64,000 bases of DNA from a bacterium. GTDB taxonomy: Bacteria; Myxococcota; UBA727; JAUIJE01. The translations under genes and the position numbers were made by a program. Location: NCBI GenBank assembly GCA_030431455.1, contig JAUIJE010000004.1, forward strand, positions 1 through 64,000. The letters run 5' to 3'. Shown one piece after another: positions 1-64,000 of the stretch. Within the stretch, counting starts at the first letter, position 1. Each line of letters begins with the position of its first letter. The notes below the pieces were generated by a model. That model saw nothing but the letters and a program-made list of their open reading frames with translations, was not told where the DNA came from and did no database searches.

Positions 1-1930
1 GGGTCTTCTTCTGGGTCAGCGGGACCGGGTCCCGGCGTTTGGTCAGCTCCACCGGGGGCTGGGCCGGGGCGGGGGTGGGCGTCTTCGGCGCCGGGGTGGG
101 CTGGACCGGCGGCCCGGCCAACGGCTTGTCGGCGCCGGCCGCGGGACGGGGGGTGGGGGCGGGGCCCGGCGTGACCGCGGCGGCGGCCCCCTTTTGCGAG
201 GGCTCGGCCGGCGGTGCGGCGTGGGCTTCGGCGGCCGGCGCGGGGGCGGGGGCGGGCGGGGCCTCGGACGCGGGTGGCTTGCGGATGGTCGTCGGCTGGT
301 TGGCGAGCGACTCGCGCAGGGCCTGGATCTCTTTTTGGACCGCGCCGCCGTGCAGGACCTGCGTCTCTTTGACCGTGCTTTGGGCTTGTACGGTCGGGCC
401 TGGGTGGGCCGGGCGGGGGGCGTCGGGGCCGGGCGCGGCGATGGCCGGCTCCGACGGCACGGTGGCCACGTTGGAGGGCGCGGCGAACGCCGGTTGGTGG
501 GGAATGGTCGGTTGCGCCGCCACCGGAATGGGCTTTTGCGGCGATTGGGTCACCAGCGGGTTGAGAGCGCCGGGCTCGTCGAAGGCGGGGCCCCCCGACG
601 CGGTGGGTTCGGCCTCTTCGGTGAGGGACATGCCGGCTTGGCCGACGACCGCGGGCATTTCCGCCACCGTGGCCGCGTTGGGGGCGGCGCCGGCTTCGCC
701 GGGGACGGGCACGTCCACCGCCGGCATCACGTCGGTGGGACGGTAGCGTGCACCCACATTGTCGGTCTTGAGATCGTCGGCGGTGACGGGCCGGACGTCT
801 TCTTTGGCCTCGGCCGGCCGGCCCCGGCCGAAGTCCATGGCCGGCATTTGAATGGTGGCGGCGTTCTCGTCGAGGGGGGCGTCGAGGTCGACGGGTTGGC
901 GCGCGTTGACCACGGTGTCGGCGCCCACCTCCGGCTTGGGCATGGGGCCGCTCTCGGAAAGCGCCGGGCCGCGGTTGACGGGCACGGGCAGAGCCCCCGG
1001 GGCGGGGGTGACCTGCTTTTGCAGCAGCTTTGTGGTGTTGTCGCCGAGGGGCTTGAGCGGCTTGGGCACCATCTTCATCGCCCGGGCCGACGCGGCGCTC
1101 AAGTCTTGTACGCCATCGCCAAACGCGTTTTGCAGCCGGGCAAAGATGTTGGCCGCGGCCCGCGCCTTTTGCAGTCGCATTCGCTCTTTGGTCACCAGGG
1201 CGGCGAGGGCGTCATGCAGGCGGGGATCGAGGGCCTCGCCCGGCTTGTAGGTCATGACCTCGGCGCGCAGGATCTTGGTGAGGATCGCGCGGTCGTCGCC
1301 GGTGAGGGCCCGGCGGCCGAGCACCGCCTCCCAGAGCACGACCCCGAGGGCCCACAGATCGGTGCTGCAGGAGTGCTTGCGTCCCTCGAGGAGTTCCGGG
1401 GCGAGGTACCGGAGGGTGCCGCGGACCGCGCCAACCTCGGTGGCGCGGGCCTGGGTCTCGACGCTGCGGGCGATGCCCATGTCGATGAGCTTGGCGTCGC
1501 CTTTGGTGGTGATGATGATGTTGCCGGGGGCCACGTCCCGGTGAAGGATGCCCAGCGCCTGTCCGCCCTCGTCGGTGGCCTCGTGAATGGCGGACAGCGC
1601 CTCGGCGACCTGCCGGCCGATGCGCGCGGCGGCCGCGGGGGAGATCGCGCCGGTGCGCCGAATCTGCGAGAGGGTGGCGCCCTCGACGTACTCGACGACG
1701 AGGATGGGTTTGCCCTCGTACTCGAACAGGTCGAGGGTCTCGACGATGTGGGGATGTTGCAGGCGGAGTCCCACCCGGGCCTCGTCCCGCACCCGCTCGA
1801 GCTGGTCGTCGTCATGGCGCAGCGGCACCTTGAGCACCACGCGGCGGCCGCTCGCGTTGGTGGCGACGAGAATCTTCGCGTTGCCGCCTGCGCCGAGCGT
1901 GCCTTTGACTTCGTAACGGCCGAGCTTCAC
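1..1930 (-). CDS. Serine/threonine protein kinase (C-terminus cut by window edge)
   Basis: This is an Hanks-type Ser/Thr kinase that should phosphorylate cytoplasmic partners. About 643 codons are visible, read to the left edge without a stop. From GTG 1930 the kinase domain fills residues 5 to about 270. It has a glycine loop (GAGGNAK, residues 13-19), Lys34 in VVLKVP, Glu50 in helix C, HRD with Asp132 and Asn137, and an APE-like LAPEL. The DFG motif reads Asp-Met-Gly (D150). The remainder is Pro/Ala-rich and probably disordered; no membrane segment is visible before the edge. The GTG is chosen because the kinase fold begins four residues later and an in-frame TGA lies about 17 codons upstream. 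It follows nadE on the same strand after 81 bp. Confidence 0.9.
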   Translation of the reverse strand, partial: MKLGRYEVKGTLGAGGNAKILVATNASGRRVVLKVPLRHDDDQLERVRDEARVGLRLQHPHIVETLDLFEYEGKPILVVEYVEGATLSQIRRTGAISPAAAARIGRQVAEALSAIHEATDEGGQALGILHRDVAPGNIIITTKGDAKLIDMGIARSVETQARATEVGAVRGTLRYLAPELLEGRKHSCSTDLWALGVVLWEAVLGRRALTGDDRAILTKILRAEVMTYKPGEALDPRLHDALAALVTKERMRLQKARAAANIFARLQNAFGDGVQDLSAASARAMKMVPKPLKPLGDNTTKLLQKQVTPAPGALPVPVNRGPALSESGPMPKPEVGADTVVNARQPVDLDAPLDENAATIQMPAMDFGRGRPAEAKEDVRPVTADDLKTDNVGARYRPTDVMPAVDVPVPGEAGAAPNAATVAEMPAVVGQAGMSLTEEAEPTASGGPAFDEPGALNPLVTQSPQKPIPVAAQPTIPHQPAFAAPSNVATVPSEPAIAAPGPDAPRPAHPGPTVQAQSTVKETQVLHGGAVQKEIQALRESLANQPTTIRKPPASEAPPAPAPAPAAEAHAAPPAEPSQKGAAAAVTPGPAPTPRPAAGADKPLAGPPVQPTPAPKTPTPAPAQPPVELTKRRDPVPLTQKKT

Positions 1931-2011
1931 GTCGCCGAGGCTACACAAGGTCCGGGCCCGGGTCGAGTTGACCACGCGGGTCAACGGTCACACTTTTACC
2001 TACGTCCGCCC

Positions 2012-4006
2012 CTACCGAGCGTCGCGGAGCGCGGCCCGCCAGGCCGAGACCTGGGCGTCCGAGGCCATGCGCCAGTCGGTGCGCGGCGACAATGACACTG
2101 AACCGACCTTGGGGGCGTCCGCGGTGCACGACCGCTTGAACTGTTGGGAAAAGAACCGGCGCAAAAAGACATCGAAGTGTTCGCGCAGGGCGGCGTCATC
2201 GTGGTCGGGGGAGAACGCGTGCCGGGCGAGGTCGAGCACCTTTTGCACCGACGCCCCTTCGCGCACGAGGTGGAACAAGAAGAAGTCGTGCAGCACATAG
2301 GGCCCGATGGCGGCCTCGGTGTGCTGGGCGATGCGCCCCTCCTCGTCGGGGGGCAGCAGCTCGGGCGAGATGGGGGTGTCGACGATCGCCTGTAGGGTGG
2401 CTTTGAGTTCGCCCGGGTCCGCGGCGGTCCACTGGTCCACCCGGGTCTCGGCCACGTACTGGATCAAAAACTGGATCAAGGTCTTCGGCACCGACGCGTT
2501 CACGTCGTACATGGAGATGTGGTCGCCGGCGTACGTCGCCCAACCCAGGGCCTTTTCCGACAGGTCCCCGGTGCCGACCACGATGCCGCCTTCGTGGTTG
2601 GCCACGTTCATGAGCAGGAGGGTGCGCATCCGGGCCTGGACGTTCTCCACCGTGGTGTCGGCGAGGGCGGGGTTGTCCCGCAGGGCCTGGACGAGCTGGT
2701 CGACGTCGGCGCGGCCGGTGGCGGCGGGGTGGCCGAGATCGCGCAACACCAGGCGGGAAAGCTCGGACACGCTCACCTCCCGCAAGGTGGCGCCGATTTG
2801 GCGGGCCAGAGCAGTGGCATTGGAGCGGGTGCCCGCGCTGGTGCCGAGGCCGGGCATGGTCAAGCAGACCAGGTCGGTGCGGGGCTGGCGGTTGGCGTCC
2901 AAGGCGTTGGCCGCCACCAGGGCCGCGTGGGTGCTGTCGAGCCCACCGGACACCCCGAGCACCAACTTGGGTCGGCCGAGGGCGCGCATGCGGGTGGCGA
3001 GGCCTTGGCTTTGGATCTCAAAGATCTCGTACGCGCGCTGTTCGAGGTCAGCGCTGCGCCGGGGCACAAACGGGGTGCGCGACACCTCCCGCAGCAGGCC
3101 AGGGGCGGCCGGGGCCGAGAAGGGGATGCGCCGCACCCCAAACCGCTGGGCCTCGGCGTCGTCGAAAAACGAGGGGGTCAGCCAGCGTTCGTGGGCGAGC
3201 CGCCCGAGGTCGACGTCGCACAGCTCGACGTGGCCGCCCCGGGCGAACCGCTCGCTCTCCACCAAAAGCCGCCCCATCTCGGACACGAAGCCGTCCCCAT
3301 CGAAGGCCATGTCCGTCGACGACTCCCCCGGCCCGGCCGCGACGTAGGCATAGGCGCACTTGCCCCGGTCGGACAGGCCCTGGGCCAAGCGCCGGCGGAT
3401 GTCGGCCTTGCCCACAATGACATTGGACGCAGACAGGTTGCAGATCACCGTGGCCCCGGCGGTGCACAGGTCCATGGACGGGGGCCGCGGCACCCACATG
3501 TCCTCGCAAATCTCGACCCCCACGCACAGGCCGTCGCCCGCGTCGAACACCAGGTCGCGACCGAAGGGCACCTCCCCCTCCGAAAAGGGAAGGGTCCGGC
3601 CCCGCACCGCCACCCCGGGGCGGAACCACCGGCGCTCCTCGTACTCCGCTCCCTGGGGGAGGTGGGCCTTGGGCACGACCCCGAGCAGGCGCCCGTCCTG
3701 GACCGCGGCGGCCACGTTGTAGATGCCGTCCGGCGTGGCCCAGGGCAGGCCCACCAAGAACAGTGGGCCCGCGGGGCACGCCCGCAGGAACTGCGCGAGG
3801 GCGGCTTGGCAGCCGTCGAGCAACGTGTGCTGCAAGAAGAGGTCGCGGGCGGTGTACGCGCTCAAAGAGAGCTCAGGGAACACCGCCACCTGGGCGTGGC
3901 CATCGGCGGCCGACTGGGCCACCTCGAGCATGGCCTCGACGTTGCGGGCGGGGTCGGCCACCCACACGTCGGGGATGCACAGGGCGATGCGACCAAATCC
4001 GCGCAT
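2012..4006 (-). CDS. nadE: Glutamine-dependent NAD+ synthetase
   Basis: Catalyses the last step of NAD synthesis, amidating nicotinic acid adenine dinucleotide with ammonia released from glutamine. The 664 residues match the two-domain form. An N-terminal nitrilase-type amidase carries the triad Glu45 (FPEL), Lys113 (VPKAH) and Cys167 (EICEDM). A C-terminal synthetase follows, with the ATP-pyrophosphatase loop SGGLDST and the NAD-synthase segment VVGTGDLSEKALGW. Its ATG shares one base with the stop of the upstream aminotransferase (TGATG, 4004-4008), so the two are probably translationally coupled. The cytoplasmic role is secure by motif. Confidence 0.96.
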   Translation of the reverse strand: MRGFGRIALCIPDVWVADPARNVEAMLEVAQSAADGHAQVAVFPELSLSAYTARDLFLQHTLLDGCQAALAQFLRACPAGPLFLVGLPWATPDGIYNVAAAVQDGRLLGVVPKAHLPQGAEYEERRWFRPGVAVRGRTLPFSEGEVPFGRDLVFDAGDGLCVGVEICEDMWVPRPPSMDLCTAGATVICNLSASNVIVGKADIRRRLAQGLSDRGKCAYAYVAAGPGESSTDMAFDGDGFVSEMGRLLVESERFARGGHVELCDVDLGRLAHERWLTPSFFDDAEAQRFGVRRIPFSAPAAPGLLREVSRTPFVPRRSADLEQRAYEIFEIQSQGLATRMRALGRPKLVLGVSGGLDSTHAALVAANALDANRQPRTDLVCLTMPGLGTSAGTRSNATALARQIGATLREVSVSELSRLVLRDLGHPAATGRADVDQLVQALRDNPALADTTVENVQARMRTLLLMNVANHEGGIVVGTGDLSEKALGWATYAGDHISMYDVNASVPKTLIQFLIQYVAETRVDQWTAADPGELKATLQAIVDTPISPELLPPDEEGRIAQHTEAAIGPYVLHDFFLFHLVREGASVQKVLDLARHAFSPDHDDAALREHFDVFLRRFFSQQFKRSCTADAPKVGSVSLSPRTDWRMASDAQVSAWRAALRDAR

Positions 4007-5325
4007 CAGGTCTCCACGAACCCGTCGGCCACGGTGAGCGCCTTGTCACAGATCGCGAAGCCTTCCTTGAGCTGCTCCTCGGTGATGCACAGCGGAGGGT
4101 TGCAAAAGAAAGAGAACCACCGCACAAATGTGAACAGCCCCTGCTCTTGGAAGCACTTGGCCACCGCGTCCATGCCCGGGGACGAGCTGTTGTAGGGGGC
4201 CATGGGTTCGCCCTGCTTGTTCTTCTGCAGCTCGATGATGCCGAACAGCCCGATGGCCCGGCCCGCCCGGAACGACGGGTGCGCTTCTTTGAGCTTCTGC
4301 ATCTCCGCCTTCATCACCGGCTCGAGCTTGGCCGCGTTCTCGATGAGCTTCTCCTCGAGGAGCACCTCGATGTTGGCCAATGCGGCTGCACAGCCCATGG
4401 GGTGGCTGTTGTAGGTCAGCCCCCCCCAGAACACATGGTCTTGGAAGTACTTGCCGATCTTGTCGCGCATGCCCACCGCCCCGAGCGGCAGGTAGGAGCT
4501 GGTCAAGCCTTTGGCCATACACACCAAGTCGGGAATGATGTCGTCGTGCATGAACGAGAACAGCTTCCCGGTGCGGCCGAAGCCGGCCATGACCTCGTCA
4601 CAGATCATCAGGATGTCGTACTTGTCGAGGAGGTCGCGCAGCCCCTTGAGATAACCCCGGGGGGGAATGAGCACGCCGTTGGTCCCGGTGACGGGCTCGA
4701 CAATCATCGCGGCGATGGTCTGGGGACCTTCGTACATGATGACCTCTTCGAGGTAGGTGAGGTTGGCCTGGGTGATGGCCTCCTCGTCGTCCCCGAAGCT
4801 GTAGTGGTAGGGCCAGGGGTCCATCACCCGCACATGCCCCGGGGGGCCGGGCTCGTTGGGCCAGCGGCGGGGGTCGCCGGTGAGCGACATCGTGAGGTTG
4901 GTGGCGCCGTGGTAGCTGCGGTACCGGCTGATGATCTTGTGCTTGCCGGTGTAGAGGCGGGCGGCGCGGATTGCATTTTCATTGGCTTCGGCGCCGGCGT
5001 TGGTGAAGAAGAAGGTGTTGAGGTCGCCGGGGCAAATCTCCGCGAGCTTTTGGGACAAGCGGGCGCGGATCTCGGTGGCGAACGGGGGGGCGACAAAGGC
5101 GAGTTTTTCGACTTGGTCGATGATCGCCTGCTTCACCTTGGGGTGGTTGTGGCCGATGTTGACGCTCATCAACTGGGAGTTCCAGTCGAGGATGCGCGTC
5201 CCGTCGGCGGCGGTGAGGTAGATGCCGTCCGCGGACACGATCGGGATGGGATCGGTCTTGGCCGTGGCCTTCCAGGTGTAGAGGGTGTGTTGCTTGCAGA
5301 GTTCGACGATCTCGCGGCCGTCCAT
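4006..5325 (-). CDS. Class III PLP-dependent aminotransferase
   Basis: A 439-residue fold-type I, class III aminotransferase (the group with taurine, beta-alanine and 4-aminobutyrate transaminases). Visible hallmarks are the early [15 protein letters not shown] segment, the cofactor-phosphate region [12 protein letters not shown], the Asp-bearing [13 protein letters not shown] and the Schiff-base lysine in [10 protein letters not shown]. An upstream in-frame ATG exists at 5355, but ATG 5325 has a strong GGGAGG ribosome site five bases ahead, so I start there. It overlaps nadE by one base. The substrate cannot be fixed from sequence; similarity in style is to taurine/omega-amino acid:pyruvate transaminases. 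Link to NAD synthesis is by position only. Confidence 0.9.
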
Positions 5326-5464
5326 GTTGCCTCCCAGAGCGGGGTTCGCGCCCACCCTATGCGGTTTTCCGCCCGCCGGCAGCCCCCCTTGATCGCCGAA
5401 ATCGCGGCGTTAGGGTGACCCGCTTCATCCATCGGTTACCTGCCTATGGGGGGATGGGAACACC

Positions 5465-6937
5465 ATGACGAAACGCTTCGCCACCGTGCACACGATGGAC
5501 CCTTCTGGATCGGTCACGGTCCGGGTCGACACCGATCGCTACGTGGGCAGCATCAACGACGCGCCCTCGATGGTGGCGGCCGGGGACCGCCTCCTCCTGT
5601 TGCTCAGCCGCGAGGACGAGCCGAACCCCACCGGGCACGTGGAGCTGTTCGCCAAGATCACCTCGGTGGACAACGACGCCGGGGGGCGTTCGTCGCTGTT
5701 TGCGGGCCTGCGGCTGGAAGCGGAGATCGAGAGCTGGTCGGACGAGGTCGAGGTCGAGCGCACCCACATCGACAGCCGCATTTTTAGGCTCCCGATTCCC
5801 GTGGTGGCCCAGCTCGACGGCTACCAGTCCGACAGCAACCCGCCCCCCGGGGAGCAGGACACGGTGATGACCCCCTACCAGGTCCCGTCCGACGACTCCG
5901 CCGAGGTCGCGCCACTGCCCACCGAGGACGAGGCGTTGATCGAACCCTCGGGCGTCATCGGCACCTTGCGTGAGGTCAGCCTGCCTGAGGTGGTGCAGAG
6001 CCTGGAGCTGTCGCGCAAGACCGCGCGCATCGACATCGACCAAGGCAGCCACCGCCCCCGCGGCAAGCTGTTCCTGAAAAACGGCCAGATCGTTCACGCG
6101 GTGTTCGGCGAGACCGTGGGCGAAGAAGCCTTCTTCATGCTCTCCGAGGTGTCGTTCGGCACCTACCGCATCCGCTTTCACCGGGAGACGGACCAGCGCA
6201 CGGTGGAAAAGCCCACGGGCTTTTTGTTGCTCGAGGCGTTGCGCATCGTCGACGAGCGCCATCGCTCGGCCGCGCCGTCGCCGGTGCTCGACGCCATCGC
6301 CCCGTCGGCGGAGCCCGCGCCGTTTTTGATCAACCTCGACGACGACAACCTCGACGACGAAGACCGAAGCCACACCAACCTCCACCACCCGGTGGCGGAC
6401 GTGTCGCGCATGACCGCGGAGGGCGTGCCCTTCCCGTCGAGCATCCCCGACGGCTTCTCGTTGGAAGACGAGATGATGGAAGGACTCGGCGACTACGACG
6501 CGGGGGCCACCGATGAGGGACAGCTGCACGAGGTGAGCGACCCCGCGGACCGGCCGCCGTTGTTGGCCGCGGTCGAGGAGGTCACGGTGCCCGGGCGGTT
6601 GGTGTCCGAGGAGCCGGCCGGCGTTCACCTGATGGAGGACGACGTGCACACCAAGGCCACCGTCGAGGCCTCCGGCCTGGTGCCGCCGGCCGCGATCCGG
6701 CCCGCGATGCAGATCGCGGGGCCGCTGTCGTCGGGTCAGCCCGTGCCCGGGCCCCACCCGCAAGCCCGCGCGCCCGAGACCAGCGACGGCTTCGAAGGGG
6801 TGTCGACCTCGGTGTTCTCGGCCTTCTTCGAAGAGGCCAGCGCCAGCGGCGAGAACTCCGATGAGGCGGTGTTGCTCGACGACAGCGCGATCCTGTCCAT
6901 GCAGTCCGACTCCTTCGACTCGGTGCCCCCGCTCTGA
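5465..6937 (+). CDS. DUF4388 (PATAN-type) domain protein
   Basis: A 490-residue cytoplasmic protein. Residues about 165-260 form a DUF4388 domain, recognised by the run GVIGTLREVSLPEVVQ, the glycine-rich GKLFLKNGQIVHA and EEAFFMLSEVSFGTYRI. Such domains occur in Myxococcota and related signalling proteins, often beside response regulators, but their biochemical role is poorly known. The N-terminal third (to about 120) looks like a PilZ-like or related beta domain by its short basic and hydrophobic strands; this is a guess. The C-terminal half is acidic, low-complexity and probably flexible. The next gene begins 46 bp downstream on the same strand. Confidence 0.75.
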   Translation: MTKRFATVHTMDPSGSVTVRVDTDRYVGSINDAPSMVAAGDRLLLLLSREDEPNPTGHVELFAKITSVDNDAGGRSSLFAGLRLEAEIESWSDEVEVERTHIDSRIFRLPIPVVAQLDGYQSDSNPPPGEQDTVMTPYQVPSDDSAEVAPLPTEDEALIEPSGVIGTLREVSLPEVVQSLELSRKTARIDIDQGSHRPRGKLFLKNGQIVHAVFGETVGEEAFFMLSEVSFGTYRIRFHRETDQRTVEKPTGFLLLEALRIVDERHRSAAPSPVLDAIAPSAEPAPFLINLDDDNLDDEDRSHTNLHHPVADVSRMTAEGVPFPSSIPDGFSLEDEMMEGLGDYDAGATDEGQLHEVSDPADRPPLLAAVEEVTVPGRLVSEEPAGVHLMEDDVHTKATVEASGLVPPAAIRPAMQIAGPLSSGQPVPGPHPQARAPETSDGFEGVSTSVFSAFFEEASASGENSDEAVLLDDSAILSMQSDSFDSVPPL

Positions 6938-6983
6938 ACGACGGTCGATGCCGCGCCGATGCCGGCGTGGTAAGCCGACCCCC

Positions 6984-9515
6984 ATGAACAACCTGCGCGT
7001 GTGTCTTCACGTCGGGCGGGGCCTGTTGGCCCTGTCTGTGCTGCTGGGCCTGACCGGCTGCGACCAACTGCTCGCCGCCATCCTCGTGCCCTGCGACTAC
7101 GAGGCCGACCCGGCCTGTGAGGACCCCGAACGGGGTCACATCACCGGTCTCATCGAGCTGCCGCCGGCCACGTCCGCCCACGTGGTCCAAGACCCGGCCG
7201 CGCGCGCCACCCACCCCGCGTGGGCCGCCCTGCGGCGCTACACCCGCGAGCACGGCCTGCTCACCGCGACCCGGCCGGCCAAGCACCCGGTGGCCGCTCC
7301 CGTGCAGGGACATGGGGCGACGCCGTCCCGGGGCCGCGTCACCCGCCCGGGCGAGCTCATCGTCGGGCTCGCCCCCGGGCAGACCCGGGAGGACATCGTC
7401 GCCGGGGCCGCTCCCCTGTTGTCTCCGCTCTCGGTGAGCGCGCCGCTGTGCGCGGGGGACCGCATGTGCCTGCTCAAGCTCCGGGACGAAAAAGGGCGGC
7501 TGGTGTCCAGGGCCCTCACCGACGTGGCCCGGGACCGCTTGAACGAGACCGGCGCGTTCCGGTACGTCGAGGACAACCTCGTGCTCACCGCCCAACGCAC
7601 CCCCAACGACGACTTCTACCCGTTCCAGTGGCATTACCAAGCGATGAACCTCGAGGGAGCGTGGGACCTGACCGTGGGCAGCGACGACGTGGTCGCGGCG
7701 GTGGTGGACACCGGGCTGTTGCGGCAACACCCCGACCTTGACCTGCGCATCGCGGGCGGGGCCGACCTCATCGACGACGAGGATGTGGCGGTGGACGGCG
7801 ACGGCCGGGACATGGATTTTGAGGACGTGGGGGATCAGACCTGCGGCGCCGATTGCCACAGCCACCACGGTTCGCACGTGGCCGGGACGATGGCCGCGAA
7901 GACCAACAACGCCTCGTTGGTCTCGGGGGTGACCTGGCTCGGGAAGATTCTGGGGGTGCGGGTGCTGGGCAAAGGGGGCGGGTCGCTGTTCGACATCGCG
8001 TCTGGCGTGCTCTGGTCCATCGGCGAAAACGTCGACGGGGTGTCGGTCAACGAACAGCCCGCGGATGTGATCAACATGTCACTGGGCGGCACCGGCACCA
8101 GCAAGTCCATGAACGAAGCGGTGGCCGCGGCCATCGACGCGGGCGCGCTGGTGATCGTGGCCGCGGGCAACGAAGACCGCGACGCGAGCGAGTCGACCCC
8201 GGCCAACGCCCCGGGGGCGATCACGGTGGCGGCCCTGGGCAACGTCGGGCCCCAGCAGCCGCAGCACTACCGCGCGCCGTACTCCAACCACGGCACGGTG
8301 GTCGACGTGGCCGCCCCCGGCGGGGACCAGACCGTGGACCAGGACGGGGACGGACACGCCGACGGCGTGCTCTCCACCGTGAAAAGCAGCGCCGAGTACT
8401 ACCAAGGCACGTCGATGGCCGCCCCCCACGTGGCCGGGCTCGCGATGCTTCTGAAAAGCCAAAGCCCGGACCTCACCCAGGAGGAGGCGCTCGGGTTGTT
8501 GACGTCCACCGCCGACCCCGACGTGGATTGTGACAAGCCGTGCGGCGCGGGCTTGGTGGATGCGGCCAAGGCGTTGCTCACCCTCGACGGCCGCGCCGAC
8601 GAGCCGTTGATCGTGGCCGCCCCCGCCAGCGTGCGGGTGGGGCGGGGGGATGACGACGTGCGGGTCGGGTTCAAGAATCTCGGGGGCACCGACGTGGAGG
8701 TCACGGTCAGCCTGAGCGGGCCCCGGCGGGGGCAGGTGCGGGGGGACACCCCGTTTGGGATGCTCGACGTCGACAACCCGGTGGTGGTCAACATCGCGTC
8801 GGAGGGCGCGGTGCAGTTCGACCTCGACATCGAGCGCACCGCGTCGGGGGGCGATGACGCCTGGGACGACGAAGGACAGTTCTCGGTCACCGCGGTGTGG
8901 GGTGGGGGCACGATCACCGAGAGCAAGGTGCGGTACAGCGGCGACACCGTGATCGCCACCCGCCAGGTGGTGGTGGGGGCGCTCAAGGTCGAGGACAACG
9001 GCGAGTTCACGGTGGAGCGCGCGGTGGTGACGTCGGAGGTGGACGACTACGCCTACAAGCTGTTCAACCTCAACATCGGCAACTACCTCGTGGTGGGTCT
9101 GACCGACGACGACGACGACGGCGAACTGGAAGAGAACGAGGGCGTGGGGGTCTACCCCATCTTCCAACAACCCGAGCTGGTGATGGTGGTGCCCGGCCAA
9201 GCCACGAGCAACACCAACTTCGTGGTCGCGGCCAGCTTCGACGGCGAGGAGGTCGAGGGCACCGGCGACGGGGCGGTGGGCGCGGCCTGTGTGGACTCCG
9301 CAGACTGCGACGCGGCCCTTTACTGCGAGACGGTGTTTTTCCCCGGCGGGTATTGCACCCAAAGCTGCAGCGGCGGGGGCACGTGCCCGGGCGACGCGCT
9401 GTGTTTCGCCTTCGACAGTGAATATGCAATCTGTCTGGACGGCTGCGAAACGGATGACGACTGCCGAACCGACGAAGGCTACGTCTGCGACGCGGACAAC
9501 ACCTGCTACCCCTGA
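6984..9515 (+). CDS. Subtilisin-like (S8) serine protease, lipoprotein
   Basis: An 843-residue secreted protease, probably lipid-anchored: the signal peptide ends at lipobox L23-T24-G25-C26 when started at ATG 6984, which is why the longer upstream frame is not used. The S8 triad is complete: Asp in AAVVDTGLL, His in HHGSHVAGTMA, and Ser in YQGTSMAAPHVAG. Upstream of the catalytic core is a prodomain-like stretch resembling fervidolysin-type N-prodomains (ELIVGLAPG). After the protease come about 200 residues of beta-rich sequence, then a Cys-rich tail from about residue 770 with paired CxxxxDC elements typical of myxobacterial surface proteins. GC-rich inverted repeats follow the stop. Confidence 0.9.
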   Translation: MNNLRVCLHVGRGLLALSVLLGLTGCDQLLAAILVPCDYEADPACEDPERGHITGLIELPPATSAHVVQDPAARATHPAWAALRRYTREHGLLTATRPAKHPVAAPVQGHGATPSRGRVTRPGELIVGLAPGQTREDIVAGAAPLLSPLSVSAPLCAGDRMCLLKLRDEKGRLVSRALTDVARDRLNETGAFRYVEDNLVLTAQRTPNDDFYPFQWHYQAMNLEGAWDLTVGSDDVVAAVVDTGLLRQHPDLDLRIAGGADLIDDEDVAVDGDGRDMDFEDVGDQTCGADCHSHHGSHVAGTMAAKTNNASLVSGVTWLGKILGVRVLGKGGGSLFDIASGVLWSIGENVDGVSVNEQPADVINMSLGGTGTSKSMNEAVAAAIDAGALVIVAAGNEDRDASESTPANAPGAITVAALGNVGPQQPQHYRAPYSNHGTVVDVAAPGGDQTVDQDGDGHADGVLSTVKSSAEYYQGTSMAAPHVAGLAMLLKSQSPDLTQEEALGLLTSTADPDVDCDKPCGAGLVDAAKALLTLDGRADEPLIVAAPASVRVGRGDDDVRVGFKNLGGTDVEVTVSLSGPRRGQVRGDTPFGMLDVDNPVVVNIASEGAVQFDLDIERTASGGDDAWDDEGQFSVTAVWGGGTITESKVRYSGDTVIATRQVVVGALKVEDNGEFTVERAVVTSEVDDYAYKLFNLNIGNYLVVGLTDDDDDGELEENEGVGVYPIFQQPELVMVVPGQATSNTNFVVAASFDGEEVEGTGDGAVGAACVDSADCDAALYCETVFFPGGYCTQSCSGGGTCPGDALCFAFDSEYAICLDGCETDDDCRTDEGYVCDADNTCYP

Positions 9516-9599
9516 GCCGCCGGGGCCGCCGGCCGCGGGGCCGGCCCGGGGGCCCGGATCTCGGCCCGGTGCAAAAATCATCATAAAATCAACTGCTTA

Positions 9600-9641
9600 T
9601 GCGAATGCGCACCATGTCCTACATGTCGCCGAACATAAGAC
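9600..9641 (+). promoter_or_regulatory. Inverted repeats ahead of the transglutaminase-like gene
   Basis: The 126-bp gap 9516-9641 ends in an unusually A+T-rich stretch. Within it a perfect hyphenated repeat CATGT-cct-ACATG sits inside a wider CTTATG...CATAAG pair, immediately before ATG 9642. This looks like a possible operator or leader structure; no regulator is assigned. Confidence 0.3.
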
Positions 9642-10667
9642 ATGCCCAGCATTCACACACACACCACCTCGACCCCCTCCCCCGTGCGCCCGACCACCCC
9701 GGTGCTGCCCACCCCGCCGTCCGGCGACATCCCGGTGACCCCCGCGCGCGCCGCGGTGTTCGACCCGACCCCGGCCCACACCGGGCCGCTGGCCGGTCCC
9801 GTGTCCGGGGCGATGGGCCCGTTGGCCACCCGGCTCTCCACGGTTTTGCCCACCGGCTACAGCCTGCCCAAGACCGTCCCGCTCGGCGCCGCCACCATCC
9901 ACCGGTACGACGATCACCGGGTCAGCCCCCCCACCATCGCGGTGACGGTGTGGGCCCCGATCGCCCCCGCCGGCTCCGGCGGCAAAGTGCAGAACCTCAA
10001 CGAGGCTGACTATGCAGCGCCATTGCCGGACCGGTTCATCCTCACCGACGCCGGCCTGAGCCGTTGTTTCATCGGGGTGGACAAACGGCCGGGCACGCCG
10101 CTGGCCAAGAAGCTCGACGAGCTCGTGGCCCAGATTCCCACCAACCCCGCGGGGGGCATCGACGCCGACGCCGCCATTGAGTGGGTGCGGGCCAACGTCA
10201 ACCAGCTCATCAAGTGGACCGCGGGCAGCTCGGCCAACGACGGCCGGGCCGAGTTCGACTGGGACAAAGCCATCGACGTGCCCCAATCGGTGTGGAGCAC
10301 CTTCAGCAATGTCGCGTTCCGCGAGGTCGGGCACGCCCCCGAGGCCGCCGGCGCCGACTACCCGGTGGTGCCCTTCGAGAACTACATCGAGGCCGGCCAA
10401 GGCTACTGCATCCAGAAGGCGGTGTTGGCCGCGCTCATCCTCGACAAGGTCGGGGTCCCGAGCAAAATCGTCAACGGCGCGGTGGCCCAAGGCCCGGGCA
10501 AGACCGTGGGCCACACCTGGGTCGAGCTTGCCGACGGGCGCGTACTCGACGCGGCCTGGAGCCGGGTGTCGGCCAAGGGCCCGTCCCCGGACGGCTTCCC
10601 CGACCGCTACCGGTTCGGGGGCTCGGACCGGTTCGCCAACCAGTCGTTCCCGTATCTCGTGCTGTAG
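9642..10667 (+). CDS. Transglutaminase-like cysteine protein
   Basis: 341 residues. The C-terminal 110 residues carry the transglutaminase-like triad: Cys in GQGYCIQKAVLAAL, His in TVGHTWVEL and Asp in RVLDAAWSR. These give a papain-like fold used by proteases, amidases and cross-linkers in bacteria. The first 60 residues are Pro/Thr-rich and no signal peptide is evident, so the protein may be cytoplasmic or exported by another route. It is followed after 13 bp by the convergent pirin gene. Function beyond the fold is unknown; the second protein of this superfamily in the window (54306-55718) differs in architecture. Confidence 0.75.
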   Translation: MPSIHTHTTSTPSPVRPTTPVLPTPPSGDIPVTPARAAVFDPTPAHTGPLAGPVSGAMGPLATRLSTVLPTGYSLPKTVPLGAATIHRYDDHRVSPPTIAVTVWAPIAPAGSGGKVQNLNEADYAAPLPDRFILTDAGLSRCFIGVDKRPGTPLAKKLDELVAQIPTNPAGGIDADAAIEWVRANVNQLIKWTAGSSANDGRAEFDWDKAIDVPQSVWSTFSNVAFREVGHAPEAAGADYPVVPFENYIEAGQGYCIQKAVLAALILDKVGVPSKIVNGAVAQGPGKTVGHTWVELADGRVLDAAWSRVSAKGPSPDGFPDRYRFGGSDRFANQSFPYLVL

Positions 10668-10680
10668 CGTGGGGTGCGCT

Positions 10681-11382
10681 TTAGCCGAGGTCGAACACCA
10701 AGACCTCGGCCCCGTCGGCGGCGCCCTCGAGGGTGAACGTGCCGCCCTGGGTGCGGGACGCGCCGTCCCCCGCCGACAAGCTCTGGTCGTCGAGACGAAC
10801 GTCACCGCGGGCGACGTGGACCCAGCTGCCCCGGCCGGGGGCGAGGGTGTGCGAGACGGCTTGGCCGGGGGCGAGCACGCTCGCGTACAGCTTGGCGTCC
10901 TGGCCAATGGCAATGGATCCGAGGGCGCCGTCGGGGGACGCGACCAGGCGCAACGTGCCCTGGCGCTCGTCGAGCGGAACATGGATCTGGTGGTAGGCGG
11001 GGGCTTTGCCCCGGCGCTCGGGGAGCACCCAGATTTGCAGGAAGTGGACCTCCTCATCGGGGTCGGCGTTGAACTCGCTGTGCAACACCCCCGTGCCCGC
11101 GCTCATGTGCTGCACATCGCCGGGGCGGATGACGCCGCCGCCCCCGGTGGTGTCCTTGTGGCGCAGGGCGCCGTCGAGCACGTAGGTGATGATCTCCATG
11201 TCCTGGTGGGGGTGGGTGCCAAACCCGGCGCCCCCCGCGACCCGGTCGTCGTTGATCACGCGCAGGGGGCCGAAGCCCATGTGTTCGGGGTCGTGGTACG
11301 CCGCGAACGAGAACGTGTGGTGGGTGTTGAGCCAGCCATGGTCGGCGTGACCGCGTTCGGCGGCCGGTCGGATGGTCCACAT
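10681..11382 (-). CDS. Pirin family protein (cupin)
   Basis: A 233-residue bicupin of normal pirin length. Metal-binding residues are visible in GTHPHQDMEI and GVLHSEFN, matching the His2-His-Glu set of pirins. Bacterial pirins such as YhhW can oxidise quercetin or sit near quinone-stress genes. The start is ATG 11382, which has GAGGAGG seven bases upstream; a longer frame to 11556 runs back into the upstream gene and lacks pirin sequence. It lies 50 bp downstream of the dioxygenase fusion on the same strand, so the two are probably co-transcribed and share a role in aromatic or quinone chemistry. Confidence 0.92.
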   Translation of the reverse strand: MWTIRPAAERGHADHGWLNTHHTFSFAAYHDPEHMGFGPLRVINDDRVAGGAGFGTHPHQDMEIITYVLDGALRHKDTTGGGGVIRPGDVQHMSAGTGVLHSEFNADPDEEVHFLQIWVLPERRGKAPAYHQIHVPLDERQGTLRLVASPDGALGSIAIGQDAKLYASVLAPGQAVSHTLAPGRGSWVHVARGDVRLDDQSLSAGDGASRTQGGTFTLEGAADGAEVLVFDLG

Positions 11383-11432
11383 GGTGGTCCTCCTCGTCAG
11401 GGTGAACAAAAACGAGCGCGGGCCTCGTCGGG

Positions 11433-14333
11433 CTAGGACGGGACGAAGCGGCGGGGCACCGCGCCCCACACCGTGGGCCAATCCCCGCGCCGCTCGGGGG
11501 CGGTCTTGGCCCACGGGGTGAGGCCAAAGGGCAGCGCGGTCTCGAACTGAAACCACAAGGAGCGGTCGTCGGTGCGTACCGGGCGGTCGGCGTCGTCATC
11601 GTCCCGGGCCAGGTGGCTATCCACAGTACGAGCCAACACCCCGTGGGGGGTCATGGATGGGGTCACAAACAACATGCCGGCCTCGAAGGGCGCGCTGAGG
11701 CCCGGGCTGCGGACAATGCCGTTGATCTCGGTGGTGACGTTGCGGTGAAAGTACGGGGGGCGGAAGGTGTGCTCGGTGGGGTCCCACCGGGGCGGGAACA
11801 CCACCAGGTCCAGGGCGTGGGCCCCGGTCTCGTCGAGGGCGGCGGACACCACCGTGAACGCCGAGGGGTCGGTGTGGTCGACGCGGGTGTTGCTCACGGG
11901 CACGAACCGTTCGAGGTCGTAGACGTAGGGCACGTAGTTGCCGTGCCAGCCGACGACGTCGTACGGGCTGAAGTCCTGGGTGGTCTCGTAGACCGCGCCC
12001 CCCATCTTGGCGGTGAGGCGGTACCCGGGGGCGAGCCGGTCCTCGTAGAACCGCGCCGGTCCGGTGAAGTGGCGCTCGTCGGCGAGCCCGTTGGCGCCCA
12101 CCGGGCCCCGGTCGGGGAGGCGGAAGTGGCGGGCGAACACCTCGGCCACGTAACCCCCCGCCGACGGGTCGTGCAGCAGCACGGTGAAGCGGAGGCCGCG
12201 GGGGATGATCAGCACGTCGCCCGGCCCCGCGTCGAGGCTGCCGAGCTCGGTGAGCACGGTGAGCCGGCCATGATCGGGGACAATGAGCAGGTCGCCGTCC
12301 GCGTTGGTGAAGGCGCGGTCGGTCATGTCCGCGTTGGCCCGGTAAAAGTGCACCGCGTAGCCGCGGCGGAGGGCGGGGTGGCCGGCGCCCCCCACCGTGA
12401 TCAGCCCGTCGACGAAGTCGGTGTGGGGGGCCGGCTCGTCCGGACGATTCCATGCTTCCAGATTTATCGTACCGACGTCGTCGAACCCGCTGCACAGGGT
12501 TGGGTGGGCCAAGGGGGCGTAGGCCCGGGGCTGGGCCGCGGGGCGGATGCGGTACAGCCAGGTCCGGAGGTTCTCGTCGCGGGGGGCGACAAAACCGGTG
12601 CCCGAGATCTGTTCGGCGTAGAGCCCGTAGGGGGCGTGCCGGGGGTTGTTCTGTGCGGGGGGGACCGCGCCGGGCAGGGCCTCGGCTTGGTGGTGGGCGC
12701 CGAAGCCATGGGGGATCGTCGCCGGGGCCTGCCCGAGCAGGCGGCGCATCCACAGGCGGTCGCGATCGGTGAGCGCGTGGTCGGTCCCGGGCCGGGACAG
12801 GGCGCGGACGTCCGCCCCGGCGTCGCGCAACGCGCCGGCGGTGGTGGTCACGTCGTCGTGGGCGACCCACCGGTCGCCCTCGGCCAACGAGAGCAGCACG
12901 AACCGCCCATCCAGGTCGGGCAGGTCCTTTTGTGCCGCGGGGGGGAGGGCACCGGCGGGGGCGAGCACCCCCGCGACCGCGGCGCCGTCGGCGAGCAGAC
13001 GCAAGGCGAGGCAGGCGCCCTGGGAAAAACCGTAGAGCACAATGTCGGCCTGGGGCGCTTCGGCGCGTACCTCGTCGAGCACCCGGCGCACCCGGGTCAT
13101 CGCGCCCTCGAGCTGGGGCCCGAGCTCGGCTGCAGGGGCATTGTAGGCGGCACGGTACCAGGCGCCGCCGTCGGCCTGGGGCGCGACCACGGCCAGACCC
13201 GGGGCGTGGCCGGTGGCGTGGCGCACGTGGCCGATGACCGAGCTGGCTTCGGCGCCCCGGCCGTGCAGGGCCACGACCACGGTCTGGGCCTGGTCGAGGT
13301 CGCCGCTTCGCAGGGCGGGCCCGCCGCCGACGGGGGTGCGGACCACGTCGTGCGCGGGGCGCCACCCAAAAAGGGCGGCGGGGGCAAAGGCCGCGGGCAG
13401 TCCCGCGTCGGCCACCGCCCCGGCCACCGCGTCGAGGTCGAGGTCGAGGTCCTTCAGGGCCACCGGCAGGCCCACGCGCCGGAGGGTGTCGTGCACGCTG
13501 GCGGCGAGGTCCGGGTCGCGGGCCTCGTCGTCGATGCGCGCGGCGAGCGCCGGGTCGGTCTCGCGCAGGTGGGCCAGGGTCTGGGGCAAGAGCACCGCGT
13601 GCAAGCTGGCGTGGGGGAGGTCGTGGGTCCCGCCGAGGCGGTGGGCGAGCCGGTGGTGCGCGCCCATGGGGTGGGCGTCGAGGACGCGGGCGCAGCGGGC
13701 GGCGGCCGCCAGGCCTGCGGCGAGCGCGGTCGGGGCGGCGGGCGCCGCCACCACCTGGCGGAGGGCAAACGCGGCCGCCTTCACCGCGCGCAGGGCGGTG
13801 GGCACATCCGCGTCGGGCAGACCGGTGGACAAGGCGCTCACGGGGTGGGCAAGGGCATTGGCCAGGCTCGCCACCGCGGTCGCCGGGGGCAAGCTTTGGA
13901 GCAGGGCGGGGTCGTGCACCACCACGTCGGGCCGGGCCGCGGGGTCGCGGCCGGTGACCTTTTCGCCCGCGTCGGTGATGCCAAAGATCGAGGTGAGCTC
14001 CGAGCCGGCGAAGGTGGTGGCCACCGCGGCCAAGCGAACGTCGGGGCGGGCCCGCTTGAGGGCCTTGCCGAGCCCGGTGGCCGATCCCCCACCGAGGGTG
14101 AGCAGGGTGTTGGCCTGGGCCTGGTCGAGGGCGGCCACGGCCGCGTCCACCGTCGCCTGGGGCACGTGGACCTGGGCCTGGTCGAACACCGTGACCGGGA
14201 TGTCGCCGAGGGCGGCGCGGACCGCGTCGAGATGGCGGCGCCGGGGGGTGGTGAGCACCAAGACCCGCGGGCGCGCGGGCAGCGCGGCGGGGAGCGCGCG
14301 CAAATGGGACAGGATGGTGGGGGCGCCAGGCAT
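11433..14333 (-). CDS. Three-module fusion: maleylacetate reductase, alpha/beta hydrolase, homogentisate-type dioxygenase
   Basis: One uninterrupted 966-residue frame holds three enzymes. Residues about 1-345 are an iron-alcohol-dehydrogenase-type maleylacetate reductase (LLTLGGGSATGLGK, AGSELTSIFGIT, GRDPAARPDVVVHDP, and the His-rich HHRLAHRLGGTHDLPH). Residues about 345-560 are a carboxylesterase/phospholipase-type hydrolase (ALHGRGAE, nucleophile GFSQGA, Asp in EGDRW, His in GTDHAL), like MhqD. Residues about 560-966 are a homogentisate 1,2-dioxygenase (APRDENLRTWLYRIRP, FPPRW, FRPPYFHRN) with iron ligands at about His863, Glu869 and His897. ATG 14333 is chosen over 14372 because AGGAGG lies just upstream. 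Likely an aromatic para-diol degradation or detoxification enzyme; substrate unproven. Confidence 0.9.
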   Translation of the reverse strand: MPGAPTILSHLRALPAALPARPRVLVLTTPRRRHLDAVRAALGDIPVTVFDQAQVHVPQATVDAAVAALDQAQANTLLTLGGGSATGLGKALKRARPDVRLAAVATTFAGSELTSIFGITDAGEKVTGRDPAARPDVVVHDPALLQSLPPATAVASLANALAHPVSALSTGLPDADVPTALRAVKAAAFALRQVVAAPAAPTALAAGLAAAARCARVLDAHPMGAHHRLAHRLGGTHDLPHASLHAVLLPQTLAHLRETDPALAARIDDEARDPDLAASVHDTLRRVGLPVALKDLDLDLDAVAGAVADAGLPAAFAPAALFGWRPAHDVVRTPVGGGPALRSGDLDQAQTVVVALHGRGAEASSVIGHVRHATGHAPGLAVVAPQADGGAWYRAAYNAPAAELGPQLEGAMTRVRRVLDEVRAEAPQADIVLYGFSQGACLALRLLADGAAVAGVLAPAGALPPAAQKDLPDLDGRFVLLSLAEGDRWVAHDDVTTTAGALRDAGADVRALSRPGTDHALTDRDRLWMRRLLGQAPATIPHGFGAHHQAEALPGAVPPAQNNPRHAPYGLYAEQISGTGFVAPRDENLRTWLYRIRPAAQPRAYAPLAHPTLCSGFDDVGTINLEAWNRPDEPAPHTDFVDGLITVGGAGHPALRRGYAVHFYRANADMTDRAFTNADGDLLIVPDHGRLTVLTELGSLDAGPGDVLIIPRGLRFTVLLHDPSAGGYVAEVFARHFRLPDRGPVGANGLADERHFTGPARFYEDRLAPGYRLTAKMGGAVYETTQDFSPYDVVGWHGNYVPYVYDLERFVPVSNTRVDHTDPSAFTVVSAALDETGAHALDLVVFPPRWDPTEHTFRPPYFHRNVTTEINGIVRSPGLSAPFEAGMLFVTPSMTPHGVLARTVDSHLARDDDDADRPVRTDDRSLWFQFETALPFGLTPWAKTAPERRGDWPTVWGAVPRRFVPS

Positions 14334-14370
14334 GCTTCCTCCTGCGAACCCCACCACTCTAGCCACCGTC

Positions 14371-14411
14371 ATGTATCGAAGAAAATGAAAGGTTATGATG
14401 ATATGTATCGA
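14371..14411. promoter_or_regulatory. Candidate LysR operator: direct repeat of ATGTATCGA
   Basis: The 86-bp divergent intergenic region is strikingly A+T-rich. It contains two identical copies of ATGTATCGA at 14371-14379 and 14403-14411, 32 bp apart (about three helical turns). LysR regulators commonly bind such divergent regions to control both themselves and the neighbour, so this is a plausible control site for the fusion gene and lysR. Confidence 0.45.
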
Positions 14412-14419
14412 GCTGATTG

Positions 14420-15343
14420 ATGATTGATCCCCGCGCCCTCACCCTCGAGCAGCTCCGCACCTTGGTCGCCATCGCCGAGGTGGGTTCGTTTTCGCGGGCC
14501 GGCCGGCGGCTCGGGCGGGTGCAGTCGGCGGTGAGCCACACCGTGGCCCGGCTCGAGGACGAACTGGGGCTGTTGCTGTTCGACCGGCGGGCCCGCACCC
14601 CGCGCCTCACCGAGGCGGGGGAGGCGGTGGTGGGCGCGGCCCGGGAGACGCTGGCCGCGGTGGACGAGCTGGTGCGCTTGGCGGGGTCGTTGGCGTCGGG
14701 CCTCGAGGCGGAGGTCAGCATCGTGTTCGACGCGATCTTCCCCGCCGAGGGCTTGGCCGAGCTGGCGCGGTGCTTTGCCCGGGAATTCCCGCAGGTGGGG
14801 CTGCGCATCGGCACAGAGACATTGGGGGCGGTGAGCCTGGCGGTGCACCGCGGCACCTACCGCCTGGGGGTGTGCGGGCCCGCCGCGCCATTGCCCGACG
14901 GGGTCGAGGCGGCCCACGTCGGGACCGTGCGCATGGTCCCGGTGGCGGCCCCCGACCATCCCCTGGCGCACAGCCCCGCGCCCATCGGGCTGCGGACCCT
15001 GCGGCGCCACACCCAGATCGTGCTCAGTGAGCGGGGCCGCGACGTCGAGGAGGTCGACGACGTGGCCGTGCTCAGCGCCCGGACCTGGCGGGTGGTGAGC
15101 CTGCCGACCAAGCACGTGCTGCTGCGCCAAGGCCTCGGCTGGGGCAATCTCCCCGAGCACCTCGCGGCCCCCGACGTGGCCGAAGGCCGCCTTGTGCCAT
15201 TGACATTGCGGGCGTGGGGCCGGGACGAACACCTGCTCAACCTGCGGGTGGTGCACCGGGTGGACGAGCCCCTGGGCCCGGCCGCGGAGTGGGTGATGGG
15301 GCTCTTGCCCGAGCTGTGCCTGGCCGGCGCGGGCCTCGCTTGA
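14420..15343 (+). CDS. LysR-family transcriptional regulator
   Basis: 307 residues, standard LysR length. The N-terminal winged helix-turn-helix (about residues 8-66) contains SFSRAGRRLGRVQSAVSHTVARLEDELG, the family signature, followed by a coiled linker and a substrate-binding-like effector domain. ATG 14420 is preferred over the TTG immediately before it. It is divergent from the ring-cleavage fusion, an arrangement typical of LysR activators of aromatic catabolism, so it probably senses an aromatic or quinone ligand and controls the fusion and pirin genes. Effector unknown. Confidence 0.92.
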   Translation: MIDPRALTLEQLRTLVAIAEVGSFSRAGRRLGRVQSAVSHTVARLEDELGLLLFDRRARTPRLTEAGEAVVGAARETLAAVDELVRLAGSLASGLEAEVSIVFDAIFPAEGLAELARCFAREFPQVGLRIGTETLGAVSLAVHRGTYRLGVCGPAAPLPDGVEAAHVGTVRMVPVAAPDHPLAHSPAPIGLRTLRRHTQIVLSERGRDVEEVDDVAVLSARTWRVVSLPTKHVLLRQGLGWGNLPEHLAAPDVAEGRLVPLTLRAWGRDEHLLNLRVVHRVDEPLGPAAEWVMGLLPELCLAGAGLA

Positions 15344-16174
15344 TCAGCCCCCGGCCACGGGGGGCAGCGGCTCGGCACAGATGCAGCAGTAGTTGGCGTC
15401 GTCGAAATGGCGGTGCCGTTGACACCGGGGACAGGTGCGCTTGGTGTCGGCGTGGGCCGCGACCTCGGACGCGACGATGCCGGTGGGCACCGCGATGATG
15501 CCGAACGACGTGACCATGGTGAACGCGGCCACCAGCTTGCCGAAGAAGGTCACGGGCACCACATCGCCGTAGCCCACGGTGGTGACCGTCACCACCACCC
15601 ACCACATCGCGTCGGGCACGCTGGAGAAGGTCTGGGGTTCGAGGGCGTGCATGGTGAACGCCACCACCGTCTCGATGACCACCACCGCGAGCAAGAACAC
15701 CCCGATCTTGGTGCGGCTCTCGACGATGCCGCGCAGCAGGATGTTGGACGCGCTGGTGTAGCGGGTCACTTTGAGGATCGCAAAAATGCGCAAGACACGA
15801 AGCACACGCAGATAGGTGAGGCCAAACGCGCTGACCACGAACGGGAGCAGGGCGAGCAGGTCGATCAGGCCGTAGAACGAAAAAATCCAGCGAAGCTTGT
15901 TGGTCGCGACCCAGGTGCGGATCGCGTACTCGAGCACGAACAGCACCCCGACCACGACCTCGAAGGCCTCGAGCTCGGGCCCGTAGATGTCGTGCACCCA
16001 GGGCACGGAGTCGGCCATGAGCATGCCCACCGCCGCGAGCACCACCCCGATGGCGACCACGTCAAACACCCGCCCGCTCACGGTGTGCACCCCGACGATG
16101 TACCAGCGCAACCAAGCCCGGAGCCGGCGCAGGGGGCGGCGGGGGCGGGCGCGTCTAGAGGTCGGCATCGTCAT
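15344..16174 (-). CDS. Voltage-gated-type potassium channel with C-terminal zinc-ribbon-like tail
   Basis: A 276-residue inner-membrane channel subunit with six predicted membrane segments. An S4-like helix carries regularly spaced basic residues (R123, R126, R129, K135, R138), and the pore has the K+ selectivity filter TVGYGD at 199-204. After S6 the short cytoplasmic tail has two CxxC pairs (CPRC and CCIC), suggesting a zinc-binding knuckle, which is unusual for this family. ATG 16174 (or 16168) is chosen because the longer frame is the antisense-free shadow of the upstream coding end; it overlaps the end of the PEP-binding-protein gene by 20 bases, suggesting coupling. Confidence 0.88.
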   Translation of the reverse strand: MTMPTSRRARPRRPLRRLRAWLRWYIVGVHTVSGRVFDVVAIGVVLAAVGMLMADSVPWVHDIYGPELEAFEVVVGVLFVLEYAIRTWVATNKLRWIFSFYGLIDLLALLPFVVSAFGLTYLRVLRVLRIFAILKVTRYTSASNILLRGIVESRTKIGVFLLAVVVIETVVAFTMHALEPQTFSSVPDAMWWVVVTVTTVGYGDVVPVTFFGKLVAAFTMVTSFGIIAVPTGIVASEVAAHADTKRTCPRCQRHRHFDDANYCCICAEPLPPVAGG

Positions 16175-19082
16175 CAACCACGGGGTGGGGCTCGGTGGGT
16201 TCGAACGCGAACCGACCGGTGGTGGGGCGCTTGGGCAACGGCAACAGCTCCGGGTCGGTGGGGGCGGCCAGGCGGGTGAACTCCTCGGGGTCGGCCATGC
16301 CATCCCGGCTCGGCAATGCTTCTTCATCGCGCTCGTGCCGGTGCACCACCCCGGTCATACCGTCGACGCTGATCAGGGGGTGGTCTTGGGCCCAAGCCCG
16401 GGCCCCCTCGATCCCCACCACCACGGGGATGCCCAGCCGGCGACACATCACCGCGGCCTCGGACAACACCGAGCCCCGCTCGGCGATGACCCCGCGGGCG
16501 GCGTACAGATAGGGCAACAGCCCGAGGTCGAGCTGGTGGACCACGAACACACAGGGCTCGCTCAGCACCGGCAGGGTGCCGTCGAGGGACCCGATGCCCA
16601 ATGGCACTGCAGGGAACACCACCCGGGGGGCCACCGCCCGGCCGGGACTGGCCGCGGTGCCCCGGCGCTCATCGGCGTCGGCGCCGTCCACCGCCCCGGC
16701 CCGGGCCTGTTCGTTCAGGTTGACGGTGGCGAGCACCCCCACGGTCTCGACCTGGGCGGGCAGGACCTCGGGGAGCTGGTGCTGGACCTCTTTGCGCCAC
16801 TGGATCACCCGCTTGGGGTCGGTGTCGACCACGGTGCCGCGGACCAGGCCCCGAACCTCGTTGTAGCTGAGCAAGAACACGTCGTCGGGCCGGGCCAACA
16901 GGTTGTGCTCGAACAACCGGTCGCCGGCGCGCTGAACCGTGGCCCGGGCGCTGGTGAGCAGGCCCTGCGACACCGTGACCAACTGCGCCTTGGCCCCGAG
17001 CACCGCCCGGGTCTCGTCGAGCACGCGCTCGAACACCCGGCGCCGGGAGTGGCGCAGAAGCCGCATGCGCTTGTCGCTCATGCGCTCGGTGGTCTCGTAG
17101 TCGGCTTTGCTGCGCACCCCGTCGGCGAAGTCGGGCCGCTCGGGCGGGTCCTCGTCGAAGCGGGCCCGCACCACCTGCAACAACACGTCGGGGCGGTCCT
17201 GCAACGACGGGACCTCGAGCTTGGCCGCGCCCGGCAGCCGCAGGGGGCCGAGGGAGCGCAGGGCCCGGGCGAACTCGTCGGTGAAGGTCTCGACCCCTTG
17301 GAGCCCGGCGAGCTTGACGCTCAAATCTTCGTGTAGCGCGGTGCCGTCGAAGAGCTGGGCGAGGGCGTCCGAGGCCTCGCCGGCGTCGACGAGGGCGCGG
17401 ATGGTGTCGATGCCCAGGCTGGGCAGCTCGGTGAACTCGCCGGCGAGCAGGGCCGGGCCCGCGCCCTCCATGGGGGTGTCGAGCCAAGCCTGAACCATCC
17501 GCTCAATGGCATTGTAAAGGCCCGCGGCCATGAACGAGCACGCGATCTGATGGCTCCACACCCCGCGCAGCTCGCTGGACAGCTCGTCGAGGAGGTCGAC
17601 GACCTCGTCGGGGTCGGGCTCGCCTTGCAGTTGTTTGGCCAACGCCTCGAGCCGGGGGCGGGCCCGCTCGGCGTACCCTTGCGCTTCCTGGGTGAGCTTC
17701 TTGCTTTGCCGGCACAAGCGCATGAACGCGTCGGCGTCGTTGTCCGGGGCACTGGCCGCGCCCCCCTCGACGAGGCCTTCGACCCCGAACACCGAGACCA
17801 GCCCTTCGCTGATCAACTGGCCCTCGCCGAGGGCATCGAGATAGGTCTTCACCGCCCCCACGTTCACGAAGGCGCGCCCCTCGAGATAGGCCACCAGGCG
17901 TCCCCGGGCTTTGGCCCGGCCGCGCATCTCGCGCTCGTCGGCGCCGAGCAAAAAGATCGCGGCGTCGAACGCGGGGGGAAACGCGGAGTGGAAAAAACCA
18001 AACGTCAGCGGCGCGCACCGGCCCGCGAGCCCTTCGGGCAACAACCGGTCGTCGAACCGGCGCAACCGGCGGCTGGCCACCCGCTGGCGGGGCAAAAACT
18101 GCGGCGAGACCTGCAACAGGTGCAAGCGCCGCCCGGTGAACGCGAACTCCAGCGACACCGGCTGGGAAAACGCCTCTTCGATGCGGAGCAGCTCGGACAC
18201 CAGGGAATGTGTCTGCACCCCATCGAGGGCGGGGGCTTCGCGGGTCCCCTCGTCGAGCCGCACGATGCGGGTGCCTTGGCCACGCTCGTCATCGAAGCGC
18301 ACCACCTCGCGCTTGTCCTCGGTGCGCACTTCGATCTTGGGCGGGGTCTCCTCCTCGGACGGCTCGCGCTCGATGCGGAAGCTGTCGAGTCGACGCCCCG
18401 GCGCGCTCATGCCCCCGGCGAGCCCAAAGGTGGCGCGGATGAGGATGCGATTCTCCTCGCCGGCGCGGGTGGTGGGGTCGTGGCTTTGGCACAGGCCGGA
18501 GCTGTGGGCGTCGACCATGCGCTGCACGATCACCGCCAACGGGATCGAGAACGGGCGATCGCCCGCGGTGGCCGCGGCGGTGAGCACCCGCGACGAGAAC
18601 GCGTGGGCGAAGGCCCGGCGCACCGCCCCCTGCAGGCCCTCGAGGTCGGGCACGTAGAGGTACGTCTCGAACGCGCCGGCGTAGACCTCGGCGCGCTCCT
18701 CGTCGAGAATCGGGCTCGAGCGCACCGCGAACCGGTCGTCGGCCTGGAACGCCCCGTGGGCCCGGGTCAGCGCCTCGTCGACCGCTTCGGGCAAGGGCGC
18801 GGCTTGCACCGCGCGCACAAACCGGTCGGCGGTGGCTTGGGCCCGCACCCGGTCGAGGGTGTCTTTGCCGCGCACATCGCGCAGCAGGCTGGCGATCTGT
18901 GGGTGGGCGCAGTGCAGGTCGAACGCGGCCCGGGTGATGACACAAAAACGCGGCACCCGCGCTTTGGCCGCGAGCAAGCGACACAGGCCGGCCGCTTTTT
19001 GGCCGGTCATGTTCGCATCGATGCCCGCGCTCGTGACCTCGTGGGGCAGGAGCACCAGGGGCGGACCGGAAGACGCGCTCAT
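16155..19082 (-). CDS. PEP/pyruvate-binding domain protein, phosphohistidine residue missing
   Basis: A 975-residue relative of PEP synthase, PPDK and rifampin phosphotransferase. The N-terminal ATP/pyruvate-binding domain is clear (FAVRSSPILDEER, AEVYAGAFETYL, about residues 90-140; IVQRMV further on). A long middle region follows, and residues about 855-900 match the swivelling domain (GIPVVVGIEGA). In the swivel motif, usually GGxxSHxA, the catalytic His is replaced by Glu (GSVLSEAA, Glu875), so phosphotransfer through His is not expected. The ATG at 19082 leaves 81 bp to the divergent gene; longer starts at 19139 and 19175 are possible. Role unknown. Confidence 0.82.
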   Translation of the reverse strand: MSASSGPPLVLLPHEVTSAGIDANMTGQKAAGLCRLLAAKARVPRFCVITRAAFDLHCAHPQIASLLRDVRGKDTLDRVRAQATADRFVRAVQAAPLPEAVDEALTRAHGAFQADDRFAVRSSPILDEERAEVYAGAFETYLYVPDLEGLQGAVRRAFAHAFSSRVLTAAATAGDRPFSIPLAVIVQRMVDAHSSGLCQSHDPTTRAGEENRILIRATFGLAGGMSAPGRRLDSFRIEREPSEEETPPKIEVRTEDKREVVRFDDERGQGTRIVRLDEGTREAPALDGVQTHSLVSELLRIEEAFSQPVSLEFAFTGRRLHLLQVSPQFLPRQRVASRRLRRFDDRLLPEGLAGRCAPLTFGFFHSAFPPAFDAAIFLLGADEREMRGRAKARGRLVAYLEGRAFVNVGAVKTYLDALGEGQLISEGLVSVFGVEGLVEGGAASAPDNDADAFMRLCRQSKKLTQEAQGYAERARPRLEALAKQLQGEPDPDEVVDLLDELSSELRGVWSHQIACSFMAAGLYNAIERMVQAWLDTPMEGAGPALLAGEFTELPSLGIDTIRALVDAGEASDALAQLFDGTALHEDLSVKLAGLQGVETFTDEFARALRSLGPLRLPGAAKLEVPSLQDRPDVLLQVVRARFDEDPPERPDFADGVRSKADYETTERMSDKRMRLLRHSRRRVFERVLDETRAVLGAKAQLVTVSQGLLTSARATVQRAGDRLFEHNLLARPDDVFLLSYNEVRGLVRGTVVDTDPKRVIQWRKEVQHQLPEVLPAQVETVGVLATVNLNEQARAGAVDGADADERRGTAASPGRAVAPRVVFPAVPLGIGSLDGTLPVLSEPCVFVVHQLDLGLLPYLYAARGVIAERGSVLSEAAVMCRRLGIPVVVGIEGARAWAQDHPLISVDGMTGVVHRHERDEEALPSRDGMADPEEFTRLAAPTDPELLPLPKRPTTGRFAFEPTEPHPVVDDDADL

Positions 19083-19163
19083 GGCGAAGGCTTGACCCGC
19101 CCATCTTCGCTTGTCCACCCGGCCCGGTTCGGCGATCATCCCGCCACTGCTGGGAAGGATCGA

Positions 19164-19805
19164 ATGGACGCGCACGCGCTACTGGCCGAGGTCACCGCGC
19201 TCGAGGACAAGGGTGACCCCGAGGCTTTGGACAAGGCCCGACACGCCTATCTCGACGCCGACCCCGAGGGGCCCGACGCGGTCCGGGTGAAATACCAGCT
19301 CGGCATGAGCTACCTGTTCCGGCTTAAGGACACCGAGGGGGCGATGGGGTGGTTCAAGGCCGCGGCCCAGGACAAGTCCACCGACATCGCCAAGGAGGCG
19401 CGCATCTCCTACGCGCTGCTCCTCAACGCCAAACAAAAACGCCAGCAGGCGATCTTCGAGCTCAAAAAGCTCCTGCCCGCCGGGGTCGAGCCCTCGATCC
19501 ACACCGCCAACGCCCTCGACTTTTTGACCTTGCTGTTGCGCGAGTCGAAGGCCGCCGATCGCGACATCGAAAAGGCCGAGACCCAACGCCAAGAGCACCT
19601 GATTCGGCTGGTCGAGACCTCGTCGGACCCGGCGGAGAAGGCGCAATGGCTGCTGCGTCTCGGGGCCGCGTACGTCGACAGCAACGGGCCCGGCGAGTCG
19701 GCCAAGGCGAAAAAGGCGTTCACCGATGTGGTGAAGCTCGGCCGCGCCGCCGGCGACAGCGCGATCAAGAGCGCCCGCACCTCGCTGCGCACCTTGCCGA
19801 GGTGA
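19164..19805 (+). CDS. Small helical-repeat (TPR-like) protein
   Basis: 213 residues, cytoplasmic, mostly alpha-helical, with TPR-like spacing (YQLGMSYLFRLKDTEGAMGWFKAA; WLLRLGAAYVD). ATG 19164 follows a GGGAAGGA ribosome site. A much longer frame extends upstream but there it is antisense to the PEP-binding gene and is rejected. It ends 15 bp before recF on the same strand and probably heads the recF transcription unit. Partner proteins are unknown. Confidence 0.75.
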   Translation: MDAHALLAEVTALEDKGDPEALDKARHAYLDADPEGPDAVRVKYQLGMSYLFRLKDTEGAMGWFKAAAQDKSTDIAKEARISYALLLNAKQKRQQAIFELKKLLPAGVEPSIHTANALDFLTLLLRESKAADRDIEKAETQRQEHLIRLVETSSDPAEKAQWLLRLGAAYVDSNGPGESAKAKKAFTDVVKLGRAAGDSAIKSARTSLRTLPR

Positions 19806-19820
19806 CGTGACCGGGCGCCG

Positions 19821-20933
19821 ATGAGCACCACGCTGTCCGCCCTGCGCGCGGTTCACTTCCGCAACCTCGACCACGTCGAGCTCGAGGCCGATCCCGGCCT
19901 CAACGTGTTTTTGGGCAACAACGGCCAGGGCAAGACCAACCTCCTCGAGGCGGTGCACCTGTGCGCGGCCTTGACCCCCCTGCGCCCGGCCGAACGGGTC
20001 AAAGAACTCATCCGCTTCGGGCAGGACGAGGCCCACCTCTCGGCCGAGTTTGCCCTCGAGCTGCCCACCGTGGTCGACGTGCGCATCCACGACAAAGGCA
20101 AGCGCGCGACCATCGCGGGCAAACCCGTGCGCGATGTCAGCAGCATTGCCCAACGCATCGCGGTGGTCGCGTTCACCCCCCAAGACCTCGACGTGGTGCG
20201 CGCGGGGCCCAAGGCCCGGCGCCGGGCCCTGGACCGGTTTTGTTATGGGCTCGACCCCACCTTTGTGCACCGGGCCCGGGCCTACGAGCGCGCGCTGGCC
20301 GCCCGCAACCGGCTGCTCAAGGAGCACGTGGTCGACGAGGCCCAGCTCGACGCCTACGGGCCGGTGCTGATCGAGGCCGCGGCCGCGGTGTACGAATCGC
20401 GGGTCCGGGCGTTGCGCGCGCTCTCCCCTGCGTTCACCGAGGCGGCCGCGGGCATCACCGAAGGGGGCCTGGCCGGCACGTTGCGGTACCGCATGCACGG
20501 CCTCGACGCCGCCCCCGCCCCCGCCGCCTACGCGGGCGAATTGGCGCGAAGCCTCCAGCGCGCCCGGGGCAAAGAGCGCGCCCGCCGCACCACCCCGGTG
20601 GGCCCCCACGTCGACGACATCGAGATCCAAATGGGCGAACACGCCGCCCGCCGGCTCGCGTCCCAGGGCGAGACCCGGGCCTTGGTGTTGGCCTGGAAGA
20701 TCGCCGAGGTGGTGTGCCTGACCGAGGCGCGCAAGGCCGCGCCCATCCTCTTGCTCGACGACGTCGCGGGCGAGCTCGACCCCGCGCGGCAACGGGCGTT
20801 GTTCGACGTCGCCGAGGAGGTCGCGGCCCAGGTGTTTGTCACCACCACCCACGAGCAGACCCTGCCCGCGGGGCGCGCGGGCCGCACCTTCGTGCTCGAC
20901 GGGGGCGCGGTGGCGGCCCAGGGCACGCTGTGA
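19821..20933 (+). CDS. recF: DNA replication/repair protein RecF
   Basis: A 370-residue SMC-like ATPase that binds gapped DNA and helps load RecA through RecOR. It has the Walker A motif GNNGQGKTN (about residues 32-40), ABC-type signature region SQGETRALVLAWK and Walker B ILLLDDVAGELD. Length is typical. Its TGA overlaps the GTG start of the glycerate kinase gene by four bases. The classical dnaA-dnaN-gyrB neighbours are absent here, so recF has been separated from the replication origin cluster in this genome. Confidence 0.95.
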   Translation: MSTTLSALRAVHFRNLDHVELEADPGLNVFLGNNGQGKTNLLEAVHLCAALTPLRPAERVKELIRFGQDEAHLSAEFALELPTVVDVRIHDKGKRATIAGKPVRDVSSIAQRIAVVAFTPQDLDVVRAGPKARRRALDRFCYGLDPTFVHRARAYERALAARNRLLKEHVVDEAQLDAYGPVLIEAAAAVYESRVRALRALSPAFTEAAAGITEGGLAGTLRYRMHGLDAAPAPAAYAGELARSLQRARGKERARRTTPVGPHVDDIEIQMGEHAARRLASQGETRALVLAWKIAEVVCLTEARKAAPILLLDDVAGELDPARQRALFDVAEEVAAQVFVTTTHEQTLPAGRAGRTFVLDGGAVAAQGTL

Positions 20934-22003
20934 GCGCGGGCCCGCCGACCCGGGTGTTGGTGGCGCTCGATGCGTTCAAGGGGACCATCGACCAACACAA
21001 TGCTTGTGCAGCGCTCGCCCGGGGGGTGGCCGAGGTCGCCCCCGGGCTTGTGCTCGACCTATGCCCCATTGCGGACGGGGGCGAGGGCACCTTGGCGGTG
21101 TTGCGCAAACGGGGCACGCGGCAGGCGTTTCGGGGCCAAGCCGCGGTGCGGCTCGAGGACGGCACGGTGTTGTTCGAGAGCGCGCACGCCATCGGGCTCG
21201 ACGTGGTCAAAGGTGGGCCGTGGTCGGCGGACTCGGCCCCCCTCGCGCCCCCGGTGCGGGCGGCGGTGGCGGCGGGGGAGCGGCGGTTGGCCATCGCCCT
21301 CGGGGGCAGCGGCACCGTCGACGGGGGCGTGGGCCTGCTCGCGGCCTTGGGGGCCAAGATCAGGACCGCGTCGGGGGCGTGGACCGCGCGGGTGCACGAC
21401 CTCGGCGCGGTCACCGACGTCGACCTCGTGCCCGCCCGGGCGACGTTGCGACAAGCGACCCTCGACGCTTGGGTGGACGTGACCGTGCCCCTCGGCGGGG
21501 CGGGGGCGTTCTTTGCCCAAAAGGGCCTCACCGGGCCGGCGGCCGAGGCGCACCAGGCCGCGCTGGTGCGCTGGGGCGACACCCTGTCGCGGGCGTGCGG
21601 CCGCGATGTGCTCGGCGTTCCCGGCGCGGGGGCGGCGGGGGGGCTCGGGGCCGCGATCTCGGCGCTGGGGGGCGCGCTTTTGCCCGGGGCCGCGGCCGTG
21701 CTCGACCGGCTCGATTTCGACGCGCGCTTGGCCCGGGCGGACCTGGTGGTCACCGGCGAGGGCCGCTTCGATGCCCAATCGCGCTGGCAAAAAGGGCCCG
21801 GGGTGGTCGTCGAGCGCGCGGCCGCGGCGGGCAAGCCCTGTGTCGTCGTCGCCGGACAGATCGACGGGAACTTGTCCGGCGCGGTAGGGTTCTCCCTGGT
21901 GGACCGGTGCGCCCGGCCGACAGAACAGCCCGCCGATGCGTTGGCCACGGCGGGTCGTTGGCTGGCAAAAGCGGTCGCCGGCGGCCTTTGCGCGAGCGCC
22001 TGA
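20930..22003 (+). CDS. Glycerate 2-kinase
   Basis: 357 residues of the GarK/GlxK-type glycerate kinase family, which phosphorylates D-glycerate (to 2-phosphoglycerate) in glyoxylate or serine-linked metabolism. Motifs are LVALDAFKGT near the N-terminus, CPIADGGEGT, LGGSGTVDGG and GAGAAGGLGAA. The GTG start at 20930 overlaps the recF stop as GTGA, indicating translational coupling. The function call is firm at family level; the physiological pathway is not shown by neighbours. Confidence 0.92.
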   Translation: MSAGPPTRVLVALDAFKGTIDQHNACAALARGVAEVAPGLVLDLCPIADGGEGTLAVLRKRGTRQAFRGQAAVRLEDGTVLFESAHAIGLDVVKGGPWSADSAPLAPPVRAAVAAGERRLAIALGGSGTVDGGVGLLAALGAKIRTASGAWTARVHDLGAVTDVDLVPARATLRQATLDAWVDVTVPLGGAGAFFAQKGLTGPAAEAHQAALVRWGDTLSRACGRDVLGVPGAGAAGGLGAAISALGGALLPGAAAVLDRLDFDARLARADLVVTGEGRFDAQSRWQKGPGVVVERAAAAGKPCVVVAGQIDGNLSGAVGFSLVDRCARPTEQPADALATAGRWLAKAVAGGLCASA

Positions 22004-22043
22004 TGGGTGTAAGCAAGCCGCAACAACCGACGAAGGACGCGAC

Positions 22044-22625
22044 ATGTATTGCCCCCGCTGCGGAACCACCCTCGCCGACACCACGACTTCGTGCAGCAAC
22101 TGTCAGCTGGAGCTGACCAAGAGCACCCCCACCGGGCCCTACAACCCGATCATCGACACCGGGTTCACCAGCGGCGCGCTTTTGCTCATGTTGTTCCCCC
22201 TCGTCGGGCTGCTCGCGCGCACCAGCATTCCGGACAGCATGATCATCAACTACGGCGGTCTGGCGTTGGCCGCGCTCGGCCCCATCGCCGGGCTCGGGGC
22301 GATCTTCCTCTCCTCGGGCGCTGACAGCCTGCGCGCCCGCGACAACCGACCGGCCACCCGCGGCAAGATCAGCACCGCCAAGAAGCTCACCCTCGTCGGT
22401 TGGTTGGTGGGCACGCCCTTGATGGTGGTGGTGGTCGGGCTCGCGTTTCTGAAGTTCGCCACCGGGGCGCCCCACGTCGACAAGGCCGAGGCCGAAGCGA
22501 TGATGACGGGCGAAAAAGACGCGGTGGCGGGCGAAGACGGGGCGCCGGAAGCGGTCAAGCCCGCGGCGGAAGGGGGCGAAGAGGCCGCCGAAGAAGGCGG
22601 TAAAGGCGCGGAAGAAAAGGAATAA
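22044..22625 (+). CDS. Zinc-ribbon membrane protein of unknown function
   Basis: 193 residues. The N-terminus begins with a zinc-ribbon (CPRC at 3-6 and CSNC at about 17-20), followed by three hydrophobic segments (about 44-60, 70-90 and 115-135) and an acidic Glu/Ala-rich tail. ATG 22044 follows GAAGGA; the earlier frame is inside glycerate kinase. The arrangement suggests a small inner-membrane protein with a cytoplasmic metal-binding head. No enzymatic motif is seen. Confidence 0.75.
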   Translation: MYCPRCGTTLADTTTSCSNCQLELTKSTPTGPYNPIIDTGFTSGALLLMLFPLVGLLARTSIPDSMIINYGGLALAALGPIAGLGAIFLSSGADSLRARDNRPATRGKISTAKKLTLVGWLVGTPLMVVVVGLAFLKFATGAPHVDKAEAEAMMTGEKDAVAGEDGAPEAVKPAAEGGEEAAEEGGKGAEEKE

Positions 22626-22693
22626 TCGGGCGGGCCAGCAACGCCCGTAACCATCCGGCACCCCGCGGCGTATGCCCTGTGTGACCGGCCAAG

Positions 22694-22719
22694 CGCGTGG
22701 GCCCCGGCCCGCGCGTTTT
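22694..22719 (+). terminator. Candidate intrinsic terminator after the recF unit
   Basis: A nine-pair stem (one G-T pair) at 22694-22702/22707-22715 with a CCCG loop is followed by four T residues. It lies between the zinc-ribbon gene and msrA and could end the recF-glycerate kinase transcript. Confidence 0.45.
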
Positions 22720-22748
22720 CGTCTGGGCCGCGGAAGGACAAAACCAAG

Positions 22749-23444
22749 ATGAGACGACTTTTGGTGTTGATGTGTCTGGGCTTGGGCTGCCAACCGAGCA
22801 CGGCGGCGGGGCCCGCGTCCCAGCCGGCGGGGGGCGCCAGTGCGGCCGCCGGGCACGACAAAAAGGCGATCGCCCCCGCGCCGGCGGTGCCGGCCGGCCA
22901 CGAGACCGCGATCTTCGCGGGCGGTTGTTTTTGGTGTTTGGAGACCGCGTTCGAGGGCTTGCCGGGGGTGGACTCGGTGACGTCGGGCTACAGCGGCGGT
23001 CATGTCAAAAACCCCTCGTACCAACAGGTGGGTCGAGGGGGCACGGGGCACGCCGAGGTGGTGATGGTGGTGTTCGACCCGAAGACCGTCACCTACGACC
23101 AGCTGCTCACGCAGTTTTGGTTGAACATCGACCCCACGACCAAGGACCGGCAGTTCTGCGATTGGGGCGACAGCTATCGCCCCGAGATTTTTGTGCAGGG
23201 CAAAGCCCAGCGTGCGGCCGCGGAGAAGAGCCTGGCCGAGGTCAAAAAGACAAAACCGTTCGACGACGCGGTGGTGGTGCCGGTGACCGACGCGGGGCCG
23301 TTCTATCCCGCGGAGAACTACCACCAAGACTTCTACAAAAAAGAACCCGCGCATTATCAGCGGTACCGCACGGGGTGCGGGCGCGATGCGCGGCTCCGTC
23401 AGCTCTGGGGCAAAAAAGCGGGCGGCATCGCCACCCACCACTAA
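22749..23444 (+). CDS. msrA: Peptide methionine (S)-S-oxide reductase
   Basis: 231 residues. Repairs methionine-S-sulfoxide in oxidised proteins. The catalytic motif GCFWC places the nucleophile at Cys60, and the family segments GYSGG, VVMVVFDP and YRPEIF-like follow. An N-terminal extension of about 50 residues includes a signal-like hydrophobic stretch ending in Cys14 and an Ala/Pro linker, so the enzyme is probably an exported, perhaps lipid-anchored, form working in the envelope. The lipobox is not canonical. It converges on the ferredoxin gene 42 bp away. Confidence 0.94.
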   Translation: MRRLLVLMCLGLGCQPSTAAGPASQPAGGASAAAGHDKKAIAPAPAVPAGHETAIFAGGCFWCLETAFEGLPGVDSVTSGYSGGHVKNPSYQQVGRGGTGHAEVVMVVFDPKTVTYDQLLTQFWLNIDPTTKDRQFCDWGDSYRPEIFVQGKAQRAAAEKSLAEVKKTKPFDDAVVVPVTDAGPFYPAENYHQDFYKKEPAHYQRYRTGCGRDARLRQLWGKKAGGIATHH

Positions 23445-23486
23445 CGCCAGATGTGGCCCCCGCGCGACGGCGCGAGGGCGGGGCGG

Positions 23487-23792
23487 TCAGAGACCGAGGC
23501 TTTGCTTTTTGGCCTCGGCGGTGGGCAGGGGGTCGCCCTTTTCGCTCACCACCGGCAGATTCGGCGCTTTGTCGGCGTTGATCTGAATCCACTCTTGTTG
23601 GTCGTCGGGGACCTGGCCGTCCTCGAAAATCGCCTGCACCGGGCACTCGGGCTCGCAAGCGCCACAGTCGATGCACTCATCGGGGTCGATGTAGAGCATC
23701 TTTTCGTCGCCGTGGAAGCACTCCACGGGGCAGACCGACACGCAGTCGGTGAAGCGGCAATCGGTGCAGTTTGACGTCACGATGTAAGGCAT
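23487..23792 (-). CDS. fdxA: 7Fe ferredoxin (3Fe-4S/4Fe-4S)
   Basis: A 101-residue electron carrier. It shows the FdxA pattern: Cys9, Cys12, Cys17 and Cys21-Pro in the first motif and CIDCGACEPECP in the second, which bind one 3Fe-4S and one 4Fe-4S cluster. ATG 23792 has a perfect AGGAGG upstream; the longer frame to 23948 is not supported. The C-terminal tail of about 40 residues is typical of this subfamily. Redox partner unknown. Confidence 0.94.
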   Translation of the reverse strand: MPYIVTSNCTDCRFTDCVSVCPVECFHGDEKMLYIDPDECIDCGACEPECPVQAIFEDGQVPDDQQEWIQINADKAPNLPVVSEKGDPLPTAEAKKQSLGL

Positions 23793-23819
23793 CAAAACCT
23801 CCTGATGAGATCCATGCGC

Positions 23820-23834
23820 GTTTGCGAAGCAAAC
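23820..23834. promoter_or_regulatory. Perfect inverted repeat upstream of ferredoxin
   Basis: GTTTGC-GAA-GCAAAC lies 28 bp ahead of the ferredoxin start, in the 188-bp divergent region 23793-23980. It may be an operator; no regulator is identified. The rest of this gap holds no gene that I can support. Confidence 0.3.
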
Positions 23835-23980
23835 CGCCAATGACACCCGCTGAGCGCCCGGGGCGTCTCGGCGAGAATCCTCCGTGTAGCACCCACATCC
23901 CCAAGACACCAAGCGCGCAGCGGCAAAAAACGCGCCTCCCTTTGGCAAAGTGTGCGCGCAGCTGCTTTGATCTTCTCGAG

Positions 23981-26323
23981 ATGCTGGACGCCGCCAAGAA
24001 GGCCCTGCTCGCCGCCGGTCACGGGCCCGCCCGGGACCTGGCCCCCCTCGAGCCCGACGGGAAAAAACGCGCCGCGGCCGTGCTGTTGCGTTCGCGGCAC
24101 GGCTTGTTCGTGGCCGCGTCGCAGGGCGCAGAGGCGCCGCGCGTCACCGCTGTGCACCTCCCGGACATGACGTACACGCGCGCGCTCCTCGGCGACCGCC
24201 TCGTGCTCGGGGGCGCGACCTACAACGTGTCCATCCGCGAACAAAAAACCGTGCGGCGGATGATCGCCCGGGCCCGCCTCGGCCCCGCCCCCGGGCCGCG
24301 CCTCGACAGCGTGCTGGTCCAGCCGGTGTCGCCCACCGAGCGCAGCGTGCTCGGCAAGGTCTGCGCCCACGACGAGCCCGTGCTGCTTTTGGTGCGCACC
24401 GACAACACCCGGGAGGTGAGCTCGCCCATCACCGCCCCCACGTCGGTGCGCCTGCTCCTCGTCGTGACGTTGCGGCGCACGTTGCTCATCGGGGTCAGCG
24501 CCCTCGGCGACTACGTCGTGAGCGAACACCTGCGCGCGCTGACCCGCACCCAAGAGGGCGTGATTCTGGCCGGGCAGCGTCTCGACGCCAAAGGCGAGCG
24601 CAGCCTGCTCGTCCGCGCGGTGCGCCTCGAGGCGCTCTCGCCCGCGGACCGGGTGTTCGCGGCGTTCGCGGACAACGTGCGCGGCGGTCCCGACGACGCC
24701 ACCGCCGCGGCCGGCGCCGCGCAGCTGTTCGCCTGGCTGGACAAACACGACGACTGGCGCGCGATGGTCGCGGCCTATTTTTTGGCCGGCCACGTCGAGG
24801 GCGCGCCCCGGGTCGACCAGGCCGGGCTCGATGCCGCCCTCCGCGCCGGGCTCGACGACGAGGACGGACCGCTTCGCCTGCGGCGGTGTTTTGTCGGGCT
24901 CGGGCTCGACTGCGACGCCGGGGCCCAGCTCTTGTCCCGGGCGATGGCCCTCGCGCCCGCGCGCGCGACCTTGCCCTTGGCCGACGCGCTGTGGGCCCAG
25001 CGCAAGGACGCGCCCGACGAGGAGGAGGGCCACGCCGCGGCCGACGCTTCCTTTGCCGTGCACCTCGCCGAGGCGGGCGAACACGAGCGTTCGCTCGCGC
25101 TGGTGGCGCGCCGCCTGGCCCGGCTCCCCGCTCACCAGATTCACGAGTACGTCGACGACGAGGACGACCCCCGGGCGCTGCGCACGGTGCGGGGCGAGCT
25201 GTTCCGCGCCCAGGAGCTGAGCCTGCGGGGGCTCGGCCGGGACGTGACCGCGACGTTGGCCGCGCGGTGCCAGAACGATCCCTTCGACGCCCCCGCCTTG
25301 GCCCGATTGGTGGATAGCGGGCCCGAGAGCCTGGCCCGGCGCGCGGGCACGGTGCTCGCGCTCCTCGCCCCCGGGGGGCTGGGGGGGGCGGCGCCCTCGC
25401 TGCGCACGTCGTGGGACACGGTGCGGGCCCTGGACCCCGAGGACGTGGACGCCCTCCGGCACCCCGAGGCCACCCACCGCGACATGCTGGTGGCGTTGCA
25501 GGAGTTTCTGGCCGAAGAGGAAAAGCCCGACGTGCGCGCGCTGCGCAACTTCTGTCAGCGGCTGGATCCCAAGAAGTTCCCGGACTTGGCCGCGGTGGTC
25601 ACCGACACCATGTACGCCCTGCGCCTGTCCAAGATCGACGTGTTCGTGTCCGCGGGCAAAAAATCGCTCGGGGTCCGCGCCTACCGGGGCAAGCCCCGCC
25701 TGCTCATCGTGGGCGAACGCCACCTCGACGCCGAGGACGCACACCACTTGCCGGTGGCGGAGCTAAGGTTCTTGGTCGCGGGCGAACTGGCCCATCTCGC
25801 CTTCGACCACGTGCGGGTCACCCTCGACGAGGTCTGGCGCGGCGCCTGGGACAAGGGCAAGACCGGGCTTGATCTTGCATTGACATTGCTACCGGCGTTC
25901 AAAGGGGCCAAGCTGATCGACAAGGCGCGCACGATCTTGTCGGTGGGCAACAAGGCGGTGCGCAAGGTGGACAAGACCACCAAGCAGGCCCTCCGGGACG
26001 AGACCATCGGGGCCGAGAACGCGGCCTTGCTCGAGGCCCACCAGTTGATGCAGCTGTCCGCGGACCGGGCCGGGCTGTTGTTGTGCGACGACCTGCTCGC
26101 GGCGGTGCGCGCGCTGTTCGTGGGCAAGCCCGAGGAGTTGGCGTTGGCCGACCGCTTCGGCCTGGTCGAGGCGTTGCGCCGCCGGGACGAGGACGGCCGC
26201 TGGCTCGACGCGGACCGGCTGATGCGGGCCCAGGCGTTGTTCGCGTTCTATCTCGACGACCGCTTCGACGCGCTGCGGGCCGCGCTCTACCGTGCGCCCG
26301 ACGAGGACGACGACGACCACTAG
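23981..26323 (+). CDS. Large protein with degenerate M48-like metallopeptidase domain
   Basis: 780 residues, cytoplasmic by appearance. The first 550 residues are Ala/Leu/Arg-rich and probably repeat-helical. The C-terminal third has M48 layout (ELRFLVAGELAHLAFDH, then LSADRAGLLLCDD). The zinc motif HExxH reads GELAH and the downstream Glu ligand is also lost (QLSAD), so no zinc peptidase activity is expected. ATG 23981 is the best start; the open frame upstream has no ribosome site. Its TAG stop lies within the CTAG at 26320-26323 that is also the boundary of the adjoining insertion sequence. Function unknown. Confidence 0.75.
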   Translation: MLDAAKKALLAAGHGPARDLAPLEPDGKKRAAAVLLRSRHGLFVAASQGAEAPRVTAVHLPDMTYTRALLGDRLVLGGATYNVSIREQKTVRRMIARARLGPAPGPRLDSVLVQPVSPTERSVLGKVCAHDEPVLLLVRTDNTREVSSPITAPTSVRLLLVVTLRRTLLIGVSALGDYVVSEHLRALTRTQEGVILAGQRLDAKGERSLLVRAVRLEALSPADRVFAAFADNVRGGPDDATAAAGAAQLFAWLDKHDDWRAMVAAYFLAGHVEGAPRVDQAGLDAALRAGLDDEDGPLRLRRCFVGLGLDCDAGAQLLSRAMALAPARATLPLADALWAQRKDAPDEEEGHAAADASFAVHLAEAGEHERSLALVARRLARLPAHQIHEYVDDEDDPRALRTVRGELFRAQELSLRGLGRDVTATLAARCQNDPFDAPALARLVDSGPESLARRAGTVLALLAPGGLGGAAPSLRTSWDTVRALDPEDVDALRHPEATHRDMLVALQEFLAEEEKPDVRALRNFCQRLDPKKFPDLAAVVTDTMYALRLSKIDVFVSAGKKSLGVRAYRGKPRLLIVGERHLDAEDAHHLPVAELRFLVAGELAHLAFDHVRVTLDEVWRGAWDKGKTGLDLALTLLPAFKGAKLIDKARTILSVGNKAVRKVDKTTKQALRDETIGAENAALLEAHQLMQLSADRAGLLLCDDLLAAVRALFVGKPEELALADRFGLVEALRRRDEDGRWLDADRLMRAQALFAFYLDDRFDALRAALYRAPDEDDDDH

Positions 26324-26331
26324 AACGCATC

Positions 26332-26733
26332 TCAAAATCGCCTGAGCAGTAGGGTTACGGCGGCGAGATGGACAAATCCGAGGTAGTTCTCAGCCTTCTC
26401 GTCCCATCTGACCGCCACCCGTCGGAAGCGTTTGAGCCAAGCGAACAGGCGCTCCACCATCCATCGCCGGCGGTACCTTCTGAACGAACGGCCGTCTTGT
26501 CTCCGCCGCGAGGGGCGTATTCCCCTCTTCTTTGGCGCGATGAGCTCGATGTTGCGCGCAGCAAGAATCCGGTCGTGCTTCCCGCTGTCCCACGCCTTGT
26601 CACCAATTAGGCGCGGCGGGAGTTCATCCACGAACGCAGCGTCGAGTGTTCGTTCGGTGAGAGCAACGTCGTGTCGGTTTCCTGGAGCAATAGCGAGAGC
26701 GAGAGGAAGACCATCTCCGTTTGCGATTGCCAT
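26332..26733 (-). CDS. IS5-family transposase, C-terminal part (orfB)
   Basis: 133 residues from the nominal ATG, but normally made as a fusion with orfA. It carries the DDE-domain sequence: LIGDKAWDSGK (second Asp region) and RWMVERLFAWLKRFRR (third acidic residue, the Y/R-(x)-E-K-type region). The frame continues upstream of its ATG through GSTTKLMAIANG to a run of five A and five G (minus strand; plus-strand CCCCCTTTTT at 26777-26786), where a -1 slip would join it to orfA and restore the usual family sequence. Confidence 0.85.
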   Translation of the reverse strand: MAIANGDGLPLALAIAPGNRHDVALTERTLDAAFVDELPPRLIGDKAWDSGKHDRILAARNIELIAPKKRGIRPSRRRQDGRSFRRYRRRWMVERLFAWLKRFRRVAVRWDEKAENYLGFVHLAAVTLLLRRF

Positions 26734-27104
26734 GAGTTTGGTCGTCGAGCCAGCCCGCGAAACCCCAACACATGATCCCCCTTTTTCGCGGGCACGTAGG
26801 TCCCGTCGATGAAGGCTTCCAAGTTGTTGATGCCGCCGCGTTCGACAAGGTCATCCCAAAGTGACTGGAGGATCTTCACAAAGACGCCCGCCTTCACCCA
26901 CGACTGAAAGCGCCGATGGCACGTTTGGTACGAGGGGTACTTGCTCGGGAGGTCTGCCCATGGCGCACCCGTCCGGAGCACCCACAAGATTCCGTTCAGC
27001 ACCGCACGAGCAGGCTGCGCTGGCCGCCCGCTTCCGTTCGGTCCACGCTTTTGCTCCGGAATCACCGCTTCAATCTTGGCCCCCTGCGCGTTCGTAAGTT
27101 TCAT
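26607..27104 (-). CDS. IS5-family transposase, N-terminal part (orfA)
   Basis: 165 residues in this frame. It contains the N-terminal DUF4096-like region (RAVLNGILWVLRTGAPWADLP, CHRRFQSWVKAG) and the first DDE aspartate in EAFIDGTYVPAKKG. The family sequence breaks off right after AKKG, at the A5G5 run, and continues in orfB. The tail after that point is therefore out of frame with the family. Together the two frames make a transposase of about 255 residues, normal for this group, so the element may still be active. Confidence 0.85.
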   Translation of the reverse strand: MKLTNAQGAKIEAVIPEQKRGPNGSGRPAQPARAVLNGILWVLRTGAPWADLPSKYPSYQTCHRRFQSWVKAGVFVKILQSLWDDLVERGGINNLEAFIDGTYVPAKKGDHVLGFRGLARRPNSWQSQTEMVFLSLSLLLQETDTTLLSPNEHSTLRSWMNSRRA

Positions 27105-27306
27105 CCCGCCCGTAGATCAGAACGAGATCCAGCCGTCGATCGCCGTGGGCGGGAGCAGCGCAAAGGCGCACTCTCCAGACCCAACGGCGCCAGCTTCTCG
27201 ACGTGGGTGAGGCGACCTGCGCGCCGAACGAGCAGCACCCCTTCGAAGCCCAAATGCCCGAAGAAGGCCCGGCTCGAAAGCGCCGAAGGCGATTTTGAGA
27301 CGTGCT

Positions 27307-28596
27307 CTAGCCGCCGAGCAGGGTCTCGTAGGAGCGGGCGATGGCCTGGGCGAGGATGAGCAAGTCGCCCACGTCGGTGTCCACGGTTTCGCCGTGGCCG
27401 TTGTCCCCGTAGAGCAGGTTGACGACGTGACCGCGCACCAGCACCGGAAACAATGCCACTGTCTGCGGGATCTTGCGGTGGGTGTGCTTGACCCATCCGG
27501 CGTGGGCGCGAACCCGGGCCAGCGGCCCGATGAAGTGGGCCCGGCTCTTTACCACGGTGCGAAACACGCTGTCTTGGTCGAGCACCGCCCGGTAGTGCTG
27601 AATCAGCGCGTCGGAGAAGCCTTCGCCCCGGCCCTTCCAGCCCACGAGCATCCCGGGATGAACTGTGAACAGCGCCGCGCGCCGGAAGTTGGACAGCGCG
27701 GCCCGGAGCACGACCTCCGCGATCTCTTCGCGGTTGTGGACCTGGGCGAGCAGGGCCCGGGCCTGCTCGACGCTGAGCGGGGTGTCGAGGCCGAACGGCA
27801 CCACCGGGGCGTGGCCGGCGGGGACCCAGCGCCCGGCCAGGGCGTCGTCCGGGGCTTGGCCCACGAAGGTGTCCGGGACCACAAACGCGTGCCCGGGCGA
27901 CGACGGGACGTCGGTGGCCGCGGGGGGGGCCACGCTGGTGAGCAACATCGCCTCGGCGGTCGCGGCCGGGCCATCGGTGGCGGTCTCGACCTCGTCGAAC
28001 GATTGCGGGGTCATGCTCCCGCCGTCTTTGCGCATGTACAGCGCGGCGAAGTCTTCTTCGGAGGTGAGCTCAGGGCCGGTCACCGCGGGCATCGACAAGG
28101 TGTCCGCGGGTTGCATGCGCTTGGCCACGATCGCGTCGCGGCCGAGCGGAATCGGGCGCAGCCCCGGGGAGATGCCGTAGGTCTCGCTCAACAGCTGCCA
28201 CATGCGCGCCTCGGCCACGACCACCGGGACCACCGGGCGGGAAAACCGCGCCGCGACCTGGTTGATCGTGGCCTCGTCGCCGGGGTCGGTCATGAGCAAG
28301 AACACCCCCGCGCTCCCGATGTGGTGGGGCACGACCCGGGCCTCGGCGGCAAACTTGCCGGGCAGCTGCCGCGCGACCTCCGGCTTGACCCGAATCGTGT
28401 CCTCAAAACCGGCGCGCACCCGGTGTTGCTGTCCGAGGGCGAGGGCGAGGTCTTTTTCGCTCACCCGGGCCTCGGCCAACAGGTTGGTGCCGAGCCGGTC
28501 GCCGAAGAGCACTTTTTGTTCCCACGCGGCGTAGAGGTCTTCGCGCGAACACGCGCCGCGGGCGAGGAGCAGCTGGCCGATCCGGGGCGCGGACAT
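27307..28596 (-). CDS. GspE N-terminal-domain (MshEN) protein
   Basis: 429 residues. The N-terminal 150 residues match the GspE/MshE N-terminal domain (MSAPRIGQLLLARG, VSEKDLALALGQQ, VPHHIGSAGVFLLMTDP), which in some ATPases binds cyclic-di-GMP. No secretion ATPase follows. Instead there is a linker and a C-terminal GAF-like region (about 290-429), an arrangement common in Myxococcota. Start ATG 28596 fits the domain edge. Its TAG stop sits in the CTAG flanking the insertion sequence, so the frame is intact. Likely a ligand-sensing or regulatory protein. Confidence 0.75.
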   Translation of the reverse strand: MSAPRIGQLLLARGACSREDLYAAWEQKVLFGDRLGTNLLAEARVSEKDLALALGQQHRVRAGFEDTIRVKPEVARQLPGKFAAEARVVPHHIGSAGVFLLMTDPGDEATINQVAARFSRPVVPVVVAEARMWQLLSETYGISPGLRPIPLGRDAIVAKRMQPADTLSMPAVTGPELTSEEDFAALYMRKDGGSMTPQSFDEVETATDGPAATAEAMLLTSVAPPAATDVPSSPGHAFVVPDTFVGQAPDDALAGRWVPAGHAPVVPFGLDTPLSVEQARALLAQVHNREEIAEVVLRAALSNFRRAALFTVHPGMLVGWKGRGEGFSDALIQHYRAVLDQDSVFRTVVKSRAHFIGPLARVRAHAGWVKHTHRKIPQTVALFPVLVRGHVVNLLYGDNGHGETVDTDVGDLLILAQAIARSYETLLGG

Positions 28597-28723
28597 GCGG
28601 GGGAATCTGGCACGGCCGGCGCGGATGCAAAAGCGCGCCCGGGCCCCGCGCCCGGCGGGTGAAACAGCCCGCGGCCCGCTTTCGTAGAGACAGAAACCGC
28701 GTCCACCGACGCAAGGAGTCTTT

Positions 28724-29311
28724 ATGAACCGCGCCCTCAGCCTCGCCTTGGTCCTGTCCGCGTTCGCCGCCGGGCCGGTCGCCGCCGCCACCTGGGACAT
28801 CGATCCGGTCCATTCCCACGTGGGCTTCAAGGTCGAGCACCTCGTGGTCACCAAGGTCCGCGGCAACTTCAACACCTTCTCCGGCACGGTGATGATCGAC
28901 GACAAAGACATCACCAAGTCCAAGGTCAACGTCACCATCGACGCGGCCAGCATCGACACCCGCAACCAAAAACGCGACGATCACCTGCGGTCCGAAGACT
29001 TCTTCTTCGTGAAAAAACACCCCCAGATCACGTTCACCTCGACCCGCATCAAGAAGGGCAAAGGCAAGACCCTCGAGGTGTTCGGCAAGCTCACCATGCG
29101 CGGGGTGACCAAACCTGTGCGGCTCGTGGTCGAAGGGCCGTCCCCCGAGGTCAAAGACCCCGGCGGCAACCTGCACCGCGGGTTGTCCGCCACCACCACC
29201 CTGCGGCGGCAGGACTGGGGCCTGACCTGGTCCAAGACCGTCGAGGGCACCTCGGTGGTCGGCGACGAAATCGAGATCGAGATCGAGGTCGAACTCACCC
29301 ACAAGCGCTGA
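28724..29311 (+). CDS. YceI-family periplasmic protein
   Basis: 195 residues. A signal peptide (about residues 1-22, cleaving near AAA) precedes the YceI lipocalin-like beta barrel, recognised from WDIDPVHSHVGFKVEHL, KRDDHLRSEDFF and LTMRGVTKPV. The family binds long isoprenoid-like lipids in the periplasm; the ligand here is unknown. AAGGAGT lies before ATG 28724. A strong terminator follows at 29374-29407. Confidence 0.92.
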   Translation: MNRALSLALVLSAFAAGPVAAATWDIDPVHSHVGFKVEHLVVTKVRGNFNTFSGTVMIDDKDITKSKVNVTIDAASIDTRNQKRDDHLRSEDFFFVKKHPQITFTSTRIKKGKGKTLEVFGKLTMRGVTKPVRLVVEGPSPEVKDPGGNLHRGLSATTTLRRQDWGLTWSKTVEGTSVVGDEIEIEIEVELTHKR

Positions 29312-29373
29312 GCCGAACAAACCGGATCGGTCCCCGAGCCCCGCTCGCGCAGACACCGAATCTGGTATCTACA

Positions 29374-29407
29374 CCCGCCGCCTCGCCGCGGCGGGTTTTC
29401 TCTTTTT
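29374..29407 (+). terminator. Intrinsic terminator after yceI-like gene
   Basis: A perfect 8-bp stem CCCGCCGC/GCGGCGGG (29374-29381 and 29388-29395) is followed by TTTTCTCTTTTT. It is the clearest rho-independent terminator in the window. Confidence 0.85.
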
Positions 29408-29472
29408 ACTCGGCGGTCGACGTGTCGATGGCCTGGTGGCGCCGCGGCGCCCCACCCAGCAGGAGAGCGGTC

Positions 29473-30477
29473 ATGCCCCACCACATCGTGCTCATCCCCG
29501 GCGACGGCATCGGCCCTGAGGTCTGCGCCGCGACCAAACGCGTGCTCGCGGCCACCTCGGTGCACATCGCCTGGGAAGAGCAGCCCGCGGGCATCGCCGC
29601 GCTCGAGGCCGGCTTTGACGACGCGCTCCCCGAGGTCACCATCGAGGCGGTCAAGCGCACCAAGATCGCCCTGAAGGGCCCCACCAACACCCCCAAAGGC
29701 GCCGGCCACGTGTCGGCCAACGTGAGGCTGCGCAAGGCGCTCGACCTCTACGCGTCGGTTCGTCCGGTGAAGAGCATCGCGGGCATCAAGACCCGCTACG
29801 ACAATGTCGACCTGGTGGTGTTCCGGGAGAACACCGAGGGGCTCTACGCGGGCATCGAGAACGAAATCTCCAAGAATGTCATTGTGTCGATCAAGGTCGT
29901 CACCGAAGCGGCGAGCCTGCGCATCGCCCGGAGCGCGTTCGAGTACGCGCGCAAACACGGCCGCAAGAAAGTCACCGCGGTGCACAAGGCCAACATCCTG
30001 AAGAAAGGGGACGGCCTGTTCTTGAACTGCGCGCGGCGCGTGGCCGAGGAATACCCCGAGGTGGGGTTCGACGACGCGATCATCGACGCGTGCTGTATGC
30101 GGCTGGTCAAAGACCCCACGGAGTTCGATGTGTTGCTGATGGAGAATCTCTACGGCGACATCATCTCCGACCTGTGCTCGGGCCTGGTGGGGGGCCTCGG
30201 GGTCGTCCCCGGGGCGAACGTGGGGGACGACGCGGCGGTGTTCGAGGCCGTCCATGGCACCGCCCCGGACATCGCGGGCAAGGGCCTCGCCAATCCCACT
30301 GCATTGATGAAGAGCGCGGTGCTCATGCTCGCCCACATCGGCGAGCTGTCCGCCTCCGAACGGCTGGAGGTCGCGCTCAACCGGGTGCTGGAGCAGGGCG
30401 AGGCCCGCACCGGCGATCTCGGGGGGCAGGCCACCACCGACGACTTCGCCGACGCGGTCATCGCCGCGCTGTCTTGA
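29473..30477 (+). CDS. NAD-dependent isocitrate dehydrogenase family protein
   Basis: 334 residues of the isocitrate/isopropylmalate dehydrogenase family. It has LIPGDGIGPEV, the substrate helix NVRLRKALDLYASVRPVKS, FRENTEGLYAG with the Asn-Thr characteristic of isocitrate rather than isopropylmalate enzymes, KANILKKGDG, and the metal-binding MENLYGDIISDL. The cofactor motif around EAVHGTAPDIAGKG favours NAD. This size matches NAD-type IDH of bacteria and eukaryotes. ATG 29473 has AGGAG upstream. It probably works in the citric acid cycle or in lysine/homoisocitrate metabolism; neighbours do not decide. Confidence 0.9.
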   Translation: MPHHIVLIPGDGIGPEVCAATKRVLAATSVHIAWEEQPAGIAALEAGFDDALPEVTIEAVKRTKIALKGPTNTPKGAGHVSANVRLRKALDLYASVRPVKSIAGIKTRYDNVDLVVFRENTEGLYAGIENEISKNVIVSIKVVTEAASLRIARSAFEYARKHGRKKVTAVHKANILKKGDGLFLNCARRVAEEYPEVGFDDAIIDACCMRLVKDPTEFDVLLMENLYGDIISDLCSGLVGGLGVVPGANVGDDAAVFEAVHGTAPDIAGKGLANPTALMKSAVLMLAHIGELSASERLEVALNRVLEQGEARTGDLGGQATTDDFADAVIAALS

Positions 30478-30512
30478 CGGGCCAAAGCCGCCGAGCCGTG
30501 GCAACATCGGGC

Positions 30513-31259
30513 ATGGCGCGGGGGGCCTTGGTTCTGTGGTTGTGGTGCGGGGCGCTCGCGGCCCAAGCCCCGGCCGCGGACCCGGCCGAGGGAGACCCGC
30601 CCGCCGCGGCCGGAGACAAAGACGGTCCCGAAGCAGACAGCGCCGTGACCGGCCCCGGCCCAAGATCGAGCCCAGCCCGGGCCGCGGGGCTTGATGCCCT
30701 CTTCGCGGGCGGGGGCGCGGCCGCGGGGTCTCTGGCCGGGGTGGTGGCGGTGGCGGGCACGGGGTGGGTGATCAGCTACATTCTGTCGTCGGCCGCGCTC
30801 GCCTTCGGGTACACCACCGCCCAGCGCTATGCCCCTTATGCCCTGGCCGCGGCGGTGAGCATCGTGGGGGTCTCGACGCTGTTGATCCCCCTTGGGGCCG
30901 CGTTTGGCATGTGGTGGGGGGCGGGCATCCGGGGGGTGCGGCTGTCTTTGGTCGGGGCCATCGGGGTCATGACCCTGGGGCTGTTGGTGGGTGCGTCGTT
31001 GGGCGCCACCGTGATGCTGCCGGTGGGGGTGGCGGGGGGCGCGGTGTGGGCGCTCCAAGCCGCGGCCGCCGACCGCGTGGTCCCCGCCCCCAACGGACAG
31101 CCCGCGTCGCTGTGGGTCATCGCCGGCCTGTACGGGCCCGCGGTGGGCGTCGTGCTCGGCACGTTGGCCGGGGCCGCCATCGGTCCGGTGGTGAGCGGGG
31201 CGTACTGGGGGTATCGCGCGGTGCCGCTCCCCGGCGAGCTCGGTCCCATCGGGGAATAG
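30513..31259 (+). CDS. Multi-pass membrane protein of unknown function
   Basis: 248 residues. A signal-like N-terminal hydrophobic segment (about 4-18) precedes a Pro/Glu/Ala-rich linker, then four or five hydrophobic segments with many Gly and Ala residues (from about residue 60 to the end). ATG 30513 is 35 bp after the dehydrogenase stop on the same strand. No family motif is recognised; it converges with the large lipoprotein gene 2 bp away. Confidence 0.65.
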   Translation: MARGALVLWLWCGALAAQAPAADPAEGDPPAAAGDKDGPEADSAVTGPGPRSSPARAAGLDALFAGGGAAAGSLAGVVAVAGTGWVISYILSSAALAFGYTTAQRYAPYALAAAVSIVGVSTLLIPLGAAFGMWWGAGIRGVRLSLVGAIGVMTLGLLVGASLGATVMLPVGVAGGAVWALQAAAADRVVPAPNGQPASLWVIAGLYGPAVGVVLGTLAGAAIGPVVSGAYWGYRAVPLPGELGPIGE

Positions 31260-31261
31260 CG

Positions 31262-34087
31262 TCAGGGCGCCGGGTTGCAGGGGGGCTTGACCACGGCCAA
31301 GGCGGTGGGGGTCGAGACCAGCACGTTGCCGTCGGGGAGCGCGAGGGTCGACTGGGCGCGGTCCGGCAATGCCAATGGACCGGTGAGGGTGCCCTGGTCG
31401 ACCTGCAACCGGTAGACGTCACCTTCGTGCCCGAGATAGAGCGCCCGGCCCACCACCCCCGCGGGCCGGGACCGCCAGGGGATCGCGGCGAGCGGGGTGC
31501 GGACCCCAAAGCTGTCCAGCGCCGTCAGGCTCGCCTCGTCGCCGTCGAGGGTGACGAAGCTCTCGTCGTCGATGAACACCACCGCGGCGTGGTCGGGGGC
31601 GGTGTCGTCGGTGGCGAGCAGCACCGGGGCGGCGGGGTCGCTGACGTCGATGAGCGCCAACACCACGTCCGCGTAGCTCTCCCCCCACCGCACCAGGAGC
31701 CGGCGGCCGTCGGGGCTGATCCACATGCCCCGGTCGGGGGTGTAGTCGTACAGCACCCCCCCGAGGTCCAGGTCGCCCACCACGGTCACGCCGAGGGGGC
31801 CCCCGGGCTGCACCACCACGAGCCGGGCCCCGCTCGGTCGAGCATCGAGCAGGTACATGTGGTCATCGTGCGCGGTGGCGGCGGCGAACGAATACGACAG
31901 CGCGGGCAAAATGGGTTGCACCGCGCCCGCCCCGGTGAGCCCGGCCGGCACCCAGCCGATGGGCGCGAGGTCGTAACGTTCGAAGGGGTTGCGCCAGGGG
32001 CTGGGCACGAGTTGGTCGTCTTGCACCCCGACCACGTCGGCGCGGGCGAAGAAGGCCCGGCGCGCGGCGAGGGCGATGCCGGTGGCGGGGGACCAGCTCA
32101 CGTCGACGGTGCCGCGGCTCTGCACCGAGACGAGGCGGTCGGGGGCGGTGCGCACCAGATGACCGAAGCCGCCGACGTCGGGGCCGCCGATGCTGGCCAT
32201 GCCCGGGGGATCGTCCGGACCGCCCGCGAGGGGGCCGAGCACGTGGGCGGGCCCGTCCCAGGTGCTGTCCCCCGCGCCCACCACGAGCACGCTCGCGTCC
32301 CCGCTCACCGTGAGGTGCTCGGGGTAGTTGGTGAAGCTGCGGGGGTCGAGGGTCCGGGCGTGGGCGGGGGTGGTGTGGGACAGGGCGAGGTTCCAGAGTT
32401 GGAGCGTGTAGGTCGGGTTGCCGTACGCGTAGGAAATGGTGGCAAGCCAGTTGCCGCCCAGGGCGTTGCAGGCCATCGGTTCGAACGCGCCCTGGGTGAG
32501 GTCTTCGTTGACAAGCAGGTGCTCCCCGGCGGCTTGGCGGACGATGATGCCGTGCGCGCCGATGAGGTCGGCCACCCGCCCGCCGACGATGTAGTCGGTG
32601 GTGACCGCGTAACAGTCGCGGCCAAAGTAGAAGTTCTCCTCGTGGGCGGTCTCGGCCACCACCGGCACGGTGGGGGCGCTGACATCGACGCGGATGGTGG
32701 TGCCGTATTTTGCGTCCCCGATCCCGTAGGTGGCGGTGCGCACGAGGATGCCGTCGGCGGTGGTCCCCATCCCGCGCGGGGAGCCCTCGAGGGGGAGAGG
32801 TTGGCCGAGGCTGAGCGTGTCGGTGCGCGCGTCGATGGGCACCACGGTAGAGAGCCCAAACGCGTCGTAGCCAGAGAGCCACAGGAGATACACGACGTCG
32901 GTGGTGCGGTGCTTTGTCCAAAACCGGCTGTACACGGAGATGTCGAGCTCAAGGGTGGAGAGCGGGGCGAGGGTGTTCGCGGTCGCTTGCCACAGTTCGG
33001 CCCGGGGGCGCGCATCGTCCACCCCGGGGTCGGCTTTGCGCAACATCAAGAACCGACCGCCGGACAGTGGAACCGGGGCCACGGGAACGGGGGCCCCATC
33101 CTCGAGCACCACCTGGGCCGTGACCTCCAACGTGGCGTCGGCCCAGCCGAGCACGGACACGATGGTGGCGGTGCCGGTGCTGTTGGACTCCACCATCGCG
33201 TACCCGATGCCGCTCAACGGGGTGATCAAAGAGCCCGCCCCCCCGACCCCGCGGCGCAGGTCGAGCACCGCGCCGCTGTCGTTGATGGCCGCGCCGGTGC
33301 ACACCTGGTCCTGGCAAAGGTCGTCCCCGGTGCAGGCGTTCTCGTCGTCGCAGGGCGCGCCGTCGGGCACGGCCCGTGGCGTGCACACCCCGGCTTCACA
33401 GAACGACCAACTCACGCACCCATCCCGGACCCCGCAGGGCACGGCGTCGGGCACGAGCACGTGGGCGCAGCCGAGCGCGTCGTCGCACAGGTCGGTGGTG
33501 CAAGGGTTGCCGTCGTCGCACGCGCTGGGGTCGTCGACGACCACACAGCCCAGGTCGGGGTCACAATGGGCCTGCTCGCACGGGGACACGGGGGCGTCGC
33601 AGAGGACCGCTTCGCCCAAGCACACCTGGTCCGCGCACACGTCGTGGCTGGTGCAGGCGTTGCCGTCGTCGCAGGCCTGCCCGGTGGGGCAGGTCTCCTG
33701 CACGGTGAGCGCCACCCGGGCCCCGGCGAATGCCCCGTCGCCACGGGCCGAAAGCTCGACCACGCCCGCGCCGGGCGAAAGGCCGGTCACGGTGAGCAAC
33801 ACCGGCAGCTCCTCGCCGGGGTCGAGCCGCACCGGGGGCGACGCCCCGGGGGTGACGTCGGCGAGGCCGGCGGGATCCACCGCGGCCTCGACGGTGACGT
33901 CGAGGCCGATGGGGCCCACGTTGCGCAGGTGTGCGGTCAGCACCGACGGGGCGCCGAGGTCGTGCACGTGGGCGGCGGGGGTCGTCCAGGACAGCGCACC
34001 GTCGACGGGGGTGAGCACTTCGGGGGGGCCACAGCCGACGAGGGCGGCGGCCCACGCGAGGCACGCGGTCCGGCAAAGCCCGCTCAA
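31262..34087 (-). CDS. Large Cys-rich lipoprotein with propeller-like domain
   Basis: 941 residues. Started at TTG 34087 (which overlaps the upstream stop as TTGA), it has an Arg6 followed by a hydrophobic stretch and the lipobox L16-V17-G18-C19. Residues about 60-150 are beta-sandwich-like. Residues about 150-260 hold Cys-rich repeats of the CDDGNACT/CDDGNPCTTDLC type common in Myxococcota surface proteins. The remaining 650 residues are repeated short beta strands, likely a propeller. No catalytic residues are seen. Expected at the outer surface; role unknown. Confidence 0.75.
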   Translation of the reverse strand: MSGLCRTACLAWAAALVGCGPPEVLTPVDGALSWTTPAAHVHDLGAPSVLTAHLRNVGPIGLDVTVEAAVDPAGLADVTPGASPPVRLDPGEELPVLLTVTGLSPGAGVVELSARGDGAFAGARVALTVQETCPTGQACDDGNACTSHDVCADQVCLGEAVLCDAPVSPCEQAHCDPDLGCVVVDDPSACDDGNPCTTDLCDDALGCAHVLVPDAVPCGVRDGCVSWSFCEAGVCTPRAVPDGAPCDDENACTGDDLCQDQVCTGAAINDSGAVLDLRRGVGGAGSLITPLSGIGYAMVESNSTGTATIVSVLGWADATLEVTAQVVLEDGAPVPVAPVPLSGGRFLMLRKADPGVDDARPRAELWQATANTLAPLSTLELDISVYSRFWTKHRTTDVVYLLWLSGYDAFGLSTVVPIDARTDTLSLGQPLPLEGSPRGMGTTADGILVRTATYGIGDAKYGTTIRVDVSAPTVPVVAETAHEENFYFGRDCYAVTTDYIVGGRVADLIGAHGIIVRQAAGEHLLVNEDLTQGAFEPMACNALGGNWLATISYAYGNPTYTLQLWNLALSHTTPAHARTLDPRSFTNYPEHLTVSGDASVLVVGAGDSTWDGPAHVLGPLAGGPDDPPGMASIGGPDVGGFGHLVRTAPDRLVSVQSRGTVDVSWSPATGIALAARRAFFARADVVGVQDDQLVPSPWRNPFERYDLAPIGWVPAGLTGAGAVQPILPALSYSFAAATAHDDHMYLLDARPSGARLVVVQPGGPLGVTVVGDLDLGGVLYDYTPDRGMWISPDGRRLLVRWGESYADVVLALIDVSDPAAPVLLATDDTAPDHAAVVFIDDESFVTLDGDEASLTALDSFGVRTPLAAIPWRSRPAGVVGRALYLGHEGDVYRLQVDQGTLTGPLALPDRAQSTLALPDGNVLVSTPTALAVVKPPCNPAP

Positions 34088-34776
34088 TCCCGAAACCCAA
34101 AGCCCACCGGGGTCCCCGACGCGGGCCCCGACGCGGGGAGGTTTTTGGCCCCTGGCGCGCGCGGCTCGGGCACGGCGTCCTGCGCGGCCGCCTCGTCGAG
34201 GGCGCGGGCGAGGCTGAGCACCCGCCAGGCCACCGCCTGGGCCTCGGTGAAGGCCAGCCGCCGCCGGGACACGCTCACGTGCAGCGCCCCGTCGGGGCCG
34301 AGCTGACATTGAAATACGTGGTGGTGGTCGAACATGTCGTGGACCGCGTCCACCACCGGCCGGTGTTGGAACGCGCCGCGGATGACGTCGGGGTCGCTCC
34401 CCTTGATCAGGTATTTGTCATCAAGCGCGGGCTGGCCCAGCTGCACGTCCTCGATGTGCACGAGCTTGGCCAGCGCGCTGAGCATGCCTTCTTTGCCGAG
34501 CTTGAGCGAGGTGCGCCGGCCGAGCCGCACGCCGTCGACCCGCATGTCCCACCGGGTGGGGTTGTTCTTGCCCCCGCCGGCGGGCCGCAGCGAGACCGAG
34601 GTCTCGCGCCGGGTGAGCTGCACCTCCGGCCGGGTGAAGAACGACCCCGGTTGCAGGACCTTCGCGTGCGGGGAGGCGGCCGCGTCGTTCACAAACGTGC
34701 GTTGTTTGTGTCTTTGGTAGTACGCCACCCCCCCGACGAAGGCGAACATCACCAAAGCGTAGGCCAACCCCAGCAT
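34084..34776 (-). CDS. Membrane-anchored protein of unknown function
   Basis: 230 residues. A single N-terminal membrane helix (about 3-20, GLAYALVMFAFVGGVAYY) is followed by basic residues and a soluble domain of about 190 residues with a repeated beta/alpha feel and no recognisable motif. Its stop overlaps the start of the large lipoprotein gene, so they are likely co-expressed and perhaps act in one envelope assembly. Confidence 0.7.
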   Translation of the reverse strand: MLGLAYALVMFAFVGGVAYYQRHKQRTFVNDAAASPHAKVLQPGSFFTRPEVQLTRRETSVSLRPAGGGKNNPTRWDMRVDGVRLGRRTSLKLGKEGMLSALAKLVHIEDVQLGQPALDDKYLIKGSDPDVIRGAFQHRPVVDAVHDMFDHHHVFQCQLGPDGALHVSVSRRRLAFTEAQAVAWRVLSLARALDEAAAQDAVPEPRAPGAKNLPASGPASGTPVGFGFRD

Positions 34777-34817
34777 GGTCTGAGTCTAGCGGATGCGCGG
34801 CGGGGGTGCCGGGCGGC

Positions 34818-36308
34818 TCAGGACCGGCGCCGCCGCCGGCCCGCCAACACCACCAGGCCGATCAGGGCCCAGGCCGAGGTGCTGCCGCTGGAGGCACAGC
34901 CGAAGCCGGAGAAGAACCCGACGCCGCCATCGCCATCGCCATCGCCGTCGCCGTCGCCATCGCCGTCGCCGTCGCCGTCGCCATCGCCGTCGCCGTCCCC
35001 GTCACCGTCTCCATCCCCATCGCCGTCTCCGTCCCCGCCGCCGTCGAGGTGCAGGGTCATCATGCCCACCGCGCCCATCGGCGCCGCCCCCCCGAACTGC
35101 AGCGACAGCGCGTTGGCGCCGGGCGACAGCGTGACCACCACCTCGGCCGCCCCGGTGGCGTCCGCGGTGCCCATGAACGCGCCGCCCGCGCCGGAGACCT
35201 GGGCGGTGCGGCCCGCGCACGCGGGCTGTTCGGCGTTGACGGTGATGCGCACCTGCACCCCCGCGACGTCCGGGTGGGTGTCGTCCTCGACGCTGAAGGT
35301 GGTGCCGTCGGCAGGCGCGAACGAGACCACGTCACACACCAGCGGGTCGCCGGAAAAGTCGGGCGGCAACAGCCCGGCGACGTCGCACCAGGTGCGGACT
35401 TCGTCGGTGCAGCCGGTGACCATCTTGTCTTCGATCCAGTCGAGATAGGCGTCGACCCGGGTGTCGACCCCGCCCTTTTGGCAATCGGATTCGTCGTAGG
35501 CGTGGGAGGTGATGCCGATCAGGCGCTCTTTGTTGGCGCTGCCCACGTCGAGGTGCACGTAGGTCGGCCCGCCGCTGTCGCCGTGGCATTTGCGTGACGT
35601 CTCCGCGTCGCCGCCGATTTGCATCTCGGTCTCGCCGAGCTCGCCAATGAAACTGGTGGCGCAATGTTTGGTGCCGGGGGGAAGCTGTTGGCCGGCGTTG
35701 GGGTCTTGTTGGCCCCACCCCGCGATGTCCACCGCCGCGCCTTCTTCGAGGAGCGCGGCCTCGTCGCTGGCGATCACCGCCGCGGGCGGCAGGGTCAGGG
35801 GCTGGCCGAGGAAGATGAGCCCCACGTCGTAGAACGTGCCCGGCCCATTGACCCCGTCGTTGAAGCCCATGATGTCGAAGTCCTCGTGGATGTGCCACGC
35901 CACCGCTTCGGTGCCGTAGTCGGCAAGCTCGCCCATGAAGTTGGGGTCCTGGGCGATGTCGGTCAGGTCGGCGCTGTTGGTCACGTAGATGTGTTGCTCG
36001 ACGACCTCGCCCAACCCGAAGGTGAGGGCGGTGGGGTCGAGACAGTGCGCCGCGGTGAGCACGACGTCGGGCGCGATGAGGGTCGCGGTGCAGACCACCT
36101 GCTTGAGTTGTTGCTGGAACCCGAAGATGTCGATGGTGACGTCGGTGAGGATGGCCAATGCCGAGGGATGCACGTCCGCGGTGCAGGCTTCGCCGTTGAT
36201 GATCGCGTCCTGCGTCGAGGCGGGGGCGTCGAGGGACAGCGGGGCGGGGGAGGGCACACAACCGAGCCCCAGCGCGATGACACCGAGGACGGAAAGGACG
36301 AAACGCAT
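34818..36308 (-). CDS. Trypsin-like (S1) serine protease with MYXO-CTERM tail
   Basis: 496 residues. The signal peptide ends near Cys in LGLGC. The chymotrypsin-fold triad is complete: His in LTAAHCLD, Asp in TFYDVGLIFL, Ser in CHGDSGGP. A beta-rich domain follows, then about 23 Gly-Asp dipeptides (DNA repeat about 34925-35045), and the C-terminus reads GCASSG, a hydrophobic helix and RRRRRS, the MYXO-CTERM pattern that targets proteins to the surface after processing. The start ATG 36308 has GAGGTG ahead of it; the longer frame is not coding. Confidence 0.92.
   Translation of the reverse strand: MRFVLSVLGVIALGLGCVPSPAPLSLDAPASTQDAIINGEACTADVHPSALAILTDVTIDIFGFQQQLKQVVCTATLIAPDVVLTAAHCLDPTALTFGLGEVVEQHIYVTNSADLTDIAQDPNFMGELADYGTEAVAWHIHEDFDIMGFNDGVNGPGTFYDVGLIFLGQPLTLPPAAVIASDEAALLEEGAAVDIAGWGQQDPNAGQQLPPGTKHCATSFIGELGETEMQIGGDAETSRKCHGDSGGPTYVHLDVGSANKERLIGITSHAYDESDCQKGGVDTRVDAYLDWIEDKMVTGCTDEVRTWCDVAGLLPPDFSGDPLVCDVVSFAPADGTTFSVEDDTHPDVAGVQVRITVNAEQPACAGRTAQVSGAGGAFMGTADATGAAEVVVTLSPGANALSLQFGGAAPMGAVGMMTLHLDGGGDGDGDGDGDGDGDGDGDGDGDGDGDGDGDGDGDGDGGVGFFSGFGCASSGSTSAWALIGLVVLAGRRRRRS
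34925..35045 (-). repeat. Hexanucleotide-type repeat encoding Gly-Asp linker (protease)
   Basis: A run of near-identical 6-bp units (plus strand ccatcg/ccgtcg, read on the minus strand as GGNGAY) encodes about 23 Gly-Asp pairs. Its unit length of six keeps frame when copies are gained or lost. Confidence 0.9.
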
Positions 36309-36391
36309 ACGCACCTCGAGGAGAAGACCCCGAATCGTGCCGCACCACGACGTGCTGTCAAGCGCGGTGATCTTGGGCGAAGGGCCCTGGA

Positions 36392-37060
36392 TCACGCCCA
36401 GGCCATCACCTGCTGCACCATCTTTTCGATGCCGGCGAACACCTCGGCCACGCTGGCGCCGCCGTACATGTAGGCGGGCGCGGTGACCACCTTGTGGTCG
36501 GCGTCCACGACGACGTCGGTGACGGGCGCGTCGACGTGCTCGGCCCCGAGCTGCGCCAGTGCTTTTTTGGTGTCTTCGTCGTTGCCGATGGTGAGCTTGA
36601 GGCGGGGGCCCGAGGACTTGGTGATCACGGCCAGGAGGGCCGGGGCGATGCAGCACGCGCCGATGGGGATGTGGGCCGCGAGGGCGTCCCGGACGATGCG
36701 CGAGACGTCTTTGTCGGGGGTCGCTTGGGCCCCTTTCTCCGCGAAATCACAGAGGTTTTTGGCGGCGCCGAACCCCCCGGGGATCACCCAGGCGTCCACG
36801 TCCGTGCCCTTGACCGACTCGGTGGGCTCGACCTGCCCGCGGGCGATGCGGGCGGCCTCGACGAGCACGTTGCGCTTCTGGCCGGTGGGCGCCCCGGTCT
36901 TGTGGTCGATCTCATCGAGCTCGGAGGTGGGGGCGTACATCTTCACCGTGGCCCCGGCTTGGGAAAGCGCGAGCAGGCACAGGACCGACTCGTGGATCTC
37001 GGCCCCGTCGAGGTAGCCGGCTCCGGAGAGGATGACACCGATGGTCTTGTTGTCGCTCAC
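36392..37060 (-). CDS. elbB: ElbB-like DJ-1/PfpI-family protein
   Basis: 222 residues of the isoprenoid-biosynthesis-associated glyoxalase/ES1 group (ElbB in E. coli). It has GVILSGAGYLDGAEIHES near the N-terminus, PGGFGAAKNL, and the nucleophile region GACCIAPAL of the DJ-1/PfpI fold. The start is GTG 37060, which has AGGAGG seven bases upstream and an adjacent Leu-Asp codon run that is non-family. A low level glyoxalase activity is reported for ElbB in general; the precise cellular role is unclear. Confidence 0.92.
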   Translation of the reverse strand: MSDNKTIGVILSGAGYLDGAEIHESVLCLLALSQAGATVKMYAPTSELDEIDHKTGAPTGQKRNVLVEAARIARGQVEPTESVKGTDVDAWVIPGGFGAAKNLCDFAEKGAQATPDKDVSRIVRDALAAHIPIGACCIAPALLAVITKSSGPRLKLTIGNDEDTKKALAQLGAEHVDAPVTDVVVDADHKVVTAPAYMYGGASVAEVFAGIEKMVQQVMAWA

Positions 37061-37121
37061 GTCGAGCCTCCTTGGGCGCGTCTTCCCGCCGTCTAGCGCC
37101 TTGGCCCCGACAAAAAAAGCC

Positions 37122-38273
37122 TCACTTGTCGACGGAGAGCACCACCGGGGTGGTGCCGCGGAGCGCCAACCCCGCCACCGTGGGCTGCGCGGACAACACA
37201 AACGCCACGTCGTCGGGACGACGCACCGCGTAGACCCCCGCGCGCACCACCCGGTCGCCGACCCGCAGGCCCGTGCCCGGTCCCCCGGGGGCCAGGGCGG
37301 TGACCACCAGTCCGTCGTCGAGCACCACCCCCCACCGCGCCTGTATCACCGACGACACAGTCCCGGTGGTCGCCGGGGGGCGCTTCAAGAACAGCAGCTT
37401 GTCCGCCCCGGCGCGGCGCACCTTCACCGGCACGCTCTTGGCGTCGCCCTGCTCGGCGAGGGCGAGCCACACGTCGAGGGTGTCGCGCACCGGCCACAGC
37501 CCCACCGCGACGATGACGTCCCGGCGCGTCACCCCCGACGACACCGCGGCCGACGGATAGGCGAGCTTGTCGACGAACAGCCCCCCGTCGCGCGGGATCA
37601 GCCGCGCGCCGAACCCGTCGGGCAACCGGGTCTCGAGGGCGAGCCCGCGCTCGATGAGGTCGAACAGCGCCGGCGCCGGGTGTGCCGTCGTGAGCACGGC
37701 CCCGGCGGGGGCGGCCTCGGACGCGCCCACCACCGCGCCGGTCTCGTCGACGAGAACCGCCGGACCGGGCAAGGGGCGGTCGAGGCGCAGCGTGCCTTTG
37801 TCGTCCGGGCCAGGCACCACCGCCGCCACCAGGCAGGCGAGCGCGACGGGCCCCTCGTCGACGACGGTGAGCGCCACCAACGGCGTGCCCGCGGGCGGCG
37901 TGCCCCGTGCAGAGACATCCGCGGTGGGCAGGCCCTGCGCCGCGCGGACCCGGACCAGGGCCAGCCCGGCCTCGTCAAACTCCGCCACCACCTCGACCCG
38001 GGCCGTCCGGCCGTCGCCCACCGCGGCCACCGGGGCCGCGCGGGTGGTCAGCCGCCGGGCCACGACGAGGGCGAGCCCGGCCCGGGTCAAGACCACCCCC
38101 GTGCCCAGCGCGGCGCCTCCCTCGTCGCTGAGCTGCAAAAGGGCCGGCGCGGTTTTGGCCACCGCGGCCACGAAGGGGGCGTCGGCGCGACCGGGCCCGG
38201 CGAGCAGGAGCGCCACGCCCACGCTGGCGCAAAACCGCGCCCAATCTCGTTCTCCCTTGTCCCGCCGGATCAT
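37122..38273 (-). CDS. HtrA/trypsin-like protein without catalytic residues, with PDZ
   Basis: 383 residues. An N-terminal signal-like segment (about 16-28) precedes a trypsin/HtrA-type fold (GTGVVLTRAGLALVV) and a C-terminal PDZ-like region (GLRVGDRVVRAG). The His of TNxHV is absent (VARRL), the Asp of DxALL reads EAGLALV, and the Ser of GNSGG reads PGPAVLVD. The triad is therefore gone, and the protein is probably a binding or scaffolding pseudoprotease of the envelope. ATG 38273 is chosen; the divergent apbE starts 36 bp away. Confidence 0.78.
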   Translation of the reverse strand: MIRRDKGERDWARFCASVGVALLLAGPGRADAPFVAAVAKTAPALLQLSDEGGAALGTGVVLTRAGLALVVARRLTTRAAPVAAVGDGRTARVEVVAEFDEAGLALVRVRAAQGLPTADVSARGTPPAGTPLVALTVVDEGPVALACLVAAVVPGPDDKGTLRLDRPLPGPAVLVDETGAVVGASEAAPAGAVLTTAHPAPALFDLIERGLALETRLPDGFGARLIPRDGGLFVDKLAYPSAAVSSGVTRRDVIVAVGLWPVRDTLDVWLALAEQGDAKSVPVKVRRAGADKLLFLKRPPATTGTVSSVIQARWGVVLDDGLVVTALAPGGPGTGLRVGDRVVRAGVYAVRRPDDVAFVLSAQPTVAGLALRGTTPVVLSVDK

Positions 38274-38308
38274 GTGGCGATAGCGTACGCCCTCGAGCGG
38301 AGGACTGC

Positions 38309-39388
38309 ATGGCACGACGGGACATTTGCGCACTGGTGTTGGTCGCCCTTCTCGGCCCCGGGCCGGCGATGGCCCAGGTGGTGTGCAACGCCGAGGCGCT
38401 CCCCGAGGGGGCAGAGGGCGCGGACGTGCCCGCGGGGTCGATCCGCCAGGCCCGCACGACCATGGGCACCAACCTGCAGCTCGGGGCCTCGGGCGTGACC
38501 TGCGAGCAAGCGAGCGAGGCGTTCGCGGCGGTGTTCGCGGAGTTCGACCGGCTCGAGCGTTTGACCTCGTCGAGCCACCCGGACTCCGAGGTCCGCAAGA
38601 TCAACGCGATGGCGGGCAAAGAGCCGGTGGTCGTCGACAAGGAGCTGTTCGGCATCATCCAGTTGGCCCTCGGCTTTGCCGAGATGAGCGCGGGGGCGTT
38701 CGACCCGACCTTCGCGGCGATGGACGGGGTGTGGAAGTTCGAGAGCGACAAAGCGGGGTCCGGCCAAGTGCCGGACCCGACGGTGATCGAGCAGCGCCGC
38801 CAAAAGGTCAGCTTCCAAAATGTGGTGCTCGACCCCGCGCAGACGACGGTGATGCTCAAGGAGGAGGGCATGGTCCTGTCCCTCGGCGGCATCGCCAAAG
38901 GCTACGCCACCGACAACGCGGTGAAGATCCTGCGCGCGCAGGGGGTGCCCCATTTCATCATTCGCTCGGGGGGCGACATGTTCATCGAGGGCGACCCCGG
39001 GGGCAAAGGCCGGCGCATCGGCATCCCCGATCCGCGCGGCGATCGCCCGTTCGCGCTGGTCGAGGTGAAGGGCCGGGCGTTCAACATCAGCCGCGACGCG
39101 GACAAGTCGTTTGTGAAAGACGGCGTGCGGTACCACCACATCATCGACCCCCGCACCGGCTACCCCGCGCACGTCGCGCGGACCGTCGCGGTGATGGCCA
39201 ACGACGCGGCCACCGCCGACGCCCTGTCCACCGCGATCTTCGTGCTCGGCCCCGGCCCAGGGCTCGAGCTCGCGGAGCGCCGCCGCGGGGTGGAAGCGAT
39301 CATCGTCGACGCCGACAACCGCGTGCACATGACGTCCGGCTTTGGCCCCGGTTTGGAGCTGTACGCCCCCAGCGACGAGAGCCCCTGA
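38309..39388 (+). CDS. apbE: FAD:protein FMN transferase
   Basis: 359 residues, exported by an N-terminal signal (about 1-22). Attaches FMN covalently to Thr in partner flavoproteins such as Na+-translocating reductases. Motifs include TMGTNLQL, a Mg2+-binding region SGAFDPT, GGIAKGYATD, and SGGDMF with HHIIDPRTGYPA near the end. Covalent FMN acceptors were not seen nearby. It is followed by the hairpins at 39476-39528, which likely end transcription from both sides. Confidence 0.93.
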   Translation: MARRDICALVLVALLGPGPAMAQVVCNAEALPEGAEGADVPAGSIRQARTTMGTNLQLGASGVTCEQASEAFAAVFAEFDRLERLTSSSHPDSEVRKINAMAGKEPVVVDKELFGIIQLALGFAEMSAGAFDPTFAAMDGVWKFESDKAGSGQVPDPTVIEQRRQKVSFQNVVLDPAQTTVMLKEEGMVLSLGGIAKGYATDNAVKILRAQGVPHFIIRSGGDMFIEGDPGGKGRRIGIPDPRGDRPFALVEVKGRAFNISRDADKSFVKDGVRYHHIIDPRTGYPAHVARTVAVMANDAATADALSTAIFVLGPGPGLELAERRRGVEAIIVDADNRVHMTSGFGPGLELYAPSDESP

Positions 39389-39505
39389 CCGACACGCGCA
39401 ATGCCGTTGCCTTGCGCGGCGAAGGCGCGCCGGTGCGACGGGCGAAGGCCCCGGGAGCGCCGACTCGGGGGTGGGGCCCCACGAGCGCTCGCGCGCGCGA
39501 GTGGG

Positions 39506-39528
39506 GCGGGGGGAGGAACTCCCCCCGC
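39506..39528. terminator. Bidirectional terminator-like hairpin between convergent genes
   Basis: A perfect 10-bp stem GCGGGGGGAG/CTCCCCCCGC with a GAA loop lies just before the convergent apbE and thioredoxin stops. A second pair, CCCCAC...GTGGGG (about 39477-39506), sits ahead of it. There is no long T-run, so termination efficiency is uncertain. Confidence 0.55.
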
Positions 39529-39533
39529 GAAAG

Positions 39534-40328
39534 CTAGAACAGCAGCATGGCCAAGCTGCGGCGCATGTCGCGCACCTGGTCGTCGTCTTCGCAGAGGTTG
39601 ATCACCGCCTTGGCCAGCTCGTGACCGTGGGCTTTGTCGCCCCCGGTCATCGCCGCCCGCGCGGCCTCGAACGCGTCGGCGAGGCGACCTTGGAGCGCGG
39701 CCTGGGCGCCTTGACCCAATGCCCCTGCTTGTTGGCTGGTCTCGATGAGGGCGATGCGCGCGCCGAGCCGGTCGATGTCCTGGCTGGTCACCGGCCCTTC
39801 AGGGCTGAGCGCGGCGTGGACCGCCTTGGCCCCCGCGGCGTTGCCCTCCGCGCACAGGATCTGGCCCTGGGCGAGCTGGGCCCGGGGATCGTTCGGGTCC
39901 TGGGCCAGCGCCTGATCGATGGCCGCGCGGGCCTGGTCGAGCTGGCCCTGGGCGAGGGCGGCCAGGGCCCGGTCCACGTCGGGGGCGGATTTTTTGGGCA
40001 CCAGCTTGTCGATGAACGCGCGCACCTGGGGCTCGGGCAGCGCGCCGGTGAACGTGTCCACCGGCTCGCCGCCCCGGTACGCGAACACCGCGGGGATGCC
40101 GCGGATGTTGTGCGCCTGGCTGATGCCGGGGTTGTCGTCGGTGTTGACCTTGGCGAGCCGAAACCCGCCCTGGGCTTGTTGGCAGACCCGCTCCAGCACC
40201 GGGCCGAGGGCCCGGCAGGGGCCGCACCACGGCGCCCAAAAATCGACCACCACCGGCCGGCGGCGGCTTTCTTCGATGACCTCGGCGGCGAACCCCTGCT
40301 CATCGACGTCCAAGATGTCAGCTTGCAT
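39534..40328 (-). CDS. cnoX: CnoX-like thioredoxin with TPR domain
   Basis: 264 residues. Residues about 1-110 are a thioredoxin fold with active site WCGPC (VDFWAPWCGPCRALGP), then three TPR-like units (residues about 120-264). This domain order matches CnoX/YbbN chaperedoxin, which links holding of unfolded proteins with redox protection and works with GroEL. E. coli CnoX has SxxC instead of CxxC, whereas this one retains both cysteines and may act as an oxidoreductase. It converges with apbE. Confidence 0.9.
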   Translation of the reverse strand: MQADILDVDEQGFAAEVIEESRRRPVVVDFWAPWCGPCRALGPVLERVCQQAQGGFRLAKVNTDDNPGISQAHNIRGIPAVFAYRGGEPVDTFTGALPEPQVRAFIDKLVPKKSAPDVDRALAALAQGQLDQARAAIDQALAQDPNDPRAQLAQGQILCAEGNAAGAKAVHAALSPEGPVTSQDIDRLGARIALIETSQQAGALGQGAQAALQGRLADAFEAARAAMTGGDKAHGHELAKAVINLCEDDDQVRDMRRSLAMLLF

Positions 40329-40453
40329 GTGCGCTCTCCTTCGCCCCCACTCCTACCCCATAAGCACGGCGCCACGCACCGTCACCCGGGTGGACACCGC
40401 CGGCGGGGTGGGGCACACCGAAGCGGGCCGCGGGAGCGGCCGGGAGGCACATC

Positions 40454-43400
40454 ATGCGACGCACCCTCGTGCTCCTTTTTGCCTGTATGGGCGTCGGCGC
40501 TCTGTTCGCGACGTCTCAATCCGCGTGCGGCGGCCAGCCGTTCACCCGGGCCAAGCGCATCGAGCACCGGGCCGAACTGATCGGCGGTCCCCGGGCCCTG
40601 GGCGAGGTCGGCGACTGGCTCCTCGAGAACAACAAGATTCGCGTCATCATCCAAGACCAGGGCTTTTCCCGTGGCTTTGGGGTGTTCGGTGGCTCGCTCA
40701 TCGACGCCGACCTCGTGCGCACCGGCACCGGCCTCGGCGATTCCGAAGGCGGCGTGGGGCGCGACAACTTCGGCGAACTGTTCCCCGCGTTTTTCCTCGA
40801 GGCCCTCGAGCCCCTCCGGGTCAACGATCCCAACGGCGACGAGAAGCTCCCTGCGTTCGAGATCGAAAACGACGGCACCAACGGCCAGCCCGCGGTGCTC
40901 GTGGTCCGCGGCTACGGCAACGACTTCCTCGCCCTCACCCAGCTGATCAACGAAAACCTCCTCGGGGACAACCGCGACTTTCCGACGCTGCTGTTCGAGA
41001 GCCGCTACATCCTCGAGCCCGACGCCAACTACGTCACCATCACCACCACGGTGCAGAACGTGAACTTCGAAGGCGACCCCATCGAGTGGAACGGGGCCGA
41101 GCAGCTCCTCGGCACCGCGGTGCCCATCCCCTTCGGCGACGTGGCGTTGTTCGGCGCCGGCAACCACGTGTTCCTGCCTCACGAGGCGGGCTATGACCTG
41201 CGGTACCGCTTGGAAGACATCTATGGCTCTGGCCAATACAGCTTGCCCGCGCTGCCCGGCTTGGTCGCCGACTTCATCGCCTCGTCGGGGCCGGGGGTGA
41301 GCTACGGGTTGGCCCTCGAGCCGGTGGACGATCCCGCGCGCAACTTCGCGATGTCGTCGGGCCAGTTCGAGGACGCGAACCTCGGGTCGATGCACGTGCC
41401 GTTCATCGCGTCCGCGTTCACCGGGGTGTTCCAGGTGGTGCCGCCGGTGCTGGAGCCCAACGACGGGGTCCCCGGGGGCCCCGACGAGTTCTCGTTCACC
41501 CGCTACTTCATCGTCGGCAACGGCGACGTGGCGTCGGTGTCCGACACTGTGTATGCATTGCGGGGTACGCCGGTGGCCACGCTGTCCGGCGAGCTGTTCG
41601 AGGAGACCACCCGCCAGCCCCTCGAGGGCGCGGAGATCCTCATCGAGCGGGCGGGCGGCCAGAAGGTCACCCAGTGCACCCCCGACGCCAACGGAAAGTG
41701 GCGGGCCAACCTCCCCGAGGGGGACTACCTGGTGCGCGCGTTCATGGAAGGCCGCGCGGCGAGCGGCTACACCGCGGTCACGGTGGGACCCGACGGCGCG
41801 TTCTTGCGTCTGACCTTGCCCGCCGAGGCGCGGGTCACGGTCAATGTGTCTGCCACCGGCGAGGGGCGCATCCCCGCCAAGGCCACGCTGGTGGGGGTCT
41901 ACGACGAGACCAACACGGGCAAAGACACCAAAGAGTTCCTGTTCGACCTGTCCATCGGCGAGGCCTGGCGCTTCACCGACCTCGAGACCGACGACGCCGG
42001 CAACCCCAACACCCGGCGGTACATGGAGACGTTCGCCTATGCCCGCAATGGTTCAGTGACATTGGTGGGCCGGCCCGGGACCTACACCGTGGTGGTGTCC
42101 CACGGGCCCGAGTACACCGTGGCCCAACAGGTCGTGACCCTGCGGCCCGGCCAGACCGAGGTGGTCAACGCCGAGCTCACCCGGGTGGTCGACACCACCG
42201 GGTACGTGGCGGGTGACTTTCACCTCCACACCCGCTTCTCGCTCGACTCGTCGTACAGCGTGCACGACTCGCTCATCGGTTACGCCGCCGAGGGCCTCGA
42301 GTACGTGGTCAGCACCGATCACAACTTCGTGGTCGACTTCGCCCCCGTGCTCGTCGACCTCGAGTACCAGCACCGCATGCAGTCGGCGGTCGGCCTGGAG
42401 CTGACCACCATCGATCGCGGGCACTTCAACGCGTTCCCCCTCGAGGTCCAAGCCCCCAAGCTCATCCCCACCGCCAACGAGAACAACCCGGGGGGGTACG
42501 ACAACACCATCGCGGCCCGGACCCAAGGCTCGTTCCAGTGGGCGTTGCGGCCCCCCGACGACATCTTCGCCGACCTTCGCCAGCTCGGGCGCCGCACCCC
42601 GCCGGCCCCCGATTGTGTGGCCTCGTCGGCGGTGACCTTTCCCCTCGACGTGATCCTCGGGAGCAAGGCCCCCCAGGGCCCGTTGGCGGGGGATGAATGT
42701 CCCCGCGACACGCTCCCCATCGTCATCCAGGTCAACCACCCGCGCGACTCGATCCTCGGCTACTTCGAGCAATACGGCATCGACCAGGACATCCTGGAGC
42801 CCGTGCCCGCCCAGAGTCTGTTTGCGCCCAAGCTCAGCCACCACCCCGAGTTCGCGGCGGAGAACTTCTCGTGGAACTTCGACGCGATGGAGGTGTTCAA
42901 CGGCAAGCGGTACGAATACCTGCACAACTTCGTGGTCCCCGAGGGCGTGACCATGGACCCGGTGAGCTGTTGCCCGCTGACCCCCGGCGAACTGTTCCGC
43001 GACCTGCCGCCGTTCCCCTGCGACGAGGAAGAGGACAATCGCATTTGCACGTGTTTGCCCAGCGACACCCAAGCGCAGATCGACGCCGGGGCGTGCAACC
43101 CCGACGGCCGGCCGGTGGCATACCCGGGTGTGATCGACGACTGGTTCGAGATGATGAACCGCGGGTTGCGCGTCATCGGCACCGCCAACAGCGACAGCCA
43201 CGACCCCCACAAAGACGAGTCGGGCAGCCCCCGCACGTTCTTCGCCGTGCCGAACGACATCCCCGGCATGATCACCCCCGATGACATGGTGGCCGCGTTC
43301 CAAAAGGGCGACGTGTTGATGACCAACGGGCCGTTCGTGTCCGTGACCCTCGACGGCAAGGGCATGGGCGAGATGGTCGTGCCCGACGGGGCCGCGTCGT

Positions 43401-44008
43401 TGGCGGTGAAGGTGCAGGCCCCGCCCTGGATCAAGCCCAACCGCGCGGTGGTGTATCTCAGCGGCGAGGTGGTGCACGACGAGCAATGGACCCCCGACGA
43501 GGACGTGGTGGGCACCGCCCGGGTGCATGAGTTCACCGTGGACATCAACGCCGCCAGCGACGGCTTCGTGGTCGTCGAGGTCACCGGGGACAACAACATG
43601 TTCCCGATGGTGTTCCCCAATGAGATCCCGCCCCTGCAGTTCACCGACGTGATCAATGCCATTGGCGGCTCGTTCGGGCTCGGCGGGGGCCCCGGCAGCC
43701 TGCGGCCCCAGCTGACCTATCAGGTCACCCCGTTCGCGATGACCAACCCCATCTGGATCGACGCCGACGGCGACGGCGAGATTTCACCCCGCCGTCCCCT
43801 GGTCGAGCCGAGTGAGCTGGCCTCGACCGTGGCCACCCCGGTGCAGGACGCCATCGCCCCCATCGACCTCGAGGCCCCGGCGACGAAGCTTCGCCGCCTG
43901 CGCCGCACCGACGACATCAAGGCCCGGTTCCCGACGTGGCTGCACCCCACCCGGGACATCCACGACATTCGCCGGGTGCTGTTTCAGTTCGCCCCCCACG
44001 CCCATTGA
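40454..44008 (+). CDS. Secreted PHP-domain (CehA/McbA-like) metallohydrolase
   Basis: 1184 residues with an N-terminal signal and a Cys in SACG that may be lipidated. A central carboxypeptidase-regulatory-like beta domain lies at about 365-455 (LSGELFEETTRQPLEGAEI). The PHP metallohydrolase core starts at about residue 595: GDFHLHTRFS (His pair), STDHNF, VNHPRD and NSDSHDP give the metal ligands. Such enzymes include phosphoesterases and carbamate hydrolases; substrate is unknown. The C-terminal tail is beta-rich. It likely works outside the cell or in the envelope. Confidence 0.88.
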   Translation: MRRTLVLLFACMGVGALFATSQSACGGQPFTRAKRIEHRAELIGGPRALGEVGDWLLENNKIRVIIQDQGFSRGFGVFGGSLIDADLVRTGTGLGDSEGGVGRDNFGELFPAFFLEALEPLRVNDPNGDEKLPAFEIENDGTNGQPAVLVVRGYGNDFLALTQLINENLLGDNRDFPTLLFESRYILEPDANYVTITTTVQNVNFEGDPIEWNGAEQLLGTAVPIPFGDVALFGAGNHVFLPHEAGYDLRYRLEDIYGSGQYSLPALPGLVADFIASSGPGVSYGLALEPVDDPARNFAMSSGQFEDANLGSMHVPFIASAFTGVFQVVPPVLEPNDGVPGGPDEFSFTRYFIVGNGDVASVSDTVYALRGTPVATLSGELFEETTRQPLEGAEILIERAGGQKVTQCTPDANGKWRANLPEGDYLVRAFMEGRAASGYTAVTVGPDGAFLRLTLPAEARVTVNVSATGEGRIPAKATLVGVYDETNTGKDTKEFLFDLSIGEAWRFTDLETDDAGNPNTRRYMETFAYARNGSVTLVGRPGTYTVVVSHGPEYTVAQQVVTLRPGQTEVVNAELTRVVDTTGYVAGDFHLHTRFSLDSSYSVHDSLIGYAAEGLEYVVSTDHNFVVDFAPVLVDLEYQHRMQSAVGLELTTIDRGHFNAFPLEVQAPKLIPTANENNPGGYDNTIAARTQGSFQWALRPPDDIFADLRQLGRRTPPAPDCVASSAVTFPLDVILGSKAPQGPLAGDECPRDTLPIVIQVNHPRDSILGYFEQYGIDQDILEPVPAQSLFAPKLSHHPEFAAENFSWNFDAMEVFNGKRYEYLHNFVVPEGVTMDPVSCCPLTPGELFRDLPPFPCDEEEDNRICTCLPSDTQAQIDAGACNPDGRPVAYPGVIDDWFEMMNRGLRVIGTANSDSHDPHKDESGSPRTFFAVPNDIPGMITPDDMVAAFQKGDVLMTNGPFVSVTLDGKGMGEMVVPDGAASLAVKVQAPPWIKPNRAVVYLSGEVVHDEQWTPDEDVVGTARVHEFTVDINAASDGFVVVEVTGDNNMFPMVFPNEIPPLQFTDVINAIGGSFGLGGGPGSLRPQLTYQVTPFAMTNPIWIDADGDGEISPRRPLVEPSELASTVATPVQDAIAPIDLEAPATKLRRLRRTDDIKARFPTWLHPTRDIHDIRRVLFQFAPHAH

Positions 44009-44287
44009 GCGTGCTCTCGCCGGCTGCGGCCGGCGTTGCCGCCAGCGGTGCGCGCTCACGTACGCCGGTACGCTCGCTCAGGCGCGGAGGGTCTTCCACA
44101 ATGCCATTGCGGCGCGCCAGAAGATGCGCGGGGGCAGAGGCATAAACCGCGCGGGCAGGGGCAAAAACAACGACACCATCACGCACCTCCTCAGGTGCCA
44201 GGATGTAAGCAAGCCCGGTCGAACCCCGCTTGGCGGAAGACGCCAGATCGCGGTCGAGACCTGCCACGCCACCGGAGCGCATGGGCA
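44009..44287. other. 279-bp gap with atypical composition
   Basis: Between the PHP gene and the TetR gene there is less G+C-rich DNA with codon-like structure on the minus strand. A GTG at 44288 opens a 123-codon frame that ends inside the PHP gene at 43917; its first 90 codons use T-ending codons unlike neighbours. I do not call it a gene. A GC hairpin (CGCCGGC-tgcg-GCCGGCG, 44018-44035) directly after the PHP stop could be a terminator. Confidence 0.4.
44018..44035 (+). terminator. Candidate hairpin terminator after the PHP gene
   Basis: A perfect 7-bp GC stem with a TGCG loop begins ten bases past the stop, followed by only two T residues. Weak evidence for termination. Confidence 0.35.
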
Positions 44288-44917
44288 CTATTGCGCGTCG
44301 GGGTCCTGAGAGCCTGGCTTCAGATACCGGATCAACATCGTGGACAGCTCATGGGCGAGGGCATCAAAATCGATCTCGTCGGCCTTGAGCAGCGAAAGGT
44401 GCACCACGCCCTCCACCGTGCTCACGAGCATAAACGCGGCGGCCTCGACGTTCTTCACCGCCACGTCCCCGGCCCGCATGGTCAAAAACGCGCGCACCAC
44501 CTCCTCGGCCCGTTGCTGGAGGTCCATCAACCCGTCGACCCCCATCAGGCGCGGAATCTGCGTGGTGAGCACAAAGTGCAGCTCGGGGTCGAGCCGGTGG
44601 GCCTCGATCATCGCCTTGATGTACGTGCGCACGGCCTCTTCCAGGGGCGCATCGAACAGCGACGAGATGCAGTCCTCGAGCATCGCCATCATCGTCTCGT
44701 CGTGGCGCTCGAGGAGCGCCAACAGCAGCGCGTCCTTGTTCGGGAAGTACTGGTACAGCGACCCCACGCTCACCCCCGCGCGCTTGGCGATGCGGTTGGT
44801 GGACAGCCGCTCGATGCCGTCGCGGACCAAAACCTGAGCGGTGGCTTCCAAAATGGCGTCGACGGTGGCCTGGGCCCGGGCCTGACGTGGGCGTTTTCGT
44901 GGACTTAGCGCGGTCAT
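44288..44917 (-). CDS. TetR-family transcriptional regulator
   Basis: 209 residues. The helix-turn-helix (LSTNRIAKRAGVSVGSLYQYFPNKDALLLALLERH, about residues 38-72) is textbook TetR. The C-terminal ligand domain is of the TetR_C type without a visible ligand clue. ATG 44917 is chosen for its GGGGGG ribosome site; the frame to 45097 crosses the operator. It is divergent from the P450 gene across the operator at 44948-44987 and is the probable repressor of it and of itself. Confidence 0.92.
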   Translation of the reverse strand: MTALSPRKRPRQARAQATVDAILEATAQVLVRDGIERLSTNRIAKRAGVSVGSLYQYFPNKDALLLALLERHDETMMAMLEDCISSLFDAPLEEAVRTYIKAMIEAHRLDPELHFVLTTQIPRLMGVDGLMDLQQRAEEVVRAFLTMRAGDVAVKNVEAAAFMLVSTVEGVVHLSLLKADEIDFDALAHELSTMLIRYLKPGSQDPDAQ

Positions 44918-44947
44918 CGCATCCCCCCTGAAGGCGAGTAGTAAATC

Positions 44948-44987
44948 TGAGCGTTTGCTCACATTATCATATGTGAGCGAATGCTCA
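44948..44987. promoter_or_regulatory. Nested-palindrome operator between tetR and P450
   Basis: Two 14-bp near-identical inverted repeats, TGAGCGTTTGCTCA (44948-44961) and TGAGCGAATGCTCA (44974-44987), flank CACAT...ATGTG, giving a 40-bp imperfect palindrome in the divergent spacer. This is the expected shape for a TetR dimer pair binding site and covers the likely promoters of both genes. Confidence 0.8.
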
Positions 44988-45008
44988 TGTTTCAACCCTG
45001 GAGTGGTC

Positions 45009-46385
45009 ATGACCGGATCTGCTGTGCACCCCACCACCCTCCCGGGCGCCGACGTGCCCGCGTACCGGACGGTTCCGTTTTTCGGCAACCTCACCAACTT
45101 TCAGAACCGGCCCATCGAGCTGTTCAACGCGGGGTTGGCCCGGTGCGGCGACGTCGTCGCGTTCCCCGTCGGTCCCGAGCGGCCGGTGTTGGTGAACGAG
45201 CCCGACGCGGTGCACCGCGTGCTCACCGGCAACGCGAAGAACTACGCCAAGACCACCCGCGGCTACCAGAAGCTGCGGTTGGTGGTGGGCAATGGCTTGT
45301 TGACCAGCAACGGGTCGTTCTGGCTTCGCCAACGGCGCATCGCCCAGCCCGCGTTTCACCGGCAACGCATCGCGGGGTTCGCCCGCACGATGAACGCGCT
45401 GACCGCGGACATGATCAAAGACCTCGCGCAGAAAAGCGCGTCGGGCGTGGCCCGGGTCGACTTTGGTCAAGAGATGATGCGCCTCACCATGCGCATTGTG
45501 GGCATGACCCTGCTCGGCATCGACGTGGGCGGGCGCGCGGATGAGGTCAGCGACGCCCTCACCGTGGCCCTGGAGCGGGTCGACAAGTTGGTGGTCAGTC
45601 CCATTCCCTTCGCCGAGAGGTGGCCCACCCCGAGCAACCGCCGGTTCAACCGCGCGGTGGAGGTGCTCGACGACGTGGTGTGGTCGGTGATCGACGCCCG
45701 TCGGAAAAGTGGAGAGGTGGGGGAAGACCTGCTCGGCATGCTGATGGAGGCCCGCGACGAAGACACCGGCGAAGGCATGAGCGATGAGCAACTGCGCGAT
45801 GAAGTCATGACCATGTTCCTGGCTGGCCACGAGACCACCGCCAACGCGCTGACCTGGACCACGTACCTGTTGGGGCAGAACCCAGAAGCATTGGGGCGGG
45901 CCACGGCCGAGGCCCGGGCGTTGACCGTGGATGACATCGGCATGGCCGAGCTCGGCGCGCTCCCTTATGTGGGGGCGTGCGTCGACGAGGCGCTGCGGCT
46001 CTACCCGCCGGCGTGGATCATCGCCCGCCACCCGGTGGAGGACGATGTGCTCGGCGGCTTTCGCATCAAAAAAGGCACCTGGGTGCTGATCTGCCCCTAC
46101 ACATTGCACCGACACCCCGCGTATTGGTCTCAGCCCGAGGCGTTCCGGCCCGAGCGGTTCTTGGACAAGAACAAGCCGGTCACAGGCAGTTACATTCCGT
46201 TCATCGAAGGGCCGCGCATGTGCATCGGCAAGGCCTTCGCGAAGATGGAGGCGAGCATCATTCTCGGGCAGCTGTTGCGGCACTTCGACGTGGCGCTGCC
46301 CGCCGGGCTCTCGGTCGGGGTCGAGCCCGCGTTGACGTTGCGGCCCCGGGGCACGGTGTCGGTCGAGCTGCGGACGGCGGGCTGA
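45009..46385 (+). CDS. Cytochrome P450
   Basis: 458 residues, a soluble bacterial-type monooxygenase. The I-helix oxygen-binding motif AGHETTANAL, the ExxR motif (EALR) and the heme-thiolate loop FIEGPRMCIGKAFA are all visible, with Cys in MCIG. ATG 45009 is used because the earlier TTG runs through the operator. The pairing with a TetR repressor suggests induction by a hydrophobic substrate. Substrate, reductase and ferredoxin partner are not identifiable here, although the 7Fe ferredoxin at 23.5 kb is one candidate partner. Confidence 0.95.
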   Translation: MTGSAVHPTTLPGADVPAYRTVPFFGNLTNFQNRPIELFNAGLARCGDVVAFPVGPERPVLVNEPDAVHRVLTGNAKNYAKTTRGYQKLRLVVGNGLLTSNGSFWLRQRRIAQPAFHRQRIAGFARTMNALTADMIKDLAQKSASGVARVDFGQEMMRLTMRIVGMTLLGIDVGGRADEVSDALTVALERVDKLVVSPIPFAERWPTPSNRRFNRAVEVLDDVVWSVIDARRKSGEVGEDLLGMLMEARDEDTGEGMSDEQLRDEVMTMFLAGHETTANALTWTTYLLGQNPEALGRATAEARALTVDDIGMAELGALPYVGACVDEALRLYPPAWIIARHPVEDDVLGGFRIKKGTWVLICPYTLHRHPAYWSQPEAFRPERFLDKNKPVTGSYIPFIEGPRMCIGKAFAKMEASIILGQLLRHFDVALPAGLSVGVEPALTLRPRGTVSVELRTAG

Positions 46386-46428
46386 GCCTCAAAGCTGGTA
46401 CACTGCCCCCGTGCAAGAGGTGCGGGGC

Positions 46429-47844
46429 ATGCGGCGATGTGTGGTGTGGGGGCTGTGGTTGCTCCCGGTGGTGGGCTGTTTCAACTTTGGCGCCGGCGAC
46501 GGGGGCGATGGGGACGGTGATGGCGATGGCGATGGCCAGGACGCCGGGATCGTGGTCGTCGGAGACGGGGATGGAGATGGCGACGGGGATGGAGATGGCG
46601 ACGGGGATGGAGATGGCGACGGGGATGGGGACGGCGACGGGGCGATCGCGTATTTCACCGTGGACCCGCCGGTGGTGGCGTTTTTGGACCAGGCCACGTT
46701 GAGTTGGTCGGCCCCGGGGCTCGCGGGCTGCACCTTGGGCAGCGACGAACAGCCGCCGCTGTCGGTCCAGGTCCCGGCCACGGGCACGCGGGTGGTGGAG
46801 TCCCAGGATCCCGGCGGGGTCGTGGAGTACAAGCTGACCTGCGCCACCGACCAGGCCACCCTGACCTTGCAGACCACCAATGCGATTTACAACGGGGACC
46901 TGGTGCTGAGCAGCAACGCCCAGATGGGGACCCTGGTGGGCATCAACACCGTGGACGGTGACCTCACCCTCACCGGGCAAGTCACCGACCATTCCGCGCT
47001 CCAGAGCCTCTACCGGGTTGACGGCAATTTCATCATCACCGCGAGCCCGGTCAACGTGGCCGTGGCCGGCGCGCTGGCCGAGGTGGTCGACAACTTCGTG
47101 GTCGACGCCAACCCCAACCTCACCGACCTGCAGTTCCCCGCGCTGTCTCACGTGGGCGGTCGCTTCTACATTTCCCGGAACTTCAACCTCAACCCCATCA
47201 CCAGCCAAGGGCTCTACAACCTCGTCGCGGGCCGGGACGGGGTGGGTGGTATGCCCTATTTGTTCGAGAACAACCCCGCCGCCATCCACGCCCTCGGCTT
47301 CGACATGACCTACCTGTGCGAGGTCGTCGACATCGGCGAGCTCGTCCAGCTCCACCTCGAGGATGGGGACGCCACCCTCACCGAGTTCGACGAGTTCGGC
47401 CAGGTCGCCAATGCTTATGCGGGTACGTATGATGTCGACCCGGACGGCGGGATGACCTTTTATTTCGCGGCCATCGATGTCCTCGAGGTCACCCAGGTGG
47501 TCAATCACGAGCTTGACCTGCTGGTGTCCTTCGCCACCCCCGAGCTGCCCGCCTGCGTGGCCATCGCCCGCGGCCCCGCCGATGGTCTTTTGTTGCCCAC
47601 GGAGATCGACTGCGCCGGGGTGGGCAGCGTCGGGGGGTACCCCAACAGCACCTTCAGCCTGGGCAGCGACGGGGCCGTGACCTGGACGCGCACGGGCGCG
47701 GTCGCGGGGCCCGGGGTCTACCGCTTCGACGCCGAACGTTTGGACATGGCGTTCGGGGCGGATGACGCGTTGGTGTCCGGCTGGTTCGACCCCGCCGCGG
47801 GGACGTTCGAGGTCCCCGGGGTGGGGACCTGCACCGTGGAGTGA
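46429..47844 (+). CDS. Gly-Asp-linker lipoprotein with L-domain-like beta repeats
   Basis: 471 residues. A signal peptide ends at VVGC17, followed by two Gly-Asp runs (about residues 30-70, DNA 46490-46660). The rest is beta-strand repeats reminiscent of a receptor L-domain (YNGDLVLSSN, VDGDLTLTG, VDGNFIITAS, LTDLQFPALSHVGGRFYI). ATG 46429 has GAGGTG ahead; the GTG at 46411 is less likely. Located 43 bp after the P450 on the same strand. Probably a surface adhesin or binding protein; ligand unknown. Confidence 0.75.
   Translation: MRRCVVWGLWLLPVVGCFNFGAGDGGDGDGDGDGDGQDAGIVVVGDGDGDGDGDGDGDGDGDGDGDGDGDGAIAYFTVDPPVVAFLDQATLSWSAPGLAGCTLGSDEQPPLSVQVPATGTRVVESQDPGGVVEYKLTCATDQATLTLQTTNAIYNGDLVLSSNAQMGTLVGINTVDGDLTLTGQVTDHSALQSLYRVDGNFIITASPVNVAVAGALAEVVDNFVVDANPNLTDLQFPALSHVGGRFYISRNFNLNPITSQGLYNLVAGRDGVGGMPYLFENNPAAIHALGFDMTYLCEVVDIGELVQLHLEDGDATLTEFDEFGQVANAYAGTYDVDPDGGMTFYFAAIDVLEVTQVVNHELDLLVSFATPELPACVAIARGPADGLLLPTEIDCAGVGSVGGYPNSTFSLGSDGAVTWTRTGAVAGPGVYRFDAERLDMAFGADDALVSGWFDPAAGTFEVPGVGTCTVE
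46490..46660 (+). repeat. Gly-Asp coding repeat in lipoprotein
   Basis: Tandem GGNGAY units interrupted once by a hydrophobic patch. Same dipeptide linker as in the protease at 34.9 kb and the lipoprotein at 59.6 kb. Confidence 0.9.
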
Positions 47845-48002
47845 GCGGCCCGCCCGGTGGCCACCGCGGGACGCACCAGGCGTCCGCGGTCGGGGGCCGC
47901 CGCGACCTCGTCCACGGGGACGTAGAGCAACAGGTCGCAGCAACACCCGCCGAGCTGCAGGCCCACCACGACGAGGGCGGCGGTGGTGCGCAGGGCGCTC
48001 AT
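47718..48002 (-). CDS. Small putative lipoprotein overlapping neighbours
   Basis: 94 residues. Starts at ATG 48002, which overlaps the stop of the upstream hydrolase-like gene as ATGA, favouring coupling. The N-terminus has Arg5, a hydrophobic run and lipobox L17-G18-G19-C20 followed by two more Cys. The first 55 codons have normal third-position G/C bias, but the last 40 run antisense into the end of the gene at 46429-47844. The true end could be earlier or the gene may have been shortened. Unknown function. Confidence 0.5.
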   Translation of the reverse strand: MSALRTTAALVVVGLQLGGCCCDLLLYVPVDEVAAAPDRGRLVRPAVATGRAAHSTVQVPTPGTSNVPAAGSNQPDTNASSAPNAMSKRSASKR

Positions 48003-50011
48003 GGGCATTCGTCCGTCAGGCCCGCGGGGCCGGGGATGGTCGCCTCATCGCCCACGCTCTTCAAAAAGCAGGTGTACTGAAAGCGGGCCCCGTCTTGGTT
48101 GAACACCACGTAGTGGCCCAGGGTGTGGGGGGCTTCAAACTGCACCACGCCCACGGTCGCCCCATTGACATTGTTGCGAAGGGGGAAGTCCGCGGTGCGG
48201 TGCCCGTTGAGCCGCAAGGTGTCGGGCAAAATGGGCTCGACCTCGGTGCCCACCAGGTCGGCGCCGAGGTTGGTGGCGAGCGCGGCTTGGGAGCGGGGGA
48301 AGAAGTACCCGTCGAACACCCCCGCGGTCATCATCACCTGGCGCGGCGCGTACCCGGCGAAGGGCTCGGCCGAGATGTGGCGGGCCTTGACCACCGGGTC
48401 CACGTAATCCCAAAGCTGTTGCAGCGCGTGGAGCAACGGATGGTCGACGTGGAGATTGTCCTCGTCGTCGAGTTCGATCAGGACCTCCACCGTGCCCCGA
48501 AAGGGAAACGGCTCCACCGCGGTCACCGCGATCTCCACCAGCACGCCCCCGGCCCCCGAGAACAAAAAGCCCTTGATGCGGGGGTCGACGGTGGCGGTGG
48601 CGACCCCCAGGGTTGTGCCCATCGACTGGCCCATGGCGGTGAGGCGTTCGGGGTCGAACTTGATCAGGCCGTCGCTGGCGCCGCCCGCGTCGAGGGTGTC
48701 GGCGAGGGCGGCGTCGACCCGGGTGTCGAGCATCAGCCGCGAGAGGTAGGTGGTCTCGGCCGCGGCCACGTTGAAGTTGTCGACGGTGGCGTCGGGGTTG
48801 CCGAGGATGTTGTAGAGCTTCAGGCCCGATTCGTCGGGCGGTGTGGCCCGGTCACCGTGCAGGGGATAGTCGAACGCCACGGTGGCGATGCCCCGCCGGG
48901 CCAACCACTCGGCCGGGCCTTCGCCCGCGACCGCGGGGGGAGCTTCGGGGATTTCTTCGCGCGGGCCGCGGTTGATCGCTTGGTAGTACTCGCCCCCGCT
49001 GCCATGCATGTAGATGGTGAGGGGGAAGCCGCCTTCGGGCTGGGGTTGTTTGGGGATGGTGAGGGCCAACCGCACGCCTTGGCGCTCTTGCTCGACGGGG
49101 AAGCCGTCGTCACCCCACACGATCAGGCCCTGCCCGGGCTGGGCATAGGGGCGGTTGCCGGTCTGGTAGAGGGGGACTTCGTAGCGGGCGGTGAGCACCT
49201 GGTAGGCGTCGTATTCTTCTTGAACGGTCCAGGGCTCGACGAGCATGGGGTCGTCGAGGGACTCATAGTAGTCGACGAGGGTGCGCAGGTCGCGGTTGGG
49301 GTCGTAGGTGGTGAACACCGAGGCGCCCACGATGGTGTTGAGGTCTACGCCTTTGTCGTTGCAGTAGTCGACCAGGGGTTGGAGGTGGCCGGCGTAGGGA
49401 GTGTCGGGGCCCTCGGCCTGGGTCAGGGCGTCGTGAAAGACGCGGCTTCGGCCCAGCGCGGCGCCGTCCTCGTCGAGCACGCCGTCGGTGATCACCGCCG
49501 CGTAGGTGGTGTGCGGGCGGCGCACAAAGCCGAACACCGGCAAGACCGCGAGGAGATGCTCGGGGGTGTAGAGGTCGACCTCTTCGAGTTCGCGCACTTT
49601 GAGGGGAAAGCGGCGGCCGTACTCGGGGGAGTCTTTGTCGATGTCGACGAGGAACACGGTGCTGGTGGCGGCGGTGGAGGCTTCGGGACTGTCTGGCAAT
49701 GAGCCTGCATCGACACCGGCGGGGAGGCGGAAGAACACCCCCGATTGCAGGCCCCAGCCATCGGTCAAGCGACGATCCGCGGCCCGGAGCCAGAGGGTGA
49801 GCAGGTCATTGTCCCAGTCCCCCGGCCACCGCTCGATGTCGGTGGTGCCGTCGTCCTCGATGCGCAGGTCCGACGGGAACGGCGCGCTCCAAAAGTCTTC
49901 GCCATCGGGGGCGAAGGGCACCTTGGTGGGCTGGTCGACGAACGCGGGGGGGCACCCGGCCAGCGTGGCAGAGGTCAAAACCAGGGCGAAGGGGAAGAGA
50001 ACGCGCCGCAT
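47999..50011 (-). CDS. Lipoprotein with alpha/beta-hydrolase-like domain
   Basis: 670 residues. Signal peptide and lipobox TLAGC at about residue 20. The C-terminal half has a hydrolase-like fold: oxyanion-type LTIYMHGSGGEYY, and the nucleophile elbow GQSMGTTLG. A histidine in GHYVVF might complete a triad, though this is uncertain. N-terminal 300 residues show a beta-rich domain with WSAPFPSDLR. It may be an envelope esterase or lipase. Followed by the small lipoprotein gene with a four-base overlap. Confidence 0.75.
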   Translation of the reverse strand: MRRVLFPFALVLTSATLAGCPPAFVDQPTKVPFAPDGEDFWSAPFPSDLRIEDDGTTDIERWPGDWDNDLLTLWLRAADRRLTDGWGLQSGVFFRLPAGVDAGSLPDSPEASTAATSTVFLVDIDKDSPEYGRRFPLKVRELEEVDLYTPEHLLAVLPVFGFVRRPHTTYAAVITDGVLDEDGAALGRSRVFHDALTQAEGPDTPYAGHLQPLVDYCNDKGVDLNTIVGASVFTTYDPNRDLRTLVDYYESLDDPMLVEPWTVQEEYDAYQVLTARYEVPLYQTGNRPYAQPGQGLIVWGDDGFPVEQERQGVRLALTIPKQPQPEGGFPLTIYMHGSGGEYYQAINRGPREEIPEAPPAVAGEGPAEWLARRGIATVAFDYPLHGDRATPPDESGLKLYNILGNPDATVDNFNVAAAETTYLSRLMLDTRVDAALADTLDAGGASDGLIKFDPERLTAMGQSMGTTLGVATATVDPRIKGFLFSGAGGVLVEIAVTAVEPFPFRGTVEVLIELDDEDNLHVDHPLLHALQQLWDYVDPVVKARHISAEPFAGYAPRQVMMTAGVFDGYFFPRSQAALATNLGADLVGTEVEPILPDTLRLNGHRTADFPLRNNVNGATVGVVQFEAPHTLGHYVVFNQDGARFQYTCFLKSVGDEATIPGPAGLTDECP

Positions 50012-50090
50012 CCCTCGAGGATAGACGGCCAGGGGGGGCGCGCAATGGCCGTGATCGCGACCATTGCTCCTTTGGCGCCGCCGGCCGAAG

Positions 50091-50912
50091 ATGCCCCGGT
50101 GGGCGCATGGTTGGTTCTTTGTTGTGCGGCGGCGTTTCTCGACGACGCAGGCCCGGCCGGTGGCCCCGCGTCCACCCCGGCCGCGGCCCTGGACGCTGTG
50201 CTATTCGAAGGCCCGCCGCCGCCGCCCGCCCCCCCCGCCCGAACCATCGGCGCCGACGGTGACGCCGTCCCCCTACGCGCCGTCGTTGCCCCCGCCCCCG
50301 CCCCGCCTGGTCAAGCGCGAACGCGACTGGGAGCACCGGTTCTCGCTCGCCCTCAGCGGAAAGTGGGGCGCGTCGGCTTCGCACGTGTGGAACATCCCCA
50401 ACCTCGGCACCGCCCCCGGCGTGGGCGTGCGCGTGCGGTACCGCTTGCGCTTCTTGCCCCAGTGGCGCTTCACCGGTGACCTCACCGGGATCATCGGGGG
50501 GGCCGACGACGGCACCGGCTACCTCGCCATCGGGGGCAACTACCGCGCGACCATGGGCCTGTCTCATCGTTGGTTTGATTTTGGCTGGGTCTCGTTGTGG
50601 ACCGAGGCCCACAAAGGGGTCGAGAGCTTGGTGTACGTGCCCGTGCCCATCTTCGGCTTCGGGCAGGAGCTCAACCTCTACCCCGTGCGCCAGCCCTGGT
50701 TTGTGTGGAGCGTGACCGGGACCCTCGACACCGACTTGTACGTCATCGCCCCGTCGGTGACCGCGTCGTTGTCGACCGCGGCCCAAGCGCGCTTTTGGGG
50801 CGCGTTCGTGGGGCTCGAGGCCCTGGTGGAGGGGCAGGTGATCGTCGCCGCGGTGGCCAACGCCGCCTCGGCTTCGGCCCAGATTCGGCTTGTGGCCGGC
50901 TATTCACTGTAG
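50091..50912 (+). CDS. Outer-membrane-like protein, N-terminus probably frameshifted
   Basis: The last 210 residues have alternating hydrophobic and aromatic strands with many Gly and Trp (GKWGASASHVW, YLAIGGNYRATMGLSH), suggestive of a beta-barrel. In this frame the N-terminus is Arg/Pro-rich shadow-like sequence with no signal peptide. A different frame from ATG 50045, with GGGGGG upstream, has proper codon bias and reads up to a run of eight C (50229-50236), where it could switch into this frame. The gene may therefore start at 50045 with a frameshift or sequencing error. Function unknown. Confidence 0.6.
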   Translation: MPRWAHGWFFVVRRRFSTTQARPVAPRPPRPRPWTLCYSKARRRRPPPPPEPSAPTVTPSPYAPSLPPPPPRLVKRERDWEHRFSLALSGKWGASASHVWNIPNLGTAPGVGVRVRYRLRFLPQWRFTGDLTGIIGGADDGTGYLAIGGNYRATMGLSHRWFDFGWVSLWTEAHKGVESLVYVPVPIFGFGQELNLYPVRQPWFVWSVTGTLDTDLYVIAPSVTASLSTAAQARFWGAFVGLEALVEGQVIVAAVANAASASAQIRLVAGYSL

Positions 50913-50921
50913 AGCCGGCGC

Positions 50922-52871
50922 CTACTCCGCGTCGTCGATGTCGTCTTGGGCGGTCCGCCCGCGGAACAGCAGCGTGTCCGCGACCTGATCCTGTTGGACC
51001 TCGTTCATTTCGTCCACGGAGGCGAGCACCAGCCGGGTGCCCGCGAGCTGGTCGCGGTGGGCCTGGCTCAAGGTCTGGAGCATGCGGTGCATCTCGCTCA
51101 CCGAGCCCTCGATGCGTTTGCCCCCTTGGGTCTGTTGGGTGCTGGCCGCGCTCACCCGTTCGGAAAACTGGGCCAAGCGGTCGCCGGCGGTCTTCACGTC
51201 CCGGGCGAGGGCGGCCTGCTGGGTCAACGTCGCCGAGGTGTCGTCGATGGTGCGCGCGACGTCGCGCATGTTCGCCTGGACCCGGGCCGCGGCCTTGGTC
51301 TGGTCTTGGGTCCGGGCCGAGATCGAACGCACCGCGCTCGAGGTCGCGCTGGTGGACTCGATGATCTGCAGCAACGCGGCCTCGGCTTGGCTGGCGATCT
51401 CCACCGAGTGGTTGACCGCGTCTTCCCCCGCGCGGATGACGTCGACCGCGTCGGTCGCCTGTTCGCGAATGTCCGCGATCAGTTGCACGATCTCGTGCGT
51501 GGACGAGCCGGTGCGTTCGGAGAGACTTTTCATTTCCCGGGCCACCACCGCGAAGCTTTGGCCTGCGTCGCCCGCTTGGGACGCGATGATCGAGGCGTTC
51601 AGCGACAGGAGCTTGGTCTGGTCCACGACCTCGTCGATGACCTCGAGGATGCGGCCGATCTGTTGCACCCGGGAGCCGAGCCCCCGAATGACATTGGCCA
51701 TGCCGGTGGCCGAGTGCTGCACCGCCCCGATGCTCTCTTTGGTCTTGAGCACCGCGGCGTGGCCGCGGTCCGCGTCTTGGGCCATGCGGTCTGCTTCGTG
51801 GGCCACGTCCCCCACGAACCGGCCCACGTCGTCGAGGTTGGTCCCGATCTGTTGCAAGGCCTCGACGGTGTTGGTCGTGGACTCGTTGACCCGGCCCACG
51901 CTCTGCGCGACCTGGTGCGCGCCGTGGGCGACGTCGTCGAGCGCAGCGGCCACCGCCTGGACCTGGTCGTTCATGCCCGCGCTGTCCCCGGCCATCGACT
52001 CGGCCGCGTCGCGCATCGACTGGGCGGTGAGCTCGGCGTTGGCCGCGCTGCGCTCCAGCCCGCTCACCATCGACGCGATGTTGGACAAGTTGGCGGTCAT
52101 CTCCTCGAGGGCGGACCGCGCGCTCTGCATGTTGTCCGCTTGCCGGGCGGTGCCCTGCGCGAGGCTGGACAAGAACGATTCCTTTTCCGCCTCCCGGGAC
52201 TCGGCCGCGGCCCGGGCGGCATGGCTCGCTTGGGTCGCGGCCTCGAGCTCTCGTTTGGCCCGCTCGAGCCGGTCCACCGAGCGCAAGACCTCGTCGCGCC
52301 CTTGTTGCCGGCCCCGTTCGTACACCCAGGAGAGGCCGGTCATGATGATCACCATGGTGGCGCCGCACAGGAAGATGAACCGCGCATCCCCCGCCGGGTC
52401 CCGCACCAACGCGTAGTCCGCGCTCTCGTACAGGAGGCCAAAGTGCAGCGTCACCAATGCCCCTGCAATGAGCGCCCCCCAGGGCCCCACCAAGAAGGCC
52501 GCGAACATCGGCAACATCGGCATCCACCACAACGACCCATCAAAGATGCCGTTGCCCGCCACCGTCGTCGTCACCAGGCTGCCGAACAGCACCGCCAGCG
52601 TCACCCACGCCCCCGGGGCCACGCTGTGAAAGAACCGCATCAGCAGCGGCACCAGCAACACCAGCGAGGTGCCCACCGGCACCGCGTACAGGCTGGTGGC
52701 GGGCATGTCGGGCTCGCTCAGGTTGTAGATGCTGAAAAAGCCACCAAAGACCCCCAGGAAAATGCACGACACAATGACCATGCGTCCGCGAAAACGCTCC
52801 GCGGCATCACCCCGCGCCTCGGCGGGCAAGATGGTGTCGAGTCGCTCGATGACTCGTTCGGTCAGCGTCAA
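50922..52871 (-). CDS. Methyl-accepting chemotaxis protein
   Basis: 649 residues. The N-terminal 190 residues hold five or six membrane helices with little periplasmic loop, so sensing is likely within or near the membrane. The long coiled-coil cytoplasmic domain has the signalling hairpin tip in the form EVIDEVVDQTKLLSLNASIIASQAGDAG followed by FAVVAREMKSLSERT, matching MCP family with some substitutions. No HAMP domain is obvious. It signals to CheW/CheA; these partners are not in the window. Divergent function is not indicated by neighbours. Confidence 0.92.
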   Translation of the reverse strand: MTLTERVIERLDTILPAEARGDAAERFRGRMVIVSCIFLGVFGGFFSIYNLSEPDMPATSLYAVPVGTSLVLLVPLLMRFFHSVAPGAWVTLAVLFGSLVTTTVAGNGIFDGSLWWMPMLPMFAAFLVGPWGALIAGALVTLHFGLLYESADYALVRDPAGDARFIFLCGATMVIIMTGLSWVYERGRQQGRDEVLRSVDRLERAKRELEAATQASHAARAAAESREAEKESFLSSLAQGTARQADNMQSARSALEEMTANLSNIASMVSGLERSAANAELTAQSMRDAAESMAGDSAGMNDQVQAVAAALDDVAHGAHQVAQSVGRVNESTTNTVEALQQIGTNLDDVGRFVGDVAHEADRMAQDADRGHAAVLKTKESIGAVQHSATGMANVIRGLGSRVQQIGRILEVIDEVVDQTKLLSLNASIIASQAGDAGQSFAVVAREMKSLSERTGSSTHEIVQLIADIREQATDAVDVIRAGEDAVNHSVEIASQAEAALLQIIESTSATSSAVRSISARTQDQTKAAARVQANMRDVARTIDDTSATLTQQAALARDVKTAGDRLAQFSERVSAASTQQTQGGKRIEGSVSEMHRMLQTLSQAHRDQLAGTRLVLASVDEMNEVQQDQVADTLLFRGRTAQDDIDDAE

Positions 52872-52952
52872 ACCGGGGCCTCCATGCGCTCTGGGTATAT
52901 CAGTTGGAACTCGCGGGCCGCGACCGGCGGGGGGACCGTCTCACCGACGAGG

Positions 52953-54230
52953 TCAGTCGTTTTCGACCGCGTTTTGGGTCTGCTCGCGGCGGCCGGCTCG
53001 GTTGTCGAAGCTCTGCAGCATGATTTTGGTTTTGAGCCGGATCGAAAACGGCATCTCGATGTCAAAGCCCTTGGGGGTCACGTCCCACACCCCGCCGGTG
53101 AGGGGGGCGGTGGGGGGGACCATGCGCCAGGTCGCCCGCAGCCGCCAGCGGCTCTTGAACGAACGGCCGCGGTGCAGGCGCTCGGGGGGCGGATCGGGCA
53201 TCAACGCGGTGGCCTCGACCAGCGCGTTTTTGATGCCCTCGTCGATGCCCGGGTGACCGGAGGAGATGGGAAACTCGACGGTGAGCAGTTTGCCGTCTGT
53301 GCCCTGGGTGAGCACCACCTCTGAAATGGCATTGTATTTGAAGTTGCCGTTCTTGGAGCGGAACATCTCGCGGACCTTGGCAATGCGACTGCGATCCACC
53401 GTCATCTTCTCGGCCTTGCCGTATTGTTGGGCGAGGTCCTGGTACATCTTGAACACCTCGCCCCAGGCCGCGGTGTTGACCGCGAAGTCGCGGGCCATGC
53501 CCACCCGGGACACGTGCTCGCCCCCGTCGTTGAGGTCCTTGGCCCGGGGACGCCAGGTCAGTTCGATCTTGTTCTTGAGCAAGCGGAAATAGTCGTCGGC
53601 GAGGCCCGCGGTCACCGCGTCGTCGAACAGCTCGTCTTGGATGAGCGCCCGGGCCACGCGCTCGGCCCGCCGCTTGTCGGAGATGGGGCCTTCGGCCTGG
53701 TGGTCGAGGGTCTTGGCCAGGCGTTTGTTGTCCGCGGCGAACGCTTGGTCCGACGACAACACCCGCCCGAGCAGGGATTGGTCTTGGCTTTTCCGGCGCA
53801 TAAAATCCGGCGGCAGCTGGGGGGCGTTTTCGTTCTCGCCCGCCGGCGCGGGCTCGTCGGGGGCGAGCACGGTGGGGGCGGCCGGGACCGGGGGCGTGGT
53901 GGTGGGCTCGACCGCGGGGGCGGGGGGCTCGTCGGGGGCCGCGGCCGGTTCGGCCACCGGCTCGGGGGGCGGGGGCTCGGGGGGCGGGGGCTCGGGCGCC
54001 TTGTCCGGCGGGGGCGGCGGGGGCTCGGGCTCTTGCACCGGCTCGGGCGGGGGCTCTGGCTCGGGGAGCGGGGCGGGCGGGGGCTCGACGATGGTGATCG
54101 CGACCTGTTCGTCGACGTCGAAGCGGGGCACCACCGTCGACACATCCGCGTACAGCCAAAGGAGGCCATGAACGGCCACCGCCGCGGCGATCGCCGCTGC
54201 GCCGCGTTGCCGGTCACCGCGCGTGGTCAT
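52953..54230 (-). CDS. TonB-like energy transducer family protein
   Basis: 425 residues. One N-terminal membrane helix (AAAIAAAVAVHGLLWLYA) is followed by a Pro/Glu-rich periplasmic stretch (residues about 45-130) and a C-terminal domain of about 290 residues. This resembles TonB or TonB-related envelope proteins in overall layout, but the C-terminal domain is longer than TonB's and does not show its classical YP motif. It may span the envelope. ExbB/ExbD were not seen nearby. Confidence 0.75.
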   Translation of the reverse strand: MTTRGDRQRGAAAIAAAVAVHGLLWLYADVSTVVPRFDVDEQVAITIVEPPPAPLPEPEPPPEPVQEPEPPPPPPDKAPEPPPPEPPPPEPVAEPAAAPDEPPAPAVEPTTTPPVPAAPTVLAPDEPAPAGENENAPQLPPDFMRRKSQDQSLLGRVLSSDQAFAADNKRLAKTLDHQAEGPISDKRRAERVARALIQDELFDDAVTAGLADDYFRLLKNKIELTWRPRAKDLNDGGEHVSRVGMARDFAVNTAAWGEVFKMYQDLAQQYGKAEKMTVDRSRIAKVREMFRSKNGNFKYNAISEVVLTQGTDGKLLTVEFPISSGHPGIDEGIKNALVEATALMPDPPPERLHRGRSFKSRWRLRATWRMVPPTAPLTGGVWDVTPKGFDIEMPFSIRLKTKIMLQSFDNRAGRREQTQNAVEND

Positions 54231-54305
54231 CTCGAAGCACGGTAGAGACCCGCCCGGTCCGTCGCAATGGCCCGACGCGGTTCTTCACAATTCGCCCCCC
54301 GACGC

Positions 54306-55718
54306 TCAGGTGCCGGACTGGACTTCGATTTTGACCCCGGGGCGCAGGATCCGGCCGGCGGCGATGCCCAGGTGCAACAGACCCTCGGGGGACGACGTGC
54401 CCTCGGCGAGCTTGAGCCGCAGGGGGCTGGCGGGAAACTCCCCAAACGTCGGGTCCGCGGGGACAAACCCGCGCCCCTCGATGTAGACCTCGACCCACTC
54501 GTGGTACCCCGCGCGGCCCCCGTCGACGACCACCCCGTCCACCAGCCGGGTGGGGATGCCCAACGAGCGCAGCAGCGCGGACAGCAAGACCGCGTGCTCG
54601 GTGCAGTCGCCGGCTTTGCTCTTGAGGGTGGACAGCGCCGGGGCATAGCCCCGGTCGAGGGACTTTTCGTCGACATGGTCGTATACAAAACGAACCAACG
54701 CTTTGACCTTGTCCGCGGGCGAGGTCAGCTTGTGGGTCACGTCGCGCGCCACCCACCGCAGGCTCGGGTCGTCGATGGCCTCGTAGGGTGTCGGGCCCAG
54801 GTAGGGCGCCTTGTCGGTGAGCGCGCCCCGGGTCGCGTCCACCGCCCGCACCTCGACGTCGATGGTGTTCGCGGTGCGGCCCACCACCCGCTGGCGGCGG
54901 TCCTCGGGGATGTCGAACTGGGCCGCGTCGGGTGTGGTCACGCGGTACCGCACCGTCTTGACCGAGCGCGGCAGCACCGGCGCGGGCCACGTCGAGCGCG
55001 CGAGCATGTCCACCGTGCCCGCGGCTTTGACCTCGTCGGGCGGGGGCACGCCCACGGGATAGGCCACCGCCCCCAACGCGGGGGTCACGCTCTTCACAGT
55101 TCGGCCGGTCTCGTCCACGTCCTCGACGATGTCCAGGCCATGGAGGTTGCCCCGGATGCGATAACCGCCCGCGGTCTTCTGAATGTCGGCGGTCATCCGG
55201 CTCTTGGCCCCCATCTCCTCGATCACCACCGGGCGGCTGAGCTTTTGGCCGTCCTTCAGGTTCTGCCGGATGATCACCTCCATCGCCGAGGCGAAGGTCA
55301 TGTCCTTCTCGAGCGGGACCTTGATGGTGCTTTGGCCGCCAGACCGGATCGACATCACGTCGCCGGCCACACTGCCTTCGAGCACGAACGTCCCCGAGGC
55401 GTCGACCTTCTCGAAGCGAAACGACCGCGGCCGAAACGCCGCGTCGGTCTCGGCCACCGACTTGGTGCTCATCTCCACCACCGTCGCGCCCCGTTGGATC
55501 TTGAGCTCACTTTGGCGCTCAAAGCGGTAGCCGTCGGGGGTGCGCACATCCTTGGCGATGGTGACCCCGACCTCGTGGCCGCCCATGGCCAACGCGAGCT
55601 GCTCAAAGCGCAGGACCTGTTCACCCTTGGCCCCCGCGCCAAGCGCGAGCAACAACACAGACAGGCCGATCCACCGCCCCATGCCCCTTGAAACGTGCCG
55701 GGGCCGCGCTTTGTTCAT
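54306..55718 (-). CDS. Exported transglutaminase-like protein
   Basis: 470 residues. Signal peptide (about residues 14-31, LSVLLLALGAGAKG), then a beta-rich N-terminal domain, then a C-terminal transglutaminase/protease-like domain: Cys in KAGDCTEHAVLL, His in AGYHEWVEVY, Asp in PADPTFGEF. This architecture resembles periplasmic transglutaminase-like proteins of unknown substrate. The start is ATG 55718 (GGGGGGCGGG upstream); ATG 55682 is an alternative. The next gene downstream on the strand begins 75 bp away. Confidence 0.85.
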   Translation of the reverse strand: MNKARPRHVSRGMGRWIGLSVLLLALGAGAKGEQVLRFEQLALAMGGHEVGVTIAKDVRTPDGYRFERQSELKIQRGATVVEMSTKSVAETDAAFRPRSFRFEKVDASGTFVLEGSVAGDVMSIRSGGQSTIKVPLEKDMTFASAMEVIIRQNLKDGQKLSRPVVIEEMGAKSRMTADIQKTAGGYRIRGNLHGLDIVEDVDETGRTVKSVTPALGAVAYPVGVPPPDEVKAAGTVDMLARSTWPAPVLPRSVKTVRYRVTTPDAAQFDIPEDRRQRVVGRTANTIDVEVRAVDATRGALTDKAPYLGPTPYEAIDDPSLRWVARDVTHKLTSPADKVKALVRFVYDHVDEKSLDRGYAPALSTLKSKAGDCTEHAVLLSALLRSLGIPTRLVDGVVVDGGRAGYHEWVEVYIEGRGFVPADPTFGEFPASPLRLKLAEGTSSPEGLLHLGIAAGRILRPGVKIEVQSGT

Positions 55719-55741
55719 TCCCGCCCCCCCTTCATCGTGGC

Positions 55742-57217
55742 TCAACACGCGTTCACCGCCCGGGCCCACCGCTCGATGTGGCGGGTGCGGTCGGCCTCGG
55801 CCATCGCGGGCTGGAACACCCGGTCCTCCCGCCACACCTTCTTCACCTCGTCGCGGTGGGCGAACACCCCCGCGGCCAACCCCGCCAGCGCCGCCGCCCC
55901 CAGGGCGGTGGTCTCGATGACCTCGGGCCGCACGCAGTCGAGGTCGAGCACGTCGGCTTGGTACTGCATCAACAGGTTGTTGGCCGACGCGCCCCCGTCG
56001 ACCTTGAGCACCTTGAGGGTGCCCGCGTCCTTCTTCATCGCCTCGAGGATGTCGCGGTTCTGCATCGCGATGCCCTCGAGCACGGCCCGGGCGATGTGGC
56101 CGCGGTTGGTGTCCCGGGACAGGCCCATGAGCAGACCGCGGGCCTCGGGCCGCCAGTGGGGCGCGCCCAGGCCCGCGAGGGCGGGCACAAACACCACGTC
56201 CCCGGTGCTCTCCACAGTTTTGGCCAACGCTTCGATGTTGGGCGCGGTCTCGAGCATCTTGACCTCGTCGCGCAGCCACTGCACCGCCGCGCCCCCGATG
56301 AAGGCCGCGCCTTCCAGCGCATAGTGGACGGTGTCGCCGAGCTTGACCGCCACGGTGGTGAGCAGGCCGTTGTCCGAGTGCACAATGTCGTTGCCGGTGT
56401 TGAGCAACAAAAAGCACCCTGTGCCGTAGGTGCACTTGGCCTCGCCGGGGGCAAAACACGCCTGGCCGAAGAGCGCCGCCTGCTGGTCCCCGGCGATGCC
56501 GCACACGGGCACGCCATCGGGCACAAAGGACATGCCTTGGGTGGTGCCGTACACCTCGCTCGAGCTCTTGATCGCGGGCAGGCACGCGCGGGGCACGTCG
56601 AGGATGGACAGCAACTCGTCGTCCCAGTCGCAGGTCGCGAGGTCCATCAACAGCGTGCGGGAGGCGTTGGTGGCGTCGGTGACGTGGACCGCGCCCCCGG
56701 TGAGCTTGTGCACCAGCCAGGTGTCGATGGTGCCGAACAAGAGCTCGCCCTTGTCGGCGCGCGCCTTGGCCCCGTCCACGTGATCAAAGAGCCACTTGAG
56801 TTTGGTCCCCGAGAAGTAGGGGTCGAGCACGAGGCCGGTCTTTTTCCGGAAGGTGTTTTCGTGTCCAGCCTGCTTGAGGTCTTGGCAGATGGGCGCGGTG
56901 CGGCGGCATTGCCACACAATGAAATTGTGCACGGGGTTGCTCTGGGCGTCGAACAGGCACGTGGTCTCGCGCTGGTTGGTGATGCCGATGGCCCCGATGT
57001 TCTCGGGCAAGAGCGCGGGATCTTCGAACAGCTTTTGCGCCGCCTGTTCGATGGAGGCCCAGATCGCCGCCCCCTGGTGCTCGACCCAGCCGGGCTGGGG
57101 GTACACCTGGGCAAACTCGCAGTTGGCTTTGCCCAGGACCCGCAGGTCGCTGCTCACCGCGAGCACGGTCGAGCCGGTGGTGCCTTGATCGATGGCGAGA
57201 ATAAAACGTTCGGCCAC
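55742..57217 (-). CDS. glpK: Glycerol kinase
   Basis: 491 residues, usual length. Catalyses ATP-dependent phosphorylation of glycerol to sn-glycerol 3-phosphate. Family motifs include AIDQGTTGST (N-terminal ATP phosphate loop), GITNQRETT, the glycerol-binding WQCRRT, and VDGGASANNLLMQYQAD near the C-terminus. ATG 57217. No glpD or glpF beside it, so the glycerol pathway genes are scattered or the enzyme serves lipid turnover. Confidence 0.95.
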   Translation of the reverse strand: MAERFILAIDQGTTGSTVLAVSSDLRVLGKANCEFAQVYPQPGWVEHQGAAIWASIEQAAQKLFEDPALLPENIGAIGITNQRETTCLFDAQSNPVHNFIVWQCRRTAPICQDLKQAGHENTFRKKTGLVLDPYFSGTKLKWLFDHVDGAKARADKGELLFGTIDTWLVHKLTGGAVHVTDATNASRTLLMDLATCDWDDELLSILDVPRACLPAIKSSSEVYGTTQGMSFVPDGVPVCGIAGDQQAALFGQACFAPGEAKCTYGTGCFLLLNTGNDIVHSDNGLLTTVAVKLGDTVHYALEGAAFIGGAAVQWLRDEVKMLETAPNIEALAKTVESTGDVVFVPALAGLGAPHWRPEARGLLMGLSRDTNRGHIARAVLEGIAMQNRDILEAMKKDAGTLKVLKVDGGASANNLLMQYQADVLDLDCVRPEVIETTALGAAALAGLAAGVFAHRDEVKKVWREDRVFQPAMAEADRTRHIERWARAVNAC

Positions 57218-57268
57218 GGTCCCCTCCAGGTAGGTCCCGGACGGGTTTGGCCCAGCCAGCGGCGGGGA

Positions 57269-58807
57269 TCAACCCAGGCGGCAACGACGACGACGGAGGG
57301 CGACCGCGGCCCCGGCGAGGGCGGCGAGGGCGACCGCGGGCACGGGGGCCTTGGATTGGTCGCAGCTGCAGGCGAGGAGGTTGCCGTTGTCGCTCGGGCG
57401 GCAGGTGGAGTCGACGCAGGGGTGGATGCGCAGGTGGCCGCTCACCGCCGCCGGGGTGTTGCCCCGCCAGAGCTCGAAGCGCACGAACATGACCCCGTCC
57501 TCGTCGACGTCGTGGTCGGCATAGGCAAAATCCACCTCCACCACTTGGTCGTCCTCGGTGAGGTCGGCCACGCTTTCATACGCCCCGCCCACCACCGCCA
57601 GCAGCGTCGTGCCCGCCGCCCCCGTGGTGTAAATGGTGTGCGACGAGTACTCGAAGTCCTCGACGTAGCTGGTGTGATCGAGGGTCGGGCCCTCCGGGCC
57701 TTCGATCTGGACCACGGTGAGGCCGGCGGCGACCCCCTCGAGGATCGCCGCTTCGCTCAGGGACGACGCGAACACCCGGGTGGTGGGGGAGCCGATGGGG
57801 CTTTGGGCCAACCCCAGGTCCTGTCCGGCCCGGTGATCGTCGGAGCCGCCCACCGCCCCGAGCACGCCGGCCCCGGGATCGTCGAGGGGGCGGATGGTGT
57901 CCCAGAAGGCCAGCGCGCTTTCTGTGAACAGCGTGGCGGCGCCGGTCTGGACCTCGACCCCGCTCACCTCCCCAAAGGATTCATGTTCGAACGCGCACCC
58001 GATGCAGGCGTCGCCGAGATCGAGCACGGGGTGGTTGATGAACACCAGCGCGCCCTGGTCCCGGTAGGCGGTGACTTGATCCGCCAGGGGCAAGCGGTGG
58101 TCGACGTAGTCGCGCACACCGTAGACCCCGAGGTGGCCTTGGTAGGTGGTCAGCTCCATGCCGGGGATGAACAGGAGGTTGGGGTGGCCGGCCTGGGTCG
58201 CGGTGAGCAGGGCGAGGTGGCTGTCGGTGTTGTGGTCGGTGATGACCACGAAGTCGAGCCCGCGGGACGCGGCGAAGTCACCGATGTCGTCGAGGGACGC
58301 GACCGCGTCTCCGCTTTCGCGGGAGTGGACGTGAAAATCCCCGAGGTACCAACGCGGGCTTTGGTCGAGGACGGCCGCTTCGTAGGGGCCCCGCCGGTCG
58401 TCTACCGCGAGGGTGGCCGCGCTCCTGAACGTGACCTCGACGCGCAACGGCACGTCTTGCCCCCCGGTGCGGGCCTTGCCGACGAGCAACGTCCACTCTC
58501 CGGCGGGCATGGGCCCGGGCAAATACGAGCGGGAGGCGGCTTGGGTGCCGACCACGAGGGGTTCTTTGTTGCCTCCGCCCCAGCCGCGAAAGCCGTCCGG
58601 GTCGTACAGGCCAAAGTCGAGCACCGCGTCCTGCTCGTCGTAGATGCGCACGACCTCGAGCTCGGCGGTGTTGGCGGGCACGGTGAACGCGACCTCGAAA
58701 AAGTCTCCCCCCGCGGCGGGCACGTTCTCGTCGAGCACGAGGTCTTGGGCCACGCCGGGGGACGCGCCCAGAAGGGCACAAACAAACGGGACGATGCTGC
58801 GGGTCAT
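57269..58807 (-). CDS. PHP-domain metallohydrolase with MYXO-CTERM tail
   Basis: 512 residues. Signal peptide (about 1-20), a beta-sandwich (about 25-150), then the PHP fold: GDFHVHSRESGDA, VITDHNTD, MELTTYQGHLGVYG, INHP and GGSDDHRAG supply the metal ligands. The C-terminus has CSCDQSK, a hydrophobic helix and RRRRC, the MYXO-CTERM pattern, indicating cell-surface display. ATG 58807 has GGAGG in front; the longer frame is ignored. Substrate unknown. It is a shorter, differently arranged relative of the PHP protein at 40.4 kb. Confidence 0.9.
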   Translation of the reverse strand: MTRSIVPFVCALLGASPGVAQDLVLDENVPAAGGDFFEVAFTVPANTAELEVVRIYDEQDAVLDFGLYDPDGFRGWGGGNKEPLVVGTQAASRSYLPGPMPAGEWTLLVGKARTGGQDVPLRVEVTFRSAATLAVDDRRGPYEAAVLDQSPRWYLGDFHVHSRESGDAVASLDDIGDFAASRGLDFVVITDHNTDSHLALLTATQAGHPNLLFIPGMELTTYQGHLGVYGVRDYVDHRLPLADQVTAYRDQGALVFINHPVLDLGDACIGCAFEHESFGEVSGVEVQTGAATLFTESALAFWDTIRPLDDPGAGVLGAVGGSDDHRAGQDLGLAQSPIGSPTTRVFASSLSEAAILEGVAAGLTVVQIEGPEGPTLDHTSYVEDFEYSSHTIYTTGAAGTTLLAVVGGAYESVADLTEDDQVVEVDFAYADHDVDEDGVMFVRFELWRGNTPAAVSGHLRIHPCVDSTCRPSDNGNLLACSCDQSKAPVPAVALAALAGAAVALRRRRCRLG

Positions 58808-58879
58808 GCGGCCTCCACCCCCGAAGCGTAGGCCGCGGGCGGCCGGGTCCAACCAAAAATCCCTGACGCGGGCTGACGG

Positions 58880-59803
58880 TCAGGGGCAGTCGTATTCGAA
58901 CGACTGGGTGACATCCACGGTGCCGTCCCCGTCGTTGTCGGACTGTTGTCCGATGATCTGGCCTTCGTTGTTGTACTGGTAGGTGGTGGTGGTCTCGGGG
59001 TTCTGGTCGCCGTTGAGGTCGGTGGAGCAACTCGAGGCTTCGCCCGGCTGATTGAACTGGCAGGTGACGACCACGTCGGGGGTGCCGTCGTTGTTGCTGT
59101 CGGTTTCGGTGCGGACGCGGTCGCCCGCGGCGTTGTAGTCGAAGGTGGTGACGATGTCGGGGGTGCCGTCGTTGTTTGTGTCCTGGCTCTCCGAGGTCAG
59201 GAGGTTGCCGTCCCAGGTGTAGGTTCGCACCTCGTCCACGACGCCGTCGCCATCCTTGTCGATGTCGGCCCGTACATAGACATTGCCGTCCCAGGTGTAG
59301 GTGGTCACGCGATCGGGATTGCCGTCGTTGTCGCTGTCCAGCGACGTCTCGAGCAGGCGGCCGTCTGGGTCGTAGGTGTTGGTGGTGACCGCGTCGGGGG
59401 TGCCGTCGTTGTCGCTGTCCACCGCGCTGGTCAGGCGGTTGCCGTCATCGTCGTAGGTGTACGTCACCACCACATCGATGGTGCCGTCGTTGTCGTTGTC
59501 GGTCTGCACCCCGGTGAGGTTGCCGTCGGCGTCGTAGGTGTACGTCGTGCGCACGTCGGCCGCGCCGTCGCCGTCGCTGTCCGTGGTCGAGGCGCAGTAC
59601 TGCGGGCCGGGGTCGCCGTCACCGTCTCCGTCCCCATCCCCATCCCCATCCCCATCCCCATCCCCATCCCCATCCCCATCTCCGTCGCCATCGCCGTCGC
59701 CGTCGCCATCTCCGTCTCCGGTCCCGGCGGGACAGCCCGCACCCATCACCCCGCCACACAACAAACAACCGGCCAACACGCCGGTCCACCACATCTTTTG
59801 CAT
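58880..59803 (-). CDS. Lipoprotein with Gly-Asp linker and Ca2+-binding-like repeats
   Basis: 307 residues. Signal peptide ending near Cys24 (GAGC) or Cys13 (LAGC), then about 18 Gly-Asp pairs, then eight or so 24-residue repeats of the form DSDNDGTxDxVTTYTYD. The DxDxDG loops resemble calcium-binding thrombospondin type 3 or EF-like loops, combined with YD-like beta strands. Met3 at 59803 is used because GGGGAGA lies at good spacing. Likely surface structural or calcium-binding protein. Confidence 0.8.
   Translation of the reverse strand: MQKMWWTGVLAGCLLCGGVMGAGCPAGTGDGDGDGDGDGDGDGDGDGDGDGDGDGDGDGDGDGDPGPQYCASTTDSDGDGAADVRTTYTYDADGNLTGVQTDNDNDGTIDVVVTYTYDDDGNRLTSAVDSDNDGTPDAVTTNTYDPDGRLLETSLDSDNDGNPDRVTTYTWDGNVYVRADIDKDGDGVVDEVRTYTWDGNLLTSESQDTNNDGTPDIVTTFDYNAAGDRVRTETDSNNDGTPDVVVTCQFNQPGEASSCSTDLNGDQNPETTTTYQYNNEGQIIGQQSDNDGDGTVDVTQSFEYDCP
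59604..59721 (-). repeat. Gly-Asp coding repeat in surface lipoprotein
   Basis: Near-perfect tandem 6-bp units (ccccat/ccgtcg on the plus strand) encode the Gly-Asp linker just after the lipobox. Prone to length change by slippage. Confidence 0.9.
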
Positions 59804-59864
59804 GAACATTCTCCCCTGCTGGGACGAGCTTAGCGCGAATCCAGCGCCCGCGCCCGTGCCGGGC

Positions 59865-60419
59865 TCAGCGGTACAGCGGCTGCAACGGGAGCGCGCCGCG
59901 CACGAGCCAGTCGCCGGCCTTGTAGTCGACGGTGTACAGCACCGCCCCGCCCGCGTCCCCGCTCACCTGCACCCGGTTGCGGGGCTGCCAGCGCACGTTG
60001 TCGACGCTCAAGAACAGCCGGTCTTCGCGCCGCGCCCCGTGCTGGGCACATTGGCTGATCGGCACCACCGGCTGGGCCACGTCGTCAAACCGCGTCAAGA
60101 ACGAGGCCGTGGGGTCCGCCCCGCCTTGGAACGCGAGACAGAACACGTCGTCGGCGTGCGCGAGGTGGGCGGCCATCTGGTGCCGGAACACCGACTCGGC
60201 GATCGCCGCGTACTCCTGTTTGTGGTCGAGCACGGGGTCGGCGGTGAGGTTCACCACCGCGGCGGTGCACGCGGTCCCGCTCAGAAAAAACACCGCCAGC
60301 AGCAAGTGGGGCAAGGACAACACGCGGGCCCGGACCGCGCTGCGTTCTTCGTGCGTGAGCACGAACATGTCGCGGTGGGGATCAAAAAACCCCGCGGGGC
60401 TGGACGGAACCGTGCGCAT
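59865..60419 (-). CDS. Membrane-anchored protein of unknown function
   Basis: 184 residues. A basic N-terminus is followed by one hydrophobic helix (about 37-53, LPHLLLAVFFLSGTA) and a soluble domain with three Cys. No family recognised. It lies between the Gly-Asp lipoprotein and the FAD oxidoreductase genes on the same strand, separated from each by about 60 bp. Confidence 0.65.
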   Translation of the reverse strand: MRTVPSSPAGFFDPHRDMFVLTHEERSAVRARVLSLPHLLLAVFFLSGTACTAAVVNLTADPVLDHKQEYAAIAESVFRHQMAAHLAHADDVFCLAFQGGADPTASFLTRFDDVAQPVVPISQCAQHGARREDRLFLSVDNVRWQPRNRVQVSGDAGGAVLYTVDYKAGDWLVRGALPLQPLYR

Positions 60420-60483
60420 GACACGATTGTACCAACTGGCCAGCGGCCTCGGACCGGCCGAAAATCCATTATTTTACAGGATG

Positions 60484-62004
60484 TTACGCGGAGCGCACCA
60501 TTTCCTCGGCGCAAAGCGCCCCCGGGGCGAGGGTGAGCCCGCCCCCCGGGTGCGAACCGCTGCCACACAAAAACAGCCCCTCCACCGGCGTGCGGTACCG
60601 CGCGAGGGAGCGCGTGGGCCGCATGAACACAAGCTGGTCGAGGGCGTGTTCGCCGCTGAGCAGGTGTCCGCCCGAGAGGCCGTATTCGTCCTCGAGGTCG
60701 ACGGGGCTGAGCAGCTCGCTGTGCACCAGCTTGTCCCGTGTCCCGGGCGCGACCCGCTCGAGCTCGTCGAGCACGGCTCCGAGCAGCGTGTCCTTGCTCT
60801 CTTTGCTCCAACCCCCGTCGAGGTTGTGCGGGGCGTAGCCGACGTGCACCGTGACCACCCGGTGGCCGTCGGGGCAGGTGGCCGCGTCGGTGACGTCCCG
60901 CAGCTCGAGCACCGGGCGTGTCGCCAGCCGGCGGTACTTGCTGTCGTCGAAGGCGCGCTCGATGGCGTCGATCCCGGGCGCGACCCGCGCGGCGCGGATG
61001 TCGTCGCCCGGCCGCGACGAGAACGACAGGGGCGCGGACAGCCCGAGGTGCACCACCGCGGCGGTGCCGCGCGAGCGGATGTGCAGGGCTTCGTCCTCGA
61101 CCGCCAGGGGCAGGCTCATCGGCGGCAACAAATCGAGCAGCGCGCGGCGGGGGTGGCAGGCGGCGGCCACCACGTCCGCGTCGACGTGGGTGCCGTCCGA
61201 GAGCGTGACCCCTTTGACCCGGCCTTGTTCGACCCGGATGTGCAGCACCTCGGCGTCGGTCTGCACCCGGCCCTGGGCGCCCTCGATCACGGCCACGCAG
61301 GCCTCGACCAAAGCCGGGCCGCCCCCCGCGATCGGCCGGTCCGCCACCGCTTGGTCGAGGAGAAACCGCGCCGCGGTCCCCGCGGAATGGGGCCCGGTGG
61401 GATCGTACAGGCACGCGGGCAGGGCGAGCCCCGCGCACAGGGTCTCGTCGGTGACGTACTCGCGCAGGAAGTCGGCCGCGCACATGGGCAAGACCCGCAG
61501 CAGCTCGACCATGTCCCGCTCCCCGAGGAGGCGGAGCTTGAGCCCGCGCGAGCCCAGGTCCCAGAGCCCGCCCAGGCTGTCGGGCAGCAGCGGCGGGGGG
61601 CGGCGGCCGAGCGCGTCTCGCAGCAAGGGCGCGGCCTTGTCCAGCATCGCGCGCAACTGCGCATAGCCGGCGCTCTCATCGGGGGCGCGGCCCTTCAGCT
61701 CATCCTCCAGCGCGGGGCCGAGCAACCAGCCCGGTCCTTCCTCGGTCGCGCACAGCACGTCCTCGGCCGCGGCCTGTTTGACCCCGTGGCCGAACAGCCC
61801 GAGGCTGTCGAGCAGACCCGCCCGCACCCGGGTGGTGTCGGTGAGCACCCCAGGAGCGACGTACCCCTCCCCGAAGGGGCGGCGACCGGCCAGGCCCCCG
61901 GGGGTGTCCCGGGCTTCGAGCACGGTGACCTTCTCGCCCCGTTTGGCCAATGCCGCTGCACAGGCGAGGCCGTTGAGCCCCGCGCCGATGATGACCACGC
62001 TCAT
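60484..62004 (-). CDS. FAD-dependent oxidoreductase, phytoene desaturase/PYROXD2-like
   Basis: 506 residues. Starts with the Rossmann dinucleotide motif VIIGAGLNGLACAAALAKRG and acidic end VTVLEARDTPGGLAG. The C-terminus reads GLFLCGSGSHPGGGLTLAPG, the second FAD-contact typical of carotenoid desaturase/amine-oxidase superfamily members. The ATG overlaps the upstream oxidoreductase stop as ATGA. Substrate is unknown; a carotenoid role is not suggested because no phytoene synthase neighbours are present. Confidence 0.9.
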   Translation of the reverse strand: MSVVIIGAGLNGLACAAALAKRGEKVTVLEARDTPGGLAGRRPFGEGYVAPGVLTDTTRVRAGLLDSLGLFGHGVKQAAAEDVLCATEEGPGWLLGPALEDELKGRAPDESAGYAQLRAMLDKAAPLLRDALGRRPPPLLPDSLGGLWDLGSRGLKLRLLGERDMVELLRVLPMCAADFLREYVTDETLCAGLALPACLYDPTGPHSAGTAARFLLDQAVADRPIAGGGPALVEACVAVIEGAQGRVQTDAEVLHIRVEQGRVKGVTLSDGTHVDADVVAAACHPRRALLDLLPPMSLPLAVEDEALHIRSRGTAAVVHLGLSAPLSFSSRPGDDIRAARVAPGIDAIERAFDDSKYRRLATRPVLELRDVTDAATCPDGHRVVTVHVGYAPHNLDGGWSKESKDTLLGAVLDELERVAPGTRDKLVHSELLSPVDLEDEYGLSGGHLLSGEHALDQLVFMRPTRSLARYRTPVEGLFLCGSGSHPGGGLTLAPGALCAEEMVRSA

Positions 62005-63590
62005 ACCGCCCTCGCTTTCAGCATGGTGTCCGCGCAGAGGTGCCCGGGGGCGCCCATCACCCCGCCGCCGGGGTGCGCGCCCGAGCCGCACAGCCACAGG
62101 TCTTTGATCGGGGTGCGATACCGGGAAAAGCCGGGCGCGGGCCGGAAAAACGCCAGCTGCTCGACGCTGAGCTCCCCGTGGAAGATGTTGCCCTCGGTGA
62201 GGCCGTACTCCTTCTCGAGGTCCCAGGGGGTGAGCACGTGCCGATGCAGGATCGAATCCTTGAACCCCGGGCAGAACTCCTCAATGGTATTGCAAACGGC
62301 GTCGCCGAACGCCTCGCGCTTTTCCGGCCAATGCTCCGGCCCCTCTTTGAGTTGGTAGGGCGCGTACTGCACAAACACGCTCATCACGTGTTTGCCCGGG
62401 GGGGCCACGGTGGGGTCGGTGACCGACGGCAGCACAATGTTCATGAACGGTCGCTGCGAAAAGTTCCCGTACTTGGCGTCGTCGTAGGCCCGCTCGAGGT
62501 AGTCGAAGCTGGGCGCGATGGTGATGTCGCCCTGCAGGTGCTCGCCTTCGCCGGGCAGACACGTGAAGTTCGGCAACCGGTCGAGGGCGAGGTTGACCTT
62601 GCCCGAGCTGCCGCGCATCTTGAAGCGTTTGATGTCGCGTACGAACTCGTCCTCGAGGTTCTTTTCCCCCACAAACCCCATGAACGTCCGCACCGGGTCG
62701 CAGCACGAGACCACGGACTTGGCCATGATCTCTTCGCCCCCTTCGAGCACCACCCCGGTGGCTTGGCCGCCTTTGAGCAGCACCCGCTCGACGCTGGCCT
62801 CGGTGCGAATCTCCGCCCCCAGGGCCCGGGCCGACCGCGCAATGGAATTGGAGATCTCACCGGTCCCGCCCCGGGGCAGGCCCCAGGCGCGGAAGCTTCC
62901 GTCGATTTCACCCATGTAGTGGTGCAGCAGGACATAGGCCGTGCCCGGGCTCTTCACCCCCAGGAACGTGCCGATGATGCCGGACGCGCTCATCGCCGCG
63001 ATGAGCGGCTCGGCCTCGAACCACTCGGACAAAAAGTCCACCGCGCTCATGGTCATCATCTTGACCTGGGCGCTCACGAAGTCTTCGCCCCCGTCGCGGA
63101 ACAGCTTGCCCAAGCGCAACAGGCTCATGAGCTCCTTGGGGTTGAAGCTCGTGGGCTCGGGGGCCGGGGCGTCGATGATGGGCTTGACCATGCGGGACAG
63201 CTCCCCCATGGCCTGGCTGAAGCGTGACAATGTCTCTGCATCCCGCCGCGAAAACTGCGCCACGTTCTCCCGGGTCTTGGCCCCGTCCATGCCCCGCAGC
63301 AGGTACCGCCCGTCGAGCAACGGGTTGAACGTGCTCTCCAGCGGCAGGATGTGCAGCCCGTGCTTGGACAGCTCGAGGTCGCGGATGATGTGCGGCCGGA
63401 GCAGACTCACCACGTAGCTGCACGAGGAGAAGGTGAAGCCAGGAAAGATCTCCTCGCTCACCGCCGCGCCCCCGAGCACGTGCCGGCGCTCGAGCACGAG
63501 CACCTTCTTGCCCGCCTTGGCGAGATAGGCCGCACACACCAAGCCGTTGTGTCCGCCACCGATGACAATGGAATCGTAGGTCTGGGCCAC
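62001..63590 (-). CDS. FAD-dependent oxidoreductase, PYROXD2-like
   Basis: 529 residues of the same family as its downstream neighbour. FAD motif IVIGGGHNGLVCAAYLAKAG with VLVLERRHVLGGAA, and C-terminal LWLCGSGAHPGGGVMGAPG. The start is GTG 63590 with GAGGAGG nearby; the longer frame to 63944 is out of family. Together with the next gene these form a tandem pair (about 40% alike in the ends by eye), coupled by ATGA. Probably acts on an amine- or polyene-type substrate; unproven. Confidence 0.9.
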   Translation of the reverse strand: MAQTYDSIVIGGGHNGLVCAAYLAKAGKKVLVLERRHVLGGAAVSEEIFPGFTFSSCSYVVSLLRPHIIRDLELSKHGLHILPLESTFNPLLDGRYLLRGMDGAKTRENVAQFSRRDAETLSRFSQAMGELSRMVKPIIDAPAPEPTSFNPKELMSLLRLGKLFRDGGEDFVSAQVKMMTMSAVDFLSEWFEAEPLIAAMSASGIIGTFLGVKSPGTAYVLLHHYMGEIDGSFRAWGLPRGGTGEISNSIARSARALGAEIRTEASVERVLLKGGQATGVVLEGGEEIMAKSVVSCCDPVRTFMGFVGEKNLEDEFVRDIKRFKMRGSSGKVNLALDRLPNFTCLPGEGEHLQGDITIAPSFDYLERAYDDAKYGNFSQRPFMNIVLPSVTDPTVAPPGKHVMSVFVQYAPYQLKEGPEHWPEKREAFGDAVCNTIEEFCPGFKDSILHRHVLTPWDLEKEYGLTEGNIFHGELSVEQLAFFRPAPGFSRYRTPIKDLWLCGSGAHPGGGVMGAPGHLCADTMLKARAV

Positions 63591-63601
63591 GCCGCGCCTC
63601 C

Positions 63602-64000
63602 TCAGGAACTTTGCGTTTTGGGCAGCGACCGCTTGTGCGGCGGGTCGTAGAAGGGCTTGTCCACGACGGTGCAGGGCACCGTGCGGCGCTCGTAAATGAC
63701 CGTGTGTTCGATGTCGAGCACCGTGCCCCGGGCGGCGTAGGGCGTCTGCACCTGGGCGAGGGCGATCATCTTTTTGAGCAGCGGCGACCAGGTGGTGGAC
63801 GTCACCTGACCCACCTGCACGTCCTCGAAATACAGTGGCACTGCATCGCGACAGGCCTCGGGGGGCAGCGACGGGGGCAAACCGTACGACGCGTACAGGG
63901 CCTCGAGCGCGGTCCAGCTCAGCTCCACGCCCACCGTCTGCCACGCCGGTCCCCGCTCGCGTTCGGCCTTGAGCGCGGCCTGTCCGATGAAGGGGGCGCG
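63602..64000 (-). CDS. GcvT-type aminomethyltransferase family protein (N-terminus outside window)
   Basis: The last 132 residues are visible. They match the C-terminal barrel of glycine-cleavage T-protein/dimethylglycine-dehydrogenase family members: FIGQAALKAERE at the edge, then YFEDVQVGQVTSTTWSPLLKKMIALAQV. This family transfers one-carbon units to tetrahydrofolate. It is 11 bp upstream of the FAD oxidoreductase pair on the same strand, suggesting a demethylating or one-carbon operon. Confidence 0.85.
   Translation of the reverse strand, partial: RAPFIGQAALKAERERGPAWQTVGVELSWTALEALYASYGLPPSLPPEACRDAVPLYFEDVQVGQVTSTTWSPLLKKMIALAQVQTPYAARGTVLDIEHTVIYERRTVPCTVVDKPFYDPPHKRSLPKTQSS

Follow-up and report, generated by a model that had tools for sequence, protein, structure and literature searches.

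What a single bacterial polypeptide joining three enzymes that are usually encoded separately would act upon, and what it would produce, is the question raised by a 966-codon gene of a myxococcote bacterium. The gene lies in the 64,000-nucleotide stretch of DNA that was analyzed here (hereinafter, the window), where the relevant features are the following:

10681..11382, minus strand: pirin/quercetinase-like bicupin gene (Pfam Pirin, Pirin_C_2), downstream of the fusion gene after a 50 bp gap
11433..14333, minus strand: predicted trifunctional fusion gene, 966 codons (open frame, AGGAGG near the start, full-length fusion homologues)
11439..12710, minus strand: ring-cleavage dioxygenase domain of the homogentisate dioxygenase (HGD) family, without the Y-[DE]-A-K motif (HgmA_N/C, TIGR01015, tree, AF2)
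12729..13301, minus strand: alpha/beta hydrolase domain of the phospholipase/carboxylesterase type, with a triad of the GFSQG Ser, Asp and His (PF02230; 4h0c)
13368..14321, minus strand: maleylacetate reductase (MAR) domain of the Fe-ADH family (PF00465/PF25137; PDB 3hl0, 3w5s, 3jzd; Foldseek)
14371..14411, no strand: divergent promoter region holding a ATGTATCGA direct repeat in two copies, 32 bp apart (repeat search)
14420..15343, plus strand: LysR-family regulator, divergent from the fusion (Pfam HTH_1, LysR_substrate)

The sequence-only reading of this DNA had described three enzymes in one stop-free frame, and this description is borne out by the frame itself, which contains no internal stop across 14372-11433 of the minus strand (979 codons), and by the Pfam domains, which follow one another in one chain in the order Fe-ADH and ADH_Fe_C, Abhydrolase_2/DLH, and HgmA_N and HgmA_C. 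The start at ATG 14333, which gives the 966 codons originally assumed, is a better choice than ATG 14372 because AGGAGG (14343-14338) is located just 5' of the former whereas the latter has no such site. A 935-codon plus-strand frame opposite the fusion is discarded as a high-GC shadow, all homology being on the minus strand. A frameshift or assembly artefact is ruled out because the triple fusion is found again in many genomes; for the assembly of the window genome, completeness is 96.9% and contamination 0.24%. The fusion is genuine, and it is conserved among relatives.

The identities of the three domains are secure. In the PDB, the N-terminal part is matched best by maleylacetate reductases (3jzd, 3hl0, 3w5s), the hydrolase by the carboxylesterase 4h0c, and the dioxygenase by HGDs (1ey2, 3zds). 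The MAR domain shares 32-34% identity with 3hl0 and 3w5s, the Fe-ADH fold nearest to that of the solved MARs, a GGGS motif and a His-rich motif of the LHHK.CH.LGG type, but differs from these enzymes in forming the N-terminal part of a fusion; in the window, no gene for an intradiol dioxygenase was noticed next to the fusion. Maleylacetate reductases are also the top Foldseek matches of the MAR part of the full-length AF2 model, which was built from a 6-sequence alignment and in which the HGD part is poor (pLDDT about 30). When folded alone with a 52-sequence alignment, from which four rows from plasmid records were left out, the HGD domain reached a pLDDT of 92 and superimposed on human HGD 1ey2 with Z 53 and an rmsd of 1.3; together with the HgmA_N/HgmA_C bicupin matches and the aligned His/Glu/His ligands, this model places the domain within the HGD superfamily. 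The catalytic residues that had been ascribed to each module were all located (numbering of the 979-residue form; subtract 13 for the 966-residue form): the MAR histidines H176/H240/H244/H254/H258, the hydrolase triad S450/D500/H532, and the iron ligands H876/E882/H910 with the second-shell H810. All of these are invariant in an alignment of the first six fusions, and the hydrolase triad and MAR motifs hold across a wider set of family members. The iron ligands are kept throughout the 31-member HGD clade except in one relative (L156:6011-7678), where Tyr (TAYGV) takes the place of the last His; the gene of this relative ends at a contig edge and is possibly degenerate.

A search for the same architecture, as the sequence-only reading had suggested, recovered 16 other full-length, single-frame triple fusions with identical domain order and about 39-52% identity (L002/L030, L021-L024, L144-L149, L151-L155), and three more that are cut at contig ends (L150, L156, L157). 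The hosts, where named, are Myxococcota, along with one gammaproteobacterial MAG (L022). The wider family includes six relatives with MAR fused to HGD and no hydrolase (L158-L162, L164), adjacent but separate MAR and HGD genes (L165, L166), a MAR-hydrolase fusion plus an HGD in Plesiocystis pacifica (L026/L168), and solo HGDs (L163, L167). No recurrent hydrolase partner was found in the MAR-HGD operons, the one COesterase gene detected lying beside L159 on the opposite strand. The MAR tree is broadly congruent with the HGD tree, the window and its closest triple fusions falling within one clade, and from this congruence the two domains appear to have travelled together. Around one solo HGD of the fusion clade (L163:8024-9646), BLAST and HMM comparisons found no MAR, hydrolase, pirin or CoA-transferase nearby.

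The dioxygenase had been called homogentisate-type, a label that holds for the fold but fails for the substrate. The domain resembles HmgA (3zds, 1ey2) in its fold (Z 51-53), its His/Glu/His iron ligands and the catalytic His288, but it is fused, only about 41% identical, and scores 422.9 bits on the hmgA equivalog model TIGR01015, below the cut-off of 510.75. Moreover, fusion-type HGDs form a separate clade with 100/100 support, and Tyr346, Lys349 and His361 (P. putida numbering) are absent in 31/31 of its members, position 361 being occupied by Thr or Ser, whereas all stand-alone HGDs and HmgAs compared have G-x-Y-[DE]-A-K (YDAK or YEAK) and SLH with His361. Tyr346 and Lys349 are the residues that we take to bind the homogentisate carboxylate. 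The human equivalent of His361, His365, has been proposed to be an acid-base residue (PMC4019311). Its score, its clade and the loss of both the Tyr/Lys motif and the second-shell His exclude the HGD domain from HmgA. The YDAK motif is likewise lacking in PDB 9pz4. Plasmid-borne HGDs were considered and set aside, given that the inspected annotated matches were named HmgA and that every extracted sequence has the YDAK motif; one such plasmid HmgA is accompanied by FAH, HPPD and an isomerase.

With respect to the product, the evidence comes from the gene context of relatives. In L021 and L024, the fusion homology is preceded, at about 110 bp, by a BKACE gene of the same strand; the two BKACE proteins reach 455 and 460 bits, against a cut-off of 350, on the model NF053568, '3-oxoadipate:acetyl-CoA acetyltransferase'. 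PcaI/PcaJ-family CoA-transferase genes follow L155, the contig-edge fusion L157 and the solo HGD L167. Genes for 3-oxoadipate utilization thus adjoin family members in five relatives only, two of these being the BKACE cases, and none lies beside the window fusion; in the window genome, pcaIJ-family CoA-transferases are encoded elsewhere, away from the fusion. Across the 28 genomes with family members, none of the four with a protein above the NF053568 cut-off (G034, G195, G196, G198) has a PF01144 CoA-transferase, which is present in 23 of the remaining 24 (hypergeometric p about 2e-4, with phylogeny ignored and the genomes not fully independent). Such alternation fits a requirement of 3-oxoadipate for one activator or the other. 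In Methylobacterium, BKACE is thought to replace pcaIJ on 3-oxoadipate (PMC8963497); those beta-ketoadipate clusters similarly have BKACE in the place of pcaIJ beside a 3-oxoadipate-forming pathway, but there the upstream route is that of protocatechuate, whereas here it is the fusion, and BKACE is found in relatives rather than in the window. Given this context in relatives, 3-oxoadipate is the likely product.

Combining this product with the three activities, we hypothesize that the fusion is a trifunctional enzyme that would convert a methoxylated 1,4-hydroquinone to 3-oxoadipate, a reading in which both the substrate and the order of steps are deduced and to which we assign a probability of about 0.52. 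Our best guess for the substrate would be methoxyhydroquinone, possibly 2,6-dimethoxyhydroquinone. The C-terminal HGD-family domain would use O2 to open the ring between C-OH and C-OCH3, yielding maleylacetate 6-methyl ester; the N-terminal MAR domain would then reduce the C=C bond with NAD(P)H, and the middle carboxylesterase-type domain would remove methanol to give 3-oxoadipate, which the pcaIJ-family CoA-transferases encoded elsewhere in the genome could activate. A chemical precedent comes from Aspergillus niger, in which MhdA, annotated as a homogentisate dioxygenase, opens methoxyhydroquinone to 4-hydroxy-6-methoxy-6-oxohexa-2,4-dienoate, a MAR homologue has been proposed to reduce this product, and the carboxylesterase OmeA, encoded next to mhdA, takes off the methyl group to give 3-oxoadipate (PMC8336404). 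The two routes share an HGD-family dioxygenase, a MAR homologue, a carboxylesterase and the end product, but the fungal one consists of separate eukaryotic genes with a proposed reductase (PMC8336404), whereas the fusion is bacterial and single-chain; the match is drawn at the level of activities. Furthermore, a later fungal methoxyhydroquinone dioxygenase, as cited in PMC12915361, is reported to act on methoxy- and dimethoxyhydroquinone without prior demethylation. More tentatively, at somewhat less than even odds, we propose that the fusions constitute an unrecognized single-chain family, present in Myxococcota and at least one gammaproteobacterium, that would perform a whole ring-cleavage branch, from methoxyhydroquinone to 3-oxoadipate and methanol, with no need for an O-demethylase; the reactive maleylacetate ester might be channelled among the three fused active sites. 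Our literature search returned no title or abstract on point for fused maleylacetate reductases.

The sequence-only reading had noticed that plain hydroquinone leaves one step missing and had favored a substituted, for instance hydroxylated, hydroquinone. A substituted substrate agrees with the 3-oxoadipate-linked gene context, but the hydroxylated form is displaced by methoxyhydroquinone, which gives the hydrolase a role. With hydroxyquinol (1,2,4-trihydroxybenzene), HGD-type cleavage between adjacent hydroxylated carbons would yield maleylacetate, which MAR would reduce to 3-oxoadipate, while the hydrolase would perform a side task, for example on lactones or esters. The product being the same, the 3-oxoadipate context fits this substrate equally well, and it would also account for the MAR-HGD members without a hydrolase; yet the hydrolase triad, kept in the triple fusions examined, is left without a job. 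We consider hydroxyquinol unlikely, and the methoxylated substrate the better fit, because an ester bond explains the hydrolase, which hydroxyquinol does not need. Several observations count against the methoxyhydroquinone reading nonetheless, among them the restriction of adjoining 3-oxoadipate genes to five relatives. The six hydrolase-free relatives imply that the hydrolase is not required for every substrate of the family; for these members, hydroxyquinol may be the substrate, or a separate esterase may be used. A search of the window genome at E <= 1e-15 found no FAD_binding_3 flavin hydroxylase, so that the cell may obtain its hydroquinone from the surroundings. Finally, the reading leaves unexplained a recurrent module of CoA-ligase, citryl-CoA-lyase-like, GST and VOC genes beside several relatives.

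The same lack of a flavin hydroxylase at that threshold would suit a role in detoxification of environmental hydroquinones or quinones, whether plain, methyl-substituted or chlorinated, as in the Bacillus Mhq regulon; the three domains would then scavenge the reactive products of ring cleavage. The pirin neighbor in seven loci would suit this role too, as would the hydrolase, which is of the same broad alpha/beta-hydrolase type as MhqD. The resemblance to MhqD noted previously stands at the level of the family, in fold and Ser-Asp-His triad, but its extension to the regulon does not: the hydrolase is embedded in a fusion, no MhqR/MarR was seen that would place the gene under a MarR-type MhqR, the adjacent regulator is a LysR, and the context is catabolic, relatives being flanked by 3-oxoadipate-using enzymes and aromatic-catabolism regulators. 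Moreover, plain hydroquinone would give 4-hydroxymuconic semialdehyde, which needs a dehydrogenase absent from the fusion, and we regard detoxification as a rather poor prospect, below hydroxyquinol. Least probable, in our estimate, is a GSH-free homogentisate route, in which HGD would form maleylacetoacetate, MAR would reduce it to succinylacetoacetate, and the hydrolase would release succinate and acetoacetate. No HGD besides the fusion was found in the window genome, which does encode an HPPD-like protein; likewise, a search of five further fusion genomes turned up no second HGD, and the scoAB-type CoA-transferase genes could also take acetoacetate. Nevertheless, the HGD domain falls under the HmgA cut-off and the Tyr/Lys motif and second-shell His are lost clade-wide, the adjacent BKACE of relatives is of the 3-oxoadipate type, and the HPPD-like gene has a homogentisate phytyltransferase gene as its neighbor, which makes homogentisate look anabolic in this genome.

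If the methoxyhydroquinone reading is correct, the fusion would give bacteria, within a single polypeptide, a methoxyhydroquinone branch of lignin degradation whose chemical counterpart is the fungal route, methoxylated hydroquinones being products of lignin breakdown. Reportedly, a P. chrysosporium MHQD was the subject of work by Kato in 2024, and that of Shettigar in 2018 is said to have dealt with pinoresinol. The reading would also remove a class of mis-annotation, in which such genes are taken for homogentisate dioxygenases or alcohol dehydrogenases, and would supply a biocatalyst ready for use on guaiacyl and syringyl hydroquinones, as well as a clean system for testing channelling between fused catabolic enzymes. 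The alternation of BKACE and CoA-transferase renders the product prediction directly testable.

As for regulation, the pirin gene is likely part of the same operon as the fusion, and the divergent LysR probably controls this operon. The ATGTATCGA repeats are possible candidates for LysR sites, a short two-copy repeat being of a kind that can arise by chance. The regulators of relatives are of the LysR or XylR types: LysR proteins 43-44% identical to that of the window occur in the fusion-linked operons of L146 and L155, and in L149 and L158 the pirin-fusion operon is flanked by a divergent gene for a XylR_N/sigma-54 regulator of aromatic catabolism. Besides the window, pirin adjoins L149, L154, L158, L165, L166 and L167. 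In the window, a transglutaminase-like gene (9642-10667, plus strand) converges on the pirin gene, with 13 bp between their ends. The module with the CoA-ligase, the citryl-CoA-lyase-like gene, a maiA-like GST and VOC lies, whole or partial, beside L021, L144, L146, L152, L155, L161 and L164 (for example, L146:3930-7478, L144:3100-7321 and L021:10725-14667) and is partly present at L156 and L162; it might constitute a second branch, serving a different product of ring cleavage. Elsewhere in the window genome, the HPPD-like gene (L032, G000:C8 about 518930-520006) is flanked by the homogentisate phytyltransferase gene (340 bits against a cut-off of 226) and a UbiA-type-looking prenyltransferase gene, with a polyprenyl-synthase-like gene nearby, and in its gene content this locus resembles a biosynthetic cluster of the tocopherol or plastoquinone type.
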